A DNA stretch of 64,000 bases from Meiothermus ruber DSM 1279 (lineage in GTDB: Bacteria > Deinococcota > Deinococci > Deinococcales > Thermaceae), in NCBI RefSeq assembly GCF_000024425.1, contig NC_013946.1, positions 806,001 to 870,000 on the forward strand, in the 5' to 3' direction. A model generated the notes under the pieces. The model worked only from the letters and a program-made list of their open reading frames with translations, searched no databases and was not told the DNA's origin. Every line of letters begins with the position of its first letter. Positions within the stretch are counted from its first letter, which is position 1. Of the stretch, positions 1-64,000 are shown piece after piece. The position numbers were made by a program, and so were the translations under genes.

Positions 1-485
1 TGCGTCTACAGGTGAGCGGTAGCCCGACCCCTGGAACCTACAACCTTACCATCAACGGCAGTGGCGGCAGCATCAACCGCTCGGTGGGGCTTGCCCTGAG
101 GGTAGGCACGGCTGCGCCCCCGCCCACCGTGCAGGGTACGGCGGTCTTTGCCCTGTATATTGCAGGCAACGACATTGACCTCGAGAAATCGGCGATTGTG
201 AGTATCAGCCAGACAGGCCTGAGTGCACCCTATCAGTTCAACAACCTGGCGGGTGGCGATTATGTTGTGATTGCCTGGAAAGACCTGGATGGTGACGACG
301 ACATTACGCCGGGGGATTACCTTGGAGGCTATACCAATGCCGATGGCGATCTGCTCCTGGTACGCCCCACCGCCAACAACATCAACGTACCCCTGTCGGT
401 GGTGCAGGGTACGCAGAACCTACGGCTGCCCGGCCTGGAGGGGGTTTCCCTGCTGCCCAGTCTGCGACAGCTTTACCGGCGCTAG
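1..485 (+). CDS. C-terminal part of a secreted protein with Ig-like/carboxypeptidase-regulatory-like domains (partial)
   Basis: The reading frame is open from the left edge (codons from base 3) and ends at TAG 483-485, so the real start lies outside the window. About 160 residues are visible. The first part (TYNLTINGSGG) resembles the Ig-like repeat also present in the lipoprotein at 51289-53313. The rest has a GDYVVIAWKDLDGDD stretch and an acidic D-rich loop typical of extracellular beta-sandwich domains on subtilases and other surface proteins. No catalytic motif is visible in this piece, so the enzyme class, if any, cannot be stated. It ends just before a strong bidirectional terminator. 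Confidence 0.6.
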   Translation, partial: RLQVSGSPTPGTYNLTINGSGGSINRSVGLALRVGTAAPPPTVQGTAVFALYIAGNDIDLEKSAIVSISQTGLSAPYQFNNLAGGDYVVIAWKDLDGDDDITPGDYLGGYTNADGDLLLVRPTANNINVPLSVVQGTQNLRLPGLEGVSLLPSLRQLYRR

Positions 486-487
486 GG

Positions 488-528
488 CCAAAACCACGCT
501 TCGCCTCCCCCGATGGGGGAGGTTTTGG
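488..528. terminator. Bidirectional rho-independent terminator
   Basis: An 8-bp perfect stem CCTCCCCC/GGGGGAGG with loop GAT (504-522) sits inside an outer CCAAAACC/GGTTTTGG pairing (488-495 with 521-528). It has T-runs in both directions, so it can end the plus-strand gene at 485 and the minus-strand lutAB operon ending at 530. Confidence 0.85.
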
Positions 529-529
529 T

Positions 530-1924
530 TCAAACCTCTCCGGCCTCCCACATCTGCTGAAAGCTTTTCGGGCTGGGTTTGAGACCGGCCCGGCCTTCGG
601 TCCAGGCCTTTATCACCGGCAGGATGCTGTTGTCCAGGGCTTTTTCGGGTAGCAGGCGCAGGGCCTTGCTGGCCAAGCGGTACATCCATGGCTGGGTCAT
701 GGCCAGGGCAAAGCCTTTGATGGCGGCGGCCTCGAGCCTCGGTGTCAGACCCTCTGCCACCGCGCGGTTGCGCCAGGTGAGCAGCAGCTTGGGGATGGGG
801 ATGCGCACCGGGCAGGCCTGAAAGCAGGCCCCGCACAGCGAGGAGGCGTAGGGGAGGGGTTTGGTTTCCTCCAGGCCTACGAGCCCCGGCGACAGAATGG
901 CCCCGATGGGGCCGCTGTACACGTAGCCGTAGGCGTGCCCGCCGGTCTGGCGGTAGACCGGGCAGGCGTTCAGGCAGGCCGCGCAGCGCACGCAGCGCAG
1001 GGTTTCCCAGGCCTCGAGGTCGGCCAGCACGCTGCTGCGCCCATTGTCCACAAACACCACGTGCACCTCTTCGGGGCCGTCGGGCTCATCGGGTTGGCGT
1101 GGCCCCTGGATGAGCGAGACGAAGGTTCCCAGCCGTTGCCCGGTGGCGGCGCGGGCGGTGAGCTGCAAGAAAATCGCAAGGTCGGAGAAGCGGGGCAGGA
1201 GTTTCTCGAGGCCCACCAAAGCCACGTGGATGCGCGGGGCCGAGGTGGAAAGCCTTATGTTGCCCTCGTTTTCGATCAGGGCCAGGGTGCCGGTCTCGGC
1301 CACCACAAAGTTGGCCCCGGAGATGCCCATATCGGCTTTTAGAAAGCCCTCGCGCAGCAGGCTGCGGGCCACGGCGGCCAGTTGCTCGGGGCTGGCCTCG
1401 GGAGGGGTCTGGAAGCGCTGATGGAAGAGCTGGCGAATCTGGGCGAGGTTCAGGTGGATGGCCGGCCCCACGATGTGCGAGGGCGGCTGGTTGAGGAGCT
1501 GGATGATGTACTCGCCGAGGTCGGTCTCGAGCACCTCGAGGCCCATCCCTTCCAGCATGGGGTTGATGCCCAGCTCCTCCGAGACCATGGTCTTGGCCTT
1601 GACCACCTTGCGCACCCCACCCTTGTGGGCGATCTCGGCCACGATGCGCCGGGCGTCGTCGGCGTCCTCGGCCCAGTGCACCTGCACCCCGTTTTGCGTG
1701 AGCCGGGCCTCGGCCTGGAGCAGGTATCTGTCCAGGTGCATCAGCAGGTGGTTCTTGACCCCTTCGGCCCAGTGCCGCCAGGCTTCGGCCTCCACCTCGG
1801 CGTAGGCCTGCCGCCGCTTGCTGTCGAAGTTGAGGGTGGCCCCCGTCACCGACTCGCGCACCTGGGGCTCTTCGCGCAGGACTCGAGCCGCTTCCTGGGG
1901 GTACCGGTTGGCGGCTAGCTTCAT
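530..1924 (-). CDS. lutB: LutB-type lactate utilization iron-sulfur protein
   Basis: A 464-residue cytoplasmic iron-sulfur protein of the LutB/YkgF family, part of the LutABC L-lactate oxidation system. The N-terminal two thirds is the LUD domain. Two ferredoxin-type cysteine clusters follow: CVRCAACLNACPVYR, then CGACFQACPVRIPIP. The start chosen is the ATG at 1924, which overlaps the TGA of lutA as ATGA, indicating translational coupling; an earlier in-frame start would extend into lutA. No lutC follows; a terminator lies directly downstream. The family assignment is firm. The lactate role is inferred from homology and the pairing with lutA. Confidence 0.9.
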   Translation of the reverse strand: MKLAANRYPQEAARVLREEPQVRESVTGATLNFDSKRRQAYAEVEAEAWRHWAEGVKNHLLMHLDRYLLQAEARLTQNGVQVHWAEDADDARRIVAEIAHKGGVRKVVKAKTMVSEELGINPMLEGMGLEVLETDLGEYIIQLLNQPPSHIVGPAIHLNLAQIRQLFHQRFQTPPEASPEQLAAVARSLLREGFLKADMGISGANFVVAETGTLALIENEGNIRLSTSAPRIHVALVGLEKLLPRFSDLAIFLQLTARAATGQRLGTFVSLIQGPRQPDEPDGPEEVHVVFVDNGRSSVLADLEAWETLRCVRCAACLNACPVYRQTGGHAYGYVYSGPIGAILSPGLVGLEETKPLPYASSLCGACFQACPVRIPIPKLLLTWRNRAVAEGLTPRLEAAAIKGFALAMTQPWMYRLASKALRLLPEKALDNSILPVIKAWTEGRAGLKPSPKSFQQMWEAGEV

Positions 1925-2646
1925 CCCACCGCCTCCCACAAGACCGAGGCCAGCGGGCGCACGGGCAGGTTAAGGTTCTGGTTCTGCACGCGCCCCATCA
2001 GGTGCAGCATACAGCCGGCATCGGTGCTGGTGAGCATATCCACCTGTCCGTTGGGCAGGGTGGAGAGCTTGCGGTCGGCCATGCCTAAGGCCACCTCGGG
2101 CAGCTTGACCGAGAACAGCCCGCCAAAGCCGCAGCACTCCTCGGCGGCGGCCCAGTCCACGATCTCGGCCCCGGCGTTGCGCAAAAGCGTCAGGGGCTCT
2201 TGTTTGAGGCCCAGCTCGCGCAGGGCGTGGCAGCCGTGGTGGTAGGCAATGCGTCTGCCCGTCAGGCCCGAGCCCAGGCGGCTAATGCCCAGCACCTTGA
2301 CGATGAACTCGGAGAGCTCAAAGGTCTTCTGGCTCAAAGCCAGGGCCCGGGCGAACCTTTTGGGCTGGTCGCGGTAGAGCTCGGGGTAGAAGGTTCGCAG
2401 CATGGTGGTGCAGGAGCCGGAAGGCAGCACCACGTACTCGGCGCCCTCGAGCACCTCCAGCGTATGATCGGCCACCTGGCGGGCCTCGGCCCAGTAGCCC
2501 GCGTTGTAGGCGGGCTGGCCGCAGCAGGTCTGGCCCTGGGGGAAGTGAACCGTGCAGCCCAGGTGGCGCAAAAGCCGCACCGCCGCCACCCCTGCCTCGG
2601 CGAAAAACTGGTCGGTCAGACAGGTGACGAAAAGGGCCACTTGCAT
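1921..2646 (-). CDS. lutA: LutA-type cysteine-rich (CCG domain) oxidoreductase subunit
   Basis: A 241-residue protein with two cysteine-rich CCG domains as in LutA/YkgE and heterodisulfide reductase-like subunits. The motifs are [12 protein letters not shown] near residue 40-50 and [12 protein letters not shown] near residue 170, with further conserved cysteines ([19 protein letters not shown]). It is the first gene of a two-gene unit with lutB. A near-leaderless promoter with TATAAT lies 10 nt upstream. The region up to the divergent ybjQ gene is only 33 bp, so both promoters must overlap. Confidence 0.9.
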
Positions 2647-2656
2647 GATGCTGTAG

Positions 2657-2662
2657 ATTATA
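2657..2662 (-). promoter_or_regulatory. -10 box of lutA (near-leaderless)
   Basis: TATAAT on the minus strand, 10 nt from the lutA ATG. The transcript would start at or within a few bases of the start codon. No good -35 box is visible. Confidence 0.5.
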
Positions 2663-2679
2663 GCCGGGGGAGGAGAGCT

Positions 2680-3018
2680 ATGCGACGCAAGATCACCCTA
2701 ACCACCTCGAGCCAGCTCGAGGGCTACCAGATTACCGAGTACCTGGACGTGGTGTTTGGCGAGGCCATTGTGGGGGCCAACATCTTCCGCGACCTCCTGG
2801 CCTCGGTGCGGGACATCGTGGGGGGCCGCAGCGGGGCCTACGAGGCCGAGCTGCGCAAGGCCCGCGAGATTGCTCTGGAGGAGCTCGAGCAGGCCGCCAT
2901 CGCCCGCGGGGCCGACGCGGTGATTGGCATAGACGTAGACTACGAGACCGTCGGCCAGGGCAACATGCTGATGGTCACGGCCTCCGGAACCGCGGTAAAA
3001 GCCAGCCGCAAGTACTGA
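2680..3018 (+). CDS. YbjQ/UPF0145 family protein
   Basis: A 112-residue protein of the YbjQ (DUF74, heavy-metal-binding-domain) family, of normal length. The family hallmarks are visible: an N-terminal [20 protein letters not shown] strand region, an [10 protein letters not shown] segment, a helical region with [16 protein letters not shown], and the C-terminal [16 protein letters not shown]. Despite the family name the function is unknown; members form pentameric beta-barrel-like assemblies. The start is the ATG preceded by GGGGGAGGAG. The gene diverges from lutA and converges on the DUF418 gene 12 bp away. Confidence 0.85.
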
Positions 3019-3030
3019 GCAGCGGTGTTT

Positions 3031-4128
3031 TCATGGCCGGTCTGGGTGGCTCGAGCCAGCCGGGCCGTAGGTGAACCTGCGCCACAACCATTCCAGCGGC
3101 CCCTGTCCGAAGCGCTCGAGCCACCACCGGCTCAGGGCCACCTGCAACATCACAAAACCCACCGCGATGAGCGGGAACCAGATGGGGCTCACCTGCCCGT
3201 AGAGCCCCAGCCCGTAGCCGTAGAACAGCAGGCTCATGGCGAGCGATTGCAGCAGGTAGTTGCTGAGGGGCATCCGGCCTGCGTAGCGCAGGGGGTGTAG
3301 CAGGCCGAGCCGGGGCCAGAACAGGCGAAACAGGGCCATATAAACCAGTGCAAAGGCCAGCCCGCCTAGCCCGCGCAGGGGCTGAAGATCGGGGTGCTGG
3401 GCGTTGTACCAGTTAACCGGAATGCCCACCAGCAGCCCCAGCGCCACCACCCGCCAGAGGGTGGCCGGCCCGATGCGCTGCCAGCACGGGGCCAGGTAGC
3501 TGCCCAGTAAAAACAAGCCCACCAGCTCGGCCCCGAACAGGAGCGAGCCCAGCACCGTGCTACCCAGCCAGGTCTCAAGCCGGGCCATACTGACCGCCCA
3601 GAAGCTTCCGCTGGCAAATACCTCGGCGCTGCCCGGAACGGGCGCCATATCGCGCAAAAAGAACACGAAGAGGCCATACAGGACATACCCCGCCAGCAAG
3701 AACTTGGTGATGTCCAGAAGCCGGTGTGCCTGGCCCAGGTAGCGCAGGCTGAAAAGACCCAGGAGGGCATAGGTGCCCAGGATGTCGCCCTCGAACAGCA
3801 AGAGGCCGTGCAGGGCCCCCACCCCCAGGAGCCACCCCAGGCGGCGACGCAGCAGCGCACGGGCCTCCAGGCCTGCCGAGACGAAACGCCGGTACTGCAA
3901 GGCCAGGCCCAGCCCAAACAAAATGGCAAAGATGGTATAGAACTTGCCGCTGAAGAAAAAGGCCAGAATCTCACGGCCCAGGGTGTAGTGCGCTGGGTTT
4001 CCATGCTGAGCGGCATACAGGCCAACCCCGGCGAAGTGCTCGAGGTTGACCGCCAGGATGCCCACCAGGGCCAGCCCGCGCAGGGCGTCCAGGAAAACAT
4101 CCCGCTGGTTTGGGGCAAGGGGTTGCAT
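3031..4128 (-). CDS. DUF418 family membrane protein
   Basis: A 365-residue polytopic membrane protein. The N-terminus has the RDVFLDALRGLALVGILAVN signature shared by DUF418 and acyltransferase-like (YeiB) proteins. About 9-10 hydrophobic segments follow, and the C-terminal DUF418 block includes the PLSNYLLQSL and GPLEWLWRRFTYG motifs typical of the family. The family is suspected to act in transport or membrane modification, but no activity is established. A leaderless promoter (TAGAAT, 6 nt before the ATG) overlaps the divergent dinB promoter. Confidence 0.85.
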   Translation of the reverse strand: MQPLAPNQRDVFLDALRGLALVGILAVNLEHFAGVGLYAAQHGNPAHYTLGREILAFFFSGKFYTIFAILFGLGLALQYRRFVSAGLEARALLRRRLGWLLGVGALHGLLLFEGDILGTYALLGLFSLRYLGQAHRLLDITKFLLAGYVLYGLFVFFLRDMAPVPGSAEVFASGSFWAVSMARLETWLGSTVLGSLLFGAELVGLFLLGSYLAPCWQRIGPATLWRVVALGLLVGIPVNWYNAQHPDLQPLRGLGGLAFALVYMALFRLFWPRLGLLHPLRYAGRMPLSNYLLQSLAMSLLFYGYGLGLYGQVSPIWFPLIAVGFVMLQVALSRWWLERFGQGPLEWLWRRFTYGPAGSSHPDRP

Positions 4129-4134
4129 GGGGGG

Positions 4135-4140
4135 ATTCTA
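4135..4140 (-). promoter_or_regulatory. -10 box of the DUF418 gene (leaderless)
   Basis: TAGAAT on the minus strand ends 6 nt before the ATG at 4128, so the mRNA would begin at or next to the start codon. It lies back to back with the dinB -10 box at 4151-4156. Confidence 0.6.
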
Positions 4141-4150
4141 CGGGAAGGCG

Positions 4151-4156
4151 TACAAT
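4151..4156 (+). promoter_or_regulatory. -10 box of the DinB-family gene
   Basis: TACAAT, 8 nt before the ATG at 4165. No Shine-Dalgarno sequence fits in the space, consistent with leaderless translation. Confidence 0.5.
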
Positions 4157-4164
4157 TGGGGTGT

Positions 4165-4677
4165 ATGCAAACACCTCCACAGTTGGCCCCCTTTTTGCGC
4201 GGCGAGATAGAAGGTGTGCACTGGCTGGTATCGGTCTGGCTGCGAAACCTGGAAGAAGTTGAGGAGACCATCCAAAAATGGGCCACGGGCCTCACCCCGG
4301 AGGGCTTCTGGTGGGTACCGGCCCCCCAGGCCAACCCCATTGGGGGCCTGGTGCGCCACATCGGTGGATCGTCTTACCGCCTGCTACTACGGGGCACGGG
4401 CCAGGAGATCCCTGAGGCCCTGCGCATCCGGCCTGCCGAGGAGATGGCCCCCAGCGGGCGGGCCCCGGAGGAGGTGCTGGCCGAGTTCGCTCAGAACTTT
4501 AAGCAAGTGCGGGAAGGTTTGCAGGCCCTGCGGGACGAAGACCTCATGCGCACCGTTCAGGTGGGCCCTCATCCGGTCAAAGCGGTGTACGTGCTCGACC
4601 ACATTGCGGCCCATGCCCAGCACCACGCCGGCCAGGTAATTACCACCCGCAAGCTGTGGGAGGCTAAAAACCGGTAG
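4165..4677 (+). CDS. DinB family protein (putative metal-dependent four-helix protein)
   Basis: A 170-residue DinB/YfiT-like (DUF664) four-helix-bundle protein. The potential metal-binding histidines are placed as in the family: one in the N-terminal region (GVHWLVSVW), one at GGLVRHIGGSSYR near residue 55, and a C-terminal pair in DHIAAHAQHHAGQ near residue 150. Members include thiol transferases (bacillithiol or mycothiol S-transferases). A bacillithiol enzyme gene (bshC) lies at the far end of this window, so a bacillithiol-dependent role is possible but not shown. An upstream in-frame extension exists but the ATG at 4165 fits the family start. Confidence 0.85.
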   Translation: MQTPPQLAPFLRGEIEGVHWLVSVWLRNLEEVEETIQKWATGLTPEGFWWVPAPQANPIGGLVRHIGGSSYRLLLRGTGQEIPEALRIRPAEEMAPSGRAPEEVLAEFAQNFKQVREGLQALRDEDLMRTVQVGPHPVKAVYVLDHIAAHAQHHAGQVITTRKLWEAKNR

Positions 4678-4721
4678 GCAGGGCTGGGGCTGGGTTCGCC
4701 CAAGCGGATAGTTCTTGCTAC

Positions 4722-4753
4722 ATACATTGACAGATTTAGATTTATCAATGTAT
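4722..4753. promoter_or_regulatory. Inverted-repeat operator over the arsR promoter
   Basis: Perfect 9-bp arms ATACATTGA (4722-4730) and TCAATGTAT (4745-4753) separated by 14 bp. The left arm covers the -35 box and the right arm covers the start of the -10 box. This is the placement expected for autorepression by an ArsR/SmtB dimer. Confidence 0.75.
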
Positions 4754-4756
4754 AGT
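4727..4756 (+). promoter_or_regulatory. arsR promoter (leaderless)
   Basis: TTGACA (4727-4732), 18-bp spacer, TATAGT (4751-4756), then 6 nt to the ATG at 4763. This is the best sigma-A-type promoter in the window. The mRNA should be leaderless. Confidence 0.8.
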
Positions 4757-4762
4757 GAACCC

Positions 4763-5104
4763 ATGACCCCGGTTTCCCTGCACCCCGAGACGGATTCACG
4801 CGAAGCCCAGCTAGAGGCTGCTGCCGAGGTCTTCAAGGCCCTCTCCGACCCGGCCCGGCTCAGGATTCTGGCCCACCTGGCCAAGAATCCCCAGGGCGCA
4901 TGCTGTGGCCCCGAGCCGGGGGTGTGCGCCTGCGACCTCGAGGCCGTCACTGGGCTTTCCCAGCCCACCGTCTCGCACCACATGAAGTGCCTGGTCGCGG
5001 CCCGGCTGGTCAGGGGCCAGAAGCGGGGCAGGTGGATGTACTACCAGATCGACCCCCAGGGCTTCGCCTTGGTGAAGGAATTTTTGCCCGCCATCGGCGG
5101 CTAG
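4763..5104 (+). CDS. arsR: ArsR/SmtB family metalloregulator
   Basis: A 113-residue winged-helix repressor. The core DPARLRILAHLA and the recognition helix region TGLSQPTVSHHMKCLVAARLV are typical. A cysteine-rich loop ACCGPEPGVCACDL sits just before the recognition helix, comparable to the CVCDL arsenic site of ArsR. Four cysteines are available for As(III)/Sb(III) or a soft metal. The C-terminal beta wing (GRWMYYQIDP) follows. It heads the cluster DUF6428-arsN2-MFS-arsC-arsC and its promoter carries a 32-bp inverted repeat. The start is set by the -10 box 6 nt upstream. Confidence 0.93.
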   Translation: MTPVSLHPETDSREAQLEAAAEVFKALSDPARLRILAHLAKNPQGACCGPEPGVCACDLEAVTGLSQPTVSHHMKCLVAARLVRGQKRGRWMYYQIDPQGFALVKEFLPAIGG

Positions 5105-5118
5105 AAAAGGAGAAACCC

Positions 5119-5586
5119 ATGACCACACAGGAACTGTTGAACGCCCTGGCTATGCACCCGGACAGGCCCCTGGTCTTCGAGGCCGACGGCCAGAGGTTAG
5201 CCCCCGGCTACCACGTCACCGAGGTGATGAACGTGACCTACGAGAGCATGGACTGCGGCGGGCGGGCCAGCTTCTGGCGCGAGACGGTGGTGCAGCTCAT
5301 GGGGCCGGGCCCTGTCGACCCCCCCGAGTTCATGACCGTGCAGAAGTTCCTCGGCATCTACCGCCGGGTGGCGGCCTCGGTGCCGGTGCGGGGCGAGGCC
5401 GAGATCCGCTTCGAGTACGGCGATGCTGTGCAGCCTGCCGTGCGCTACCACGTGGGAAAGGTGGGCTTGCAGGGCGAGTATCTGGTGGTGCGCCTGACCC
5501 CGCCCGGCGTGACCTGCAAGGCCTGCGACCGGGCTTCGGACTGTTGCGGGCCAAAGGCGCTCGAGCTGGAGGCGGCCCAAAAGTAG
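5119..5586 (+). CDS. DUF6428 family protein
   Basis: A 155-residue protein of the DUF6428 family, commonly found next to arsR in arsenic clusters; its function is unknown. Visible features are an N-terminal helix MTTQELLNALAMHPDRPLVF, a central YHVTEVMNVTYESMDCGG stretch, and a C-terminal cysteine cluster (VTCKACDRASDCCG) that could bind a metal or metalloid. It starts 14 nt after arsR with a good AAAGGAG Shine-Dalgarno, so it is cotranscribed with the regulator. Confidence 0.8.
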   Translation: MTTQELLNALAMHPDRPLVFEADGQRLAPGYHVTEVMNVTYESMDCGGRASFWRETVVQLMGPGPVDPPEFMTVQKFLGIYRRVAASVPVRGEAEIRFEYGDAVQPAVRYHVGKVGLQGEYLVVRLTPPGVTCKACDRASDCCGPKALELEAAQK

Positions 5587-5634
5587 TGCGCGGCTTTTTG
5601 TGATGCGCTATCTGGGCAATACCCTGGAGGAACC

Positions 5635-6084
5635 ATGATTACTTACTGCACCGCGACCTCGAGTGACCTACCCGAAGTGCGGGCCCTGCTGGCCGCTGCT
5701 GGCCTGCCGCAAGCCGGCCTGGAAGATCACATCCTGAACTTTATGCTGGCCCTCGAGGGCGACAAGGTGGTGGGCTGCGCGGGCCTCGAGGCCCACCAGG
5801 GCAGCGGCCTTTTGCGCTCGCTGGTGGTGGCCGAGGAATACCGCGGGATGGGAATTGGGGCCAAGCTCACCGAGGGTATGCTGGATCTGGCCCGCTACAA
5901 AAACCTCACCTCGCTCTCGCTCCTCACCGAGACCGCCGCGGATTTTTTCAGCCGCTTCGGTTTTGCCGTGGTTCCACGCGCCGAGCTACCCGCTGCCTTG
6001 CTGGCTTCCCAGGAACTCCAGGGGGCCTGCCCCGATACCGCCATCGCCATGACCCTCTCGCTGACACCCCCATCCGAAGACTAG
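5635..6084 (+). CDS. arsN2: GNAT acetyltransferase, ArsN2-like
   Basis: A 149-residue GNAT-fold N-acetyltransferase. The acetyl-CoA loop is visible as EEYRGMGIGAKLTEG near residues 70-85, after the beta-strand segment LLRSLVVAE. The C-terminal LLTETAADFFSRFGFAVVPR is the typical GNAT beta6-beta7 region. It lies between DUF6428 and the MFS gene in the arsenic cluster, and matches the ArsN2 group (arsenic resistance N-acetyltransferase 2), whose substrate is not well established. A start at ATG 5635 with GGAGGAACC upstream fits. The subfamily call rests on context and length. Confidence 0.75.
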   Translation: MITYCTATSSDLPEVRALLAAAGLPQAGLEDHILNFMLALEGDKVVGCAGLEAHQGSGLLRSLVVAEEYRGMGIGAKLTEGMLDLARYKNLTSLSLLTETAADFFSRFGFAVVPRAELPAALLASQELQGACPDTAIAMTLSLTPPSED

Positions 6085-6150
6085 GGCCCGCGCTTAAGTT
6101 TCATGCCGACGGTCAAACTGTAGCCTTTGGTGGTGCGGTAGGCGCAACGC

Positions 6151-7398
6151 ATGGCCCGTTTCTTACCGTCTCCCAACGGTTTTTATGGCTGGCGCATCGC
6201 CTGGGCCCTGGCCCTGACCCAGACCATTGGTTTTGGGGTGCTGCACTACGCCTTTGGGGTGTTCGTAAAGCCCATGGAGGCCGAGCTGGGCTGGAGCCGG
6301 GCCGAGACCTCGGCGGCCTTTTCGCTGGCTTTGCTGGTCTCGGGGCTGGCCGCCTTTCCGGTAGGGCGCTGGTTCGACCGGCACGGGGCTCGAGGCCTCA
6401 TGACCGCGGGCTCCATCTGGGGCGCTTTGCTGGTCTGGGGCTGGGCCCAGGTGCAAAACCTCACGGTGTTTTACCTGCTCTGGGCGGGCCTGGGCCTGGC
6501 CATGGCCATGGTGCTCTACGAGGTGGCTTTCGCGGTGCTGGCGGTCTGGTTCCGCCGCTACCGCCCCCGGGCCATGCTGGTCGTCACCCTGATGGCCGGG
6601 CTGGCCAGCACCATCTTCGTGCCGCTTAGCACCTGGCTGGCGCAGGCCGTGGGCTGGCGCGGGGCGCTGGAGGTACTGGCCCTCATCTTTGCCCTGGGCA
6701 CCATCCCCCTGCACGCCCTGGTTCTGCGACGCCGCCCGGAGGACATTGGGCAGCGACCTGACGGTGAGCTTTTTGCGGGCAGCTCGAGCCGCCCCTTGCC
6801 AGAACCCAGCGTGAGCGTTAAGGAGGCCCTGCGCGGGTCTACGTTCTGGTGGCTCTCGCTGGGATTTTCCCTTTCCCGAGCCACCAGCATCGCCCTCACC
6901 GCCCACATGGTGCCCCTGCTCCTCGAGAAGGGCTACAGCCCGGCCCTGGCCGCCACCGCCGCCGGGATGGTCGGGGTGATGCAGTTGGCCGGTCGGATCG
7001 CCTATACCCCTTTTAGCCAAAAGGTCTCGCCCTTTTACCTCAGTGCGGCTTTTATGGGCTGCTACACCCTGGGCCTGCTGGGCTTGCTGGGATTGTCTGG
7101 GGGTACTGGGCTCTGGGCCTTTGTGCTTTTTTTTGGGCTGGCCAACGGTTCGATATCCCTGGCCAAACCGGCCCTGATTGCCGAGACCTACGGAGCCCAA
7201 CACTACGGCAGCATCAACGGCAGCATGACCTCCATCATCGCAGTTGCCCAGACCATCGCCCCCTTTGCAGCCGGCGCGCTGCACCAACTCACCGGCGGCT
7301 ACAACGCCGTGCTATGGGTGTTTGCAATGCTGGCCGCGGCCTCGGCCCTGGCCATCGCGCTGGCCCAGCCCAAAACCACCCAGGGCCTGACTGGATGA
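6151..7398 (+). CDS. MFS transporter of the arsenic-type cluster
   Basis: A 415-residue major facilitator protein with 12 predicted transmembrane segments. The first loop has the MFS motif GRWFDRHGARGLM, and a second half-repeat begins near residue 220 after a hydrophilic linker. It sits between the ArsN2-like gene and arsC. No arsB or acr3 arsenite pump is present in the cluster, so it may be the exporter of the module. It is not accompanied by a glyceraldehyde-3-phosphate dehydrogenase gene, so it does not fit the ArsJ system. Substrate unknown. Confidence 0.85.
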   Translation: MARFLPSPNGFYGWRIAWALALTQTIGFGVLHYAFGVFVKPMEAELGWSRAETSAAFSLALLVSGLAAFPVGRWFDRHGARGLMTAGSIWGALLVWGWAQVQNLTVFYLLWAGLGLAMAMVLYEVAFAVLAVWFRRYRPRAMLVVTLMAGLASTIFVPLSTWLAQAVGWRGALEVLALIFALGTIPLHALVLRRRPEDIGQRPDGELFAGSSSRPLPEPSVSVKEALRGSTFWWLSLGFSLSRATSIALTAHMVPLLLEKGYSPALAATAAGMVGVMQLAGRIAYTPFSQKVSPFYLSAAFMGCYTLGLLGLLGLSGGTGLWAFVLFFGLANGSISLAKPALIAETYGAQHYGSINGSMTSIIAVAQTIAPFAAGALHQLTGGYNAVLWVFAMLAAASALAIALAQPKTTQGLTG

Positions 7399-7443
7399 CG
7401 GCTGGCTGACACAGCCCTGACTTTGAGACAATAGTGTTCAACT

Positions 7444-7908
7444 GTGCGTATTCTGGTGCTCTGTACCCACAACTCGGCCCGCAGCCAGATGGCCGAAGGG
7501 TGGCTGCGCTACTGGGCCAGCCGCCTGGGCTTCCCCGGCGAGGTCTGGTCGGCGGGCACCGAGCAGACCTTTGTGAAGCCCGAGGCCATCGCGGTAATGC
7601 AGGAGGTGGGCATCGACCTGGGCGGGCATACCTCCAAAACCCTCTTCGATCTGCCCGACCCCTGGAACTTTGACCTGGTGCTTACCGTCTGCGATGCGGC
7701 TGCCGAAAACTGCCCGGCCTACCCGGCCAAAACCCACCGGCTGCACGTGTCCTTCCCCGACCCTTCGGGTAAAGGTTTGGAGGAATGGCGCAGGGTGCGC
7801 GATGCCCTGGGCCGGATGTCCGAGCACCTGATCCGAAGCCTCCAGCAAGGCCAAATCCCCACCGAGGCCGACTTGCTCGAGGCCGCCGGGCTTACGCGGG
7901 CAACCTGA
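7444..7908 (+). CDS. arsC: Arsenate reductase, LMW-phosphatase/thioredoxin type (first copy)
   Basis: A 154-residue protein with the low-molecular-weight phosphatase P-loop CTHNSARS (CX5R) at residues 7-14. The two further cysteines of thioredoxin-coupled arsenate reductases are present in VCDAAAENCPAYP near residues 82-90, giving the three-cysteine relay. The general-acid Asp lies in FPDPSGKG. This matches the Thermus-type ArsC. The start is GTG 7444; a possible -10 (TAGTGT) lies 6 nt upstream, so it may have its own leaderless transcript besides reading from arsR. A second arsC follows 11 nt downstream. Confidence 0.9.
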   Translation: MRILVLCTHNSARSQMAEGWLRYWASRLGFPGEVWSAGTEQTFVKPEAIAVMQEVGIDLGGHTSKTLFDLPDPWNFDLVLTVCDAAAENCPAYPAKTHRLHVSFPDPSGKGLEEWRRVRDALGRMSEHLIRSLQQGQIPTEADLLEAAGLTRAT

Positions 7909-7919
7909 AGGAGGTAGAG

Positions 7920-8384
7920 ATGAAACGCAAGCCCTCGGTGCTGTTTTTGTGCAGCCACAACTCGGCCCGCAGCCAGATGGCTGAGGCCCTGCTGCGCCAC
8001 TATGCGGGGGCGCATCTGGACGTGTATAGCGCCGGGTTGCACCCCAGCGAGATCCACCCCTTCACCCGCCAGGTGCTCGCGGAGATGGGCCTGGATATGG
8101 AAGGCCAGTACGCCAAAAGCCTGATGGAGTACTGGGGTGGTAAGTACAACTTCACCTACCTGATTGTGGTTTGCGACCGGGCCGAACAGGAATGCCCGCT
8201 CTTCCCCTTCAGCACCTACCGGCTCTACTGGCCCTTCGAAGACCCCAGCGCCGCCCAGGGGCCCGACGAAATTAGGCTCGAGCGCTTCCGCGCCGTGCGC
8301 GATCAGATCGCCGCTAAAATTCGCGGCTGGTTGCGGGAACTCGAGCAGCAGAATATCCTGCCCCGCACCACCTCCACTCACTGA
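7920..8384 (+). CDS. arsC: Arsenate reductase, LMW-phosphatase/thioredoxin type (second copy)
   Basis: A 154-residue paralogue of the gene before it. P-loop CSHNSARS near residues 11-18, resolving cysteines in VCDRAEQECPLFP near residue 85, and FEDPSAA as the Asp loop. The two copies share fold and catalytic residues but differ widely elsewhere, so they are not a recent duplication and may differ in substrate or partner. The ATG is preceded by AAGGAGGTAGAG, a strong Shine-Dalgarno. The 3' end overlaps by 7 bp with the convergent GDCCVxC gene. Confidence 0.88.
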   Translation: MKRKPSVLFLCSHNSARSQMAEALLRHYAGAHLDVYSAGLHPSEIHPFTRQVLAEMGLDMEGQYAKSLMEYWGGKYNFTYLIVVCDRAEQECPLFPFSTYRLYWPFEDPSAAQGPDEIRLERFRAVRDQIAAKIRGWLRELEQQNILPRTTSTH

Positions 8385-8602
8385 CCCCTCTTATCTTTTG
8401 AGCGTGAACGGGCCGCCCTCTGCTTGGGCGGGCAGGGCACGTCCCCGTAGCTGCAAAACACACAGCAGTCCCCCGGCTTGGGTCGCATCCAGTGGCCGCA
8501 CTGCTCGCACTGGTAAAAGCGCTGGCAGGCCTCTTCCGGCATGGTGAGCAGCGCAGCGTGGCCGCAGGAGGGGCAGCGGAGGGTGGCGCTCAGAATCGGC
8601 AC
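8378..8602 (-). CDS. GDCCVxC domain small cysteine-rich protein
   Basis: A small protein of about 74 residues with the signature GDCCVFCSYGDVPCPP near residue 50. It also has CPSCGH near the N-terminus and CEQCGHWMRPKP in the middle, i.e. two zinc-ribbon-like CxxC pairs followed by the GDCCVxC motif that names the family (some members are selenoproteins). The GTG at 8602 is chosen because it gives the usual length; longer in-frame starts up to 8695 would add an N-terminus not seen in the family and overlap the C39 gene. Function unknown; its position against arsC suggests a metal or metalloid context. Confidence 0.75.
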   Translation of the reverse strand: MPILSATLRCPSCGHAALLTMPEEACQRFYQCEQCGHWMRPKPGDCCVFCSYGDVPCPPKQRAARSRSKDKRGQ

Positions 8603-8642
8603 ATGTGTATTGTAGATCGCCGCTGCTATAGGCTGGGTCTGC

Positions 8643-8648
8643 CATAAT
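8643..8648 (+). promoter_or_regulatory. -10 box of the C39 peptidase gene (leaderless)
   Basis: CATAAT, 6 nt before the GTG at 8655. The spacing matches the other leaderless starts in the window. Confidence 0.45.
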
Positions 8649-8654
8649 ACATGG

Positions 8655-9701
8655 GTGCTTCTACCTCGAGCAGCCCTCACCCTGGCCGCTTTCATGAGCC
8701 TGGCCCTGGCCCAGCCGGGTTCGGTTTTTTTATCGGGCGCAAGGCACGAGTACCAACGCTACAACAACTGCGGCCCGGCCACGCTGGGCATGGCCCTGAG
8801 CTACTGGGGGGGGTCGCTTACACAGTACCAGATTGCCCCGGTGCTCAAGCCCAATAAGAACGACAAAAACGTAAGCCCCGAGGAGATGGTCGCCTTCGCC
8901 CGCAAGCAGGGGTTTGGCGTGCACGCGGGGGTAGCCGGCGATCTGGGCCTGCTTAAACGCCTCCTGGCCGGGGGCTTTCCGGTGATTATCGAGACCTGGT
9001 TTGTGACCCCCGACCACGGCGGGATGGGCCACTACCGCCTGCTGGTGGGCTACAACGACCGCCTGGGCCACTTCAACGCCTTCGATAGCTACTACGGCCC
9101 CAAGGTAACGCTGCGCTATGGCGAGATGGACGCTTTGTGGCAGGTGTTCAACCGCACCTATCTGGTGGTCTATCCCCCCAGCCGCAAGGCGCAGCTTGCC
9201 ACCTTGCTGGGGAGCCGGATGAACGGGCCGACCGAACTGCGGCTGGCCCTCGAGCTGGCCCGGCGCGAAACCCAGGCCAGCCCCCACAACGCCTTCGCCT
9301 GGTTCAACCTGGGCAGCACCCTGCTACGGCTTGGCAATGCCGAGGAGGCGGCCAGGGCCTACGACCGCTCGCGGCAGATTGCGCCGAACCGCACCCTCGA
9401 CCCCCGCCGCCCGGCCAACGCGGTGAGCCACTGGCCCTGGCGGATGCTCTGGTACCAGTTTGGCCCCTACGAGGCCTACTTCAAAACCGGGCGCTACCAG
9501 GAGGTGATCACCCTGGCCAACGACGTGCTGGGCCGTATTAACGACCACGAGGAGAGCTATTACTGGCGCGGTCTGGCCCGCAAAGCCCTGGGCAACCTGG
9601 AAGGGGCCAGGGCCGATTTTCAGGCCGCGCTGCGCTACAAACCCGGCTACCTCGAGGCCGCAACGGCTTTGCAGAACCTGCGGGCACAAGGCAACCGCTA
9701 G
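8655..9701 (+). CDS. Secreted C39-like peptidase domain protein with TPR repeats
   Basis: A 348-residue exported protein. The N-terminus is a signal peptide (hydrophobic stretch to ALAQP, about residue 21). Residues 30-180 form a C39-like papain-fold domain: NNCGPATLGMALSYWG holds the catalytic Cys, GHYRLLVGYND the His, and FNAFDSYYG the Asp region. Residues 195-345 contain tetratricopeptide repeats (AFAWFNLGSTLLRLGNAEEAARAYDRS; ESYYWRGLARKALGNLEGARADFQAAL). Such proteins are known in Deinococcus-Thermus; substrate unknown. No bacteriocin or ABC exporter gene is nearby. Start GTG 8655 is set by the -10 box. Confidence 0.82.
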   Translation: MLLPRAALTLAAFMSLALAQPGSVFLSGARHEYQRYNNCGPATLGMALSYWGGSLTQYQIAPVLKPNKNDKNVSPEEMVAFARKQGFGVHAGVAGDLGLLKRLLAGGFPVIIETWFVTPDHGGMGHYRLLVGYNDRLGHFNAFDSYYGPKVTLRYGEMDALWQVFNRTYLVVYPPSRKAQLATLLGSRMNGPTELRLALELARRETQASPHNAFAWFNLGSTLLRLGNAEEAARAYDRSRQIAPNRTLDPRRPANAVSHWPWRMLWYQFGPYEAYFKTGRYQEVITLANDVLGRINDHEESYYWRGLARKALGNLEGARADFQAALRYKPGYLEAATALQNLRAQGNR

Positions 9702-9702
9702 G

Positions 9703-11301
<1,599 letters not shown>

Positions 11302-12495
11302 TTACCTCGAGCCCACCACTTCCTTCCTGGGGCTCTCGCCCAGGGCGTTCTCGCCGGTCAGTTCGCGGCCCAGAATCAGGGTGTGGATGTCGTGGGTGCC
11401 CTCGTAGGTGTCCACGGTCTCGAGGTTCAGCATGTGACGGATGCTGTGGTACTCCAGGGTAATCCCGCTGCCACCCAGAATTTCACGGGCTGCCCTGGCG
11501 CCGTTGAGCGCGGCCCGCACGTTGTCGCGCTTGCCCAGGCTCACCTGCGCGGGCTTGAGGGTTCCGGCGTCCTTGAGCTGGGCCAGGCGCCAGGCCAGCA
11601 AAAGGCCCTTGGTGTGGTCGGCGGCCATGCGCACCAGCTTTTCCTGCACCAGCTGGCGGCTGGCGATGGGGGCCCCAAAGGTGCTGCGGCTCCTGGCGAA
11701 CTCGAGCGCCTCGGTGTACACCGCCTCCAGCGCCCCCAGCGCCCCCCAGGCAATGCCGAAGCGGGCCTGCGTAAGGCAGGAAAGCGGCCCCTTGAGGCCC
11801 TTCACCCCCGGCAGCATGGCGCTGGCCGGCACGCGCACGTCCTCCAGCACCAGCTCGCTGGTAACCGAGGCCCTTAGCGAGGCTTTGTGTTGAATCTTGT
11901 TGGCCCTGAAGCCCTTGGTATCGGTGGGCACGATAAAGCCGCGCACCACGCCCTCGTCGTCCTTGGCCCAGATGATGGCGATGTGGGCCAGGTTGCCGTT
12001 GGTAATCCACATCTTGGAGCCGTTCAGCACGTAATCGCCGCCGTCGCGCCGGGCACGGGTTTTCATGTTGGCGTCGGGGTCGCTGCCGCCGTCGGCTTCG
12101 GTCAGGCCAAAGCAGCCCACGTACTCGCCGGTGGCCAGCTTGGGCAGGTATTCGCGCTTCTGCTCCTCGGAGCCATAGGCCCAGATGGGGTACATCACCA
12201 GGCTGCTCTGCACGCTGCAAAAGCTGCGCAGGCCGGAGTCGATGCGCTCGAGCTCGTAGCCGATCACCCCATAGGCGGCGCTGCTGGCCCCCATCCCGCC
12301 GTACTCGGTGGGGATGGTAGTGCCCAGAAAGCCCATCTCGCCGAACTTTCGGATCAGGTGCACCGGAAACTCGGCGCTCTCCCACCACTCGGCAATGTGG
12401 GGCAACGCCTCGGCCTCGAGGAACTTTCGGGCGGCTTTTTGAATCTCGCGCTCTTCGGGGGTGAGCAGCTCGGCTACCTGGTAAAAGTCGAACAT
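11302..12495 (-). CDS. Acyl-CoA dehydrogenase, glutaryl-CoA dehydrogenase-like
   Basis: A 397-residue FAD enzyme of the acyl-CoA dehydrogenase family. FAD/substrate motifs are visible: FGLTEADGGSDP, WITNGNLAH, and the C-terminal TVDTYEGTHDIHTLILGRELTG, whose Glu is the catalytic base in glutaryl-CoA dehydrogenases. The RFGIAWGALGA and KASLRASVTSEL stretches also favour GcdH over short- or medium-chain enzymes. It would oxidise and decarboxylate glutaryl-CoA to crotonyl-CoA in lysine or aromatic degradation. Start ATG 12495 follows CTCGAGGTCTCC. It is monocistronic with its own terminator. Confidence 0.88.
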   Translation of the reverse strand: MFDFYQVAELLTPEEREIQKAARKFLEAEALPHIAEWWESAEFPVHLIRKFGEMGFLGTTIPTEYGGMGASSAAYGVIGYELERIDSGLRSFCSVQSSLVMYPIWAYGSEEQKREYLPKLATGEYVGCFGLTEADGGSDPDANMKTRARRDGGDYVLNGSKMWITNGNLAHIAIIWAKDDEGVVRGFIVPTDTKGFRANKIQHKASLRASVTSELVLEDVRVPASAMLPGVKGLKGPLSCLTQARFGIAWGALGALEAVYTEALEFARSRSTFGAPIASRQLVQEKLVRMAADHTKGLLLAWRLAQLKDAGTLKPAQVSLGKRDNVRAALNGARAAREILGGSGITLEYHSIRHMLNLETVDTYEGTHDIHTLILGRELTGENALGESPRKEVVGSR

Positions 12496-12591
12496 ATGGA
12501 GACCTCGAGGGCCAATTCTACCGCAACCATAGCGTGGTATTGTGGGGTGTCTTGATGAAATCCCCAGATTCGCCTGCATCGAGGGAATTGC

Positions 12592-13665
12592 ATGATCAAG
12601 TACATCGGCTCAAAACGGGCTTTGCTTCCCTGGATTACCGGAACCATCCAGTCCATTCACCACCAAGTGCCCATCCGTACGGTGGTGGATCTGTTTTCGG
12701 GTAGTGCTCGAGTGGGGCACGCGCTCAAAGCCAAAGGGTTTTATGTCATCAGCAACGATCTCATGACCTATGCGTACATTCTGGCCCAGGCGCTGGTCGA
12801 GGCCGACGCGCGCACCTACAGCCAGGAGCGCGTTCAGCCCATCCTGGACAGGCTGCAATCCCTGCCCCCCCGCCAGGGCTGGTTTACCCAGGACTACTGC
12901 GAGAAGGCCCGCTATTTTCAGCCCAAAAACGGCGCGCGCATCGAGGCCATCCGCGAGGGGCTCGAGACCGAGGCCGGGGGCGACCCCCTGCTGCGGGCCA
13001 TCCTGCTCACCAGCCTGATGCTGGCCGCCGACCGGGTAGACTCCACCACCGGCATACAGATGGCCTACCTGAAGCGATGGGCCCCCCGCGCCCACAACGA
13101 CCTGCACCTGGACTACCCCCCCTTGCTAAACGGCCCCGGCCAGGCCCTGCAGGGTGATGCGCTCGAGGTGGCCGCCCACCTGGAAGCCGACCTCTTCTAC
13201 CTCGACCCCCCCTACAACCAGCACTCCTACCTGGGCAACTACCACGTGTGGGAGACCCTGGTGCGCTGGGACAAACCCCAGACCTACGGCGTAGCCAACA
13301 AGCGCAAAGACGTACAGGAACGCAAAAGCCCCTTCAATTCCAAGCGCGAGGCCAGGGAAGCCATGCAAACCCTGCTGGGGCGCATCCAGGCCCAGCATCT
13401 GGTGGTCTCGTTCAACAACGAGGGGTTCTTTGCCGCCGAGGAAATTGAGGAGATGCTCCGCCACTGGGGCTTTGTGCGCCGCCTCACCCGCCCTCACGCC
13501 CGCTATGTGGGGGCCCGCATCGGTATCTACAACCCCCGGGGCGAAAAGGTGGGTCGGGTCTCGCACACCGAAAACCACGAGTACCTGTTTGTGGCGACCC
13601 ACAGCCGGAGGGTGTACAACGCCCTATCCGACCACACCGAGGCCCTTCAGCTATCGCTTTTCTGA
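12592..13665 (+). CDS. Orphan D12-class adenine-specific DNA methyltransferase
   Basis: A 357-residue DNA N6-adenine methyltransferase of the D12/Dam-like class. Motif I (AdoMet site) is at the N-terminus: KYIGSKRALLPWI and VVDLFSGSARVGHALK, with the catalytic motif DPPYNQHSY near residue 208. A target-recognition helical insert lies between them (about 70-190). FNNEGFFAAEEIEEML is the later Rossmann strand. No restriction enzyme gene is nearby, so it looks like a solitary methylase; its recognition site cannot be read from sequence. The start is ATG 12592 after GAGGGAATTGC. Confidence 0.88.
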   Translation: MIKYIGSKRALLPWITGTIQSIHHQVPIRTVVDLFSGSARVGHALKAKGFYVISNDLMTYAYILAQALVEADARTYSQERVQPILDRLQSLPPRQGWFTQDYCEKARYFQPKNGARIEAIREGLETEAGGDPLLRAILLTSLMLAADRVDSTTGIQMAYLKRWAPRAHNDLHLDYPPLLNGPGQALQGDALEVAAHLEADLFYLDPPYNQHSYLGNYHVWETLVRWDKPQTYGVANKRKDVQERKSPFNSKREAREAMQTLLGRIQAQHLVVSFNNEGFFAAEEIEEMLRHWGFVRRLTRPHARYVGARIGIYNPRGEKVGRVSHTENHEYLFVATHSRRVYNALSDHTEALQLSLF

Positions 13666-13704
13666 AGGGTGCTGCTTATTTGGGCCCCCTCGATCTTGTC
13701 ATAC

Positions 13705-13827
13705 GCATTTCGGTGGTATCGTTTACTTTGACAAGCCTAAACGATACTACCGAAATGCTTTTCTACTTCCTTCGGTCGGCTTGAATCCTTCGCCTCTGAC
13801 TACGCAGGGCGGTGAAGGATTCAAGCC
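13705..13827. repeat. Dispersed double-hairpin repeat, copy A
   Basis: Two consecutive hairpins. The first has arms 13705-13725 and 13738-13758 (20 of 21 positions pair; core ATTTCGGTGGTATCG). The second has perfect 14-bp arms GGCTTGAATCCTTC (13778-13791) and GAAGGATTCAAGCC (13814-13827). Related copies lie at 39552-39606 and 57610-57690. It sits between convergent genes and could also act as a terminator. Confidence 0.85.
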
Positions 13828-13895
13828 AAAGCGGTATCATTGGTTTACAGCAAAAAACAGTTCGTTTGAGGCCTGTCGGTTGTCCGAGCGCCGTT

Positions 13896-15554
13896 TCACC
13901 TTTCGCCCATTCGACGGTAGCCGAACCATAGCGCCAGCACCAGGGGAACCAGGGTCGCGGCTGCCACAATCAACAACCACAGGGGGCCCTCCCCACTGGC
14001 TAGGTAGTTGGTCTGGCGCTGGGTGATGGCCAGGTAGACCGGGCGGCTGGCCAGCAGCACCAGAAACCCGGCGTGCAGGAGCATGAAGCCCATGTACAAA
14101 AACCCCCCCATCCCGATGGGCACCTCGGCGGGGTTGGCGGCGTCGAACTTGGGGAAAGCAGCCCCCAGCCCCACCCCCAAGGCCGCCGCCGTCAGGGCCG
14201 AGGCCAGGCCCAGCACCACCGATACCTGGGTGAGGTTGTCGTCCAGGCCAATCACCCGCGGCGAGAAGTAGCCCAGGGCCAGGCCCAGCGGCAGCAGGAA
14301 GAAGAGGGCCAGCCCAAAGCGGGTGAGCAGGATGGTGTGTTTGGCGACCGGGCCGGTTTGCAGCATCCAGTAGCCGGGGCCCTCGAGGCTCAGGAGCGGG
14401 TAGGCCAGCCGCACCCCTACCCCGCCAATCACAAAACCCTGGAAGGCCAGGTGCAGAAAACCGGCCACTAGCTGAAAGCGGGTGTCCCCCAGGGGCAGGT
14501 ACTGCAGGCTGGTGGTATAGAGGAGCACCAGCACCCCCACCAGGATGAGCTGGGCGGCCTGGTTGGCATCGCGGAAGAAGAGCCGCAGATCACGGGCCCA
14601 CAGCGCGCCCACCCGGCTGTTCATCGTCCAGCGATCCAGCAGGCCGGGGCGCACCAGACCGCGCTCGCGCACCGTGCCCTCCAGGGCCCGTACCCAGCCT
14701 TGCTGGTAGGCATAGCCCGCAACCAGCCCCGCCAGGAGCAGCAGCCCCCCCGATAGGGCCAGCAGCAGCCAGAACTGCGCTTCAATCTCGCCCCGCACCA
14801 GCCCCTTGAGGGCCTGCTGGGCCAAAGCCGAGGGCAGGAAGGGGGCGGTGGGGTCGCGGAAGGTCTGGAGGAAGCGGTCGAGTTCCTCGGGGTTGGCGAA
14901 GTTGGTCTGCAGCAACACCTCGGGGCGCAGAGCCCGCAACAGGAAGATGAGCAGCCCGCCCAGCACCGCACCCAGCGCCGCAGCCCACTCCCGCGCCCGG
15001 CCTGCCGGGGCGAAGCGCACCAGCGGTAGGGCCAGCCCCACCCCCAGCACCACCGGAAAGGCGAACAGGGCCAGCATCAGCAGCACGGCCCCCAGAAAGA
15101 AGAGGGGCGGTGCGCCGTAGTGTGCGCCATAGGCGAAGAGCACCGGCAGCACCAGCAGCATGGGCAAGAGGGCGGTGGTCACGAACACCTCGCCCACCTT
15201 GAACAAAAACACCCGGCTGGCTTTTTGCGGCAGGGTGAGGTGCAGGGGCAGGTCTTCCGAGGTGTAGAGGACGGCCACCGCGTTGGGCAGGGCCGAGAGC
15301 ACCACCGCGCTCGAGAGCACTAGAAGCAGGCTGCCCAGGATGCGATCCACCAGTACGTCGCGGGTGAAGGCTGCGGCCAGCCGGTTTACAAAGGCATTGC
15401 TGCCAAAGAGCTCGTTGGAGATGAAGTTCAGAAACCAGCTTGTGGCGGCCCAGGCCCCGTAGGCCAGCACCGCCCCCAGCAACAACCCCACCAGGGCCGA
15501 GGCCGGGGCCTGGCGAAACCCGTTCCACAGGAGTTGCAAGCGCAGGCGTAACAT
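13896..15554 (-). CDS. ABC-2-like large permease protein
   Basis: A 552-residue membrane protein with roughly 14-16 hydrophobic segments in two halves separated by a hydrophilic region around residues 210-260 and 285-325. It resembles putative ABC exporter permeases of the ABC-2 type, such as proteins annotated as ABC transporter permease in Thermaceae. The N-terminus (LRLRLQLLWNGFRQAPASAL) is typical of the half where permease proteins enter the membrane. No ATPase subunit is encoded next to it or anywhere in the window, so the partner is unknown. A leaderless promoter (TAGACT) lies 8 nt upstream. Confidence 0.7.
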   Translation of the reverse strand: MLRLRLQLLWNGFRQAPASALVGLLLGAVLAYGAWAATSWFLNFISNELFGSNAFVNRLAAAFTRDVLVDRILGSLLLVLSSAVVLSALPNAVAVLYTSEDLPLHLTLPQKASRVFLFKVGEVFVTTALLPMLLVLPVLFAYGAHYGAPPLFFLGAVLLMLALFAFPVVLGVGLALPLVRFAPAGRAREWAAALGAVLGGLLIFLLRALRPEVLLQTNFANPEELDRFLQTFRDPTAPFLPSALAQQALKGLVRGEIEAQFWLLLALSGGLLLLAGLVAGYAYQQGWVRALEGTVRERGLVRPGLLDRWTMNSRVGALWARDLRLFFRDANQAAQLILVGVLVLLYTTSLQYLPLGDTRFQLVAGFLHLAFQGFVIGGVGVRLAYPLLSLEGPGYWMLQTGPVAKHTILLTRFGLALFFLLPLGLALGYFSPRVIGLDDNLTQVSVVLGLASALTAAALGVGLGAAFPKFDAANPAEVPIGMGGFLYMGFMLLHAGFLVLLASRPVYLAITQRQTNYLASGEGPLWLLIVAAATLVPLVLALWFGYRRMGER

Positions 15555-15562
15555 CCGTCCAC

Positions 15563-15568
15563 AGTCTA
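15563..15568 (-). promoter_or_regulatory. -10 box of the ABC permease gene
   Basis: TAGACT on the minus strand, 8 nt before the ATG at 15554. The same hexamer on the plus strand at 15620 serves acuB, so the two genes have divergent promoters of the same type. Confidence 0.55.
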
Positions 15569-15619
15569 GACCAGCCAGGCGGGGTGCTTGGTGCGTTCAA
15601 CCGGGCCTGGTTTTTGCGT

Positions 15620-15625
15620 TAGACT
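15620..15625 (+). promoter_or_regulatory. -10 box of acuB (leaderless)
   Basis: TAGACT, 8 nt before the ATG at 15634. A weak TTCAAC lies 18 bp upstream. Confidence 0.55.
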
Positions 15626-15633
15626 TTAGGCAA

Positions 15634-16269
15634 ATGCTGGTCAAAGACGTAATGAATAGCCCGGTGCTGACCGTGGACGTTGCGGTGACCCTCGAGGCGG
15701 CCTACCACCTGATGCTGCAGCGCAATATCCGGCACATCCCCGTAACCCAGGAGGGCCGCCTGGTGGGGATGATCACCGACCGCGATATCCGGCTGGCTAC
15801 CAGCCCTTTTGCCACCGGGGGCGCCCAGCCCACCGACACCCCGGTCGGGCAGGTGATGGCCCAGCCGGTGATAACGGGCGACCCCCTCGACCCGGTCGAG
15901 GAGGCCGCGCGGGTCATGCGCCAGCGCAAGATTGGGGCCCTGCCCATCCTGGAGGGCGAGGCGCTGGTGGGTATCGTGACCGGAATTGACCTGCTGGATG
16001 CGCTCCTGCGGCTGACCGGGGTGGAAAAACCCAGCGGGCGGCTCGAGGTCTGCCTCGACGACCGGCCCGGCGAACTGGCCCGCCTGAGCGGCGAGCTGGC
16101 CCAGCAGCACATCAACATCCACTCCCTGCTGACCTACCCCAGCGGCGAGGGCACCGTGATCACCGTGGTGCGGGTGGATACCCTGGACGCGCGCAAAATT
16201 GCCCGGAGCCTGCGCCAGAAAGGGTTTGAGGTGCAGTGGCCCCCTGAGATTCCCGGCAAGAGCTTATGA
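15634..16269 (+). CDS. acuB: CBS-ACT domain protein, AcuB-like
   Basis: A 211-residue protein with two CBS repeats at about residues 1-135 (VKDVMNSPVLTVDV; VGQVMAQPVITGDP, each followed by LVGMITDRDI or LVGIVTGIDL) and an ACT-like domain at about 138-211 (RLEVCLDDRPGELARLSGELAQQ). This is the AcuB architecture, a ligand-sensing regulator paired with the deacetylase AcuC. The stop overlaps the acuC start as ATGA, so the two are translationally coupled. Confidence 0.85.
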   Translation: MLVKDVMNSPVLTVDVAVTLEAAYHLMLQRNIRHIPVTQEGRLVGMITDRDIRLATSPFATGGAQPTDTPVGQVMAQPVITGDPLDPVEEAARVMRQRKIGALPILEGEALVGIVTGIDLLDALLRLTGVEKPSGRLEVCLDDRPGELARLSGELAQQHINIHSLLTYPSGEGTVITVVRVDTLDARKIARSLRQKGFEVQWPPEIPGKSL

Positions 16270-17402
16270 GCGTTCCGGTCGTCTATAGCCCCCAGTACCA
16301 GCTTTACAACTTTGGGCCCCAGCACCCCTTCAGCCCGCTGCGCCTGGAGATGCTACTGGACTTGCTGGAACACCTGGGCCCCCCGCTTCAGTTTGTCGAG
16401 CCTGCGCAGGCCACCCGCGAGGAGGTGCGCAGCGTGCACCTGGAGTCGTTTGTACGCCGGGTTGAGGCTGCTGGAAGGGGTGAGCCCTTACCCGACTTCG
16501 ACCACTACGGCCTTGGAACCGCCGATACGCCCATCTTTCCTGGCATGGACGAGGCAGCCCGCTGGCTGGTGGGGGGCACGCTCAGCGCGGCCCGGATGGT
16601 CTCGAGCGGGGCTGCCAGGGAAGTTTTGCAGCTTGGGGGCGGGCTGCACCATGCACAAAAAGACCTGGCCTCGGGTTTCTGCGTCTACAACGACCTTTCG
16701 ATAGCAATTCGCCACCTGACCGAGCAGGGGCTGCGGGTGGCCTACATTGACATAGACGTACACCACGGCGATGGGGTGCAGTGGATTCACTACGACGAGC
16801 CCAATGTGCTCACCTTCTCGATTCACGAGTCGGGGCGCTACCTTTACCCCGGCACCGGCCATACCCACGAGATCGGCAAGGCCCAGGGCACCGGGCGCAA
16901 GCTGAACATACCCCTGGAGCCCTTTACCGAGGACGATTCTTACCTCGAGGTCTTGCAGATGGGCCTCGAGCCCGCCCTGCGCTGGTTCCGCCCGGACGTG
17001 CTGGTGGTGCAGTGCGGCGCCGATGCGCATTTTCAGGATCCGCTGGCCGAGATTCTGCTGACCACCCAGGCCTACGCCAAAATTTTCCCCCTGCTGCGGC
17101 AGTACGCTGCGGCCTTTGCGGGGGGACGGGCGGTCTACACCCTGGGAGGTGGTTACAGCCTGGATGCCACCAGCCGCATCTGGGCCCTGCTCTACCTCAC
17201 GTTGCAAGGCCTGCCCCTGCCCGACCACCTCCCCGAACCCTGGCTCAGGCGCTGGGGAACCCAGCTCGGGCACTTCCTGACCCATACCCTCTTCGACCCC
17301 GAAGGCGCCTACCCCGAGATTCCCCGCAAAGCCGAGATCGAGCGCCGCAACCGCCAGGTGACCGAGCGGATGCTGGAGGCGGTGCGGCCCTACTGGAGCT
17401 AA
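16266..17402 (+). CDS. acuC: AcuC-type protein deacetylase (histone deacetylase family)
   Basis: A 378-residue class I HDAC-fold enzyme. Zinc and catalytic residues are visible: QLGGGLHHAQKD (active-site His pair), YIDIDVHHGDGVQW (zinc Asp and His), and CGADAHFQDPL (zinc Asp). The C-terminal GGGYS motif is also present. In Bacillus AcuC removes acetyl groups from acetyl-CoA synthetase; here the target is inferred by homology only, and no acs gene is in the window. Coupled to acuB. Confidence 0.9.
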   Translation: MSVPVVYSPQYQLYNFGPQHPFSPLRLEMLLDLLEHLGPPLQFVEPAQATREEVRSVHLESFVRRVEAAGRGEPLPDFDHYGLGTADTPIFPGMDEAARWLVGGTLSAARMVSSGAAREVLQLGGGLHHAQKDLASGFCVYNDLSIAIRHLTEQGLRVAYIDIDVHHGDGVQWIHYDEPNVLTFSIHESGRYLYPGTGHTHEIGKAQGTGRKLNIPLEPFTEDDSYLEVLQMGLEPALRWFRPDVLVVQCGADAHFQDPLAEILLTTQAYAKIFPLLRQYAAAFAGGRAVYTLGGGYSLDATSRIWALLYLTLQGLPLPDHLPEPWLRRWGTQLGHFLTHTLFDPEGAYPEIPRKAEIERRNRQVTERMLEAVRPYWS

Positions 17403-17466
17403 GGGCGGCCTGGGGGATGCTGCACGCTAATATATAAAGAGCAATTCCAGCCATCGAGGTGGGCGC

Positions 17467-17694
17467 GTGCATTTACAACCAGGTCTATACCAGCACTACA
17501 AGGGCCGGTACTACTGGGTACACGGCCTGGCCCGCCACTCCGAGACCGAGGAGTGGTTTGTGGTCTACGAGACCCGCTACGGTGTGGAGCCCGAGACCCT
17601 GTGGGTGCGTCCGCTGGCCATGTTTTTGGAAGATGTGGAGGTGGATGGTAGGCGGGTACCCCGCTTCCGCTATGTGGGGGGAAGTGAACCCTGA
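17467..17694 (+). CDS. DUF1653 family protein
   Basis: A 75-residue DUF1653 protein of standard length with the family pattern GLYQHYKGRYYWVHGLARHSE, then a WFVVYETRYG strand and WVRPLAMFLEDVEVDG ending in PRFRYVGG. A small SH3-like beta barrel is likely; function unknown. The start is GTG 17467. An AT-rich TAATATATAAAG lies about 35 nt upstream and may hold the promoter. The ccm operon begins 39 nt downstream. Confidence 0.85.
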   Translation: MHLQPGLYQHYKGRYYWVHGLARHSETEEWFVVYETRYGVEPETLWVRPLAMFLEDVEVDGRRVPRFRYVGGSEP

Positions 17695-17733
17695 CCCTTT
17701 ACGTGCGGCAGCCAAACCGATACCCTTACCCCT

Positions 17734-18399
17734 GTGCAGCGCATTTTCTGGCTGGCCTGGCGCGACCTGGTGCTGGAGTTTCGGGGGCGTACGGGCCTCC
17801 TTTCGGCGGTATTTTTTCTGGCGGTGATGCTTTTTATTTTAGCCATGGCCTTTGGCCCCAACCCTCAGGATCTGCGAAAAGCGGCCCCCGGGGTGCTGTG
17901 GGTGGCCCTGGCCTTTGCCGGCAGCCTGCTAGCCGGACGGGCCTTTGGCCTCGAGGTCGAGGACGGCACCCTGGACGACCTGCTCCTGACCCCCGGTAGC
18001 CGGGAGTGGATTTATTTTGGCAAGCTGCTGTTTCAGTTTGCTCTAATGCTCCTGGTCGGGGTGGTGCTTTTGTCCCTGGCGGCAGGGTTATTCTATCTGC
18101 CGCTGCGGCACTGGGGCTGGTACCTGGTGGTGCTGCTGCTGGGTTCGCTGGGTTATGCGGCCATCTCCACCTTCTATGCTGGCATGCTGGCCCGCCTGCG
18201 GGGGCGTGAGGTGCTTCTGCCGCTGCTGCTTTTTCCCCTGGTGATCCCGGTGGTGCTGGCTGCGGTGCGCTTTACCCAGGGCTTGGCCGAGGGCGTTCCG
18301 GTGGCCGAGCTTCTGGACTGGCTTCGCTTATTATTGGTCTTTGACGTGATCTATGTGACGGTGTGCGCGATGGTTTTCCCGTACATGCTCGAGGGATAG
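17734..18399 (+). CDS. ccmB: Cytochrome c maturation ABC permease CcmB
   Basis: A 221-residue inner-membrane protein with six hydrophobic segments, matching CcmB (heme exporter B). Typical features are the N-terminal RIFWLAWRDLVLEFR, the loop AFGLEVEDGTLDDLLLTPGS with the conserved acidic stretch, and LFPLVIPVVLAAVR. CcmB works with the ATPase CcmA and CcmC/D to release holo-CcmE. No ccmA precedes it; the upstream gene is a DUF1653 protein. The start is GTG 17734. Confidence 0.92.
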   Translation: MQRIFWLAWRDLVLEFRGRTGLLSAVFFLAVMLFILAMAFGPNPQDLRKAAPGVLWVALAFAGSLLAGRAFGLEVEDGTLDDLLLTPGSREWIYFGKLLFQFALMLLVGVVLLSLAAGLFYLPLRHWGWYLVVLLLGSLGYAAISTFYAGMLARLRGREVLLPLLLFPLVIPVVLAAVRFTQGLAEGVPVAELLDWLRLLLVFDVIYVTVCAMVFPYMLEG

Positions 18400-18569
18400 G
18401 TTATGGGCGTTATTACTGCGAGTAAATTACCCGCTTACCCTACCGGGGTAATCTGAATGTGCTGGACGGTATGTTCAAATATCCCGGCTCGCCGATGATG
18501 TAACGTGGTTTACGGCGCTTAATCTATTTCAGTACAGAATACATATAGAAGATAAAGGAGAGGACTGGA
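18400..18569. other. Intergenic leader between ccmB and ccmC
   Basis: 170 bp without a gene inside the ccm operon. It contains an inverted repeat ATTACCC (18426-18432) with GGGTAAT (18446-18452) and an AT-rich stretch before a strong AAAGGAGAGG Shine-Dalgarno. A promoter for ccmC may lie near TACAGAATACATATAG (18533-18547), but the boxes are weak. The gap suggests separate control of ccmC onward. Confidence 0.4.
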
Positions 18570-19262
18570 ATGCAGCTTGCTCGCTCCAATCAAACCAACC
18601 GCTTGGATGGCCTGACCCTGGGCCTTTTGGGCCTGGGCGTGGTGGGTGCGGTGGTGGGGTTTTTCCTGGCCATGGGCTCCCCCCCCGACCAGAGCCAGGG
18701 CTTTGTGGCCCGCATCTTCCATATGCACGTCCCAACGGCCTGGATGGCCTACCTGGCTAGCTTCGGGGCGCTGGCCTACTCGGTGGCCTACCTGGTGCGG
18801 CGCAGAGCCCACCACGACCGGGTGGCCGCCGCCGTGGTGGAGGTGGGCCTCATCTTTATGGCCCTGGCGCTGCTAACGGGCATGCTCTGGGCCCGGCCCA
18901 CCTGGGGGGTGTACTGGGACTGGGAGCCCCGGCTCACCACCACCGCCATCCTGTTTGCCATCTATGTGGGGTATGTGGTGGTGCGGGGTGCCATCGAAGA
19001 CCCCGAGCTCAGGGCCAAGGCGGCGGCGGGGGTGGCTATTCTGGGTTCGATTAATGTGCCCATCAGCTATATGTCGGTCAAGTGGTGGCGCAGCCTGCAC
19101 CAGACCCAGTCCATTGACCTTACCACCGGCAAGATCAACGTGGATGCGGCCATCCTGATCCCCATGCTGGTCAACCTGGCGGCGTTTACCCTGCTGTTCA
19201 TTGGGCTGGTGCGGCTCCGCAGCATTATTGCCGCCCGCGAGGCGGCCCGGGAGGAGGCCTGA
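18570..19262 (+). CDS. ccmC: Heme exporter/handling protein CcmC
   Basis: A 230-residue six-helix membrane protein. The tryptophan-rich WWD loop is visible as WARPTWGVYWDWEPRLTT near residues 110-128. The heme-ligand histidines flank it: RIFHMHVPTAWMAY near residue 52 and KWWRSLHQTQS near residue 175. CcmC loads heme onto CcmE at the periplasmic face. The start ATG follows AAAGGAGAGGACTGGA. Confidence 0.95.
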   Translation: MQLARSNQTNRLDGLTLGLLGLGVVGAVVGFFLAMGSPPDQSQGFVARIFHMHVPTAWMAYLASFGALAYSVAYLVRRRAHHDRVAAAVVEVGLIFMALALLTGMLWARPTWGVYWDWEPRLTTTAILFAIYVGYVVVRGAIEDPELRAKAAAGVAILGSINVPISYMSVKWWRSLHQTQSIDLTTGKINVDAAILIPMLVNLAAFTLLFIGLVRLRSIIAAREAAREEA

Positions 19263-19263
19263 G

Positions 19264-19386
19264 ATGCCCGACAACCCCCTGTGGAACCCGGCCAACCCCT
19301 TTGTGATCTGGACGTACCTAGCGGTGTACGTTTTGGTGTTTGGCTATCTGGGCTACCTCATCTGGCGGTACCAGAAGAACCGCTGA
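19264..19386 (+). CDS. ccmD: CcmD-like small membrane protein
   Basis: A 40-residue protein with one transmembrane helix (FVIWTYLAVYVLVFGYLGYLI) and a positively charged tail RYQKNR, the standard form of CcmD. Position between ccmC (2-bp spacing) and ccmE fits. CcmD stabilises the CcmABC-CcmE complex during holo-CcmE release. Confidence 0.8.
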   Translation: MPDNPLWNPANPFVIWTYLAVYVLVFGYLGYLIWRYQKNR

Positions 19387-19405
19387 GGAGGCCCTCGAGG
19401 TGCGC

Positions 19406-19837
19406 ATGAAACCGAAGTATGTTGTGGGACTGCTGGTGGTGGTGGGTGCCCTGGCCTACCTGATCTTTGGAGGCCTGGGCCAGAACCTGGTCTACTTCAT
19501 CACCCCCAGTGAATACTTTCAGCAGGTAGACCGTTACCAGAACCGCCCGGTGCGGCTGGGCGGGCTGGTCAAGCCGGGTACGCTCGACTACAACCCCCAG
19601 ACCCTCGAGCTGCGCTTTGTGGTTACCGATGGGGTCAAGGAGATTCCCATCCGCTCCTCGGGTACCACCCCGCCGGCCCTGTTTGGCGAGAACCGGGGGG
19701 TGGTGGTGGAGGGCCGCTTTGAGGGCGAGACCTTTGTGAGCCAGAACCTGCTGGTCAAGCACTCCGAAACCTACCAGGCCCCCAAGGAGGGCTGGACACC
19801 TGAGCAGGTGCGCAAGCTGATCGAGGAGACCCAGTGA
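19406..19837 (+). CDS. ccmE: Heme chaperone CcmE
   Basis: A 143-residue periplasm-facing protein with an N-terminal membrane anchor (YVVGLLVVVGALAYLIFGGL) and an OB-fold domain. The heme-binding motif HxxxY is present as KHSETY near residue 125; the His forms the covalent bond to heme. VRLGGLVKPGTLDY is the conserved strand. ATG 19406 is preferred; a GTG two codons earlier is also possible. Confidence 0.93.
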   Translation: MKPKYVVGLLVVVGALAYLIFGGLGQNLVYFITPSEYFQQVDRYQNRPVRLGGLVKPGTLDYNPQTLELRFVVTDGVKEIPIRSSGTTPPALFGENRGVVVEGRFEGETFVSQNLLVKHSETYQAPKEGWTPEQVRKLIEETQ

Positions 19838-19853
19838 TGAAGAGGAGGTTCGC

Positions 19854-21845
19854 TTGACGCCAGGTCTTTTGGGGGGCGTGTCCTTGGTGGCTGCCCTGAT
19901 TCTTTCGGTGCTGGGCCTGGCGCTGGCAGTGCTGGCCCACACCCTGCGGGACGGGCGCTACCTCGAGGCCGCCAAGCGCCTTTCGCTGCTCACCCTGCTG
20001 GCTGCTGCGCTCAGCTTTGGGGCGCTCGAGTGGGCCATCCTCACCGACGACTTTAGCGTTTCCTACGTGGCCAACCACAGCTCGGCCAGCAACCCCCTAT
20101 GGGTCAAGCTGGTCACGCCCTGGGCGGCGCTGGAAGGCTCCATTCTGCTGTGGGCCCTGCTCCAGACCGCCTACACCTGGCTGGTGGGCCTGCGGGCCGG
20201 CCAGAGCCTGGATGTCTGGCGGGCCCCGGTGGCCCTGGGCACGCTCTTTGCTGTGCAGGTGTTCTTCTTCGCGGTGATGGTCTTTGTGGCCCACCCCTTC
20301 GATGCGGTGCCCAACCCGCCCCCGGATGGCCTGGGCACCAACCCCCTTCTGCAAAACCACTGGATGATGGCGGTGCACCCGGTCTTGATGTACCTGGGTT
20401 TTGTGGGGCTCTCGGTGCCGTTTGCCTATGCGGTGGCGGCCATGGTGGCCCGGCGCTACCAGAGCTGGATTTTCGAGACCCGCTGGTGGACGCTGGTGGC
20501 CTGGGGCTTCCTGACCGCGGCCATCTTCACCGGCAAGTGGTGGAGCTACGAGATTCTGGGCTGGGGCGGCTACTGGGCCTGGGATCCGGTCGAGAACGCC
20601 TCCATCATCCCCTGGCTGCTGGCCACGGCTTTTTTACACACCGCGCAGGTGCAGGAGCGCAAAGGGCTCTTCAAGGGCTGGAACTTTGCCTTCATCACCC
20701 TGGCCTTTGCGGCTACGGTCTTTGGTACCTTCCTGACCCGCTCGGGGGTGATTCAGTCGGTGCATGCTTTTGCCAGCGGGCCGGTGGGGGCCTGGTTTTT
20801 GGTGTTTTTGCTGGGCGTGCTGGCGGTGGGGCTGGGGCTTCTGGCCCGGGTTTCCTCCGAGATTCGCGAGGCCGGCGAGGTGCGCTGGAGAAGCCGCGAG
20901 GGGGCTCTGCTGGCCGGGGCGCTGTTCTTCGGCACCTTTGCTTTTGTGGTGGTACTGGGTACCCTGTGGCCGTTGGTGGTGGAGGTGGTGAGCGGGGCCA
21001 AGGTCTCGGTGGGGGCCCCCTTCTTCAACCAGGTTTCGGTGCCCCTGGGCATCTTCATGCTGCTTCTGATGGGCATCGGGCCGGTTTTACCCTGGCGCAA
21101 CACCAACGCCCAGGTGGTGCGCAACCTGGCGGCCATGCTGGTGGCGCTGGGGGTGGGCACCCTGCTGGGACTGGCGCTGGGCCTGAGCCTGGGGGTCTCG
21201 CTGGCGATCGGGCTTTTTGCCTACAACCTGACCGCCATCTGGCTGATGGTGGCCCAGGGGGTGCGGGAGCGCTCGAGGTCGCTGGGTATCCCGGCGGGGC
21301 AGGCCCTGTGGGAACTGGCTTCCAGCCACAAGCGCCGTTTTGGCTCGCACATTGTGCACTTCGGGGTGGCGCTGGCGGCCCTGACCATCGCCTTCAGCCA
21401 GACCTACCGGGTGACCGAGCAGAAGACCCTCCAGGTAGGGGAGACCTGGCAGACCCGCGGCCTGGAGATTCGCCTGCTCTCCATCGGTGCCCGGGAGGAG
21501 TCCAACCGCTTTGCGGCCATCGCCCCCATCGAGGTGCGCTCCACCAGCCGCGAAGGTTGGGGGGCCGATGGGCGCTACGAGACCCGGCTCAACTTCTACC
21601 CGCAGATGAGCTCGCCGCTGGCCACCCCGGTGGTCAGGTACTCCCTGTACAACGACTACTACTTCGTCCTGATGCAATTTGACCAGGAAAAAGGCCAGTG
21701 GGCGACCATCAAACTGATCGTTACCCCCATGGTGTTGTGGCTATGGGTGGCCGGTTTAATCATCGTGCTGGGTACGCTCTATATCCTCTGGCCGGCTGGG
21801 GCCAGGGTAACCAGCCGGCAGGTATCCCCGATGGCAGGGGACTGA
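19854..21845 (+). CDS. ccmF: Cytochrome c heme lyase subunit CcmF
   Basis: A 663-residue membrane protein with about 14-15 helices. The WWD signature is present as GWGGYWAWDPVENAS near residues 238-252. Conserved heme-ligand histidines are in LQNHWMMAVHPVLMY near residue 170 and in the C-terminal half (HIVHFGVAL). CcmF joins heme from CcmE to apocytochrome c with CcmH and CcmI. The start is TTG 19854, supported by GAGGAGG at 19842-19848. Confidence 0.95.
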   Translation: MTPGLLGGVSLVAALILSVLGLALAVLAHTLRDGRYLEAAKRLSLLTLLAAALSFGALEWAILTDDFSVSYVANHSSASNPLWVKLVTPWAALEGSILLWALLQTAYTWLVGLRAGQSLDVWRAPVALGTLFAVQVFFFAVMVFVAHPFDAVPNPPPDGLGTNPLLQNHWMMAVHPVLMYLGFVGLSVPFAYAVAAMVARRYQSWIFETRWWTLVAWGFLTAAIFTGKWWSYEILGWGGYWAWDPVENASIIPWLLATAFLHTAQVQERKGLFKGWNFAFITLAFAATVFGTFLTRSGVIQSVHAFASGPVGAWFLVFLLGVLAVGLGLLARVSSEIREAGEVRWRSREGALLAGALFFGTFAFVVVLGTLWPLVVEVVSGAKVSVGAPFFNQVSVPLGIFMLLLMGIGPVLPWRNTNAQVVRNLAAMLVALGVGTLLGLALGLSLGVSLAIGLFAYNLTAIWLMVAQGVRERSRSLGIPAGQALWELASSHKRRFGSHIVHFGVALAALTIAFSQTYRVTEQKTLQVGETWQTRGLEIRLLSIGAREESNRFAAIAPIEVRSTSREGWGADGRYETRLNFYPQMSSPLATPVVRYSLYNDYYFVLMQFDQEKGQWATIKLIVTPMVLWLWVAGLIIVLGTLYILWPAGARVTSRQVSPMAGD

Positions 21846-21869
21846 TCTCGCAGTGCATAGAGGAGGGCT

Positions 21870-22394
21870 GTGCTTCGATTCTGGCCAATTTTGGTTCTGC
21901 TGCTGGGGGGGCTTTTTTACTGGGGTATGCAGCGCCCCAACCCCAACGAGCTGAAGTCGGTGCTGGTGGGGAAGCCCGCACCCAGCTTTAGCCTGCCGCT
22001 CCTGGAGCCTTACCAGGCCCAGTACGGGCCCGAGATGGGGGTTCGGGCGGGCCTTGGCAAGCCGGTTTTGCTCAACATCTGGGCCAGTTGGTGCATCCCC
22101 TGCCGCACCGAGGCCCCGCTTCTAGAGCGCTTTCACCAACAGTACAGAGACCAGGTGCTCATTCTGGGGGTTAATGTGCAGGACAGCGAAGCCGAGGCCC
22201 TGAAGTTCATCCAGCAGTATGGCCTGACCTTCCCCAGCGTGTACGACGGGCGTGGGCGCATTGGCATCGAGTACGGGTACTATGGCGTGCCCGAGACCTT
22301 CGTCATAGATCGTAATGGTACGGTGCTGGCCCGGCATGCCGGCGAGCTGAGCGAGGCGCAGTTACGGGGCTATATCGAGCAGGTGTTGCGATGA
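21870..22394 (+). CDS. ccmG: Thiol:disulfide oxidoreductase CcmG/ResA-like
   Basis: A 174-residue membrane-anchored thioredoxin-fold protein. The N-terminal helix (FWPILVLLLGGLFYWG) anchors it outside the membrane; the active site is WCIPC near residue 76, and the cis-Pro loop is YYGVPETFVID near residue 142. It keeps apocytochrome CxxCH cysteines reduced for heme attachment. Start GTG 21870; the 3' end overlaps ccmH as ATGA. Confidence 0.92.
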   Translation: MLRFWPILVLLLGGLFYWGMQRPNPNELKSVLVGKPAPSFSLPLLEPYQAQYGPEMGVRAGLGKPVLLNIWASWCIPCRTEAPLLERFHQQYRDQVLILGVNVQDSEAEALKFIQQYGLTFPSVYDGRGRIGIEYGYYGVPETFVIDRNGTVLARHAGELSEAQLRGYIEQVLR

Positions 22395-22864
22395 GACGAA
22401 GGAAAGCAGGGTGGGTGGGTTGGCTGCTGCTGCTGGCCTTGGCCCTGGCCCAGCCCAGCCCCAACACCCCACCCCCGGATTTTTCACCCGAGGTGTTTGA
22501 AATTGCCCGCGAGCTGCGCTGCCCGGTCTGTCAGGGGGAGTCGGCGGCGGAGTCCAACGCCGGCATTGCTGTGGAGATGCGCCGCATTATCGCCGAGCAG
22601 CTCGCCCAGGGTAAGAGCCGGGCCGAGATCCGAGAGTTTTTTGTACAGCGCTACGGCGACTGGATTCTCTACGAGCCGCCCGCCCGCGGCCTTACCCTGT
22701 GGGTCTGGCTCTCGCCCCTGGTGGGGCTGGGCCTGCTGGGCTTTGGCCTGTGGCGCTACCTGGCGGGGGTCAGGGCTCGAGCCCAGCTAACCGCCTCGGA
22801 CGTCTCGGAGGAAGAAATTGCCCGCCTCGAGGCCGAGCTGCAACCCCGTGAGCGACAACCATGA
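22391..22864 (+). CDS. ccmH: Cytochrome c maturation protein CcmH
   Basis: A 157-residue protein with signal anchor at the N-terminus (WVGWLLLLALALAQ), the redox motif LRCPVCQGES near residue 40, a helical domain with YGDWILYEPP, and a C-terminal membrane helix (LWVWLSPLVGLGLLGFGLW). This is the short CcmH form; the CcmI part is a separate protein. Both ends overlap neighbours as ATGA, so ccmG, ccmH and the CcmI-type gene are tightly coupled. Confidence 0.93.
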   Translation: MRRRKAGWVGWLLLLALALAQPSPNTPPPDFSPEVFEIARELRCPVCQGESAAESNAGIAVEMRRIIAEQLAQGKSRAEIREFFVQRYGDWILYEPPARGLTLWVWLSPLVGLGLLGFGLWRYLAGVRARAQLTASDVSEEEIARLEAELQPRERQP

Positions 22865-23853
22865 TCATGGCTTATCTTTTACTGGCTCTGTTGTTTGGGC
22901 TGGCCCTGGCCTATGCCCTGCGGCCTTTCTTCCGTACCCCGGCCCAGCCCTTTCCCGAGAGCCCCCGGCCCGAGGAGCTGCGGGCCGAGCTCGAGCTGCT
23001 CAAATCGCTGGCCCGGGAGGCCGAAGGGGAGGAGCGCAAGCGCCTCCTGGCCCAGGCGGTGCACCTCGAGCGCCAACTGGCCGAGCTGGGCCAGGAAAAC
23101 CCCACCCCGCGCCGCCTGAGCCCGCTCACGCTGGGGGCCGTGACCCTGGGTCTGGTGGCCCTGGGGGTGGGCCTGTGGGCCTACACGGTGCCGCGCCTGC
23201 CGGGCGAGACCATCATCACCAGCCGCAACGAGGCCCGCGAACTGGGCAACCTGCAACGCCGGGCCGAGCAAAGCGGCCAGGCCGCCGACTGGCTGGCCTA
23301 CGCCAACAAAGCCTACGAGCTGCAGGACTTCGAGCGGGCTGTGCAGGGCTACCTGAAGGTGATCGAGCTCGAGCCCCGCAACGCCAACGCCGTGCGCCGG
23401 ATTGGCATCCTGCTCTTCATGAGCGGTCGGCCCGAGGAGGGAGCCCAGGCCCTCGAGCTGGCGGTGCGGGCCGAGCCCGGTGAGCCGGAGGGCTGGTTGT
23501 TTCTGGGCAACGCCTACTTCCAACTGGGCCGCCCGGCCCAGGCCATCGCGGCCTGGGAGTCCTATCTGAAGGCCGGCGGTGAGGCCCGGGCGCAGGTGCA
23601 GAACCTGATCCAAACCGCCAAAAACCAGCTCAACGCTACCTCCCAGGGCCAGCAGGTCTACCTGGCCCGCTGCGCGGCCTGCCACGGGGCCCAGGCCCAG
23701 GGGGGTACGGGCCCACGCTTGCAGGGCAATCCCATTAACAAGGTGCCGGAGGCGGTGCGGGAGATTGTCCTCAAGGGCCGGGGCCAGATGCCGGCGGTGG
23801 CCCTGAACGAGGAGGAGATGCAGGCTCTGCTGCAGTACCTGGGGGGATTGTAG
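22861..23853 (+). CDS. CcmI-type TPR protein fused to a cytochrome c domain
   Basis: A 330-residue protein. Residues 1-30 are a membrane helix, 35-80 a coiled region, 85-108 a second membrane helix, as in CcmI. Residues 120-250 hold TPR repeats (ADWLAYANKAYELQDFERAV; AVRRIGILLFMSGRPEEGA; GWLFLGNAYFQLGRPAQAI) that would bind apocytochrome c C-termini. Residues 258-330 are a small class I cytochrome c domain: RCAACHGAQA is the CxxCH heme site and GRGQMPAV supplies the Met ligand. The fusion is unusual: the assembly factor is itself a substrate of the pathway. Start overlaps ccmH. Confidence 0.85.
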   Translation: MIMAYLLLALLFGLALAYALRPFFRTPAQPFPESPRPEELRAELELLKSLAREAEGEERKRLLAQAVHLERQLAELGQENPTPRRLSPLTLGAVTLGLVALGVGLWAYTVPRLPGETIITSRNEARELGNLQRRAEQSGQAADWLAYANKAYELQDFERAVQGYLKVIELEPRNANAVRRIGILLFMSGRPEEGAQALELAVRAEPGEPEGWLFLGNAYFQLGRPAQAIAAWESYLKAGGEARAQVQNLIQTAKNQLNATSQGQQVYLARCAACHGAQAQGGTGPRLQGNPINKVPEAVREIVLKGRGQMPAVALNEEEMQALLQYLGGL

Positions 23854-23860
23854 AGGATCT

Positions 23861-26232
<2,372 letters not shown>

Positions 26233-26257
26233 CTAGGCACGGAAGCGGGCCTTATGC

Positions 26258-26263
26258 TAGACT
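26258..26263 (+). promoter_or_regulatory. -10 box of the rpsT-thx operon
   Basis: TAGACT about 80 nt before the rpsT start, leaving a real 5' leader here. The leader 26270-26340 contains several short inverted stretches, e.g. TTTCGCC near 26291 and GCGAAGG near 26305, that could fold for S20 autoregulation. This is a suggestion only. Confidence 0.4.
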
Positions 26264-26344
26264 TGTGAGCGGTTTGCCTCGAGGCTGCTCTTTCGCCATT
26301 GGTGCGAAGGCGGTAGCCCCCCAATTGGGCAATATTGGAGAACT

Positions 26345-26638
26345 ATGGCACAGAAAAAAACTGCACGCAACCCCTCGGCCATGAAGCGCCACCGCCAGTC
26401 GCTCAAGCGTCGGGCCCGCAACAAGTCCAAGATGTCGGCCATCAAGACCGTCAGCAAGAAAGCGGTGGCTTTGGCCAAAGAAGGCAACGCCAGCGAAGCG
26501 GTGCGGGTCATGCGCTATGCCGAAAGCCTGATTGACAAGGCCGCCAAGGGTTCGACCCTGCACAAGAACGCGGCCAGCCGGCGCAAGTCCCGCCTGATGA
26601 GCAAAGTGCACCAGCTTCTTAGCGGAGCTAAAGCCTAG
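26345..26638 (+). CDS. rpsT: 30S ribosomal protein bS20
   Basis: A 97-residue, lysine/arginine-rich helical protein of the 30S subunit. It shows the bS20 features: N-terminal [31 protein letters not shown], and C-terminal [20 protein letters not shown]. It binds 16S rRNA. It is followed after 9 bp by the thx gene. Confidence 0.96.
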
Positions 26639-26647
26639 GAGTACAGC

Positions 26648-26728
26648 ATGGGCAAAGGTGACCGTCGTACCCGTCGCGGCAAGATTTTCCGTGGAACTTA
26701 CGGCAAATACCGTCCACGCAAGAAATAG
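26648..26728 (+). CDS. thx: 30S ribosomal protein bTHX
   Basis: A 26-residue basic peptide, MGKGDRRTRRGKI then FRGTYGKYRPRKK, nearly identical to Thermus Thx, which sits in a cavity at the top of the 30S head. ATG 26648 has AGGAGTACAGC upstream; stop TAG 26726-26728. It is co-transcribed with rpsT and ends just before a strong terminator. The presence of Thx supports a Deinococcus-Thermus origin. Confidence 0.95.
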   Translation: MGKGDRRTRRGKIFRGTYGKYRPRKK

Positions 26729-26747
26729 TATCTGTCGCGGTGCTTTG

Positions 26748-26772
26748 CCGGAGGGAATCCCTCCGGTTTTTT
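26748..26772 (+). terminator. Terminator of rpsT-thx
   Basis: Perfect 8-bp stem CCGGAGGG/CCCTCCGG with loop AAT, followed by TTTTTT (26767-26772). Confidence 0.95.
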
Positions 26773-26777
26773 GGTGG

Positions 26778-27485
26778 TTACCCCAGGTTGGCCTGATGGG
26801 TCTGCCAGGCTTCCCGGGCCGCCTCGAGGGCCCCCTGTAGCTGGGCCTCGAGCTGCCTTTTATAGGCCGCGGCCCCCCGGCCCCCCGCGGCCTCATAGGC
26901 GGCCAGGTACCGCAGGGTGAAGCTCAGATCGCCCACCCGACCGAATACCTCCTGCAACTGCTTGATGCGCTGGCTGTCCTGCCCGAGCCACTCCCTGGCG
27001 TAGCGCAGCCGCCGCAGGGCCCGGCGCAGGGCGTGCAGGCGCTCGAGGCCTCCTTCCTGCTGCCATTCTTCGGCCTTGCGCTCAACCTGGCGTACGAAGC
27101 GCTTGAGCCGGGTCTGGGCCGGTGCTTCATCCAGCGGGGGCAGGTTGGCGAGGGCCTGCAACAGGCCGGCCAGCCGGGGGCTGTCCAGAAGCGGTACGAA
27201 GGCGGCGCGCGCCTCTTTGAGCCTGGACGCGGCCCATCTGCGGAAAGCTTCGGGTAGGTGGTTATTCAGAAGCAACACCTCGAGGTCGCGCACCTCCCCA
27301 GCTGACCGCACCAGCCAGGCCAGGTCGTCCTCCAGCACCCGCAGCCCGGCCAGCCGCAGCCACACCCGCAGCCGCCGTACCGCCACCCGCACCTGGTGCA
27401 CGCCCTCGGGGTCGCGACCCTCCTTGGCGATGGGCAGATGCTCCCGCAGGTGTTGGAGCCAGCGATCTAGGTCAATGGTCGACAT
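26778..27485 (-). CDS. CHAD domain protein
   Basis: A 235-residue all-helical CHAD protein. Conserved basic and His residues that bind polyphosphate are visible: EGVHQVRVAVRRLRVWLRLA near residue 30 and RLHALRRALRRLRYAREWLG near residue 160. The protein lacks a fused CYTH domain. Polyphosphate binding is family knowledge; its role here is unknown. TAGGCT lies 6 nt before the ATG, suggesting a leaderless mRNA. Confidence 0.9.
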   Translation of the reverse strand: MSTIDLDRWLQHLREHLPIAKEGRDPEGVHQVRVAVRRLRVWLRLAGLRVLEDDLAWLVRSAGEVRDLEVLLLNNHLPEAFRRWAASRLKEARAAFVPLLDSPRLAGLLQALANLPPLDEAPAQTRLKRFVRQVERKAEEWQQEGGLERLHALRRALRRLRYAREWLGQDSQRIKQLQEVFGRVGDLSFTLRYLAAYEAAGGRGAAAYKRQLEAQLQGALEAAREAWQTHQANLG

Positions 27486-27491
27486 GCCATC

Positions 27492-27497
27492 AGCCTA
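27492..27497 (-). promoter_or_regulatory. -10 box of the CHAD gene (leaderless)
   Basis: TAGGCT on the minus strand, 6 nt before the ATG at 27485. Confidence 0.45.
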
Positions 27498-27513
27498 GCA
27501 CCTGGGGGTTTAC

Positions 27514-28068
27514 TCAGTCCTTCAGACCGTCCAGTAGCTTTGATAGTTCGGCTTCCAGCCTGCTGTGGGTCTTGGCCTGGTGGCCGCAGTCTACCTCGTT
27601 GAGGTTGGCTCCGCAGACCGGGCACAGGCCTTTGCAGTCTTCTTTACACAGCACGGTGTAGGGCAGCTCGAGGGCAAAAGCCTCGCTCAACAGGGGCTCT
27701 AAGTCCAGATCGGGATGGCCAAAAAGAAGGATTTCCTCCTCGTTTTCTTCGATGGCCTCGAGGTGCGCCAGGCCCGATTGATAGCGAAGCAGATACTGAA
27801 AATGGGCCCGCACCGCTGCGGGGGTTGGTGTAAGGCAGCGGCGGCACTCCATCAGGGCGTTGCCAGCAATTTCGCCTGAAAGCCAGAAATCCACCCCTCC
27901 CTCCCCCTCCATCTTGGTAACGCTGACCCTCCAAACCGCCGGGCCTACCAGGGGGATGCGCTCGTTGGGCAGGGCGATGTAATCCCAGATTTCATCTTTT
28001 GCACTGGTGCTGCCGCCCTCGCGAATCAGCCTCGCGAGGTTGATGCTTGGTATTGGACGCTGCTTCAT
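27514..28068 (-). CDS. YceD/DUF177 family protein
   Basis: A 184-residue YceD-type protein (DUF177), linked in many bacteria with ribosomal protein L32 or 23S rRNA metabolism. The C-terminal half holds the signature CKEDCKGLCPVCGANLNEVDC near residues 138-160, a probable metal site, after the acidic stretch EENEEEILLFGH. CRRCLTP in the middle adds a further CxxC. rpmF is not adjacent. ATG 28068 is preferred; a GTG two codons earlier (28074) is possible. Confidence 0.85.
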   Translation of the reverse strand: MKQRPIPSINLARLIREGGSTSAKDEIWDYIALPNERIPLVGPAVWRVSVTKMEGEGGVDFWLSGEIAGNALMECRRCLTPTPAAVRAHFQYLLRYQSGLAHLEAIEENEEEILLFGHPDLDLEPLLSEAFALELPYTVLCKEDCKGLCPVCGANLNEVDCGHQAKTHSRLEAELSKLLDGLKD

Positions 28069-28140
28069 CTTCACCCAATGCTCGCGCCTTAAGCGTAGCT
28101 CTTCATATTAGCCTCGAGGAGGCTTGGGGTCAATGGGCGG

Positions 28141-28146
28141 TAGACT
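28141..28146 (+). promoter_or_regulatory. -10 box of the arginase gene (leaderless)
   Basis: TAGACT, 8 nt before the ATG at 28155. Confidence 0.5.
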
Positions 28147-28154
28147 GTGTGGGT

Positions 28155-29051
28155 ATGAAGGATATTGGCATCTTGGGCGTTCCGATGGACTTGGGTCAAG
28201 GGCGGCGTGGGGTGGATATGGGGCCCAGCGCCATGCGCTATGGGCGTTTGCAGGAGGTGCTCGAGGGCCTGGGCCACCGGGTGCACGACTACGGCGATGT
28301 GCGGGTACCGGTGGTCGAGAGCCTGCGCCATGCCCAGCAGGAACCGGGGGGGATGGGCTACCTCGAGGCCATTCGCACGGTCTGCCTGGATACCATAGCC
28401 GCCATCGATCAGATGCCGGCCGAGGTGTTTCCAATTGTGCTGGGAGGCGACCACTCCATCGCGATGGGCTCGGTTACGGGGGCCAGCCGGGGCGAACGGA
28501 TAGGGGTGATCTGGGTGGATGCCCACGCCGACTTCAACACCCCCGAGACCAGCCCCAGCGGCAACATCCACGGGATGCCCCTGGCCCACCTGTGCGGCCT
28601 GGGCGACCCGCGTCTGGTGCACCTGGGCCGCCCTGGGGCTAAGGTACGGCCCGAGGACGTGGTGCTGATTGGCATTCGTAGCCTGGATCCAGGTGAGGTT
28701 CGACTGTTACGCGAGCGTGGGGTTATGGTCTATACCATGAAGGAGGTGGATATACAGGGAATTCCAGCCATCGCCCAGCAGGTTGCCGCCAAGTTCAAGG
28801 GTTTTTCCAGGGTGCACGTCTCGCTGGATGCCGATGTGCTCGACCCGGAGATAGCCCCGGGGGTTGGAACCCCGGTGCCCGGCGGGCTGACCTACCGCGA
28901 AGCACACCTTCTGATGGAACTGCTGGCCGATGCCAGAATTGTCACCAGCCTCGACATGGTCGAGGTGAACCCCATTCTGGATATCGCCAACCGCACCGCC
29001 AAGATAATGGTGGAACTGGCTAGCAGCCTGTTAGGGAAGAAAATCTACTGA
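28155..29051 (+). CDS. rocF: Arginase
   Basis: A 298-residue manganese ureohydrolase. The metal ligands are visible in GGDHSIAMG near residue 98, WVDAHADFNTPETSPSGNIHG near 122-142, and HVSLDADVLDPEIAPG near 225. The SGNIHGMPLAHL region and length match arginase rather than agmatinase. It would split arginine into ornithine and urea. It precedes hisA by 35 bp, but hisA has its own promoter. Confidence 0.93.
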   Translation: MKDIGILGVPMDLGQGRRGVDMGPSAMRYGRLQEVLEGLGHRVHDYGDVRVPVVESLRHAQQEPGGMGYLEAIRTVCLDTIAAIDQMPAEVFPIVLGGDHSIAMGSVTGASRGERIGVIWVDAHADFNTPETSPSGNIHGMPLAHLCGLGDPRLVHLGRPGAKVRPEDVVLIGIRSLDPGEVRLLRERGVMVYTMKEVDIQGIPAIAQQVAAKFKGFSRVHVSLDADVLDPEIAPGVGTPVPGGLTYREAHLLMELLADARIVTSLDMVEVNPILDIANRTAKIMVELASSLLGKKIY

Positions 29052-29074
29052 TGACCCGCTGCGGGCTGGCTTGA

Positions 29075-29080
29075 TACAAT
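29075..29080 (+). promoter_or_regulatory. -10 box of hisA (leaderless)
   Basis: TACAAT, 6 nt before the GTG at 29087; a weak ATGACC lies 18 bp upstream. Confidence 0.5.
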
Positions 29081-29086
29081 CCTCGG

Positions 29087-29791
29087 GTGTTGGTTATTCC
29101 TGCGGTGGATATTCAGTCTGGGCGGGCCGTTCGGCTCTACGAGGGCGACCCCAGCCGAGAAACCGTCTACTACGACAGTCCGGTGGAGGCCGCCCTGCAC
29201 TGGCAGAAGCAAGGGGCCCGGATGCTGCACCTGGTTGACCTGGACGCAGCGACGGGTCGGGGGAACAACCGCGGGGTGCTGCGGGAGGTGGCAGCGGCTG
29301 TCGATATCCCGTTCGAGGTGGGCGGTGGCATCCGCAGCCTGGGGGCGGCCCGGGAAATTCTGGCCCTGGGGGCCAGCCGGGTGGTGGTGGGTACCATAGC
29401 GGTAAAGGCCCCGGAGGTGCTGGGCCAGATGCTCCATGAGTTCGGCCCCGAGCGGGTGGTGGTGAGCCTGGATGCCCGGGGGCTGGAGGTGGTGGTCTCG
29501 GGCTGGGCCGAGGGCACCCGCCTGATGGTGCAGGAACTGGGCCCGCGGATATGGGAGATGGGTGTTCGTACCCTGATCTACACCGATGTGCGACGGGATG
29601 GCACCCTGGCCGGACTGGATCTCGAGGTGGTGCGGGTGGTGCGGGCGGCCTGGCCTGGCTTCCTGATTGCCGGGGGTGGGATTGCTTCCGATGCCGATTT
29701 ACAGGGATTGCAAGCCCTGGGGGTGGAGGGGGCCATTACCGGCAAGGCCCTTTACGAAGGGCGGATTAACCTGTCGTCCTGGATCAAGTAA
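29087..29791 (+). CDS. hisA: Phosphoribosylformimino-5-aminoimidazole carboxamide ribotide isomerase
   Basis: A 234-residue (beta/alpha)8 barrel of histidine synthesis. The catalytic Asp residues are in IPAVDIQSGRAVRL (residue 8) and YTDVRRDGTLAG near residue 165. Phosphate-binding loops are GGGIRS and IAGGGIAS. No other his gene is nearby. Start GTG 29087 is set by the -10 box 6 nt upstream. Confidence 0.95.
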   Translation: MLVIPAVDIQSGRAVRLYEGDPSRETVYYDSPVEAALHWQKQGARMLHLVDLDAATGRGNNRGVLREVAAAVDIPFEVGGGIRSLGAAREILALGASRVVVGTIAVKAPEVLGQMLHEFGPERVVVSLDARGLEVVVSGWAEGTRLMVQELGPRIWEMGVRTLIYTDVRRDGTLAGLDLEVVRVVRAAWPGFLIAGGGIASDADLQGLQALGVEGAITGKALYEGRINLSSWIK

Positions 29792-29795
29792 AAGA

Positions 29796-29851
29796 TTGCG
29801 CCAGGTGCGCGGGTGCTGTTCTGACCATCCCGCAAACCCGCCCTGGCGCAA
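29796..29851. terminator. Stem-loop terminator between hisA and the sulfur operon
   Basis: Perfect 10-bp arms TTGCGCCAGG (29796-29805) and CCTGGCGCAA (29842-29851), with inner CGGGT/ACCCG pairing. It lies between convergent hisA and sir, probably serving both. The flanking T-run is short, so the terminator call is moderately sure. Confidence 0.6.
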
Positions 29852-29862
29852 CTCGGCAGGCC

Positions 29863-31563
29863 TCAACCTGCGGCGGACGGTTGATCCTCTACCGATGCGC
29901 CGATCTGCTCTCGTATAAACTCGATCCCTACCCGATGGCAAAACTCACCGAAGCTCTCATTCTCCCGTCGCTGTTGCCGGTAGGCCATCAGGGCGGGCTC
30001 GAGCCGGGCTGCTATGTCTTCGCGCTTGACATTGTCCAGGTACACCTCGCCGAGCCGATCCCCCAGGGGGCTGCCGCCCAGGTAGATGGTGTACGAGTTG
30101 AGGCTCCGGCCCACCAGGCCAATTTCGGCAGTATAGGGGCGGGCGCAGCCGTTGGGGCAGCCGGTCATGCGCACATGGGGGATGGGGCCGGTTTGCAGAT
30201 CCAGCCTGGAGAGCAGGGTGTCAATTTCGCGAATCACCTGGGGCATCACCCGCTCGCTTTCGGTAATGGCCAGGCCGCAGGTGGGTAAGGCCGGGCAGGC
30301 CATAGCTTGCTGCACCACCAGGGGAATGCGCCCGGGTAGTTCTACACCGTGTTCACGCAGGATGGCCTCGAGGGTCGCTTGATCGCCTGGCTGGATGTTG
30401 GTGAACAGAATGTTTTGCTGGGGGGTAAGGCGTATTTCTGGGTTGAGGCGCTTGACCACCTCGCGGATGGCCACGCGAAGGTGGTCTTTAACCCGCCCGT
30501 TTTCCACAAAAAGTCCGAAGAAGAGCTGCCCATTGCCCTGCTCGTGCCAGCCCAGGTGGTCGTCGGCGCACTGCCAGGTAAGGGGTTGGGCCTCGGGTAG
30601 GCTGTAGCCCACATAGTGTTCAACCTCGGTTTTAAAGCGTTCCAGGCCCCAGGCCTCCACCAGGTATTTCATTCGGGCCAGTTTGCGCTCATCGCGCCGG
30701 CCATGATCGCGCTGAACCCGGACAATGGCCTCCACCACCTCAAATAGCTGCTCGGGTTTGATGGTGGTGAGGGGTTTTGCCAGTACCGGATGTGTATCCT
30801 TGGCTCCGTGGCTCTGTCCCAGCCCGCCGCCCACTAGGAGGGTAAACCCTTTTAGCTCATCCTTTTCCAGCCAGGGCACTATGCCGATATCCTGGGTATA
30901 GACGTCCACGCAATTGTCGCCAGGGAAAGCAAAAGCAATCTTAAACTTGCGCGGGAGATAGGCCTGGCCGTACAGGGGTTCGACTTCTTCTAAGCTGGCG
31001 GCTTTTTCGCCATCCAGCCAGATTTCGTAGTAGGCGCGGCTCCTGGGCTTGAGTCGGTCGGACAGGGCTTTGGCATACTGCGATATCTCGGCTCTTTGAC
31101 GATCGGAAAAGGGAGCGGGGCAGGCCACCACATTGCGCACCACATCCCCACAGGCCGATAGGCTGGTCAGGAGATGCTGATTAAGCACTTGAATCAGGGG
31201 TTTCAGCCCCCCTTTGCGCACCCCGTGAAACTGAATGGCCTGGCGGGTGGTGATGCGTAAAGTGGCGTTTCCGAGCTGGTCTGCCAGACGGTCTAGGGCT
31301 AGATACTGCTCGGGTTGCAGCACACCGCCGGGGATGGCTACCCGGATCATAAAAGAGTAATCGGGCCCCAGACCCTGGGCTTTGCGGGCCTTGCGCACAT
31401 CGCGGTCGTCTTGCTGATAGATGCCATGAAACTTGAGAATCTGGTAGCCTTCTTCGCTGAAATGGTCGCTGGGGTTGTTGAGCTCGAGATCCACCGGCCC
31501 GCGCAGGTTGCGACTGGCCAGCTTGATGCTTTCTACCTTGGAGACTTTAGACTGCGACGACAT
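29863..31563 (-). CDS. sir: Assimilatory sulfite reductase hemoprotein (siroheme/[4Fe-4S])
   Basis: A 566-residue nitrite/sulfite reductase-family enzyme reducing sulfite to sulfide. The two half-domains are visible. The siroheme/[4Fe-4S] cysteines lie in MACPALPTCGLAIT near residue 425 and RMTGCPNGCARPYTAEIGLVG near residue 470. Also typical are LRITTRQAIQFHGVRK (residue ~105) and KFKIAFAFPGDNC. Its place at the end of the sulfur operon, after the siroheme genes, favours sulfite over nitrite. The electron donor is not identifiable here. Start ATG 31563 follows AAGGAGGAGT and overlaps the cobA 3' end by 17 bp. Confidence 0.92.
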   Translation of the reverse strand: MSSQSKVSKVESIKLASRNLRGPVDLELNNPSDHFSEEGYQILKFHGIYQQDDRDVRKARKAQGLGPDYSFMIRVAIPGGVLQPEQYLALDRLADQLGNATLRITTRQAIQFHGVRKGGLKPLIQVLNQHLLTSLSACGDVVRNVVACPAPFSDRQRAEISQYAKALSDRLKPRSRAYYEIWLDGEKAASLEEVEPLYGQAYLPRKFKIAFAFPGDNCVDVYTQDIGIVPWLEKDELKGFTLLVGGGLGQSHGAKDTHPVLAKPLTTIKPEQLFEVVEAIVRVQRDHGRRDERKLARMKYLVEAWGLERFKTEVEHYVGYSLPEAQPLTWQCADDHLGWHEQGNGQLFFGLFVENGRVKDHLRVAIREVVKRLNPEIRLTPQQNILFTNIQPGDQATLEAILREHGVELPGRIPLVVQQAMACPALPTCGLAITESERVMPQVIREIDTLLSRLDLQTGPIPHVRMTGCPNGCARPYTAEIGLVGRSLNSYTIYLGGSPLGDRLGEVYLDNVKREDIAARLEPALMAYRQQRRENESFGEFCHRVGIEFIREQIGASVEDQPSAAG

Positions 31564-32287
31564 ACTCCTCCTTTGTTTTGCGCAGCTTTTGCTGAACCCC
31601 TACCACGGATCCCTGTATCCAGACCGCAGGGGCCTGCACTTCCACGCGTCCCTGGGCGATGGCCTGCAGATCTGTGAGCAAAAGGCGTTCGCTGGGGGTG
31701 GTTCCGTTTTCGATGAACGCAGCCGGTTCTCGAGGTGGTCGTCCAGCCTGGAGGAGGGCTCGAGCCAGCTCTACGCGCCGCTCGACGCCCATGAGGATGA
31801 CCAGGGTATCTACCTGCGCGTAAGCGGCCAGGTTGGGCACGGCCCCTTCTTGCATCTGCCCGGAGATGACCGCAAAGCCGCTGGCCAGGCCCCGCATGGT
31901 AAGGGGGATGCCCCATAGCCCCGGCAAAGCCACCGCAGAACTGAGGCCGGGCACCAGCTCGACCGGAAGGCCTGCCTGGGCTAGATGGAGCCATTCTTCG
32001 GCCCCACGCCCAAAAACCATGGGATCCCCCCCTTTGAGCCGCACGACCTTGCGTCCGGCCCGCGCGTGGGACAGGAGCAGGTGCAAAATCTGTTGTTGCT
32101 TATCCTGCTCACCCTTGGTTTTGCCCACATAGATGCGCTGGGCCCGGGGGTTGACCAAGGCCAGCACCTCCGGGCTTACCAGGCGGTCGTAGAGAACCAC
32201 CTCCGCTTCCTGCAACACCCGTGCGGCGCGCAGGGTCAGGAGATCGGCGCTGCCGGGCCCTGCCCCCACCAGATAAACCGGGCTCAT
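31547..32287 (-). CDS. cobA: Uroporphyrinogen-III C-methyltransferase
   Basis: A 246-residue SAM-dependent methyltransferase making precorrin-2 for siroheme. The motifs are VYLVGAGPGSADLLTLRA at the N-terminus, LVSPEVLAL, VVRLKGGDPMVFGRG near residue 80, and VLVILMGVE-like VDTLVILMGVERR near 160. With the next gene it supplies siroheme to the sulfite reductase. Start ATG overlaps the upstream stop as ATGA. Confidence 0.93.
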   Translation of the reverse strand: MSPVYLVGAGPGSADLLTLRAARVLQEAEVVLYDRLVSPEVLALVNPRAQRIYVGKTKGEQDKQQQILHLLLSHARAGRKVVRLKGGDPMVFGRGAEEWLHLAQAGLPVELVPGLSSAVALPGLWGIPLTMRGLASGFAVISGQMQEGAVPNLAAYAQVDTLVILMGVERRVELARALLQAGRPPREPAAFIENGTTPSERLLLTDLQAIAQGRVEVQAPAVWIQGSVVGVQQKLRKTKEEYVVAV

Positions 32288-32961
32288 ACCACCTCCTGCC
32301 AGGGGGCGGCGTGCCCATCTGGGGAGGGGGAGGTTGGACTGTACAGCGATTGTAAGAGAACCGCTCGAGCCCGCTCCCGCTCGCCCAGGAAAACCAAATC
32401 CAGTGCCTCACTGTCAATCATGCGATACCAGGCGGCTTTACGGGCCTCAAAACTATGGGGGTAGGCCTCTTTGACCAGGGGGCGGAAAGAGCGCAGCAGC
32501 TCTAAGTACTCGGCATACTCGGGGCCATACTCGGCGGCCAGGCGCTCCCTGATGCGCACAGCCAGTGCGGGTGCAACGCCGCTGGTAGAGACGGCCAGCA
32601 CCAGATCGCCCTGGCGGTGTACCGAGGGCAGGATGAAGTCGCAGTGGGCGGGGTCGTCGACCGCGTTGAGCCAGACGCCGCGCTCCCTTGCCTCCTGGGC
32701 GATGATTGAATTGAGGCTGGGGTCTACCGGATGGGAAAAGCACAGCGTGAAGCCGGCCAGATCCCCGTAGGTGTAGCTGCGCTGCTGCCACTCGAGCAGC
32801 CCTTGATGGAGGGCCTGGGCTAGCTCGGGGTGGTACAGGGGAGAGACCAGCCGAACCCAGGCCCCCTGTTCCAGGAGTTTTTGCACCTTGCTGGCAGTCT
32901 CCAGGCCACCCCCGATGAAGAGCACTTTTTTGCCTTGCAGATTGAGCATTACTGGATACAC
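32284..32961 (-). CDS. Precorrin-2 dehydrogenase/sirohydrochlorin ferrochelatase (CysG N-terminal type)
   Basis: A 225-residue protein equal to the N-terminal half of CysG (Met8p type). The NAD site is VLFIGGGLETASKVQKLL near residue 14; AVDDPAHCDFILPSVHRQGDL with the catalytic Asp region lies near residue 100; AVSTSGVAPALAVRIRERL follows. It oxidises precorrin-2 and probably inserts iron. It starts at GTG 32961, 3 bp after tauE, with GAGGTGAG upstream. Confidence 0.9.
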   Translation of the reverse strand: MYPVMLNLQGKKVLFIGGGLETASKVQKLLEQGAWVRLVSPLYHPELAQALHQGLLEWQQRSYTYGDLAGFTLCFSHPVDPSLNSIIAQEARERGVWLNAVDDPAHCDFILPSVHRQGDLVLAVSTSGVAPALAVRIRERLAAEYGPEYAEYLELLRSFRPLVKEAYPHSFEARKAAWYRMIDSEALDLVFLGERERARAVLLQSLYSPTSPSPDGHAAPWQEVV

Positions 32962-32964
32962 ATC

Positions 32965-33714
32965 TCACCTCGCCAGGGCGGGTATGCCTCGTAGAATCAG
33001 GTGTGAACCGATCAGCATAAGCCAGAGCAAAAGCCCTATGCGGAAAGGCCGCTGGTTGACCCGCTGGCCCAGCCAGGCCCCCAGCAAGGAGCCGATCCAA
33101 CCGCCGCAGGCCAGCTTGGTTAGCAGTAGCCAGTCGGTCTGACCCAGCGCTGCGTGCAGCCCACCGGCCAAAGCAGATAGCCCAAGGCCAAACCAGAGAT
33201 CTGTACCCACTATTTCCCTGGGGGCCAGGCGGGTTCCGCTCATCAGCAGTAAAGTGCCCAGAGCCCCGGCCCCTGCCGAGGAAAAACCCACCTCCAGACC
33301 AATGAAGGCGGCGACGACCACAATCCACTGGGGGGCTAGGGGTCGGGGAGATAGCTTTCTAAGGGTGATCGCCAGGTTGATGACCGCTACCGACAAAATA
33401 ATCAGACCTATGCCGGCCAGCACCGCCTCTTTATGCACCTTGAAGGAGTGTAGCAGCAGGCTGCCGGCTACAGCGGCCGGAATACCGCCAGCTAACAACA
33501 GGCGCAGGGCTTGCCAATTAACCCCTTGCTTTTGCCAGTAAACCCACCCAGCGGGAATCTTTGCCAGCATAGAGAAAAGCAGGGCTGTGCCAACAGCGAC
33601 TTCGGGTGGAACCCCCAGCGCCAGGATCAGCAGCGGGGTGGTGAGGGTGCCCCCGCCGACCCCAGTCAGGCCGATGCACAGGGCGATGATGAAGCCTATG
33701 ACAACCTCGAGCAT
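32965..33714 (-). CDS. TauE/SafE family sulfite/sulfate-type transporter
   Basis: A 249-residue membrane protein with about 8 helices, in the TauE/SafE (DUF81) family. Typical motifs are IGLTGVGGGTLTTPLLI near residue 20, where the GVGGG loop is the family signature, and the second repeat GFSSAGAGALGTLLLM near residue 145. Its position between sat and siroheme genes suggests sulfate uptake or sulfite efflux during assimilation; direction cannot be told from sequence. Confidence 0.88.
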   Translation of the reverse strand: MLEVVIGFIIALCIGLTGVGGGTLTTPLLILALGVPPEVAVGTALLFSMLAKIPAGWVYWQKQGVNWQALRLLLAGGIPAAVAGSLLLHSFKVHKEAVLAGIGLIILSVAVINLAITLRKLSPRPLAPQWIVVVAAFIGLEVGFSSAGAGALGTLLLMSGTRLAPREIVGTDLWFGLGLSALAGGLHAALGQTDWLLLTKLACGGWIGSLLGAWLGQRVNQRPFRIGLLLWLMLIGSHLILRGIPALAR

Positions 33715-33777
33715 CCAACTTACCTCCAGCCTGGTAGCTGCCCGGATACCTGAGAAGCCGGGTGTCTCCTCAGAGCC

Positions 33778-34947
33778 CTAGCGACGTTCTAAGGCCTCGG
33801 CCTGATAGGCGGAACGCAACACCGCGGCCACCTCAGGTCGGGTGAACTCGGCGGGTAAAGGCGCCCCTGCGCGTAGCAGCTCGCGCACGCGGGTGCCGGA
33901 GAGCACCAGGTGGTGTTTGCTGTCGTGGGGGCAGGTGCGGGGCGTGACGATGGCGTGGCAGGCCTGGCAGTAGAAAGAATGCTCAAACTTGACTATTTGT
34001 ATGCCGATTTCCTCGGGCTCGAAGGCCGAGAAAATTTCCTGGGCTTCATACGGGCCGTAGTACTGGCCGACGCCCGCATGGTCGCGGCCCACAATGAAAT
34101 GGGTACAGCCGTAGTTTTTCCGGCTGATGGCGTGTAAAACGGCTTCACGGGGCCCCGCGTAACGCATGGCGGCAGGATAGACCCCCAGCAGAACCCGCTC
34201 TTTGGGGTAGTAATGTTCCAGGAGCACCTTATAAGCCTGCATGCGCACAGAAGCCGGGATGTCGTCGGACTTGGTGGCGCCGACCAGGGGGTTGAGGAAC
34301 AGCCCGTCGAGCTGCTCCAGGGCTACTTTGTGCAGGTATTCGTGGGCCCGGTGGATGGGGTTGCGGGTTTGAAAAGCGACCACCGTTTTCCAGCCCCGTT
34401 GCGCAAAAATTTGCCGGGTCTCCCGGGGGGTGTGGTGGTGCTCGGGAAACGGCCCCCGATCCAGGTGTAACAAATACACGCCCCCGGCCAGGTACACCTC
34501 GCCTCGAGCCAGCAGGGCGGCCACCCCGGGGTGGGCGGGGTCGGCGGTGCGGTAGATCGCCAGGGCCTCCTGTCTTTTGTCGGGTTGATACCGCTCTTCT
34601 ACCTCGAGCAAGCCTACCGTTCTCCCATGCCAGACCAGGCGCACACGCTGGCGGTACAGGGCGGCTTGCGAGCGCGAGACTGCCAGGGTGATGGGAATGC
34701 TCCAGGGCAGGCCGTTGGACAGCCGCATTTCCTCCAGCACGCGTTGGTAATCGGCCTCCCCCATGAACCCTTGCAGGGGCGAGTAGACCCCGGTGGCGAT
34801 CAGCTCGAGGTCAGCGTAGCCCTGTGCGTCCAGCTCGAGGGCTGGGAGGTGCTCGTATTCTCGAGGGTCGGCCTGCAGTATGCGCTCAACCAGCGTTCCG
34901 CCGTGTGGTGATGGTAAGTTTACAACATTTGTAAGTTTTTCAGCCAT
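33778..34947 (-). CDS. sat: Sulfate adenylyltransferase (ATP sulfurylase)
   Basis: A 389-residue enzyme forming APS from ATP and sulfate. The nucleotide motifs [13 protein letters not shown] near residue 190 and [17 protein letters not shown] near residue 290 are clear, along with [11 protein letters not shown] zinc-finger [16 protein letters not shown] (near 335) is typical of the bacterial/archaeal monofunctional form. ATG 34947 is chosen for homology and the AGGAG upstream; longer frames overlap cysH. Codons 5-9 contain a palindrome also found upstream of the operon. Confidence 0.96.
34920..34934. repeat. Palindrome TTACAA-CAT-TTGTAA inside the sat 5' coding region
   Basis: Perfect 6-bp arms around a 3-bp centre. 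The same arms occur at 36439-36453 upstream of cysC. It could be a regulator site that blocks or activates at sat, or a chance match in coding sequence. Confidence 0.4.
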
Positions 34948-34957
34948 AAAAAAACTC

Positions 34958-35623
34958 CTACAAGGCTTGTTCACCCTGCCACAGGCCGCACTCGGTTTTG
35001 CCCCGGCCTGACCAGCGACCAGCCCGGGCCTCCTCACCGGGGCGCACGGCGCGGGTGCAGGGCCAGCAGCCGATGCTGAGAAACCCCGACCAGTACAGAG
35101 GGTTAACGAAAAGTTGGTGCTTTTGAGCAAAGGCCTCGAGCTGGGCGCGATGCCAGTAGGCCAGCGGATTGATGCGCAACCGCTGGCCGGGCTCGAGAAA
35201 ATCCAGCCCTTGGCGGGTGGAGGCCTGATCCCGGCTGCGGGCGTTTAGCAGCGCCGAAGGATTCTTTTGTGAGAGATAGGCGCGTAGGGGGGCTACTTTG
35301 CGCGCGTTGCAGCAGCCGTCGGGGTCGCTGCGGAAGCGCTCCTGTCCCCAGGGGTCGGGCGGGAGCCCAGCGCTGAGGGTTACAAAGCGCATCTGCGTAT
35401 AACGGGCCGACAGACGGTCGCGGGTCTCGAGGGTCTCCGGGAAATGATAGCCGGTGTCTACAAACACCACCTCACCGGTATAGCCGGCCTGTGCGGCCAG
35501 CTCGAGCAGCACCACCCCATTGAGGTTGAAGGCGCTGGTGATGATAAGGTCGGGGTAATGCTCCAGGGCCCACTGGATGACCTCGAGGGGCGGGGTTTGG
35601 GGGTTCCAGTGTTCAGGGATCAC
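34958..35623 (-). CDS. cysH: APS-type reductase CysH
   Basis: A 221-residue adenylyl-sulfate/phosphoadenylyl-sulfate reductase. The nucleotide-binding N-terminus has [15 protein letters not shown] and [13 protein letters not shown]. Two cysteine pairs, [12 protein letters not shown] near residue 107 and [10 protein letters not shown] near 190, are the [4Fe-4S] ligands of APS reductases. The catalytic Cys is in the C-terminal KTECGLW. This argues for APS, not PAPS, as substrate. The GTG start overlaps the cysC stop. Confidence 0.9.
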
Positions 35624-36261
35624 CGTTTGGGTACCTCCTCAACGCCAAAAGGGGCCAGGGCCGCCAGCAGGCGGCTGAGGCACTCCTGCAGGCTCATCTG
35701 ATCGGTGCGCAGGTGCAGGTCGGGGTTCAAAGGGGGCTCGTACGGGTCTGAAATTCCGGTAAAGTGCGGTATTTCACCGCGCAGGGCCCGGGCGTACAGG
35801 CCCTTCACGTCCCTTTGAATCAGCACCTTCAGGGGGGCGTCCACGTAGACCTCGAGCTTTCTGGGGGCTTCGGCCAGCACGGCTTCACGGGTGGAACGGT
35901 AGGGGCTGATGGCGCTTACCAGCACCAGAACCCCATGTTTAGCCAGCAGGTTGGCCACATAGCCGATGCGGCGGATGTTGGTGTCGCGGTCTTCCCGGCT
36001 AAAACCCAGGCCTTTCGATAAGTGCTCCCGCACCGCATCGCCATCGAGATGCTCCACCGGGTATCCGGCTTCGTACAGGAGCACCTCGAGGGCCCGGGCC
36101 AGGGTGGTTTTACCGGCGCCGGAAAGACCGGTGAACCAGATTACAACCCCTGGCGAAAGGGATGGTTGGCGGCGCTGCCCTTTGGATATCTTGCTGCTGG
36201 CTGGAGCGGAATAACCTGTGTGGATTGAGGAGATGGTGCTCGACTTTTCCAAGATATTCAA
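35620..36261 (-). CDS. cysC: Adenylylsulfate kinase
   Basis: An approximately 210-residue APS kinase. Walker A is [14 protein letters not shown] near residue 46; [29 protein letters not shown] is the APS/lid region; [23 protein letters not shown] follows. First gene of the sulfur operon and directly behind the SAM-I riboswitch. The farthest start is TTG 36261, but that is only 1 nt after the G-rich Shine-Dalgarno; a second TTG at 36252 has better spacing. Upstream N-terminus before residue 35 is not conserved. Confidence 0.9.
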
Positions 36262-36265
36262 ACCC

Positions 36266-36384
36266 CCTTATCTTTCCCGGCGCAGAGGCCGGGCCGGAAT
36301 TGGCACCTTGCCTTTGGCAGGTTGCCGCAGCTTCATCGGGCCGTTCCCGTCGGGCAGTTGCCCTGTCCGCTGCTCTGGATAAGG
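36266..36384 (-). ncRNA. SAM-I (S-box) riboswitch
   Basis: On the minus strand all main SAM-I elements are readable: P1 5' strand CCTTATC, then CAGAGCAGCGG, the core GGCCCGATGAAGCTGC then GGCAACC, a TGCC/GGCA P3-like hairpin, AAGGTGCCAATTCC, a P4 GGCCCGG hairpin, and GAAAGATAAGG closing P1. The 3' P1 strand runs into AAGGGGG, the Shine-Dalgarno of cysC, so SAM binding may block translation initiation directly rather than form a separate terminator. Confidence 0.93.
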
Positions 36385-36430
36385 CCTAGAGCCTTGATAC
36401 CAGGCACGGCCGCCTGGTGAAGGGTAGGCT

Positions 36431-36436
36431 AGCATA
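36431..36436 (-). promoter_or_regulatory. -10 box of the sulfur operon
   Basis: TATGCT on the minus strand, about 47 nt upstream of the riboswitch P1 5' strand. The -35 position reads GTTAGT and is weak, as if an activator is needed. Confidence 0.4.
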
Positions 36437-36438
36437 AG

Positions 36439-36453
36439 TTACAACTTTTGTAA
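36439..36453. promoter_or_regulatory. Palindrome TTACAA-CTT-TTGTAA in the sulfur operon promoter
   Basis: Perfect 6-bp arms in the spacer between the putative -10 and -35 boxes. A second copy with centre CAT lies in the sat coding start (34920-34934). A repressor bound here would block RNA polymerase. Confidence 0.5.
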
Positions 36454-36509
36454 ACTAACCGAGCGATGGTCTGCGCAAGCCTGGGCGCTTTTCTCACTCA
36501 GAACTGCGG

Positions 36510-36515
36510 TAGACT
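36510..36515 (+). promoter_or_regulatory. -10 box of the LapA-like gene (leaderless)
   Basis: TAGACT, 7 nt before the ATG at 36523. Confidence 0.5.
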
Positions 36516-36522
36516 TCTAAGT

Positions 36523-36834
36523 ATGAAAGTTCTGAGTGCGCTGGCCTTCGCGGTGGTGCTGGGGGTAGCCGCGGTGGCCTGGGTTCTGTATGCGCTGCAG
36601 CCTGGGTTGATGATCGGCACGCCCTGGGGCCTGGTTCACCTGAGCCTGTTGTGGGTGGGGGCTTTTGGGCTGGGTCTGGTGGTGATGGGCCTATACGTCT
36701 TGACCGGCTGGATAAGGGCCCAGGCCGTCTTGCGCCAGCGCAACCTGGAATTGCGCCAGGCCAGGGGTGAGCTCGAGGCCCTCAAAAAACAACACCCCGA
36801 AGAAACCCCGGTCATCCCGGATCGGACAGCTTGA
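36523..36834 (+). CDS. LapA-domain-like small membrane protein
   Basis: A 103-residue protein with two transmembrane helices (residues 3-25 and 40-62) and a C-terminal coiled-coil (RQRNLELRQARGELEALKKQ), the layout of LapA/DUF1049 proteins linked with lipid or LPS assembly. Sequence similarity to LapA is only by pattern. Starts with a leaderless promoter; recJ follows 99 bp later. Confidence 0.6.
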   Translation: MKVLSALAFAVVLGVAAVAWVLYALQPGLMIGTPWGLVHLSLLWVGAFGLGLVVMGLYVLTGWIRAQAVLRQRNLELRQARGELEALKKQHPEETPVIPDRTA

Positions 36835-36933
36835 GTAGAAGCAGCCAGCAAGCCCCCCCGATGGGAAGAGACAGAGGCCCATCCTGCCTGTAACCTGGGG
36901 GCGCCGGGTGGATCGGGTGTGGTGGAGATCTGG

Positions 36934-38868
36934 ATGAAGTGGAGACTCCGTGAATGGCCCCATGTGGCCGAACTTCGACCATTAATTGAGCAACTGGGTA
37001 TACCCCCGCTGGCGGCGGCGGTCTTCTGGAACCGGGGGTTTCGGCGAAAAGAAGACCTCGAGCCCCCCCTGGTATGCCTTCCCATCGATGGCCTCAAGCA
37101 GGCGGCTTTGCGCATCATTGAAGCTTTGGAAAAACGCGAGCGCATCCGGGTTCACGGCGATTACGACGCCGACGGCTTGACCGGCACGGCGCTGCTGCTG
37201 AACGGTTTGGAGAGGCTGGGCGCCGAGATCCATGCCTTTATCCCCCACCGCCTGGAGGAGGGCTACGGGGTGCTGATGGATCGGGTGCCGGAGCACCTCG
37301 AGGCCTGCGACCTGTTCATCACGGTAGACTGCGGTATCACCAACCATGCCGAGCTGCGCGCGCTGGTCGAGAATGGGGTCTCGGTGCTGGTCACCGATCA
37401 CCATTCGCCGGGCGCTGCGCCGCCGCCGGGCCTGGTGGTGCACCCGGCCCTCTCGCCCGGGCTGCAAGGCCAGGCGCACCCCACCGGTTCGGGGGTGGCC
37501 TTCTTGCTGCTGTGGCAGGTGTACGAACTGCTGGGCCGGGATCCACCCTTAGAGTACGCCGACCTGGCCGCAATTGGTACGGTGGCCGACGTGGCCCCTT
37601 TGCAGGGCTTTAATCGGGCCCTGGTTCAGGAGGGGTTGCGCCGCCTGCGCGACTCCGCCAACCTGGGCCTCAAAGTACTGGCAGCGGAACACTGCCAGGA
37701 ATTCAGCGCCAGCGAGATTGCCTTTCGCATCGCGCCCCGCATTAATGCGGCCTCGAGGCTGGGGCAGGCCGGGATCGCCCTGGAACTCCTCACCACTCAG
37801 GATGTTTTGCAAGCCGGTGTCCTGGCGGAGCGCCTAACCCAGCTCAATGTGCAGCGGCAGCGCATCGAAGAGGCCATGCTGGAACGCATCTGGCCCACCC
37901 TTGACCCCACCCATCCGGCGTTGGTCATCCACGATGCCGAAGGGCACCCTGGGGTGATGGGCATTGTGGCCAGCCGGGTGCTCGAGCGCTACTACAAGCC
38001 GGTGTTTATCATCGCCGAGGGCAAGGGGTCGGTGCGCTCCACACCCGGTATCAGCGCGGTGGGGGCTTTGCAGTCCGCCAGGGCCTACCTCGAGCGCTTT
38101 GGGGGCCACGCCCAAGCGGCGGGGTTTGCCATTCGAGAAAGCCAGATCCCGGCCTTTACCGAGGCCATCCACCGCTATGCAGCGCAGTTCCCGGTGCCAG
38201 AACCCGAGATTGTGCTGGACGGATGGCTGGATGGGGAAGACTTAGACGAGCTGCACCGAGCCTTACAATTGCTAGAACCCCTGGGTGAGGGCAACCCCGA
38301 ACCGTTGTTTTATACCCAAGGCAGGCCGGAATATGTGCGCACCATGGGCGAGGGCAAGCACCTATCGTTCCGTTTGAACGGGGTTCGGGTTGTAAAGTGG
38401 CGCGACAACGGCGAGCGCCTGCCCGAGGCCCTCGAGCTGGCCGCGGGGCTGGCGCTGAACCGCTGGAACGGCGAACAGAGCATCGAGCTGAGGGCCCAGG
38501 CCTACCGGCCACTAACGGCCGCCCCGCCATCGGGGTGGGCTATTCCACTGCCATTGGCCGAGGCGGTGCGCCAGGCCATTGCCCAGGCCGCCAGGGTGTA
38601 TGTGCACCCCGAGGGGGCCGGCTGGTTTATCGAGCGGGGGGCCTTAGTGGTGAAGCCCGAAGAGGCCGAGTACTGGTTCAGCCTGCCGACCCAGCCGGCC
38701 CACCCCCGGCGGGTTTACATCGCCCTTTCGGAGAAGGCCCTGCGGGCTCTGGAGGCCGCGCCCGATCCGCTGGTGCAGGCGCTGGGCCGCCGGGTGGCTA
38801 CAGCCTACCGCCTGGGGCTGGCGGCGCAGTTGGCGGAGAGCCTCGAGCGTTACTGGCAGGCTTTATGA
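36934..38868 (+). CDS. recJ: Single-stranded-DNA exonuclease RecJ
   Basis: A 644-residue 5'-3' exonuclease acting in recombination and mismatch repair. The DHH phosphoesterase motifs are visible: VHGDYDADGLTGTALL (motif I), FITVDCGITNHAEL (II/III), VLVTDHHSPGAAPPP (DHH), and the DHHA1 FGGHAQAAGFAI near residue 390. A C-terminal extension (about 480-644) matches the longer Thermus-type RecJ. ATG 36934 has GGAG 6 nt upstream; a GTG five codons earlier is less likely. The stop overlaps the convergent HD gene by 6 bp. Confidence 0.95.
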   Translation: MKWRLREWPHVAELRPLIEQLGIPPLAAAVFWNRGFRRKEDLEPPLVCLPIDGLKQAALRIIEALEKRERIRVHGDYDADGLTGTALLLNGLERLGAEIHAFIPHRLEEGYGVLMDRVPEHLEACDLFITVDCGITNHAELRALVENGVSVLVTDHHSPGAAPPPGLVVHPALSPGLQGQAHPTGSGVAFLLLWQVYELLGRDPPLEYADLAAIGTVADVAPLQGFNRALVQEGLRRLRDSANLGLKVLAAEHCQEFSASEIAFRIAPRINAASRLGQAGIALELLTTQDVLQAGVLAERLTQLNVQRQRIEEAMLERIWPTLDPTHPALVIHDAEGHPGVMGIVASRVLERYYKPVFIIAEGKGSVRSTPGISAVGALQSARAYLERFGGHAQAAGFAIRESQIPAFTEAIHRYAAQFPVPEPEIVLDGWLDGEDLDELHRALQLLEPLGEGNPEPLFYTQGRPEYVRTMGEGKHLSFRLNGVRVVKWRDNGERLPEALELAAGLALNRWNGEQSIELRAQAYRPLTAAPPSGWAIPLPLAEAVRQAIAQAARVYVHPEGAGWFIERGALVVKPEEAEYWFSLPTQPAHPRRVYIALSEKALRALEAAPDPLVQALGRRVATAYRLGLAAQLAESLERYWQAL

Positions 38869-39501
38869 GGGCCGAACCAGCGCTGCCAGCTCACCTTGCA
38901 GGTTGTTGCGGGCGGGCTGCTCCAGCCCGGCAAACCCCGCGGTCTGATAGATGCGCTCACGCGAGAGAAACTGGCGAATCACCATAGCCCGCCGCTCTTT
39001 GAACAGGGCCTCTGGCAGCCAGGCGTACTCCAGCCGAATGGCTCGAGCATAGGCCCGATAGGTTCGGGCCTCGGCCCCCAGGATGGCAAGATCTGCATCC
39101 AAAAAAAGCGCGGTCTCGAGGTCGTCTGAGCGGTGGTGCTGTGTGGCAAGAATAAGGCCCACCACCCGCTGGATGAGCGCTGGGGCCACCCCCAGGCGCT
39201 GGAGGCTTTGTTCGGCCAGGCGGGCGCTTTGCGGCTCGTTATCGGTGCGGGTGGGGTCGTAGACCGCGTCGTGGAACCAGACCGCAAGCTCGAGGTGCGG
39301 CTGGGCTGGCAGGAGTGCTAGCAGGGCGTCGAGGTGGGCCAGGTTGTGGTAGTACCGCTGGGGCTCGGTATACCGGATGAGCAGGTCGTCCAGTACGGAA
39401 AAATGCTGGTCGGGATCAAGCCCAAGCGAGCTGCACAGGGCATTCCAGCGACCTATCAGCCGCTGGCGGCCCCCGTTCGATAGCTGAAATTCACGCCTCA
39501 T
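38863..39501 (-). CDS. HD-domain metal-dependent phosphohydrolase
   Basis: A 212-residue protein of the predicted metal-dependent HD superfamily (COG4339 type). The motifs are YHNLAHLDALL near residue 52, AVWFHDAVYDPTRTDNE near residue 75, and a later ATQHH pair near 115. The short N-terminus and RYYHNLAHL pattern are usual for the group, whose substrate is unknown. Start ATG 39501 is preferred over an in-frame ATG at 39534. Confidence 0.85.
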   Translation of the reverse strand: MRREFQLSNGGRQRLIGRWNALCSSLGLDPDQHFSVLDDLLIRYTEPQRYYHNLAHLDALLALLPAQPHLELAVWFHDAVYDPTRTDNEPQSARLAEQSLQRLGVAPALIQRVVGLILATQHHRSDDLETALFLDADLAILGAEARTYRAYARAIRLEYAWLPEALFKERRAMVIRQFLSRERIYQTAGFAGLEQPARNNLQGELAALVRPS

Positions 39502-39551
39502 GCTGTCTTCCGACGAGCCAACAAAATGCAGCATAGCACGAATGAACGGCC

Positions 39552-39606
39552 TGGAATCCTTTACCGCCAGGCCCGGTCAGAGGTGAAGGATTCAAGCCGA
39601 TCGAAA
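39552..39606. repeat. Dispersed hairpin repeat, copy B
   Basis: Inverted arms GAATCCTTTACC (39554-39565) and GGTGAAGGATTC (39582-39593), 11 of 12 pair, followed by AAGCCGATCGAA. It matches the second hairpin of copy A in reverse orientation. The first hairpin of the element is missing or decayed here. Confidence 0.7.
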
Positions 39607-39655
39607 TGCCTATAAGCGGGAGGCCCGTCAGTCGGGGTGGGTGGATTTATTCCTG

Positions 39656-40149
39656 CGTGTGCTACCTGATACTCACACCTCCACCCCTGCCATCCTGAGC
39701 AGCAGATGACTCCGAATGAGGTTGTGCACCAGCAGAATCAGGCTCACCTGCGCCAGGAAACCCGCAAACGACCGGGCCTCTATACGGTGAAGCCGCACCA
39801 TTCTATCCGCTTCCGCACTCTACCCATCCATTCCCCCCCGCAAACGATAGGGCGGCGTCTTCACCCCCGGCACCCCCGATTCCCTAGCAGGGCCAGGCTG
39901 TGGATGCGGTGACCCTGGGCCAGGGGGATGGGTTTTAGATCCGCCCACGAGCCTCAGGGCGAGATAGGTGAGGAGGGTCTGAGCGTTTTGTCCCTTCTGG
40001 GCGGGTACCCTGAGCTTGCAGGGCTTTGAGCTCGTCATCTACCCGCCACCGGGAGGGTTTCTGCGTCAAGATAAGGGGGTGCTCGCGGTGGGGTTCCATA
40101 GCACCCCCTCTTTTTTCACATCCCCCAGGGGTGAGTCAAGTAGCACACG
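39656..40149 (-). mobile_element. Decayed insertion sequence with terminal inverted repeats
   Basis: The left end CGTGTGCTACCTGA (39656-39669) and the right end TCAAGTAGCACACG (40136-40149) pair with one mismatch, followed inward by CTCAC/GTGAG. The interior carries the tail of a transposase on the minus strand (39673-39801, VSLILLVHNLIRSHLLL) and further out-of-frame fragments to about 40040, with several frameshifts. The 494-bp size and broken frames mean it is inactive. Family not assigned. No coding gene is present from 39502 to 40161. Confidence 0.6.
39673..40038 (-). pseudogene. Transposase remnant
   Basis: The C-terminal frame (39801 down to a TGA at 39673-39675) reads RIEARSFAGFLAQVSLILLV then HNLIRSHLLLRMAGVEV, a typical transposase tail with HNLIR. 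Upstream codons continue only after frame shifts. Not functional. Confidence 0.5.
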
Positions 40150-40153
40150 AAGG

Positions 40154-40161
40154 TATTTTTA
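40154..40161. repeat. Target-site duplication (left) of the IS982 element
   Basis: TATTTTTA, identical to 41050-41057 on the other side of the element. Confidence 0.85.
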
Positions 40162-41049
40162 ACCCAAGTTGCCACCTACAAAATACTAGCCAGCCGCCTG
40201 AAGTTGTGGGCAAAGATGAAGCCCCACACCTTGAGCACAAAGCCCTGGAGGGTCGTGGCATGTATGCGCTTGGGGAATAGTTCCGTCAGGGCAGCACCCA
40301 CCGACTCGATAATCTTCCTGCCCACGGTGGCTATGAACTGACCGGGTGGGTGGTAGCGCTTGGAGTTCCCCTTGCGGATGGTGCGCAGCCGGATGCCCTC
40401 AGCCATGGCCAGGTCATCTTCGGCCTGATAGTCGGTGTACCCCCGATCCACGTACAGCTCGCTTCCCTGCGGCAAGTCCAGCGGCAGCCGATACAACCCC
40501 TCCACGTCCGCGGTAGCGCCAGGGGTGAGGAGAACTTCGCTGATCCACTGGTTATCCGTGCAGACCAGGTGGAGCTTGAGTCCGTGGAAGTAGCTGCGTT
40601 TGCTGGGAATGTAGCCCCGGTATACGCGGGCTGGGGCCAGGCAGCAACGGGGCGCGCGGATGTTTTCACAGACCGGCAGGGGTAAGGTGTCGAGGATGTA
40701 GTGCTCCACTGAGCTTAGCTGCTCCCATAAAGTCTTGCTCAGGGACAATAGCAGCGGTATCCAGTGGGCCAGGCTGTGCAGCCGTCGGCTGAAGCGGCTG
40801 GGGGAGGGGATGTAGCTGAAAAGACCCTGCTCTTTGGCATAGATCAGGGCGTGCTTGTGCTTTCCAGCGAAAGCCAGGGCGGCCAGAATCCAGAGGGTGA
40901 GGACGACGCTGGCGGGGGTCTTGCTCTGGGGGTCGTCCTTGTGTCCGAGGGTCTTGAGCAGATCGTCTATAATGCAGAAGGCCACTAGAACAGTCCAGTT
41001 CATAGTGGCCTTTATTTTCTGCGTAGTCAGGATAGGTGGCAACTTGAGT
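40162..41049 (-). mobile_element. IS982-family insertion sequence (intact)
   Basis: Terminal inverted repeats ACCCAAGTTGCCACCT (40162-40177) and AGGTGGCAACTTGAGT (41034-41049), 15 of 16 pair. An 8-bp direct repeat TATTTTTA flanks it at 40154-40161 and 41050-41057, a clear target-site duplication. The 888-bp element carries one transposase gene on the minus strand. The near-perfect ends and intact gene indicate a recent insertion, next to an older dead IS. Confidence 0.92.
40176..41003 (-). CDS. IS982-family transposase
   Basis: A 275-residue DDE transposase. Catalytic acidic residues are readable: the first Asp in HYILDTLPLPVCEN near residue 102, the second in ELYVDRGYTDYQAE near residue 185, and Glu in RKIIESVGAAL near residue 235. 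The ending QGFVLKVWGFIFAHNFRRL is typical of IS982 members. ATG 41003 is preferred; an earlier frame start at 41042 lies in the terminal repeat. The stop codon overlaps the left inverted repeat. Confidence 0.9.
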   Translation of the reverse strand: MNWTVLVAFCIIDDLLKTLGHKDDPQSKTPASVVLTLWILAALAFAGKHKHALIYAKEQGLFSYIPSPSRFSRRLHSLAHWIPLLLSLSKTLWEQLSSVEHYILDTLPLPVCENIRAPRCCLAPARVYRGYIPSKRSYFHGLKLHLVCTDNQWISEVLLTPGATADVEGLYRLPLDLPQGSELYVDRGYTDYQAEDDLAMAEGIRLRTIRKGNSKRYHPPGQFIATVGRKIIESVGAALTELFPKRIHATTLQGFVLKVWGFIFAHNFRRLASIL

Positions 41050-41057
41050 TATTTTTA
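41050..41057. repeat. Target-site duplication (right) of the IS982 element
   Basis: TATTTTTA. The mrpG stop codon (TAA, 41055-41057 on the minus strand) lies inside this duplication. Confidence 0.85.
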
Positions 41058-41438
41058 CTGCTTGAACCTTCTTTGCTTAGCCTCGGTCTCCACCGACTCG
41101 AGCCTGTGGTTGGCCTGGTAGTGCCCGGCCAGCTCGTCTATGTAGGTGTCCTGGCTGGGCTTGACCCCCGAGAGGTAGGCCGCGCGGCCCAGGGCATGGG
41201 CGGCTACCGGTGCGGTTAGAACAATAAAAGCCAGGGTCGAGAGCGCGCGGGCCGCCACCGAGAGTTCCTGATAAAACACTGCCACCGCCACCAGGATCAG
41301 GCCCACCCCCAGGGTGCCGGCTTTGGAGGTGGCGTGCATGCGGTTGTATAGATCGGGCATCCGCACCACCCCGATGGCCGCAATAAACAGAAAGAACACC
41401 CCGCCCAGCACCAGGATATACACCAGCCATTCAAGCAT
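41055..41438 (-). CDS. mrpG: Mrp antiporter subunit G
   Basis: A 127-residue membrane protein with three helices and the MrpG/MnhG/PhaG pattern: LGGVFFLFIAAIGVVRMPDLYNRMHATSKAGTLG near residues 10-45, then FIVLTAPVAAHALGRAAY. Last gene of the complete mrp operon. The stop is in the IS982 target duplication, so the protein is intact. Confidence 0.93.
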   Translation of the reverse strand: MLEWLVYILVLGGVFFLFIAAIGVVRMPDLYNRMHATSKAGTLGVGLILVAVAVFYQELSVAARALSTLAFIVLTAPVAAHALGRAAYLSGVKPSQDTYIDELAGHYQANHRLESVETEAKQRRFKQ

Positions 41439-41439
41439 C

Positions 41440-41706
41440 TCAGTCCCCCTTGTGGCCCCGGTACTCGATGTAACGGGCCAGCCCCAGCGTGGCTAAAAAG
41501 GCAAACAGAGCCAGTGCGATGGCCACATCCAAAAAAGCGGTCTGGCCGCTTACCAGGGCGTACAGGGCGGCCAGCGCCACCGAGAGCGTGGTGATCAGAT
41601 CGAGGCCCACCACCCGGTCGGGTAGGGTCGGCCCCTTCACCAGGCGGTACAGCGCGAAGGGCAGGGTCAGCATCAAAGCCAGCAGCATGACCTCCAGAAA
41701 ACTCAT
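41440..41706 (-). CDS. mrpF: Mrp antiporter subunit F
   Basis: An 88-residue three-helix membrane protein with the MrpF pattern RLVKGPTLPDRVVGLDLIT near residue 22. Start ATG 41706 overlaps the mrpE stop as ATGA. Confidence 0.92.
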   Translation of the reverse strand: MSFLEVMLLALMLTLPFALYRLVKGPTLPDRVVGLDLITTLSVALAALYALVSGQTAFLDVAIALALFAFLATLGLARYIEYRGHKGD

Positions 41707-42182
41707 CGGGTTACCTCCAGGACGGCTTTTTCCAGGCTTTCGTGGGTGGACTCGATCACCTTTTGCGGGTCGTCCACAAACATCCCGTGCACATAGAGCA
41801 CCTTGCGGTCGGAGGAGACGTCCAGGCTCAGGGTGCCCGGCGTGAGGGTGATCAGGTTGGCCAGCAGGGTGATCTCGAGGTCGCTCTTGACCTCCAGCGG
41901 GTAGGCGATGATGCCGGGCTTGATGGGCAGCCGGGGCGAGAGCACCGCCTGGGCCACCCGCAGGCTCGAGAGCACGATCTCCCACAGCATCAGAAGTACA
42001 AAGCGGGGCAGCTTCCAGGCCAGGGTGAAGTAGCGCCTCGAGGGGGCATCGAAGAGTGGGCGGGCCAGCAGCAGAATCAGGAAGCTGATGGCAAAACCCA
42101 CCAAAAAGTTCTCGAGGGTAAAGGCTTCGGTCACGGCCATCCAGAAGATGGTCAGCACCACGTTGTACACAAAAGCCCTCAT
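41703..42182 (-). CDS. mrpE: Mrp antiporter subunit E
   Basis: A 159-residue protein with two N-terminal helices and a cytosolic domain. The MrpE pattern [24 protein letters not shown] near residue 100 is present, followed by [14 protein letters not shown]. Overlaps neighbours as ATGA on both sides. Confidence 0.92.
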
Positions 42183-43660
42183 CGGCTCACCCCCAGCACC
42201 GCCTGGATGTACCCGGATGGCTCGAGCAGCTCCCGCGCGGCGGTCTGCGAGAGGCTCAGAAGCGGCTCGGCCCAGAGCCCAATCCCCAGCGTCAGAACTG
42301 CCAGCAGGCCCACCGGCAGCACCAGGCCAGCCAGGCCCCCCGGGGCCGACCTGGCCCCCTCTGGGGCCTTCTTCCAGAACACCTCGGCGAAGACCAGCCC
42401 CATCGAGAGCAGGGTTAGCAGGCCCACCAGCAAAGCCACCACCACAATCCCGTACTGCCCGGCCTGCAACCCGGCTGCCACCAGTGTGTATTTGGCCCAG
42501 AAGCCCGAGAAGGGCGGCAGCCCGGCCAGCGAGAAGGCCGGCAACAGGAACAAGACCGCCAGCCAGGGATAGGGCCTGTACAGCCCGCCCATCCGCACCA
42601 GTACCGTGGTGCCCTGCAGGCGCTGCAAGAGGCCGGCCAGCAAAAAGAGCGCGGCAATCACAATCATGTGGTTGAGCGCGTAAAACACCGAGCCGGCCAG
42701 GGCCAGCGGGGTCAGGATGCCCAGGCCCATCAGCATATAGCCGATGTGACTCACCAGCTGGAACGACAACAGCCGCCTGAGCTCCCCCTGGGCCAGCACC
42801 ATCAGCACCCCCAGGAGTAAGGTAAAACCGGCAACCCAGAGGATCAGGCTATGGGTAAACCCGGTGTCGTGGGTAAAGAGCAGGGTGAAGACCCGGATCA
42901 GGGCGTACACCCCCACCTTGGTCAGAAGCCCGGCAAAAAGGGCCGAGATCATGGCGGGAGGGGCCGGGTAGGAGGCTGGCAGCCAGAAGAAGAAAGGAAA
43001 AACAGCGGCCTTCAGCCCAAACGCCACCAGAAACAGCATGGACAAAGCCGAGAGCAGCCCCGGATGAACCCTGTCCACCCGGAGGGCCAGGTCGGCCATG
43101 TTCAGGGCCCCGGTTGCCCCGTACAGCAGGCCCACTGCCACCAGGAAGAAGATCGAGGACAGAAGCGAGACCGCGAAGTACTTGACCCCGCCGGCCAGTT
43201 GGGCCCGGTTGCCTCCCAGAACCATCAGCACAAACGAGGAAAGCAGCAGCACCTCGAACCAGACATACAGGTTGAACAGGTCGCCGGTCAGGAAGGCCCC
43301 GTTCACCCCAAACAGCAACAGGTGGCCCAGGGCGTAGTAGCCCAGGCCCTCGCGGGACTGATCGCCTTCAGCCAGGGCAAAAAGCGCCACCGCCACCGCC
43401 ACCACCCCGGTGATCAGCACCATCAGGGCCGAGAGGTGGTCGGCCACAAAGGTGATACCGAAGGGAGCCGGCCAGTTGCCAATTTGCACGGCCTGGATGC
43501 CCTGGCGCTGAACCTGGGTTAACAGGGCCAGGCCTGCGGCCAGCAGGCCCAGGGCCCCCGCCAGGCCCAGTACCCGTTGGGCGGTGCGGCCCGACAGCAC
43601 CAGGCACAGGATGCCGGTGGTGAGGGGAACCAGCAAGGGGAGCACCAGCAGCCAGCTCAT
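42179..43660 (-). CDS. mrpD: Mrp antiporter subunit D
   Basis: A 493-residue membrane protein homologous to proton-pumping subunits of complex I, with about 14 helices. Conserved charged residues lie in YVWFEVLLLSSFVLM near residue 135 (Glu) and GLKAAVFPFFFWLP near residue 218 (Lys), and LTKVGVYALIRV. It carries ion translocation with MrpA. Confidence 0.95.
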   Translation of the reverse strand: MSWLLVLPLLVPLTTGILCLVLSGRTAQRVLGLAGALGLLAAGLALLTQVQRQGIQAVQIGNWPAPFGITFVADHLSALMVLITGVVAVAVALFALAEGDQSREGLGYYALGHLLLFGVNGAFLTGDLFNLYVWFEVLLLSSFVLMVLGGNRAQLAGGVKYFAVSLLSSIFFLVAVGLLYGATGALNMADLALRVDRVHPGLLSALSMLFLVAFGLKAAVFPFFFWLPASYPAPPAMISALFAGLLTKVGVYALIRVFTLLFTHDTGFTHSLILWVAGFTLLLGVLMVLAQGELRRLLSFQLVSHIGYMLMGLGILTPLALAGSVFYALNHMIVIAALFLLAGLLQRLQGTTVLVRMGGLYRPYPWLAVLFLLPAFSLAGLPPFSGFWAKYTLVAAGLQAGQYGIVVVALLVGLLTLLSMGLVFAEVFWKKAPEGARSAPGGLAGLVLPVGLLAVLTLGIGLWAEPLLSLSQTAARELLEPSGYIQAVLGVSR

Positions 43661-44052
43661 CGGGCCCCCTCCTCCCGCACCTCGTCCACCGGTGAGGGGG
43701 CCGGGGCCGGTTCAGAAGCCTCGAGGATGGTCTCGGCGTTCAGGGTGCCCAGGGCTTGCTGGGCCCGGTAGAAGAGCACGATGCCGAAAGCCGCCAGACC
43801 AAAACCAATCACGATTGCGGTGAGGATCAGGGCCTGGGGCAGGGGGTTGGCGTAGGGCTCTGGCACCGTACCGTCGGGCAGCACCAGGGGCGGGAACTGG
43901 CTGCCCAGCCGGCCTGCGGTAAAGATTAGCAGGTTGGCGGCGTTGCCCAGCACCAGAAAGCCAATCAGAAACTGAATCAGATGGGGCCGGAGCATCAGAT
44001 AGACCCCCACCGCCATCAGAGCACCCACCAGGAACGAGAGCAGGATTTCCAT
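43657..44052 (-). CDS. mrpC: Mrp antiporter subunit C
   Basis: A 131-residue NuoK-like three-helix protein. VGVYLMLRPHLIQFLIGFLVLGNAANLLIF is the conserved block, and DPLPQALILTAIVIGFG-like NPLPQALILTAIVIGFG follows. ATG 44052 overlaps the mrpB stop as ATGA. Confidence 0.93.
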   Translation of the reverse strand: MEILLSFLVGALMAVGVYLMLRPHLIQFLIGFLVLGNAANLLIFTAGRLGSQFPPLVLPDGTVPEPYANPLPQALILTAIVIGFGLAAFGIVLFYRAQQALGTLNAETILEASEPAPAPSPVDEVREEGAR

Positions 44053-44474
44053 CAGGCGCCCTCCGAAGGATGGTGTGCGGCCTCCTCGAGCCCAAAAATA
44101 GCCGAGAGCAGCGCCCCGAACACGGTCAGGTAGACCCCGATGTCGAAGATGACCGGGGTGCCCATCTTCACGCCCAGCAGGCTGAACCACTGCCCGGTCA
44201 TGAGGGGCTGGCCCAGCAGCAAGGCCGGCAGGGCGCTCAGAAGGGCTACCAGCAGGCCCCACCCCACCAGGCGCAAAGGGGGAAGGGGCAGGAGTTTGCG
44301 GGCCGCGGAAAGCCCGTGCGCCAGGGCAAACAGCGCATAGGCCCCCACCGCCACCAGGGCCCCGATAAAGCCCCCGCCCGGCTCGTTGTGGCCGCGCAGG
44401 AGCAAAAAGACCGAGAGTAGAAGCAGAAGGGTGAAGAGGAACCTCGAGGTGGTCTTAAGAATCAGGGTGTTCAT
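44052..44474 (-). CDS. mrpB: Mrp antiporter subunit B
   Basis: A 140-residue membrane protein with the MrpB pattern [29 protein letters not shown] near residue 28. The start ATG 44474 lies 20 bp inside the 3' end of mrpA. Confidence 0.93.
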
Positions 44475-46782
44475 GGTCGCTCCTCCCGTTGCTGTTTCCA
44501 TTGGGGGATGGTTCTCCGCTGGCGCGACCGTTCGCCAAAAGAACCCAGACCCCCAGCCCGGCCAGCCCCACCACGGTGATCTCGCCGAAGGTGTCCAGGC
44601 CGCGGAAATCCACCAGAATCACGTTCACGATGTTGCGCCCGAAGCCTTCGGGTAGGCTTTTCTGGGCAAAAAACTGGCTCAGGTGTAGCTCGAGGGGCTG
44701 CGCCAGCACCCCCAGCATCAAGAGGGTCACCAGCCCGCCAAAGCCCAGGGCCACCACCTTATCCAGCCAGCGCCCACGGGGCACCGGCCCGATGTTGCGA
44801 ATCTGTAGCAGCACCAGGGCGATCAGGATGGCGGTGAGGGTCTCCACCAGAAACTGGGTAATCGAGAGGTCGGGGGCGTTTTGCAACAAAAAGACCAGGG
44901 CTACCCCCGCCCCCACCACGCCCAGCACCACCACCATCGCCAGGTGCGAGCGCAGCCGCAGTGCCCCGATGGCCCCCAGGAGCATCAGGGCTAGCAGCAG
45001 CACCTGCTCGGGCGTGGGGCTCGAGGCCCCCGCCGGCCAGAGCAGCACGCCGCTGCGGAAGAGGGCCAGCCCCACCAGCCCCACCAGCCCCCCAAACGTC
45101 CAGACCAGGTAAGCCCGCAGCGAACCGCTCTGCAGCAGGCGCTCCACCCCCGCCGCCAGCCGCATCAGCCCACGCAGGAGGGCCACATAGGCGTTTTCTG
45201 GCCCAGGGATGGGTTCCTGGGCCATCCAGGCCCGCAGACGGGGATAGAGGAAGTAAAACCCCACCCCCAGCAGTACCGTTAAGAGACTCAGGAGAAAGGC
45301 CGGGTTGAAGCCGGGCCAGAGCTTCAGGTGGTAGGCCACAGCCTGCCCCTTCACCGCGCTGGCGACTGCATCGGCCAGGGGGTTGTAGAGCCCCGGAAAG
45401 AAGCCCAGCAACAAGCCCAAGCCCGCCAGCACCAGGGGCCCCAGCCACAGGCTGGGCGGCCCCTCGTGTACCTTTTGAGGCGGCTGACCCCGGAAGAAAG
45501 GCACCACCAGCAGCAGCGCCAGCATGGCCCCCACCGCAAAGCCCAGCACCGCCAGCCCCACCATCCAGGCCGGGGCCGCCTGCAGCGCGGCCACATACAG
45601 CACTTCCTTACCGATAAAGCCCAGCACCGGCGGCAACCCGGCCAGCGAGAGCGCGGCCAGCACCACCGCCACCCCGGTGAGGGGCATCACCCGGAAAAGG
45701 CCCCCGAGCTGGGTGATGTCGCGGGTGCCGGCCTCGTGGTCCACTGCACCCGCGGCCATGAAGAGCCCGCCTTTGTAGAGCGAGTGAGCCAGCAGAAAGG
45801 TGGCAAAGGCCATGGCCGCGTAGTAGCTGGTGAGCGGCACCAGCCCGATTAAGAAGACCAGCGCCCCCAGCGCAGCCACCGTGGAGTAGGCCAGCAGGCG
45901 CTTGAGGTCGGTGTGGCGGAAGGTGAGGGCAGCCCCGGTGAGCAGGGTGGCCAGCCCGAAGACCATCAGGGCGCTGCTCCAGACCTCGCTGCCCCCAAGG
46001 GCCGGCTGGAGCCGGGCCAGCAGGTAGACCCCAGCCTTGACCATGGTGGCCGAGTGCAGGTAGGCCGAGACCGGGGTGGGGGCTTCCATGGCGTTGGGCA
46101 GCCAGAAGTGGAAGGGAAACTGCGCCGACTTGGTAAAGGCCCCCAGAAGCACCAGGATGAGGGTGGGCAGGTAGAGCGGATGCTCGCGCAGTACCTGGCC
46201 CTGGCCCAGCAGCTCGGAGATCTCCAGCGAGCCGCCCATGAGGGCCAAAAGAATCAGCCCGGCCAGCAGAGCCAGTCCTCCACCTGCCGTCACCAGCAAA
46301 GCCTGGGTGGCGGCCCGGCGTGACCTGAACTCGCTATGGTTGAAGCCGATCAGCAGGTACGAGGTGAGGCTGGTCAGCTCCCACATCACGAACAGGGTCA
46401 CGACGTTGTCGGCCAGTACCAGCCCCAGCATGGAGGCCATGAAGAGCAGAATGACCAGGTAGAACCGGCCCAGGTCGGGGTGGCCCTTCAGGTAGCCGCC
46501 CGAGTAGATCACAATAAAGGTGCCGATGCCGGTGATAAGCAGGGCGAACAGAAGCGAAAGCCCGTCCAGGTAGAAGGAAAAGTTGACCCCCAGGCTGGGC
46601 ACCCAGACCAGGCTGTGCCGGAGGGTCTGGCCCCCCACCACGTCCGGCAGCAGGCTGGCAAAGTAGACCGCAAGGCCCAGCGGCAACAGGGCCAGCCCCC
46701 AGCCCGCCGCGTTGCCCAGCCAGCGGAAAACCCAGGGCGCCGCCAGCGCTCCTAAAAAAGCAACCAGTATCGCAACCACCAT
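44455..46782 (-). CDS. mrpA: Mrp antiporter subunit A
   Basis: A 775-residue membrane protein combining a NuoL-like core with a C-terminal MrpB-like/MbhD-E region. The complex-I-type motifs are visible: [19 protein letters not shown] near residue 130 and [38 protein letters not shown] near residue 220-260. The final part [22 protein letters not shown] and [24 protein letters not shown] is the C-terminal module. First gene of the operon for Na+/H+ exchange; an upstream promoter is not clear. Confidence 0.95.
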
Positions 46783-46997
46783 AGCGCACTCCGATACAAA
46801 AACCCCTCACACCATAACAAACGGCAGAGACCTTTGACAGCCTCCACCATAAAATGCCGCCCACAGGCAGCTTTGGTTTTTCAGGGCGCATTATACCGAA
46901 TCGGGCGGGAGCCTCGATGCGCTAACAGCACGCCGGAGGCCCTTGTGGTCGGCGTGTTCTTTCGAGGTTTAGGCCATCGGAGGTCGGGCTGCCAGGG
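46783..46997. other. Intergenic region between mrpA and the LysN-like gene
   Basis: 215 bp. It holds the presumed mrpA promoter region on the minus strand (AT-rich stretch near 46800-46860) and a hairpin CACGCCGG (46928-46935) with CGGCGTG (46948-46954) just after the LysN-like gene end, a likely terminator. Exact promoter boxes are unclear. Confidence 0.4.
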
Positions 46998-48215
46998 TTA
47001 GGCCACCGGCGCCCGCCCCAGCATCCGGTGGATGGCCCGGCCCAGGCGCTGGAGGCCATCCTCGATCTGTTCGTGCGAGGCGCTCGAGTACGAAAGCCGC
47101 AGGGTGTTCTTGCCGCTGCCATCGGCAAAGAAGGGCTGCCCCGGTACGAAGGCCGTCTTCTCCTCCACGGCCTTTTTGAGGAGCTCGAGGCTGTCCAGCC
47201 CCGCGGGGGCGGTGAGCCAGAAGAACATTCCCCCTTTCGGCACAATCCAACCCATGTCCTCGGGCATGTATTTTTGCAGGGCCTGCAGCATCCAGTGGCA
47301 ACGGGTCTGGTAGGTCTGGCGGATTTTGTCGATCTGTTCGCCGTACCAGGCCCCATCCCGCACCAGTTCGTAGACCAGCATCTGGTTCAGGGTGGGGGTG
47401 TGCAGGTCGGCGCCCTGCTTGGCAAAGGTGATTTTTTGAATCAGCGGCCGGGGCCCCACCACCCAGGCCACCCGCAGGCCGGGGGCCAGGGTCTTGGAGG
47501 TGGTGCTGAGATAGATCACGTTGCCGCCGCCCAGCGCGTGGTCGAGGGCGTAGAGGGTGGGCAGGGGCTTCCCGTCGAAGTACAGCTCGGCGTAGGCGTC
47601 GTCTTCCAGGATGGGGGTTCGGTATTTGCGGGCCAGCTCGACGATGGCCCTGCGCCGCTCCAGGCCCATCAGCCGGCCTGAGGGGTTCTGGAAGGTGGGC
47701 AGCACGTACATAAACTTGACGGGACGGGCCTGGAGGGCGGCCTCGAGCGCCTCCAGCTCCAGCCCCTCGTCGTCCATGGGAACCGAGACATACTCGGGCT
47801 CGTAGGGGTTGAAAGCGCTCAGCGCCCCCAGGTAGGTGGGGGCCTCCACCAGCACCCTCGAGCCGGGGTCGATCAGCACCTTGCCGATGAGGTCGAGGCC
47901 CTGCTGCGAGCCCGAGACTATCTGCACGTTCTCGGGGGTGGCACCGGGTACGCGGCTGGCAATCCACTCCCGCAGGGGCAGGTGGCCCTCGGTGGTGCTG
48001 TACTGCAAGGCCTGAACCCCCTGCTCACGCAGGATGCGCTGGGTGGCCTCGCCGATGCGCTCTATGGGGAAGAGATCGGCCGCCGGCAGCCCCCCCGCAA
48101 AGCTGATGTAGCCCGGCTGGCTGGTGAGCTTGAGGATTTCGCGGATGGTCGAGGCCTGGATGCGCTTTGTTCGGGCGGCAAAGCGGGGTTCAAAGTTGGC
48201 TTCTAGGTTTTCCAC
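46998..48215 (-). CDS. PLP-dependent aminotransferase, LysN/2-aminoadipate aminotransferase-like
   Basis: A 405-residue class I aminotransferase. The N-terminus RIQASTIREILKLTSQPGYISFAGGLPAADLFP matches Thermus LysN (alpha-aminoadipate transaminase of the AAA lysine pathway). QNPSGRL and EDDAYAELYF (PLP Asp/Tyr) follow, with the Schiff-base Lys in STTSKTLAPGLRVAW near residue 238. The KQGADLHTPTLNQMLV stretch is also LysN-like. Assignment to LysN versus a broad-range paralogue is by similarity only. TAGACT lies 6 nt before the GTG start. Confidence 0.85.
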   Translation of the reverse strand: MENLEANFEPRFAARTKRIQASTIREILKLTSQPGYISFAGGLPAADLFPIERIGEATQRILREQGVQALQYSTTEGHLPLREWIASRVPGATPENVQIVSGSQQGLDLIGKVLIDPGSRVLVEAPTYLGALSAFNPYEPEYVSVPMDDEGLELEALEAALQARPVKFMYVLPTFQNPSGRLMGLERRRAIVELARKYRTPILEDDAYAELYFDGKPLPTLYALDHALGGGNVIYLSTTSKTLAPGLRVAWVVGPRPLIQKITFAKQGADLHTPTLNQMLVYELVRDGAWYGEQIDKIRQTYQTRCHWMLQALQKYMPEDMGWIVPKGGMFFWLTAPAGLDSLELLKKAVEEKTAFVPGQPFFADGSGKNTLRLSYSSASHEQIEDGLQRLGRAIHRMLGRAPVA

Positions 48216-48221
48216 CCTTCC

Positions 48222-48227
48222 AGTCTA
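48222..48227 (-). promoter_or_regulatory. -10 box of the LysN-like gene (leaderless)
   Basis: TAGACT on the minus strand, 6 nt before the GTG start at 48215. Confidence 0.5.
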
Positions 48228-48319
48228 CCCCGCATATATGACGTTTTGTATAGTTTGTGCCGCAAAGGCGTTAGGAAAAGCCAATGCTGGCTCAATGCAG
48301 CATGGGAAGCGCCGTTCCA

Positions 48320-49471
48320 TCAGCGGTGAAACTCCGGTTCAAACAGCCGGGCGTACTCGTCTAAAGCAAAGCGGTCGGTCATGCCGGCGATATAGTCGCA
48401 GGCGGCGCGGTGGATGCCCTCGGTCTCGGCGGCTTTCTGCACCTGGGGGGGCAGGAGGCGGGGGTCCTGGGTGTAGGCCTCAAAGAGCTTTTCCAGCACG
48501 AAGCGCGACTTGCCCACCTGCCGCACCACGTAGTAGTGGTGGTACAGGTTGGCGTACAGAAAGTCGCGCAGCTCGTCCAGTTGCCGGGTGAGGGTCTCGG
48601 AATAAACCGCCAGGGGGGCCGGGTGCCGACGGACGGCCTCGAGGCTATCTATCCGGTGCTGCTCGAGCAGGGCATGGGTGGCGGTGATGGTGTCGGTGAT
48701 GATCAGGCCCAGCAGCTCACGGATGAAAATCCGGCGGCTCATCTCGTCGAAGCGGTCGGGGTGCATACCCAGCTCCCTCAGCAACTCCCGCAGAAGCTCG
48801 ACCTCCCCAAGCTGGCCGGGCACCAAAAGCCCCGAGCGCAGGCCGTCGTCGAGGTCGTGGGCGTTGTAGGCGATCTCGTCGGCCAGGTTCACGATCTGGG
48901 CCTCGAGGCTGGGGCGTAGGTGGGGCTCGTAGCCCTCGGCGTCGGGCAGGTCGTAGCGGGTCTCGTGCTTGACGATGCCCTCGCGGGTCTCCCAGCACAG
49001 GTTCAGGCCGCGAAAGCCGGGGTAGCGCTGCTCGAGGTAGGTCACGATGCGCATGGATTGCTTGTTGTGGTCGAAGCCGCCGTGCCCCTGCATCAGCCCG
49101 TCCAGCACCGCCTCGCCCGAGTGCCCAAAGGGCGGATGCCCGAGGTCGTGGGCAAAGGCGATGGTCTCGGTGAGCTCGGGGTTCAGCCCCAGGGCGCGGG
49201 CGATGGAGCGGGCCACCTGGGCCACCTCGAGGGTGTGGGTCAGGCGGGTGCGGTAGTAGTCCCCCTCGAAGTTCACAAACACCTGGGTTTTGTACTGCAA
49301 GCGCCGGAAGGCGGTGGTGTGGTTGACGCGGTCGCGGTCTTTCTGGAAGGGGGTGCGGTAGCGCGACTCGGGCTCGGGGTGTTCGCGGCCCCGGCTCTGG
49401 CCCGACTTAACGGCGTAAGGGGCGAGGTACTGGGCCTCGAGGGCCTCGAGGCGGCTGCGTTCGAACAACAT
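48320..49471 (-). CDS. dgt: Deoxyguanosinetriphosphate triphosphohydrolase-like protein
   Basis: A 383-residue HD-superfamily dNTP triphosphohydrolase. The N-terminus RYRTPFQKDRDRVNHTTAFRRLQYKTQVFVN and the metal motifs TRLTHTLEVAQVARSIAR (His) and AFAHDLGHPPFGHSGE (His-Asp) are clear; ADEIAYNAHDLDDGL supplies the last Asp. It hydrolyses dNTPs to nucleosides and PPPi; substrate choice is not read from sequence. The promoter has TTGTCA, 18 bp, TAGACT, then 6 nt to the ATG. Confidence 0.93.
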   Translation of the reverse strand: MLFERSRLEALEAQYLAPYAVKSGQSRGREHPEPESRYRTPFQKDRDRVNHTTAFRRLQYKTQVFVNFEGDYYRTRLTHTLEVAQVARSIARALGLNPELTETIAFAHDLGHPPFGHSGEAVLDGLMQGHGGFDHNKQSMRIVTYLEQRYPGFRGLNLCWETREGIVKHETRYDLPDAEGYEPHLRPSLEAQIVNLADEIAYNAHDLDDGLRSGLLVPGQLGEVELLRELLRELGMHPDRFDEMSRRIFIRELLGLIITDTITATHALLEQHRIDSLEAVRRHPAPLAVYSETLTRQLDELRDFLYANLYHHYYVVRQVGKSRFVLEKLFEAYTQDPRLLPPQVQKAAETEGIHRAACDYIAGMTDRFALDEYARLFEPEFHR

Positions 49472-49477
49472 GGGCTC

Positions 49478-49507
49478 AGTCTACGCTTGCCCCCGTGCCC
49501 CTGACAA
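49478..49507 (-). promoter_or_regulatory. dgt promoter (leaderless)
   Basis: -35 TTGTCA (49502-49507), 18-bp spacer, -10 TAGACT (49478-49483) on the minus strand, 6 nt to the ATG at 49471. Confidence 0.65.
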
Positions 49508-49710
49508 ACCGGCGGTAGCTAACAGCCCTACACTCTTCGAAACCATCCAGCTCGACAACTGCGAACGGCCTTTCAAATGCCCACCTCTTCCACGCCTGCA
49601 AAGCTGTGAGCCCGGCTCTGCGGAGCGCAATTTACACCTGCTCGGCAAAACCACGTTGGTTCATAAATCACCCTATCTGGAGTGGTATGCAGCAATAATC
49701 ACTATCTGGC

Positions 49711-50664
49711 ATGAACCACGACAGGATCGAAGCTTTGCTTGAACGGATTGCCCTTGCGCTGGAACAAATGGTTGCGCAGGCCAATCAACATCGCACCCCT
49801 AACGTTGCTTACTCCCAAAGTCACAGTGATACAGAAAAAACCAGCCTGGAGCCATCGAGCCGCAACTCCAACGCTTCCTCCCTTTCAATCCTGGAGCCTT
49901 TCCTTAAGGCTCGAGGAATCCAGATCAAAGTTCGCCCTGCCGAAGATGCGGCCGACCAGGTCATTGATAGCTTGTCGTTGTTTCTGGGAGAGCGCTACGA
50001 CGCCCTTGCGGGTCTTCTTAGCAAGATCAAGCGGGCCATGCAGACTGGGGCGCAGATCACCGAAAGCCTCAAAGATCGCCCGCAACAGGACATCAGCTCC
50101 GCTTGCCAATTCTGCACACGGCTTTACGAGGTGGCCTTTCTCGAGCAATATCAATACTTTCGATCGCCCACATACTTAATCAAGGCAAAGACCACCACCT
50201 TGCCAAAGGCCCAGCGCTTTTTCGGTGGGCAGTGGCTTGAACGCTTTATTCTCCAGAAAGTCAAAGCTGTTTATGCCCAGGCTAGTTCAGAGGTCAGTGA
50301 GCAATTGGCCTTCGAGTATCTTATCAACCCCCAGATCATCCTACCCAACGGCGACGATTTCGAACTCGACATCCTGGCCGCTATGGGATCGTCTATCTAC
50401 TGGATTGAGGCCAAGTCCGGCGACTACCAGCAGCACGTGGCCAAGTATTCCAAGTTTGCACGCCTTCTGGGGCTCGATCCCGATCATTCCTTCATGGTGC
50501 TAGCAGATGTGCCGGAGGATCGCTGCGAGGCACTCTCAGCGCTGTTTTCCATGACCGTTTGTACCCTGCGATCATTCGAGGAAAAGCTGCTAACAGTCGT
50601 GCGAAGCGACACAGCACAGCAAAGCGCTGCGGCAGATGGGTTTTCATCTACGGCTGGGCGCTAA
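49711..50664 (+). CDS. Stand-alone PD-(D/E)XK nuclease-like protein (DUF1887/Card1 nuclease fold)
   Basis: A 317-residue protein. Residues 1-25 are a helix, 26-60 a polar linker, 60-170 a mainly helical domain (KARGIQIKVRPAEDAADQVIDSL; FCTRLYEVAFLEQYQYFRSP). Residues 168-260 resemble the nuclease domain of Card1/Can2 (DUF1887): GGQWLERFILQKV, then FELDILAAMGSSIYWIEAKSGDY, with E/D and ExK (IEAK) residues spaced as a PD-(D/E)XK active site. No CARF sensor domain is present. It lies alone, AT-richer than its neighbours, next to IS debris. Function unknown; a defence or DNA-processing role is inferred. Confidence 0.7.
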   Translation: MNHDRIEALLERIALALEQMVAQANQHRTPNVAYSQSHSDTEKTSLEPSSRNSNASSLSILEPFLKARGIQIKVRPAEDAADQVIDSLSLFLGERYDALAGLLSKIKRAMQTGAQITESLKDRPQQDISSACQFCTRLYEVAFLEQYQYFRSPTYLIKAKTTTLPKAQRFFGGQWLERFILQKVKAVYAQASSEVSEQLAFEYLINPQIILPNGDDFELDILAAMGSSIYWIEAKSGDYQQHVAKYSKFARLLGLDPDHSFMVLADVPEDRCEALSALFSMTVCTLRSFEEKLLTVVRSDTAQQSAAADGFSSTAGR

Positions 50665-50790
50665 ATAGTAGAAGCCTCGAGGTACATCGCTTTATTTGTG
50701 GCTGAAATCCCGCGGCCTCAAGCAGTTGTTGTAGCTCAAGCCGAAAAACCTCGAGCTTGCTGGAGATGAGCCGACGCTGCCCCTTGTTTC
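50648..50790 (-). pseudogene. Unassigned gene fragment
   Basis: The minus strand reads for about 46 codons to a TAG at 50648-50650, ending LELQQLLEAAGFQPQIKRC then TSRLLLFSAQP, which looks like a protein C-terminus (helix-strand pattern seen in methyltransferase tails). No start or upstream part is present. Weak support. Confidence 0.25.
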
Positions 50791-50795
50791 CAGCC

Positions 50796-50834
50796 CAGGA
50801 TGGCAGGGGTGGGAGCCTGGTTGTCAAGTAGCAC
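50796..50834 (+). mobile_element. Tail of an IS related to the remnant at 39656
   Basis: CAGGATGGCAGGGGTGG (50796-50812) is identical to the minus strand of 39681-39697, and TCAAGTAGCAC (50824-50834) equals the right terminal repeat at 40136-40146. Only the transposase tail and one end remain. Confidence 0.5.
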
Positions 50835-50970
50835 TACTGTATGTAGCAAACGATTAACCAATCACAGAGCCTTGACAAAAAAGACAAAGTGATGGTAGAA
50901 ATCGGCCGGCGAATACGCCAAACAGAGAGGCTCAGTAATGGCCGAGAGCTATGCTAGCCCGAGTTGTTGC

Positions 50971-51222
50971 CTAGAAGGCGCCCTTCGGCAGGAGCATCAG
51001 GTTGTGGGACAGAGCAAAAAGGCGGATCCCCAGGGTCACCGCGTGGATCTGCCGGGAGGATCGGGTGTGGGTTCTGCTTCCTACCGTCCCCCCATATCCT
51101 TGCCCCACGATGGGCCTAGGCCTGATTCCGTGTCGTCCACCAAGGGGTGGAGCCTCGAGCCTTGGAAGGAGGCCTGTCGGCTGTCCAGGGCGCAATGCTG
51201 AACCTGGGTAAGGTTCTTTCAA
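50971..51222 (-). pseudogene. Possible second transposase remnant
   Basis: The minus-strand frame ends IHAVTLGIRLFALSHNLML then LPKGAF, similar in style to transposase C-termini (LALAHNL). The upstream part has no recognisable domain. The rest of 50665-51288 (about 620 bp) contains no other gene; a TTGACA at 50873 lacks a matching -10. Confidence 0.3.
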
Positions 51223-51288
51223 AGGCGAGAGAGATAGGGAGAGGAGCGATAACTTGGGTAATCCTAGTTTGTTTGGGGAGGTTTTCTT

Positions 51289-53313
51289 GTGAGAGATCTG
51301 TTTTTTCCCCTTCTGATGGGGTTGGCCTTGTTACTTGCGGCGTGCTCAGGTTCGGGGAATGCCCCTAGCTTCACCCTCAGCCTGGAGTCCACCACCCTAG
51401 CGGTGGCGCAGGGGGATAGCGGCACCTTCCAAATCACTACTACTGCACAGAACGGGTTTACGGGGACGGTTGCTCTCTCTCTGGAGGGTGCCCCCGCGGG
51501 GGTCAGCCTTTCCCCCACCAGCGTTCAGGTGACGGGGACGGCCCCGGCAACCCACACCCTGACCATCGCTGTGGATGGCACGGTGGAGTCGGGGGACTAC
51601 CCCATCACCCTGAAGGGGGCTTCTGGTGCCATCACCAAGCTGGCGGACTTTACGCTAAAAGTGCTTCCTGCGGGGTCTCACACCTTGAGCGGGGCGATTC
51701 TGAGCGAGGGGGCTGGGGCCCCGGTGCAGGGGGCTTCCTTGCGCCTTTACTTCCAGGGCACCCTTTTGCGCACCGCCACCTCCGATGGGGAGGGTCGCTT
51801 TACCTTCGACCGGCTTCCTGAGGGGGGCTACCGCCTCGAGGTGCAGAAGTCCGGTATGGCGGGAAGCGTGGTGGAGGGCATTCCCGTTCCGGCCATGTCC
51901 AGCGTGACGGTGATCCAGAAGCCAGCCTTTGATGCCAGCGCCACCACCACGCCTCCTACGCTGAAAATCACCCAAAACGGCACCAATTCCCTGGAAGGCC
52001 AGACCTTCACCAACACCATTCCCTTCCGGGTGCAGGTGGATACCTCCAAGGACTACGTCAAGCCCATGCGCTACATCTACGTAGCCTTGGGGCGTACCCC
52101 CGGTTCGGCTTTTCTAAGCCAAACGGCCACCTCCAGCCGGAGCTTCTTTGCGAGCACAGAGGATACCGGTAGCCAGACCCTTGCTGGCTCCCAAGTGGCA
52201 GGCCTGGGGGATACCGATGGAGAGCGGGTGTACCTGGAAGTGGTGGCCTACGACTTCAACAACAACCGGAGCCACTACATTCTCCCCATCACCTTCATCA
52301 ACACCGCTTCCACCCAGACCAGCACGGTGAGCGCCCCCACCCAGGTGGCCGCCACGGCCATCACCCTGACCCAGGCCGTGGGCTTCTACAGCGTTAAGGC
52401 CCCCCTCTCCCTCACCGTGCCCCTGGGCAAAGGCCAGATAGGGGAGATGCCCCTGGCCGCACCCGAGGGGAGCAACCTCTACGTGGAGGTGCGCTGGTGC
52501 TACACAGCTTCTGCTGTGCCCTTCGCCTTTGACATAGAGCGCTCCCAAGACGGCCAGAACTGGACCCGGGTGGGCACGGTGGGCGGGGCCCGGAGCGCCA
52601 GCTGCCCCACCAGCGCTTTTAACCGTCCCTTCTTCTTCCGGGACGCTTCCTCGGACCTTACCCCCGGCCAGACCTACTACTACCGGGTGGTGGCCCGGGG
52701 GGCCAACCGGGCGGAGAGCACCCCCAGCTCTACTACTCCCTTGCCGCCTTTCTTCGCCCCCCTCCAGGCCCCTGCGGACGAGATCAAGAACGTCTCCAAG
52801 AAGCCGAACTTTGTCATCGGACATCCACAGTTGAACCTCGGTGCAGATGGTGCAGCCTACAACCTCGTTCTTTGGGACACCCTTACGGGGGATAATGTGA
52901 CCTGGCAGACCCTAGGTGGCGGGTTGCTCCTCGTGGAGTTTGGTACCGGAGATGAGGGGAACGGGATTCCCCAGGGCGAGGCGCTGGTGTACGGTTTGCC
53001 GGGGGGCAACCTGGCCGTCTATACCGACACCGCGGGGCTTCTGGATTCCAGCCGCCCCAACGTGGTGCCTGTGGACGTGTTCCAGGGCACCGTGACCCTG
53101 CCCTACAACTTTGACGGCTACGCTTCTCTACCGGAGCTTCAGGCCCTCAGAACCTATGCCTGGCAGCTCTACGTCAGCTACGCCTACAAGTACAACCCCG
53201 ACGAAGGCTACCGGATTTCCGCTTACAGCGTGCAGACCTGGCCCAGCTCCACCTCTTTTATCCGTTTGAGCCGCCCCGGAACCCAGGTCTTTGAGTTCAC
53301 CACGGGAGAGTGA
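51289..53313 (+). CDS. Large extracellular lipoprotein with Ig-like and CnaB-like domains
   Basis: A 674-residue lipoprotein: signal peptide with lipobox LLLAACSG (Cys at residue 19). Residues 25-125 form an Ig-like domain (SFTLSLESTTLAVAQGDSGTF), 130-210 a carboxypeptidase-regulatory/CnaB-like domain (GAPVQGASLRLYFQG; GRFTFDRLPEGGYRLEV), 215-340 and 350-500 further beta domains including a fibronectin-III-like stretch (QTYYYRVVARGANRAES). No enzyme motif. GTG 51289 is the start. It is 4 bp before the subtilase gene. Codon choice (more CTC/CTT Leu) and rarity of CTCGAG differ from neighbours. Confidence 0.8.
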   Translation: MRDLFFPLLMGLALLLAACSGSGNAPSFTLSLESTTLAVAQGDSGTFQITTTAQNGFTGTVALSLEGAPAGVSLSPTSVQVTGTAPATHTLTIAVDGTVESGDYPITLKGASGAITKLADFTLKVLPAGSHTLSGAILSEGAGAPVQGASLRLYFQGTLLRTATSDGEGRFTFDRLPEGGYRLEVQKSGMAGSVVEGIPVPAMSSVTVIQKPAFDASATTTPPTLKITQNGTNSLEGQTFTNTIPFRVQVDTSKDYVKPMRYIYVALGRTPGSAFLSQTATSSRSFFASTEDTGSQTLAGSQVAGLGDTDGERVYLEVVAYDFNNNRSHYILPITFINTASTQTSTVSAPTQVAATAITLTQAVGFYSVKAPLSLTVPLGKGQIGEMPLAAPEGSNLYVEVRWCYTASAVPFAFDIERSQDGQNWTRVGTVGGARSASCPTSAFNRPFFFRDASSDLTPGQTYYYRVVARGANRAESTPSSTTPLPPFFAPLQAPADEIKNVSKKPNFVIGHPQLNLGADGAAYNLVLWDTLTGDNVTWQTLGGGLLLVEFGTGDEGNGIPQGEALVYGLPGGNLAVYTDTAGLLDSSRPNVVPVDVFQGTVTLPYNFDGYASLPELQALRTYAWQLYVSYAYKYNPDEGYRISAYSVQTWPSSTSFIRLSRPGTQVFEFTTGE

Positions 53314-53317
53314 GACG

Positions 53318-55411
53318 ATGAGGAAGGTAAATCTTCGCCCTAACGGGTGGATTTGGCTTCTAGCCCTTGGCCTAGCGATCCTTCTTGCGGCCTGCACCCA
53401 GCCTGCGGCTCGGGTGGCTCAGGGGCCGGCCCAGGCCCCAGAGCTGGCTTCCCATAAAGGGGTTACCTACGTGAAAGGCCAGGTGGTGGTGGCCTACCAC
53501 GAGGAGGGGGCCCTTCAAGAGGCCATTCGCAGGCTGGGAGCCAAGGAGGTGGCCCGGATCCCTGAGCTCAGGGCGGCCCTGCTCCAGGTTCCCGGGGATG
53601 CCCTGAAGGCCAGCCAGGCCCTTAAGGGTCTTCCTGGTCTGCGCTATGCCGAGCCCCACTTTGCGATGGTTCAGGCTCCTAAAGACGACCCGGTAGAACG
53701 GCTTGGGGGAGGGCTGGCATCCTTGGGTAACCCCGCTGATCAGATCCTGGATGAGCTGCCCCAGTACGCCCTGGATCCGCGGCACCTGGACGCCAAAGGG
53801 GCCTGGGACCGGGGGTTTATGGGGGAGGGGGTAACCGTAGCCATCATCGATGACCCCGCGGACGTCACCCACCCCGACCTGGCGGCCAACTGGGCGGGGA
53901 AGGCCTACGACCCCGTCACCGACACCACCTATACCTCGGCCCAAGATTGGCTGACCTTCATCCAGGGCCTGGGGGCCCTAGCAGACACCTCTCACGGCAC
54001 CTTTGTGGCTTCCACCGTGAGCGCGCCCAAGGACGGCCGGGGGATTGCCGGTCTAGCTCCCAAGAGCAAGTTCCTCCCCGTGGCCATCTTCCAGCCGGGC
54101 TACGTGGGGGACTTCTACGTGGCCCGGGGGGTGGTCTGGGCGGTGAACCGGGGGGCCCAGGTGCTCAACAACTCCTGGGGTGGTCTGGGGTACGGCAACC
54201 TGGTGAAGGAGGCCTTTGATTACGCCCTAGCCAACGGCGTGGTGGTGGTGGCCAGCGCCGGGAACTCCTACAAGGACGAGATAAGCACCCCCGCCGGCTA
54301 CCCGGGTGTCATCGCCTCCGCCGCCGCGGACGGCAACCGCAACAAGACGGACTTCTCCACCTACGGCCGCCACATCTCCAGCGCTGCCCCCGGCCTGGAT
54401 GTCCTCCTCGCTAACCCCACCTGGCTGGGGGGCGGGTACGGCCTGATCTCCGGTACCTCCTTCTCCGGCCCCTACACCGCTGCGGCCGCGGCCCTGGTCA
54501 AGGCCGCCTGCCCCGGGGCCACCCCCTACCAGGTTCGCCGGGCCCTGGAGACCACCACCTGGGAGGGGAGCTTCACCCGGGAGAAGGGCTGGGGCCACCT
54601 GAACGCCCGCAACCTGGCCGGGCTCCTGGCCCAGGGGTGTAGCGCCCTGCCCCAGAAGGGCTCGGTGGTGCGGGTGAAGGTGGAGTACCAGAACGAGCGC
54701 GGCACCTTCCCGGGCCTCTTTGCCGACGTCATCCTCCGGGGCCAGGGCCTCCGCCCCGGGGATCCCACGGACGCCACCCCCATGTACTGGGCCAAGACGG
54801 ACGCGGGCGGGGAGGCCTGGTTCTACGAGATCGCCCCTGGAACCTACGATATCTATGTGGCCGGAGCTGACCTGGCCCTCACCGGGGGCTTGCCCGAGGA
54901 GCGGGGGACTTTTGTGGGGGTACTGGTGGCCAATCCGAGTTCCAGCGCGGCCCAGCCGGATTACAAGCTGGTGCGCCTCCTAGCCACAGAGGTGAACCTC
55001 AACCCCACGGACCCCTACGAGCCCAACGATACCCCGGCCCAGGCCACGCCCATCGTCTACGGCCAGACCACCCAGGTGGCCTACATCTTCGGCCAGCCCC
55101 AGGATCGCGATTTCTTCACCTTCACCGGCAGCGCGGGCGACCAGATCCGGGCCCGGGTGTATGCCCGGTCTGGCCTGGGAGGAACCCTGGACTCCTACCT
55201 CTACCTCCTGGATGGAAGCGGCAACGTGCTGGCCGAGAACGACGACCTGGTGAGCGGGCAGATCACGGATTCCGAGATCGCCTACACCCTGCCCGCGAAC
55301 GGGACGTACTACCTGGTGGTGACGAGCTACACCATCGCCGAAGGCGGGCAGGACAACAACCCCTTCAACAAGTACCGCCTCGAGCTTCAAAGAAGCTCCT
55401 CCACACCCTAG
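53318..55411 (+). CDS. Subtilisin-like (S8) serine protease lipoprotein
   Basis: A 697-residue exported protease. Lipobox ILLAACTQ near residue 25, an inhibitor-I9-like propeptide at about 50-120 (VKGQVVVAYHEEGALQEAI), and the S8 catalytic triad: Asp in VAIIDDPADVTHPDL, His in DTSHGTFVAST, Ser in SGTSFSGPYTAAA near residue 395. The oxyanion Asn is in ASAGNSYKDE. Residues 455-550 are a beta domain and 560-690 a PPC-like domain (DPYEPNDTPAQATPI; DRDFFTFTGSAGDQI). Coupled to the lipoprotein gene before it. Confidence 0.93.
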   Translation: MRKVNLRPNGWIWLLALGLAILLAACTQPAARVAQGPAQAPELASHKGVTYVKGQVVVAYHEEGALQEAIRRLGAKEVARIPELRAALLQVPGDALKASQALKGLPGLRYAEPHFAMVQAPKDDPVERLGGGLASLGNPADQILDELPQYALDPRHLDAKGAWDRGFMGEGVTVAIIDDPADVTHPDLAANWAGKAYDPVTDTTYTSAQDWLTFIQGLGALADTSHGTFVASTVSAPKDGRGIAGLAPKSKFLPVAIFQPGYVGDFYVARGVVWAVNRGAQVLNNSWGGLGYGNLVKEAFDYALANGVVVVASAGNSYKDEISTPAGYPGVIASAAADGNRNKTDFSTYGRHISSAAPGLDVLLANPTWLGGGYGLISGTSFSGPYTAAAAALVKAACPGATPYQVRRALETTTWEGSFTREKGWGHLNARNLAGLLAQGCSALPQKGSVVRVKVEYQNERGTFPGLFADVILRGQGLRPGDPTDATPMYWAKTDAGGEAWFYEIAPGTYDIYVAGADLALTGGLPEERGTFVGVLVANPSSSAAQPDYKLVRLLATEVNLNPTDPYEPNDTPAQATPIVYGQTTQVAYIFGQPQDRDFFTFTGSAGDQIRARVYARSGLGGTLDSYLYLLDGSGNVLAENDDLVSGQITDSEIAYTLPANGTYYLVVTSYTIAEGGQDNNPFNKYRLELQRSSSTP

Positions 55412-55427
55412 GTTCTAAACCTGAACG

Positions 55428-55454
55428 GCCCCGGGGGGCACCCCCGGGGCTCTT
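55428..55454 (+). terminator. Terminator of the lipoprotein-subtilase operon
   Basis: Perfect 10-bp stem GCCCCGGGGG (55428-55437) / CCCCCGGGGC (55441-55450) with a 3-nt loop, followed by TCTT. Confidence 0.85.
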
Positions 55455-55580
55455 GCCTTCACTATCCGACCGGCGCTGCTCTCATCCAGGCGGAAGAGGG
55501 CGGGACAATCCGGTATTTCGAGTTGATGAGACGTCTCCAAATATGGAGGTTTTTGAATACCGCATGGGAAGGATTGGGTA

Positions 55581-56318
55581 TCAAACCCCTAAGCGCTCGA
55601 GCTCGTACGGCAGCATCTTCTGCCACCAGGGCCAGTCGTGGTCTACGTCGTGGCCCCAGTAGTCGAAGGTGGCGTATACGCCCTTCTGGTGGAGCAGTTC
55701 CTGCATCTCGCGGGTGTCACGGATGCACTCTTCCTCCCAGCGCCCCTGGCCCACCGCGAACACAATCTTGTTGCGCCGGTAGGCGTTTAGTTTGGCCTCG
55801 TCGGTCAGGTTACGCAGGTACCACAACGGCGAGTTGAAGTAGGCATCCATACCGCCCTCGTTCCCCACGAAGCCCCCCACCTGGTACAGCCCCGACAGGG
55901 CAATCAGGCCATCGAAGACCTCGGGGTATTTGAAGAAGAAGTTGGCCGCGTGGAAGGCCCCCATGCTGCACCCCGTGACCCATAGGGTGGGCAGGCCGGT
56001 GTTTTTCTGCACAAAGGGCACCACCTCCTGCATGATGTAGGCGTCGTAGTCGTTGTGGCGGCGGGCCCGCGCGGCAGGGGGGATGCTCTGGTTGGTCCAG
56101 CTCTGCCAGTCAATGCCGTCCACGCAAAAAAACTTGACCCGCCCCGCCTCGATCATGGGGGCCAGGGCCTGGGCCATGCCGGCGTGGCCTTCCCAGTCGT
56201 ACCAGCGCCCGTTCTGGGCCGGAAATACCATCACTGGCTGGCCGTAGTGGCCGTACAGCTTAAGCTCCATCTCCTGCCCCAGGGCCGGGCTATACCATTT
56301 GTGATACTCGGTGTACAC
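55581..56318 (-). CDS. Alpha/beta-hydrolase esterase family protein
   Basis: A 245-residue protein of the esterase-D-like putative esterase family. The nucleophile elbow is VTGCSMGAFHAA (GxSxG) near residue 117, and the catalytic His is in WGHDVDHDWPWW near residue 225; Asp is probably in the FAVGQGRWEEE region. Substrate unknown. It is 12 bp downstream of an ATP-grasp gene on the same strand, so they form an operon. GTG 56318 is the start. Confidence 0.85.
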   Translation of the reverse strand: MYTEYHKWYSPALGQEMELKLYGHYGQPVMVFPAQNGRWYDWEGHAGMAQALAPMIEAGRVKFFCVDGIDWQSWTNQSIPPAARARRHNDYDAYIMQEVVPFVQKNTGLPTLWVTGCSMGAFHAANFFFKYPEVFDGLIALSGLYQVGGFVGNEGGMDAYFNSPLWYLRNLTDEAKLNAYRRNKIVFAVGQGRWEEECIRDTREMQELLHQKGVYATFDYWGHDVDHDWPWWQKMLPYELERLGV

Positions 56319-56330
56319 GCAGCACCCCCT

Positions 56331-57491
56331 CTAGGCCCGTTCCTGGATGGCCTGGGCGGCCTGAAGCAGGGTTGGCAGGTCGGGATGGCGCAGGATGTAG
56401 CCGTAATTCCCGATGGCCCCGGCAAAAATGCCGCTTATGCGCTCGTGGTGGGCGATGAGGGGGCCAAACTCGGCCAGCACCTGCTCGTGCGAACGCTTGT
56501 AGTGGATGTGATCCTTGCGGCCCACATAGGTGCAGAAGTAGGGGTGCTGGGCCTGCTGGCTCACCCGGCCGTGGGTGAGCACGTTGACCCACTCTTTGAA
56601 TATGTCCATGTCGTTGGCGTAGTTGAACATATCGATCGAGAGACCCCCCGGTGGTCGCATGTTCACCTCGAGCGCCACCAGACCGCCGTCTTCCAGGCGG
56701 AAGAACTCGAAGTGGAAGAAGCGCTCGCGCACGTTGAAGGCCTGCACCACCCGGCGCCCGGCTTCCCGCAGGTCTTCGGGGATTTCCCGCACCATGTAGT
56801 AATAGATATCGGTGTCCTGGTTGACCACCTCCATTACGCCTTTGGAGTACTCGAGCGAACTATCGAAGACCACGTTGCCCTGGATATCGGTCAGGCCGTC
56901 GTAGGTGATGATTTTGCCGGGGATGAACTCCTCCATGATGTAGTCCACCGGGGGCTTGGTGGCGATGTAGTCCATGAGCTCGGCGTCGTTGGTGATTTTG
57001 TAGGTTTTGGCCGCCCCCACCCCGATATCGGGTTTGGCCACCACCGGGTAGCCCACCTCTTCTACGAAATCCTGGGCCTCCACCGCGCTGCGGCAGATCC
57101 GGCCCCGCGCCACCCTGAGCCCGGCCTGCTGAAAATACCGCTTCATGACCGACTTGCGCTTTACCCGATCCATGTCCTGGGGGCGCAGGCCGAAGATGTT
57201 AAAGTCTTCGCGCAGCCGGGCCTCGGTCTCGAGCCAGTACTCGCTCATGGAGTCGAGCCGGTCGATCTTGCCGTAGCGGTGGGTGAAGTAGCCCAGCGCC
57301 CGCAACAGCTCGTCGTAGTTGTGCATATCGGAAACTCTGTAATACTCCGTCAGAGCCTGCTTTAGCTCTGGCCGTAGCGCGTCGTATTCGGCATCGGCCA
57401 GCCCCAGCACATTGTGCCCAGCTTCGCGCAAACGCACGCAAAATGGCCAGAAGTTGGGGGGGAAATGGGGGGAAAGAAAAACTACATTCAT
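56331..57491 (-). CDS. ATP-grasp ligase-like enzyme
   Basis: A 386-residue protein with ATP-grasp fold. The N-terminal preATP-grasp part has MNVVFLSPHFPPNFWPFCV and LGLADAEYDAL; nucleotide-binding residues lie in YPVVAKPDIGVGAAKTY near residue 148 and YIMEEFIPGKIITYDGL near 190; the metal site is FHFEFFRLEDGGLVALEVNMRPPGG near residue 270. It would join a carboxylate and an amine or thiol with ATP; substrate unknown. Start ATG 57491 follows AGGAGGTATGCG. Followed by an esterase in the same unit. Confidence 0.85.
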   Translation of the reverse strand: MNVVFLSPHFPPNFWPFCVRLREAGHNVLGLADAEYDALRPELKQALTEYYRVSDMHNYDELLRALGYFTHRYGKIDRLDSMSEYWLETEARLREDFNIFGLRPQDMDRVKRKSVMKRYFQQAGLRVARGRICRSAVEAQDFVEEVGYPVVAKPDIGVGAAKTYKITNDAELMDYIATKPPVDYIMEEFIPGKIITYDGLTDIQGNVVFDSSLEYSKGVMEVVNQDTDIYYYMVREIPEDLREAGRRVVQAFNVRERFFHFEFFRLEDGGLVALEVNMRPPGGLSIDMFNYANDMDIFKEWVNVLTHGRVSQQAQHPYFCTYVGRKDHIHYKRSHEQVLAEFGPLIAHHERISGIFAGAIGNYGYILRHPDLPTLLQAAQAIQERA

Positions 57492-57609
57492 CGCATACCT
57501 CCTGGGCTTTGGGCTGACCCCAGTATTCCCAACCAGTGCCCACAAATCAAGCATTTGAGGCCGGTTCCACTTGAACTCAATACATTTGGGTGTAATAAAA
57601 GATGAGTGG

Positions 57610-57690
57610 TTCAAGCCGACCGAAGGAAGTAGGAGTGCATTCCGGCAGTTTAGCCCTGCCAAAGCGAACGATACTGCCGGGATGCGTATG
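57610..57690. repeat. Dispersed hairpin repeat, copy C
   Basis: Begins TTCAAGCCGACCGAAGGAAG, then a hairpin GCATTCCGGCAGT (57637-57649) / ACTGCCGGGATGC (57673-57685). It aligns over its whole length with copy A (13705-13827) in reverse orientation, with compensatory changes in both arms. Confidence 0.8.
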
Positions 57691-57723
57691 TAGCCGCCTG
57701 CCCGAAAACAGGAGAGTTTTACA

Positions 57724-57786
57724 ATGAGCAACCCCCAAGAGGCTGTTTTCTTGAAACCTGCATTCGTTGCCGACAATATCCCATAG
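57724..57786 (+). CDS. Possible 20-residue peptide or truncated gene start
   Basis: ATG to TAG encodes MSNPQEAVFLKPAFVADNIP. A good Shine-Dalgarno CAGGAGAG lies about 9 nt upstream, and TACAAT overlaps the ATG. It may be the start of a gene truncated by deletion, or a small peptide. The 57492-57886 region otherwise holds only repeat C. Confidence 0.3.
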   Translation: MSNPQEAVFLKPAFVADNIP

Positions 57787-57886
57787 GGTCGGCTTCGACA
57801 GCCTCAGCCAGCCCCCACGCTGGATAAGGCCAGAAAGCCTTCAGCGCACACCCTTTGCCATACTCGGTGGGTGAATAAGCGCTTTC

Positions 57887-58870
57887 TTAGCAATAAGGCC
57901 CTACAGCCTCGGCCCTGGGGTTCTCGGTTTGCAGGTCTTCTGGCCAGGCCCCGCCCAGACTTACCCAGGCCCACACCATATCGGCGGGGATGGGGGCCAC
58001 AAAGTGCAGGTACTTGCCGGTGCGGGGGTGTTGCAGGCGCAGTTCGTAGGCGTGCAGGGCCTGACGCGCTATCAGCTCGGAGGGCTTGCCGTAGACCTCG
58101 TCGCCCAGGATGGGGGCGTGTAAGTGCTTGAGGTGCACGCGAATCTGGTGGGTGCGCCCGGTGTGCAGAATGGCCGAGACCAGGGCGTGCGGTTCGGCTA
58201 CCGCCAGCACCTCGAACTCGGTCTGGGCGTGCCGGGCCGCTACCCCCCCCACGTGCATGCGAGTGCGGTCGACCGGGTGGCGGCCGATGGGGGCCGAGAG
58301 CAGGCCCTCGCGCGGGATGCCCACTGTTAGGGCAATATAGCGCTTGTACACGCTGCGTCCGGCGAAGGCCTCGGCAAGCCGGCGGTGGGCGGCCTCGTGG
58401 CGGGCTACCACAATTACTCCGCTGGTGCCCTTATCGAGGCGGTGCACGATGCCGGGGCGTATCAGCTCGGGCTTCTGGGCTTGCAAAAGCAGCCCGCCCT
58501 CCTCCTCGGACTCGCCCAGTGAGAGATCCAGCCCGAACCGCCCCAAAATGGCGTTCACCAGCGTTCCGGAATACACCCCGGGGGCCGGGTGGGTGATCAT
58601 GCCCGCCGGCTTGTTGATTACGATCAGGTCGGGATCTTCGTACAGGATGTGCAGCGGGATATCCTCGGCGGCCACGCTGGCCGGCTGGGGGGGTGGGGGC
58701 TCTACCTCCACGGTTTCGCCCCGCAGCTTGTAGGAAGGCTTGGTCACCACCTTACCCCCCACCGTCACCAGACCGGCCTCGATCCATTCCTGGGCCTTGG
58801 CCCGGGAGGTATTGGCCTCGAAGGCCAGGGCCTGGTCGAGGCGAACCCCACTGGCAGAAAAGCGCACCAT
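57887..58870 (-). CDS. rluD: RluA/RluD-family 23S rRNA pseudouridine synthase
   Basis: A 327-residue enzyme. An N-terminal S4 domain (RLDQALAFEANTSRAKAQEWIEAGLV) is followed by the synthase domain with LYEDPDLIVINKPAGMITHP and the catalytic PGIVHRLDKGTSGVIVVA (Asp) near residue 145. HTGRTHQIRVHLKHL and PILGDEVYGK are later motifs. Probably modifies helix 69 of 23S rRNA as RluD does. TACAAT lies 7 nt before the ATG. Confidence 0.9.
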   Translation of the reverse strand: MVRFSASGVRLDQALAFEANTSRAKAQEWIEAGLVTVGGKVVTKPSYKLRGETVEVEPPPPQPASVAAEDIPLHILYEDPDLIVINKPAGMITHPAPGVYSGTLVNAILGRFGLDLSLGESEEEGGLLLQAQKPELIRPGIVHRLDKGTSGVIVVARHEAAHRRLAEAFAGRSVYKRYIALTVGIPREGLLSAPIGRHPVDRTRMHVGGVAARHAQTEFEVLAVAEPHALVSAILHTGRTHQIRVHLKHLHAPILGDEVYGKPSELIARQALHAYELRLQHPRTGKYLHFVAPIPADMVWAWVSLGGAWPEDLQTENPRAEAVGPYC

Positions 58871-58877
58871 CAGGGTT

Positions 58878-58883
58878 ATTGTA
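58878..58883 (-). promoter_or_regulatory. -10 box of rluD (leaderless)
   Basis: TACAAT on the minus strand, 7 nt before the ATG at 58870. Confidence 0.5.
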
Positions 58884-58939
58884 CGTTACGTCAAAATGAC
58901 CCGGCCCCCTTTGGTTGAGGTGCTAAGGTGGGCCTAGCG

Positions 58940-59560
58940 ATGGATGGCCGCAAGCGCCTATTTATGCGGTTTTTGCGCCGCTCGGTCTGGGCTTATTTTT
59001 GGGGCTCGCTGGCGGTTTTAGTCAATGCCCTGATTGTTCACGGGCTGTACTTCGGCTGGCCGGCCTGGGTTTGGGGATATGCCGTTGCAATTGGCGCGTT
59101 GGTGGCCCCCCTGGTTGCGCTGCTGGATCTGTGGTGGGCCCGCCGGCAGCTCAACCCGACGCAAAGGGTCTTTCTGGACGGTGCCGACAGCCTCGAGGCA
59201 GCCCGACAAGCTTACCGCAACCTGGTGCACTGGCCGGTGCTCTCGGTGGGTCGGGTGATGGGGCCGCACCTGCTCGGTACCATGGGCGGCTTTTTACTAG
59301 CCATCGACTGGGCGCACCGGTGGGGCGGCTTTCCCACCGGGCCCCTGGAGATGCTGTACCTGCTGCCGTGGTATCCGCTTAACGCGGCCCTGCACGCCAT
59401 CATCGAGTATCTGGTGGGGGCCAGCCAGTCCCAGCGTCTGATGGCCTATCTGAGGGAACGCTTCGGCGATGAGGTGGTGGTTTCTTCCCGCTTGCGCATC
59501 CCTTTTGTCTTCAAGGTGCTGGGGGTGCTGGTGGCTTTGGGGCTGCTACCGCTCTTGTAG
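58940..59560 (+). pseudogene. N-terminal membrane sensor half of a split HD-GYP protein
   Basis: A 206-residue four-to-five-helix membrane region (FLRRSVWAYFWGSLAVLVNAL; GPHLLGTMGGFLLAIDWAHRW; FKVLGVLVALGLLPLL). It ends with TAG 59558-59560 and the next codon, GTG 59561, continues the same frame into the HD-GYP protein. The last helix is cut inside its hydrophobic core, so the stop interrupts one long gene of about 520 codons. Without the stop the order would be sensor, TM helix, HAMP, HD-GYP. Classed as pseudogene or recoded gene; ATG 58940 or GTG 58928 is the start. Confidence 0.65.
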
Positions 59561-60502
59561 GTGGCGGTGCTGGTTTACTTCCGGCTTGAATCAACCCATC
59601 TGCCGGGGCTGGTGGCCTGGGGGTTGTTTTCGGGGCTGGTGCTGATGGTGGCCGGGGGCGTTCTCCTCTCCCGTGAAGTGGCCCGGCCCGTGCAGGCTGT
59701 GCTCGAGGGCATGCAGGCTATGCAGGAAGGAAAAGGGCCGGTGCGGGTGAGCGCGGTGGCCTGGGACGAGCTGGCCGACCTGGCCCTGGGCTTCAACAAC
59801 CTGGCCCGGGCCCTCGAGGCCGAACGGCAGCGCAACCTCGAGCTGTACCGCGACACCGTGCAAACCCTGGCGGCCGCCATCGACGCTCGAGACCCCTACA
59901 CCCGGGGCCACTCCCAGCGGGTGGGGGCCTACGCACAGCTCATAGCCCGCAAGCTGGGCTGGGACGCACAAAAAGCCTACCAGCTCTACATCACCGGGCT
60001 GTTGCACGACATTGGCAAAATCGGCGTGCCCGAGGCCATCCTGCAGAAAACCGATAAGCTCAGCCCCCAGGAGCGCCAGCTCATCGAGAGCCACCCGCTT
60101 ATCGGCTACGAGATCGTTCGCCAGTCCCGCGCGCTTGCCGCCCACCTGCCGGGCATTCGACACCACCATGAGCGGCTGGATGGCTGTGGCTACCCCGACG
60201 GGTTGAAGGGGGAGGCCATTCCCATCGAGGCCCGAATCCTGGGTGTGGCGGATGTCTGGGATGCCCTTACCAGCCACCGACCCTACCGCCCAGCCTTAAA
60301 ACCTTCAGAGGTCTACCCGCGTCTCTTGTGTGAAGCCCTTGATCCCCAAGCAGTGCGAGCCCTGGGTGAACTGTGGCAGGAAGGGGCGCTGGACGCCTTG
60401 CTCGAGGAAGCTCAGCGAGAAACGGGTCGGCCAGACCTTTCCACGCCGAAAAGTGATACGGAATCAATCCAGTGGCCCCGGCCTCTGTCAAAAACAGAAT
60501 AG
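59561..60502 (+). CDS. HAMP/HD-GYP cyclic-di-GMP phosphodiesterase half
   Basis: A 313-residue product if started at GTG 59561. A TM helix ([20 protein letters not shown], residues 17-36), a HAMP domain ([18 protein letters not shown], about 37-90) and HD-GYP at about 105-265: [32 protein letters not shown], and [20 protein letters not shown] enzymes hydrolyse c-di-GMP. The frame is continuous with the preceding membrane protein through a single TAG. Its N-terminus lacks half a membrane helix, so it may not insert properly as a separate protein. Confidence 0.85.
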
Positions 60503-60517
60503 AACGCGCCCGCTTGC

Positions 60518-60523
60518 TATGAT
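60518..60523 (+). promoter_or_regulatory. -10 box of ruvB (leaderless)
   Basis: TATGAT, 7 nt before the GTG at 60531. It argues for GTG 60531 over the ATG triplets at 60519-60527, which lie inside the box. Confidence 0.5.
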
Positions 60524-60530
60524 GATGGGC

Positions 60531-61508
60531 GTGGAAGCGGATTTGACCCTGCGGCCCAAGCGGTTAGACGATTACGTGGGCCAGGCCAAGCTCAAAAAGA
60601 AACTGCGGGTCTACCTCGAGGCCGCTAAAAACCGGGGGGAGGCCCTCGATCACCTGCTGCTCTTTGGCCCGCCGGGGCTGGGCAAGACCACCCTGGCCCA
60701 CGTGGTGGCCTACGAACTGGGGGTGAATATCCGCGTGACCAGCGGCCCGGCCATCGAGAAGCCGGGCGACCTGGCGGCCATCCTGACCAACAGCCTCGAG
60801 GAAGGCGACATCCTCTTCATCGACGAGATTCACCGCCTGTCCAAAGCCGCTGAGGAGCACCTCTACCCGGCGCTGGAAGACTTCAAGATCGACATCGTGA
60901 TTGGCGCAGGCCCGGCGGCCCGTACCCTGCGGCTCGACCTGCCCCGCTTTACCCTGATTGGAGCCACCACCCGCCCGGGGCTCATCTCCGGGCCTTTGCG
61001 CAGCCGCTTTGGCATTATCGAACACCTGGAGTTCTACACCGAGACCGAGCTGGCCCAGGGGGTGACGCGTGATGCCCAGCTCATGGGCCTGGCCATCGAA
61101 CCCGAGGCGGCGCTAGAAATTGGCCGTCGCAGCCGGGGCACCATGCGCATTGCCAAGCGCCTGTTCCGGCGGGTACGCGACTTTGCCGAGGTGGCGGGCG
61201 AGCAGGTGGTGGGCCTCGAGCGCGCCCGGCAGGCCCTGGATGCCCTGGGCCTGGACGCCCTGGGGCTGGATGCGCGCGACCGCCAGATTATCCAGACCGT
61301 GATCGAGCGCTTTGCCGGGGGGCCGGTGGGCCTCGAGACCCTAGCCACCGCCCTTTCCGAAGACCCCGAGACCCTCGAGGAGGTTCACGAACCCTTCCTG
61401 ATTCAACTGGGCCTGCTCAAACGCACCCCCCGGGGCCGCCAGGCCACCGAGCGGGCCTACGCCCACCTGGGCTACCCGCTGCCCGAGCAGAGTCGCCTGC
61501 TGGAATAA
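60531..61508 (+). CDS. ruvB: Holliday junction branch migration ATPase RuvB
   Basis: A 325-residue AAA+ motor. Walker [14 protein letters not shown] near residue 50, Walker [13 protein letters not shown] near residue 98, sensor 1 IGATTRPG, arginine finger LRSRFG, and C-terminal winged helix [16 protein letters not shown]. With GTG 60531 the N-terminus reads like Thermus RuvB ([12 protein letters not shown]). ruvA and ruvC are not in the window. Confidence 0.96.
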
Positions 61509-61592
61509 ACCCTCAACCCAATCCGAGCACTGCAGGCGGAGCACAGGGCCCAATCCCTTGTGCCATACTGGGGTCGGCGAGGCAACCGCACC

Positions 61593-62639
61593 ATGATCCG
61601 GGCCAGACTGGGTGAAATTGAACTGGGAGATCTGTTGCGCACCCTCGAGGGGGGGCGTAAGAACGCGGTCATCAATATCACCTGTCCCAAACTCAAGGGC
61701 CGGATTCACATCCGCGAGGGCAAAATCGCCTATATCCAGACCCAGCCCGGCCCCCACCTGGGCGAGTACCTGGTGCGCTTCGACTACCTGACCCTGGAGC
61801 AGGTGCAGGCGCTGGTCAAGTACCAGCAGCAGGAGAACCCCGGAACCCCCCTGGGCTTGCTGGCTTTGCAACAGAGCCTGGTTACCAACGATGAACTCAA
61901 CGAGGTCTTGCACGCACAGATCCTGGAGGGCCTGGCCACCCTGCTGGCCCAGCAGGAGGGCGAACTGGTGGCCGAACCCCCGCCCGTAGAGGCCTCCCAG
62001 GTGCTGCTGCCGGGCCTTTCCGATGCCAGCACCATGCTGATGGAAGCCCTGCGCCGCCTCGACGAGTGGATGCGCGGCAAGGTAGAGCCCGAGACCGTGC
62101 TGCAACTGGCCGGTGACCCCACCCGCCACGCCCTTTCCCCCGATGCCTGGACGGTGCTGGAGGCCATCGACGGGGTCAAGCGGGCCCGCTCGGTGGCCCT
62201 GGCCTGCGATCTGCCCGAGGAGCAGGTGTATCACCTGCTGTACGAACTGAAAAGCCGGGGGATTCTGGCCGAGGCCGAGGTGCGCCCGCAAGACCCTTTG
62301 CTGCTGGTTCTGGCCGACTCCGACCTCATCCGCCGGCTTTTGCTGGTGACGCTGGAGCGCCAGCGCTACCGGGTCATGCTGCCCCCCGACCTCGAGGCCG
62401 CCAGGCGCATCCTCGAGCACAACCGGGTGCAGGGGGTTTTGCTGGAGGGAACCGATCTCGCGGTAAAGGTGCGCCAGCTTCGGGCCCTGCCCAATGGGCG
62501 CTACCTGCCCATCTGGCTCATCACCGAGCAGCCCCCCCGGGGTTTTTGGGTGAAGAACGCCCGGGTGGCCTATATTCCCAAACCTTTTGGAGAGGAAGAG
62601 CTGCTGGCGGCCCTGGCGGTGATCAAGCGGCCGGTCTAG
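61593..62639 (+). CDS. DUF4388 (PATAN-like) protein with C-terminal pseudo-receiver
   Basis: A 348-residue protein. Residues 1-100 form a DUF4388 domain (LGEIELGDLLRTLEGGRKNAVINI; GRIHIREGKIAYIQ), common in Deinococcus-Thermus signalling and adhesion proteins. A helical middle part (105-225) follows. Residues 230-348 resemble a CheY receiver: LVLADSDLIRRLLLVTLERQ and the Lys in AYIPKPFGEEELLAAL. The phospho-acceptor Asp is replaced: VQGVLLEGTD has Glu where Asp is expected. ATG 61593 is the start; stops converge with bshC. Confidence 0.78.
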   Translation: MIRARLGEIELGDLLRTLEGGRKNAVINITCPKLKGRIHIREGKIAYIQTQPGPHLGEYLVRFDYLTLEQVQALVKYQQQENPGTPLGLLALQQSLVTNDELNEVLHAQILEGLATLLAQQEGELVAEPPPVEASQVLLPGLSDASTMLMEALRRLDEWMRGKVEPETVLQLAGDPTRHALSPDAWTVLEAIDGVKRARSVALACDLPEEQVYHLLYELKSRGILAEAEVRPQDPLLLVLADSDLIRRLLLVTLERQRYRVMLPPDLEAARRILEHNRVQGVLLEGTDLAVKVRQLRALPNGRYLPIWLITEQPPRGFWVKNARVAYIPKPFGEEELLAALAVIKRPV

Positions 62640-64000
62640 CTTAGGCGCAGGGTGTGCAGGCCGGTGGCCGGAAGTTCGGCCAGCCGCTCGAGCACCACCT
62701 CGCCGTGTTTGAGCAGGTACATCAGAAACGGATACACCCGCTCCTGGGGGCCGGCAGGGGCCAGGTGCCGCTGTAGACGGGCAAACTGGGCGCCGGTGGT
62801 GTTTTCCTGCCGCAGGGCGCTGTCCAGGATTTTGCGCTCGAGGCGCTTTAGCTCGTGCTGGATGCGTACCTGGGCCCGGTGACGGGGGCGCTGCAGGGTG
62901 GGCTCATCGAGCAGGCGCTGAATCTGCTCGAACTCGGCATTGATGCGCGCCAGGTGGCCTCGCATGGCCTGCACTTTTGCATCCTGCCGGGCCAGGGCGG
63001 CTTTGAAGGCCCCTTCGGGGTCGGCCTGGAAGGCCCAGGCCTCGAGGCCGTATTTTCCCAGGAGGCGCTCGATGGGCGGCTCCAGCACCGTAACCCCCAT
63101 CCGTCGAATCACCGCGGGCGGTTTGAGCCCGTGCAGCTCGTACACACCGCCCAGTTCGGCCACGTATTTAAGCTCACCCGGCCCCACCACAAAGCCGGCG
63201 GTCGGTAACACGCTGTCCTGCAATACCGGCCTGAGCCCGGCTGCGGGGGTAATGCGGGCGGGATCCTGCTTCAGAATGGCCCGCAGGTCGGCTTCGCTGT
63301 ACCGCCGTTCGCCGTCCTCAAAATGCCCTTCCCGGAAGCGTAACAGCCGACGAACGCCGTCGGGGCCTTCTAAAAACAGGTTGGTGGCCCCTTCGCCGCG
63401 GCCCAGGGCGGGCTCGAGGCCGGCCTGCTTCATCGCCAGGGCGCTGCGGTTGATGGCCTCGGAGGAGGCCAGGGGGTTGGCAATTTCACGCTCGAGGGCA
63501 GGTACAAACAGGGGGGCCAGCTCCGGGGCCATGGGGTCGAAGACCACCAGCCCGCGGGGGCCCAGGAACTCCAGCAGCAGCCGGGCGAACACCTCGCTGT
63601 AACTCCAGGGCCCCACCAGGGCTTTACAGATGCGATCGCGCACCTCAGGGTATCCGCCGAACTGCCGCAGCAGCTCACAGACCTGGGCAAAATAGGGCGA
63701 AAAGCCAATTCGGCCTGCCGGGTGGGCTGGCGGTAGGTCTAGCCTGAGGTGGTGCACCCGCTCCTCGAAGTCCAGCAGCTCAACCGCGCGAATTTCGTCG
63801 GTGTCGTGATCCTGCGAGGCCACCCAGAACACCGGAACCACCGGTGCGCCGCCGCTATGGGCCTGCGCCAGTTTGAGGGCTGCGTGGGCCTTGTAGAAAG
63901 TGTAGGCCGGGCCGGTGAGCAGGCCGGCTTGCTGACCGCTCACGATGGCCCGGCTATCGGGATGGGCCAGTTGCCGGGCGGCCTCGAGGCTGGCCGAAGG
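62636..64000 (-). CDS. bshC: Bacillithiol biosynthesis cysteine-adding enzyme BshC (partial)
   Basis: At least 454 codons are visible, running off the right edge, so the N-terminus is missing. BshC adds cysteine to glucosaminyl-malate, the last step of bacillithiol synthesis. The family block IVSGQQAGLLTGPAYTFYK is present, followed by VPVFWVASQDHDTDEI, and a long C-terminal coiled-coil (about 63100-62850) with ELKRLERKIL. The stop overlaps the convergent gene by 4 bp. Confidence 0.93.
   Translation of the reverse strand, partial: PSASLEAARQLAHPDSRAIVSGQQAGLLTGPAYTFYKAHAALKLAQAHSGGAPVVPVFWVASQDHDTDEIRAVELLDFEERVHHLRLDLPPAHPAGRIGFSPYFAQVCELLRQFGGYPEVRDRICKALVGPWSYSEVFARLLLEFLGPRGLVVFDPMAPELAPLFVPALEREIANPLASSEAINRSALAMKQAGLEPALGRGEGATNLFLEGPDGVRRLLRFREGHFEDGERRYSEADLRAILKQDPARITPAAGLRPVLQDSVLPTAGFVVGPGELKYVAELGGVYELHGLKPPAVIRRMGVTVLEPPIERLLGKYGLEAWAFQADPEGAFKAALARQDAKVQAMRGHLARINAEFEQIQRLLDEPTLQRPRHRAQVRIQHELKRLERKILDSALRQENTTGAQFARLQRHLAPAGPQERVYPFLMYLLKHGEVVLERLAELPATGLHTLRLS

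Follow-up and report, generated by a model that had tools for sequence, protein, structure and literature searches.

What might a nuclease of the Card1/Can2 type do when it is encoded by a lone gene and has no CARF domain to control it? Can2, Card1 and Cdn1 are seen as nucleases under the control of CARF, and the question is raised by a gene in the 64,000-nucleotide stretch of the Meiothermus ruber DSM 1279 chromosome analysed here (henceforth the window; positions 806001–870000 of the 3,097,457-bp single-contig genome). A sequence-only reading of the window had proposed that this gene specifies a stand-alone Card1/DUF1887-like nuclease domain without CARF, that it has a low GC content and sits by itself next to insertion-sequence debris, and that its product may be an independent defence nuclease or possess a new trigger domain. 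The gene and its upstream neighbour are as follows.

49711–50664, + strand: intact ORF, the CDS of a predicted CARF-less Can2-type PD-(D/E)XK nuclease of 317 aa
48320–49471, − strand: dGTPase gene (dgt), shown as context, its flank being the integration site; kept in 17 of 18 Meiothermus genomes

The 317-aa ORF is real and under purifying selection, with dN/dS values of 0.08–0.13 in comparisons with those relatives whose synonymous sites are unsaturated, and an in-frame stop codon on its 5′ side leaves room for no more than four additional codons. The GC content is indeed low, 53.9% in the nuclease gene versus 60–69% in its surroundings. The dGTPase gene is divergently oriented, and on the 3′ side the nuclease gene is followed by a stretch of ~620 bp (50665–51288). 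The description of this stretch as insertion-sequence debris could not be established, as it has no second copy in the genome, the 83-aa ORF in it has no match in Pfam, and no repeated IS copy downstream of the nuclease gene could be found in the genome. The isolation of the gene, on the other hand, was borne out by an all-against-all comparison of the neighbours, which revealed no conserved neighbour family. A short dispersed MITE-like repeat occurs elsewhere in the window (13697–13843, 39551–39613 and 57610–57690), and more copies of it, up to ~143 bp, are found beside the orthologous locus in genome G008.

Taken as a single sequence, the protein matches the Pfam family PF09002 (Card1_endonuc) with an E-value of 0.093 and 12.7 bits, i.e. 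below the gathering score of 26.4, and a phmmer search against PDB is likewise weak (E 0.5); the best family member reaches an E-value of 2e-6 against PF09002. A profile built from 50 members matches Cdn1, Can2, Card1 and VC1899 with E-values between 5e-7 and 2e-5, with no other match below 0.001, and the PADLOC CARF_PDDEXK models match the window protein with an E-value of 4e-8, residues 32–242 being aligned with profile positions 110–299 of 364, so that the accessory region is included and the CARF part is left out. The AlphaFold model (pLDDT 91) comprises a helix at residues 3–26, a disordered segment at 32–55 and a single compact body from residue 58 onwards, and this body has the restriction-endonuclease fold that the sequence-only reading had called for, matching the nuclease half of Can2. 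A Foldseek search with the model yields an E-value of 2.7e-10, and VIA-align places residues 58–298 on residues 139–365 of Can2 (Z 17.6, rmsd 3.0, 200 residues aligned), followed by Cdn1 (Z 16.3), VC1899 (15.4) and Card1 (11.9), and then by Can1, with unrelated proteins at 8.0 and lower. Matches of residues 94–172 to ribosomal protein S8 (Z 7–8) were set aside as reflecting a common arrangement.

The putative active site points in the same direction. The GGQWLERF and ELD…EAK block that had drawn attention to the gene is present beyond chance, and its key positions are the following.

50239–50241, + strand: E177 of GGQWLERF, aligned by HMM with Cdn1 E274 of the Mg2+ network; invariant in 50 of 50 homologues
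50362–50370, + strand: E218-L-D220, corresponding to Cdn1 E308/D310 and SthCan2 E276/D278; invariant in 50 of 50
50407–50415, + strand: E233-A-K235, corresponding to Cdn1 E323/K325; invariant in 50 of 50

Thus none of the ELD and EAK residues has been lost: E177, E218, D220, E233 and K235, along with G173 and W175, show no variation among the 50 homologues, which come from many phyla. In Cdn1, Mg2+ is held by E274, E308, D310, E323 and K325, and the replacement of E308, D310 or E323 by alanine abolishes activity (PMC12825302); in SthCan2, the catalytic E276 and D278 belong to the ELD motif (PMC7969007). Profile, fold and all five catalytic residues agree with the proposed Card1/Can2-type PD-(D/E)XK nuclease without CARF, and sequence comparison and structure prediction together strongly support the ORF product as a true relative of Card1, Can2 and Cdn1. 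Since a CARF domain was looked for and is absent, the protein is not a member of Can2/Card1 in the strict sense, even though it resembles the nuclease half of Can2. Its predicted parts are these.

49717–49788, + strand: N-terminal helix, residues 3–26, LLERIAxALExIA, a predicted oligomerisation element (AlphaFold, column conservation)
49801–49881, + strand: hypervariable disordered linker, residues ~31–57 (pLDDT below 50 at 32–45 and 49–55; alignment)
49882–50202, + strand: accessory subdomain, residues 58–164, helices and two antiparallel strands (VIA-align, PADLOC)
50203–50640, + strand: PD-(D/E)XK nuclease core, residues 165–310 (profile, AlphaFold, Foldseek, structure alignment)

The N-terminal half had been described as a different helical domain, which needs to be corrected. 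Can2 and VC1899 contain an extra motif in which four helices are combined with two antiparallel strands (PMC7969007), and residues 58–165 of the modelled window protein fit this motif; the supposedly different domain is therefore mostly the Can2 accessory subdomain, i.e. part of the Can2-type nuclease half, and only residues 1–57 differ. A CARF domain of ~150 aa, which Can2 would carry upstream of the point corresponding to the linker, is replaced here by one helix and a disordered linker, and with 57 residues preceding the nuclease half the predicted structure leaves no space for a folded sensor on its N-terminal side. The helix has hydrophobic residues in heptad spacing (positions 6, 10, 13, 17, 20 and 24) and is conserved in the homologue alignment, whereas the linker is not, and many of the short forms of the family begin with LLERIAxALExIA; no other protein with a matching N-terminal helix was found in the same genome.

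The suggestion of a new trigger domain thus fails for the window protein itself, with its helix and disordered linker, and yet it finds support in the family at large, in which the place of CARF is taken by HicB-like, TIR or transmembrane modules. A long form from Thermaceae bears an N-terminal HicB-like UPF0150 domain (PF21748, E-values from 1e-9 to 1e-15) that a Pfam search does not find in the window protein; it is single-copy and near-universal in a Thermus-like genus. M. ruber has such a paralogue of its own, 364 aa long, at 2.74 Mb (G000:C1:2736213–2737307, equal to L032:8214–9308), with 30% identity to the window protein. The combination of a HicB-like domain with a Card1-like nuclease, seen also at L036:9290–10378, makes up an uncharacterised core protein of Thermaceae. 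Four other relatives, from three cyanobacteria and Desulfonatronospira, have a strongly hydrophobic N-terminal segment, and three from Chloroflexota have an N-terminal TIR domain (L099:5479–6699, L100:5434–6699 and L114:5479–6696); in the model of the L099 protein, residues 1–142 match the SARM1 TIR domain (Z 11.9) and residues 159–405 match Can2 (Z 17.8). By eye, in the comparison of L099 with SARM1, the TIR catalytic glutamate appears to be an alanine in L099 and also in L100. The HicB-like, TIR and hydrophobic-segment forms thus present the nuclease half combined with several N-terminal modules.

The distribution of the short form is patchy. Near-identical copies (93–94%) exist in two close Meiothermus genomes and a 72% copy occupies a different locus in a third; the position after dgt is filled by the nuclease gene only in the ruber/taiwanensis group, the gene being absent beside dgt in other Meiothermus. 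Further afield, a genome scan, in which the pattern-based count of short forms is a minimum, recovered them from cyanobacteria, spirochaetes, Chloroflexota, Proteobacteria, Planctomycetes, Bacteroidota and a Methanobrevibacter. In the phylogenetic tree, the window protein groups with sequences from a Gloeomargaritales cyanobacterium and a spirochaete (support 100/94) and then with the gammaproteobacterial Methylohalobius (95/89), while the Thermaceae long forms constitute a separate clade (98/87) apart from it. From this placement and the low dN/dS it follows that the gene is functional and horizontally acquired. A viral origin was considered and rejected, as the phage, plasmid and IMG/VR collections contain no relative and BFVD returned only weak generic nuclease folds. 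Among the sequences collected, Geitlerinema sp. has two members of the nuclease family in tandem (L119:210–1454 and 1687–2778), and copies split into two ORFs, which represent frameshifts or assembly errors, were encountered in a Roseiflexus MAG (L055:5965–6948), Thermus parvatiensis (L122:5713–6740) and Thermus JCM 17653 (L116:386–1455).

Because the nuclease half has been kept and accompanied only by a putatively self-associating helix, we favour a stand-alone, metal-dependent nuclease of a defence type. In Cdn1, cA4 bound in the CARF domain turns the nuclease domains by ~75 degrees, which creates the nuclease-dimer interface and the metal site, and the enzyme is activated by dimerisation of its nuclease domains (PMC12825302). 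By a model drawn from Can2 and Cdn1, a ligand in the CARF dimer would make the nuclease domains close as a dimer and form the cleft together with the metal site; in the window protein, self-association of the N-terminal helix may have taken over this assembly. The product would be a Mg2+/Mn2+-dependent and probably non-specific nuclease acting on RNA or single-stranded nucleic acid, its activity governed by dimerisation or by a partner of some kind rather than by cyclic oligoadenylate, and its likeliest role would be a single-gene defence of the abortive type against phages or plasmids. We infer the biochemical activity as well as the oligomerisation, the substrate, the trigger and the role in defence, and an independent defence role, as first suggested for the gene, is plausible. 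On balance, we lean towards viewing the protein, whose CARF-less Can2/Card1-type family has spread horizontally, as an N-terminally assembled, metal-dependent stand-alone nuclease with a role in defence or abortive infection. The loci with CARF-HEPN effectors, reverse transcriptase and Cas1, or methyltransferases described below speak for this view; against it stand the mostly ordinary neighbourhoods, the lack of relatives in the phage, plasmid and IMG/VR collections, and the near-universal long form of Thermus.

The gene neighbourhoods bear on two other explanations. Most of them are ordinary, and the survey of homologues for neighbouring defence genes proposed in the sequence-only reading paid off in part: a few loci do have type III CRISPR effectors, Cas1 or methyltransferases (in L073 a DNA methyltransferase gene precedes the nuclease gene by 12 bp, and L055 has another one nearby), but no partner is shared. 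An auxiliary nuclease serving type III CRISPR systems, switched on in trans when it docks to a CARF or Cas protein encoded separately, could account for the two CARF-HEPN (Csx1-type) genes adjoining L079, the reverse transcriptase and Cas1 genes adjoining L067, and the G052 long form that directly follows a CRISPR array and lies ~5 kb from a CARF-HEPN gene, and M. ruber itself carries Csm1 and Cmr2. We nevertheless regard this as quite unlikely: most family loci have no Cas gene nearby, and the window gene (at 856 kb) has no type III linkage, the Csm1-type Cas10 (G000:C1, 189128–191530) and the Cmr2-type Cas10 (1510119–1511429) both being more than 600 kb off. Co-occurrence with type III systems was dismissed as evidence because Cmr2 is present in 16 of 18 Meiothermus genomes, with or without the nuclease gene. 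As for the arrays themselves, the one in G052 is short, consisting of three repeats with a 78-nt period directly upstream of the HicB-nuclease gene, with the CARF-HEPN gene there being of the Csx1 type (L038:8082–8282 and 2782–3999), and a candidate array at L067 was discarded, its 47-nt repeats being in tandem without spacers. The gene might also be a lone addiction toxin on mobile islands, restrained by an unlinked or host factor, as in toxin–antitoxin systems. Genes of toxin–antitoxin type do lie next to several of the nearest relatives (PIN in L053, HicB and RHH in L054, Phd in L055, nucleotidyltransferase/HEPN in L056, ParE in L057, YefM-YoeB in L058), and a HicB-like antitoxin fold is fused to the nuclease in Thermaceae. 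Such genes were counted on six of 49 proximal sides of short forms versus one of 49 distal sides (one-sided P 0.056; mechanically selected loci, six further, hand-picked ORFs in proximal set A5 being left out of the count of six), an enrichment that is not significant and only suggestive; moreover, the short-form loci share no constant antitoxin partner, and the adjacent modules vary by locus and look like complete pairs themselves, which makes us consider the addiction scenario very unlikely. The ORF beside the nuclease gene in G014 (L035:8850–9389) is a chimera of an N-terminal SAM-like domain of phage integrases and an HI1420-type antidote/HTH domain.

The main rival arises from the long form being a core protein in Thermus: the family may serve as a housekeeping nuclease of DNA repair or recombination acting on DNA ends or branched DNA, with the short form as a transferred spare copy. 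Almost all Thermus genomes have a single copy of the HicB-like form, a distribution as compatible with housekeeping as with defence; its gene overlaps murJ in Thermus, lies between the argH/GNAT genes and carA in Meiothermus and, in another genus (L041), comes after sbcD-sbcC, and PD-(D/E)XK folds are frequent among repair enzymes. The short form, however, has moved between phyla, most Meiothermus lack or have lost it, it has no conserved repair-gene neighbours, and its closest relatives with an established function belong to the immune effectors, so we deem a repair function unlikely. The probability that the gene is a functionless, decaying copy of the M. ruber HicB-nuclease paralogue, truncated at its N-terminus, is close to nil. 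Such a paralogue does exist, and G007, G013 and G015 contain broken fragments, but the identity of the two proteins is only 30%, the gene groups with those of other phyla, its catalytic residues are intact and its short N-terminus is conserved across phyla; dN/dS and phylogeny contradict this explanation.

Beyond the defence-type nuclease favoured here, we tentatively entertain the broader and rather doubtful idea that the nuclease half of the Can2 type serves generally as an effector activated by assembly, well outside type III CRISPR, in which the CARF domain was swapped, depending on lineage, for a self-associating helix, a TIR or HicB-like domain or a membrane anchor, with the short form as a mobile one-gene defence and the HicB form as a core nuclease of Thermus whose part in defence has gone unnoticed. 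If there is such a conserved CARF-swapping family, the nuclease would be a reusable effector switched by dimerisation, and a candidate function would be at hand also for a protein found in nearly all Thermus genomes. Our literature search found no description of CARF-less forms, and an earlier mention is possible.

Among known systems, Can2 (SthCan2, PDB 7BDV; Thermoanaerobacter brockii Can2, 8Q3Z) has its entire post-CARF half in common with the window protein, the ELD motif included; the window protein differs by the missing CARF domain, and therefore by having no cA4 site, by its lack of linkage to type III CRISPR and by an identity of only ~14% over the structural alignment. Cdn1 (PDB 9U49/8Z4I), the top match both by sequence profile and in Foldseek, shares the five residues of the Mg2+ network but relies for its assembly on cA4 or cA6 in its CARF domain, in place of which the window protein has a 24-residue helix. 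With Card1 (PDB 6WXW/6XL1) the nuclease fold and the motif block are held in common (Z 11.9), the CARF domain again being restricted to the known enzyme. VC1899 (PDB 1XMX) shares its two C-terminal domains and is likewise unlinked to type III CRISPR; it retains a CARF fold that has lost the residues for cA4 binding (PMC7969007), whereas the window protein has no CARF at all. Finally, the window protein is devoid of PF21748 and was transferred horizontally, whereas the HicB-like/nuclease form of Thermaceae carries this domain and is vertically inherited, and the two have the nuclease half in common, with 30–41% identity and all the catalytic residues.

Follow-up and report, generated by a model that had tools for sequence, protein, structure and literature searches.

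A probable recent nonsense allele of an ancestral membrane-sensor/HD-GYP gene in Meiothermus ruber DSM 1279

We analysed a 64,000-nucleotide stretch of the Meiothermus ruber DSM 1279 genome (contig NC_013946.1, positions 806,001 to 870,000), hereafter the window, and all coordinates given below are positions in it. On its plus strand, a frame running from 58940 to 60502 encodes 206 residues, a TAG codon (59558–59560), a GTG codon (59561–59563) and then 312 residues up to a terminal TAG (60500–60502). The TAG at 59558–59560 is the only stop within this frame, and there is no frame break. The gene is flanked by a divergent gene, which we take from its sequence to encode an RluD-type pseudouridine synthase (rluD), and by ruvB, assigned from its Pfam RuvB domains.

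The 5′ half (58928–59560, plus strand) is hydrophobic, corresponds to the membrane sensor part and ends in the premature TAG. Its true start is more likely the GTG at 58928 (210 aa) than the ATG at 58940 (206 aa), because this GTG and the GAGGTG preceding it are conserved in the two nearest relatives (genomes G017 and G021) and because the calculated Shine-Dalgarno energy is better at the GTG (−9.2 kcal/mol) than at the ATG (−7.2 kcal/mol). The stop falls in a hydrophobic segment (59516–59572, plus strand), probably the fifth transmembrane helix; the corresponding residues 193–211 of the intact G021 protein have a hydropathy of 2.58, and a low-confidence model of the intact orthologue places a helix at 189–213. 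The 3′ half (59561–60502, plus strand; 313 aa if begun at GTG 59561) carries the last transmembrane segment, a HAMP-like segment and the HD-GYP domain.

The HD-GYP domain (59867–60310, plus strand) matched Pfam HD_5 (PF13487) above the cut-off, with an E-value of 3.4e-38. The hallmark motifs of HD-GYP proteins are HDIGK and HHExxDGxGYP, and the LLHDIGK and the 11-residue GYP motif of the 3′ half align with the HD and GYP motifs of the solved structures 4mcw and 5z7c. The catalytic motifs are intact in the sequence. As HD-GYP domains are expected to degrade cyclic di-GMP, the predicted activity of this half should be that of a c-di-GMP phosphodiesterase. The HAMP-like segment (59663–59818, plus strand) scored 22.9 bits against PF00672, just below the cut-off of 25, and the same family matched in all six relatives at E ≤ 1, the best of them at 1.6e-07. 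The sensor half gave no Pfam family at E ≤ 0.01, no solved-structure match at E ≤ 1 in an aligned profile search and, in NCBIfam, only a sub-threshold match to PspM (21.1 bits against 80), and we assign it no named identity. Six aligned sequences gave a predicted structure of the intact orthologue (mean pLDDT 51.2, pTM 0.31) that was too poor for a fold search. The intact gene probably encodes a membrane sensor with six transmembrane segments, joined via HAMP to HD-GYP. The original prediction had described a TAG followed by an in-frame GTG, a stop cutting a hydrophobic helix and, upon read-through, the order sensor, transmembrane segment, HAMP and HD-GYP; the reading frame, the hydropathy and helix placement, and the intact orthologues, which show the whole order, agree with it on these points.

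The sensor half was sought in 50 genomes of the family and was present in seven of them, M. ruber DSM 1279 and six others. In a profile search of the sensor part across 111 genomes of the phylum, eight genomes, our own included, had it among the matches listed (best first), G053 being the addition; the many other matches listed span only about positions 184–299, which is the HAMP end. The M. ruber genome has the sensor half only once. The carriers include Meiothermus sp. KatS3mg071 (L010), M. taiwanensis (L011) and Calidithermus chliarophilus (L012), which apparently duplicate G017, G021 and G003, respectively, and were counted once. The distant relative G053 (L117, frame from base 1363) has the same order of sensor, HAMP and HD-GYP in a frame of 702 codons, and its C-terminal extension resembles Nudix proteins on visual inspection.

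The column of the stop is occupied by Gln in all seven relatives, as CAG in G017, G021, G005, G003, G018 and G053 and as CAA in G001. This codon is followed by GTG in six of them and by GTA in G001, and the frame is continuous across the junction in all seven. Six of the seven have the gene as one unbroken frame (521–702 codons), and, along their whole length, the two M. ruber halves align with single intact proteins of the relatives. The junction, GLLPL-x-QV, is conserved in all six aligned relatives. The seventh relative, G018, breaks elsewhere, near residue 76 and within a T run (L055). The ruvB gene of G018 is also in two frames; since two neighbouring genes are broken, one of them in a T run, these breaks are likely assembly errors.

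From the Gln at the stop column and the unbroken junction in the relatives, it follows directly that the two halves were one ancestral gene, which was very probably split by a nonsense mutation in the M. ruber lineage. The earlier reading of the TAG as a fresh nonsense mutation, for which a Leu or Gln codon was to be sought at this position in orthologues, is thus upheld by the Gln found there; orthologues made of two separate proteins with a poorly conserved junction, which would have spoken against it, did not turn up. We have also considered that a membrane protein and an HD-GYP protein might be two genes by origin, lying side by side by chance. Nothing beyond the presence of two reading frames speaks for this, and the continuity of all seven relatives over the junction leaves it a negligible probability, so we rejected it.

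Changes were assigned to the M. ruber or the G017 branch with G021 as the outside reference. We discarded sites at which G021 agreed with neither (two before the stop, four in the post-stop core and two in the C-terminal tail), and the variable tail (alignment columns after 500) was excluded from the core count. One M. ruber genome, DSM 1279, entered the comparison. On the M. ruber branch, we counted 13 silent and 5 replacement changes before the stop, 9 silent and 4 replacement changes in the post-stop core, where there are no further stops, and 2 of each in the tail; the post-stop core of the G017 branch had 28 silent and 11 replacement changes. The M. ruber core still looks to be under purifying selection (probability of at most 4 replacements among 13 changes under neutrality, 0.0013), 13 changes giving little power, and the ratio of silent to replacement changes did not differ between the two branches (9:4 versus 28:11; Fisher P = 1.0). 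The relaxed selection expected of old, decayed pseudogenes was thus not observed past the stop.

These counts suggest that the enzyme half stayed under selection for most of the M. ruber branch. Either the stop arose recently or the cell still uses some product, and the data fit both. Since selection does not appear relaxed after the stop, we read the gene as a recent nonsense allele and not as a decayed pseudogene. The same purifying signal would be equally expected of a working split gene, which counts against a plain broken gene. Two of the replacements on this branch lie in the HD-GYP region: a G to C change at 60185–60187, at the variable position of the GYP motif, where C is also found in G005, and an A to G change at 60242–60244 (alignment column 442), where all six aligned relatives have Ala. 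The latter, at an invariant column, hints at relaxation, but it is a single case.

The close relative G016 lacks the gene. Its rluD and ruvB proteins are 97.2% and 98.5% identical to those of M. ruber, and the gap between the two genes holds no trace of it save a 13-base match beside rluD; the sensor half had no match in the whole G016 genome. On the ruvB tree, G016 falls among M. ruber, G017 and G021 (clade support 0.988; support for its exact place 0.646). Because it nests among carriers, the absence points to a loss, and the simplest reading of the sequences is that G016 lost the gene cleanly. The nine other matches to the 3′ half in the M. ruber genome, seven of them at E ≤ 1.5e-29, are all free of internal stops. 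As a close relative has lost the gene and seven other strong HD-GYP matches are unbroken, the gene is dispensable. Together, the nonsense allele and the clean absence in G016 suggest a regulator that is easily given up in Meiothermus. The HD-GYP gene is likewise absent from the rluD–ruvB site of another genome, G007, whose ruvB is ∼0.8% away from that of G018 on the tree; its place is taken by a 210-aa HD-domain protein (L057:2526–3155; PF01966, E 1.6e-08) with no detectable similarity to it.

We weighed three other accounts of the TAG. It could be a sequencing or assembly error, the gene being intact in the living strain, as the original prediction had allowed. Typical 454 errors are indels, whereas the change here is a substitution outside any homopolymer run. 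The genome, a single contig of 3,097,457 bases, was reported to be assembled from 9.84x Sanger and 27.4x 454 coverage and polished with Illumina data, and its finished error rate was given as below 1 in 100,000 (PMC3035268). This bound leaves room for at most some 31 errors. In seven window genes, a stop results from 3.2% of random coding substitutions, so that no more than about 0.9 spurious nonsense codons are expected genome-wide, and hence an error is not favoured. Real broken genes are common in this genome, the same report listing 38 annotated pseudogenes (PMC3035268). An error is therefore conceivable, as had been proposed, but the finishing data make it rather unlikely.

Alternatively, the ribosomes might stop and restart at the junction, yielding a stub of the membrane sensor and, as a second protein, an HD-GYP enzyme that lacks the sensor, in a split state that is useful to the cell. 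Termination-reinitiation is described as working only when the stop and the start overlap or lie very close (PMC10666635), and here the distance is zero. Premature stops are reported in the Shigella flexneri diguanylate cyclase genes dgcE, dgcM, dgcN and dgcQ; in dgcM and dgcQ the stop is followed by a nearby ATG and two proteins are made from each, dgcQ still raising c-di-GMP, while expression of dgcM lowered it (PMC11327459). The purifying selection on the downstream half also fits, and restart would be mechanistically possible. The exact adjacency of TAG and GTG, on which the original prediction had based the plausibility of a restart, cannot be used in this way: the relatives indicate that the GTG is an inherited Val codon that predates the stop, so the adjacency cannot be taken as a sign that a restart site evolved here, and we rejected that argument. 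Start-type codons (ATG, GTG and TTG) make up 243 of 3388 codons (7.2%) in nine window frames, so that chance alone would place one next to a random stop in 7.2% of cases and within ten codons in 52%. The Shine-Dalgarno energy at GTG 59561 is only −1.5 kcal/mol, compared with a mean of −4.4 for random 20-mers, and 88% of 1500 random window 20-mers equal or beat it; GTG 59567 reaches −6.9 kcal/mol, but at a spacing of only about 2 nt. A search for sigma-70-type sites found nothing promoter-like in 58700–60700, and the split form occurs in none of the seven relatives, so the stop–start pair is not conserved. We consider this account unlikely. Its stronger form, in which the stop is fixed and useful in M. 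ruber, the inherited Val codon serving as the restart that frees the enzyme from its sensor in a step from a fused to a split signalling gene, is very unlikely.

Read-through of the TAG, perhaps regulated, would yield some full-length protein. In-frame stops with low dN/dS are reported to be common in bacterial genes, with a CAG/TAG pair among the examples (PMC7918605), and Shigella dgcQ and dgcN were reported to yield products of full size (PMC11327459). However, when the stretches holding the 47 tRNA genes of the M. ruber genome were read with ARAGORN, none of the 47 had a CTA (amber) anticodon, and a special tRNA decoding TAG was rejected. TAG is also an ordinary stop in the window, terminating four of its seven clear genes, and this stop is shared with no relative. 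Low-level read-through by ordinary tRNAs is possible, but we regard read-through as the source of full-length protein as highly improbable.

We return, with good confidence, to the reading in which an ancestral sensor/HAMP/HD-GYP gene was broken by a recent nonsense allele, its second half perhaps still being made. In M. ruber, a single substitution probably made a TAG out of the invariant Gln codon, in what is probably the fifth transmembrane segment. Ribosomes would then mostly stop there and release a truncated membrane stub, and the sensor would no longer drive the enzyme. The HD-GYP half might be made at a low level, through restart at the nearby GTG codons or read-through; a restarted product would have one transmembrane segment and no sensor. 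The annotation should treat the two frames as a single interrupted gene. One HD-GYP enzyme coupled to a sensor, still present in the nearest relatives, is probably missing from the type strain, and, if the downstream half is expressed, the locus would be a single-step case of a fused sensor-enzyme becoming uncoupled. Judged by title, none of the papers found on Meiothermus HD-GYP proteins or M. ruber Mrub genes concerns this gene.

The gene shares with HD-GYP phosphodiesterases that carry a membrane sensor and HAMP the HD_5/HD domain and the HDIGK and HHExxDGxGYP motifs, with a HAMP-like segment in front, and its domain can be compared with the solved 4mcw (‘metal dependent phosphohydrolase’) and 5z7c (3′3′-cGAMP phosphodiesterase). 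It differs from them in that a stop parts the sensor, which has no named family, from the enzyme half. The Shigella flexneri dgc genes resemble it as c-di-GMP signalling genes with a stop ahead of the catalytic domain, followed closely by a start in dgcM and dgcQ; they serve synthesis, whereas degradation is expected in M. ruber, and their expression has been shown, whereas the M. ruber case is read from sequence. The survey of in-frame stops in bacterial genes focuses, as reported, on stops found in two or more species, and the M. ruber stop is in one genome; the two are alike in a single CAG/TAG difference between close relatives and in purifying selection on the gene (PMC7918605).
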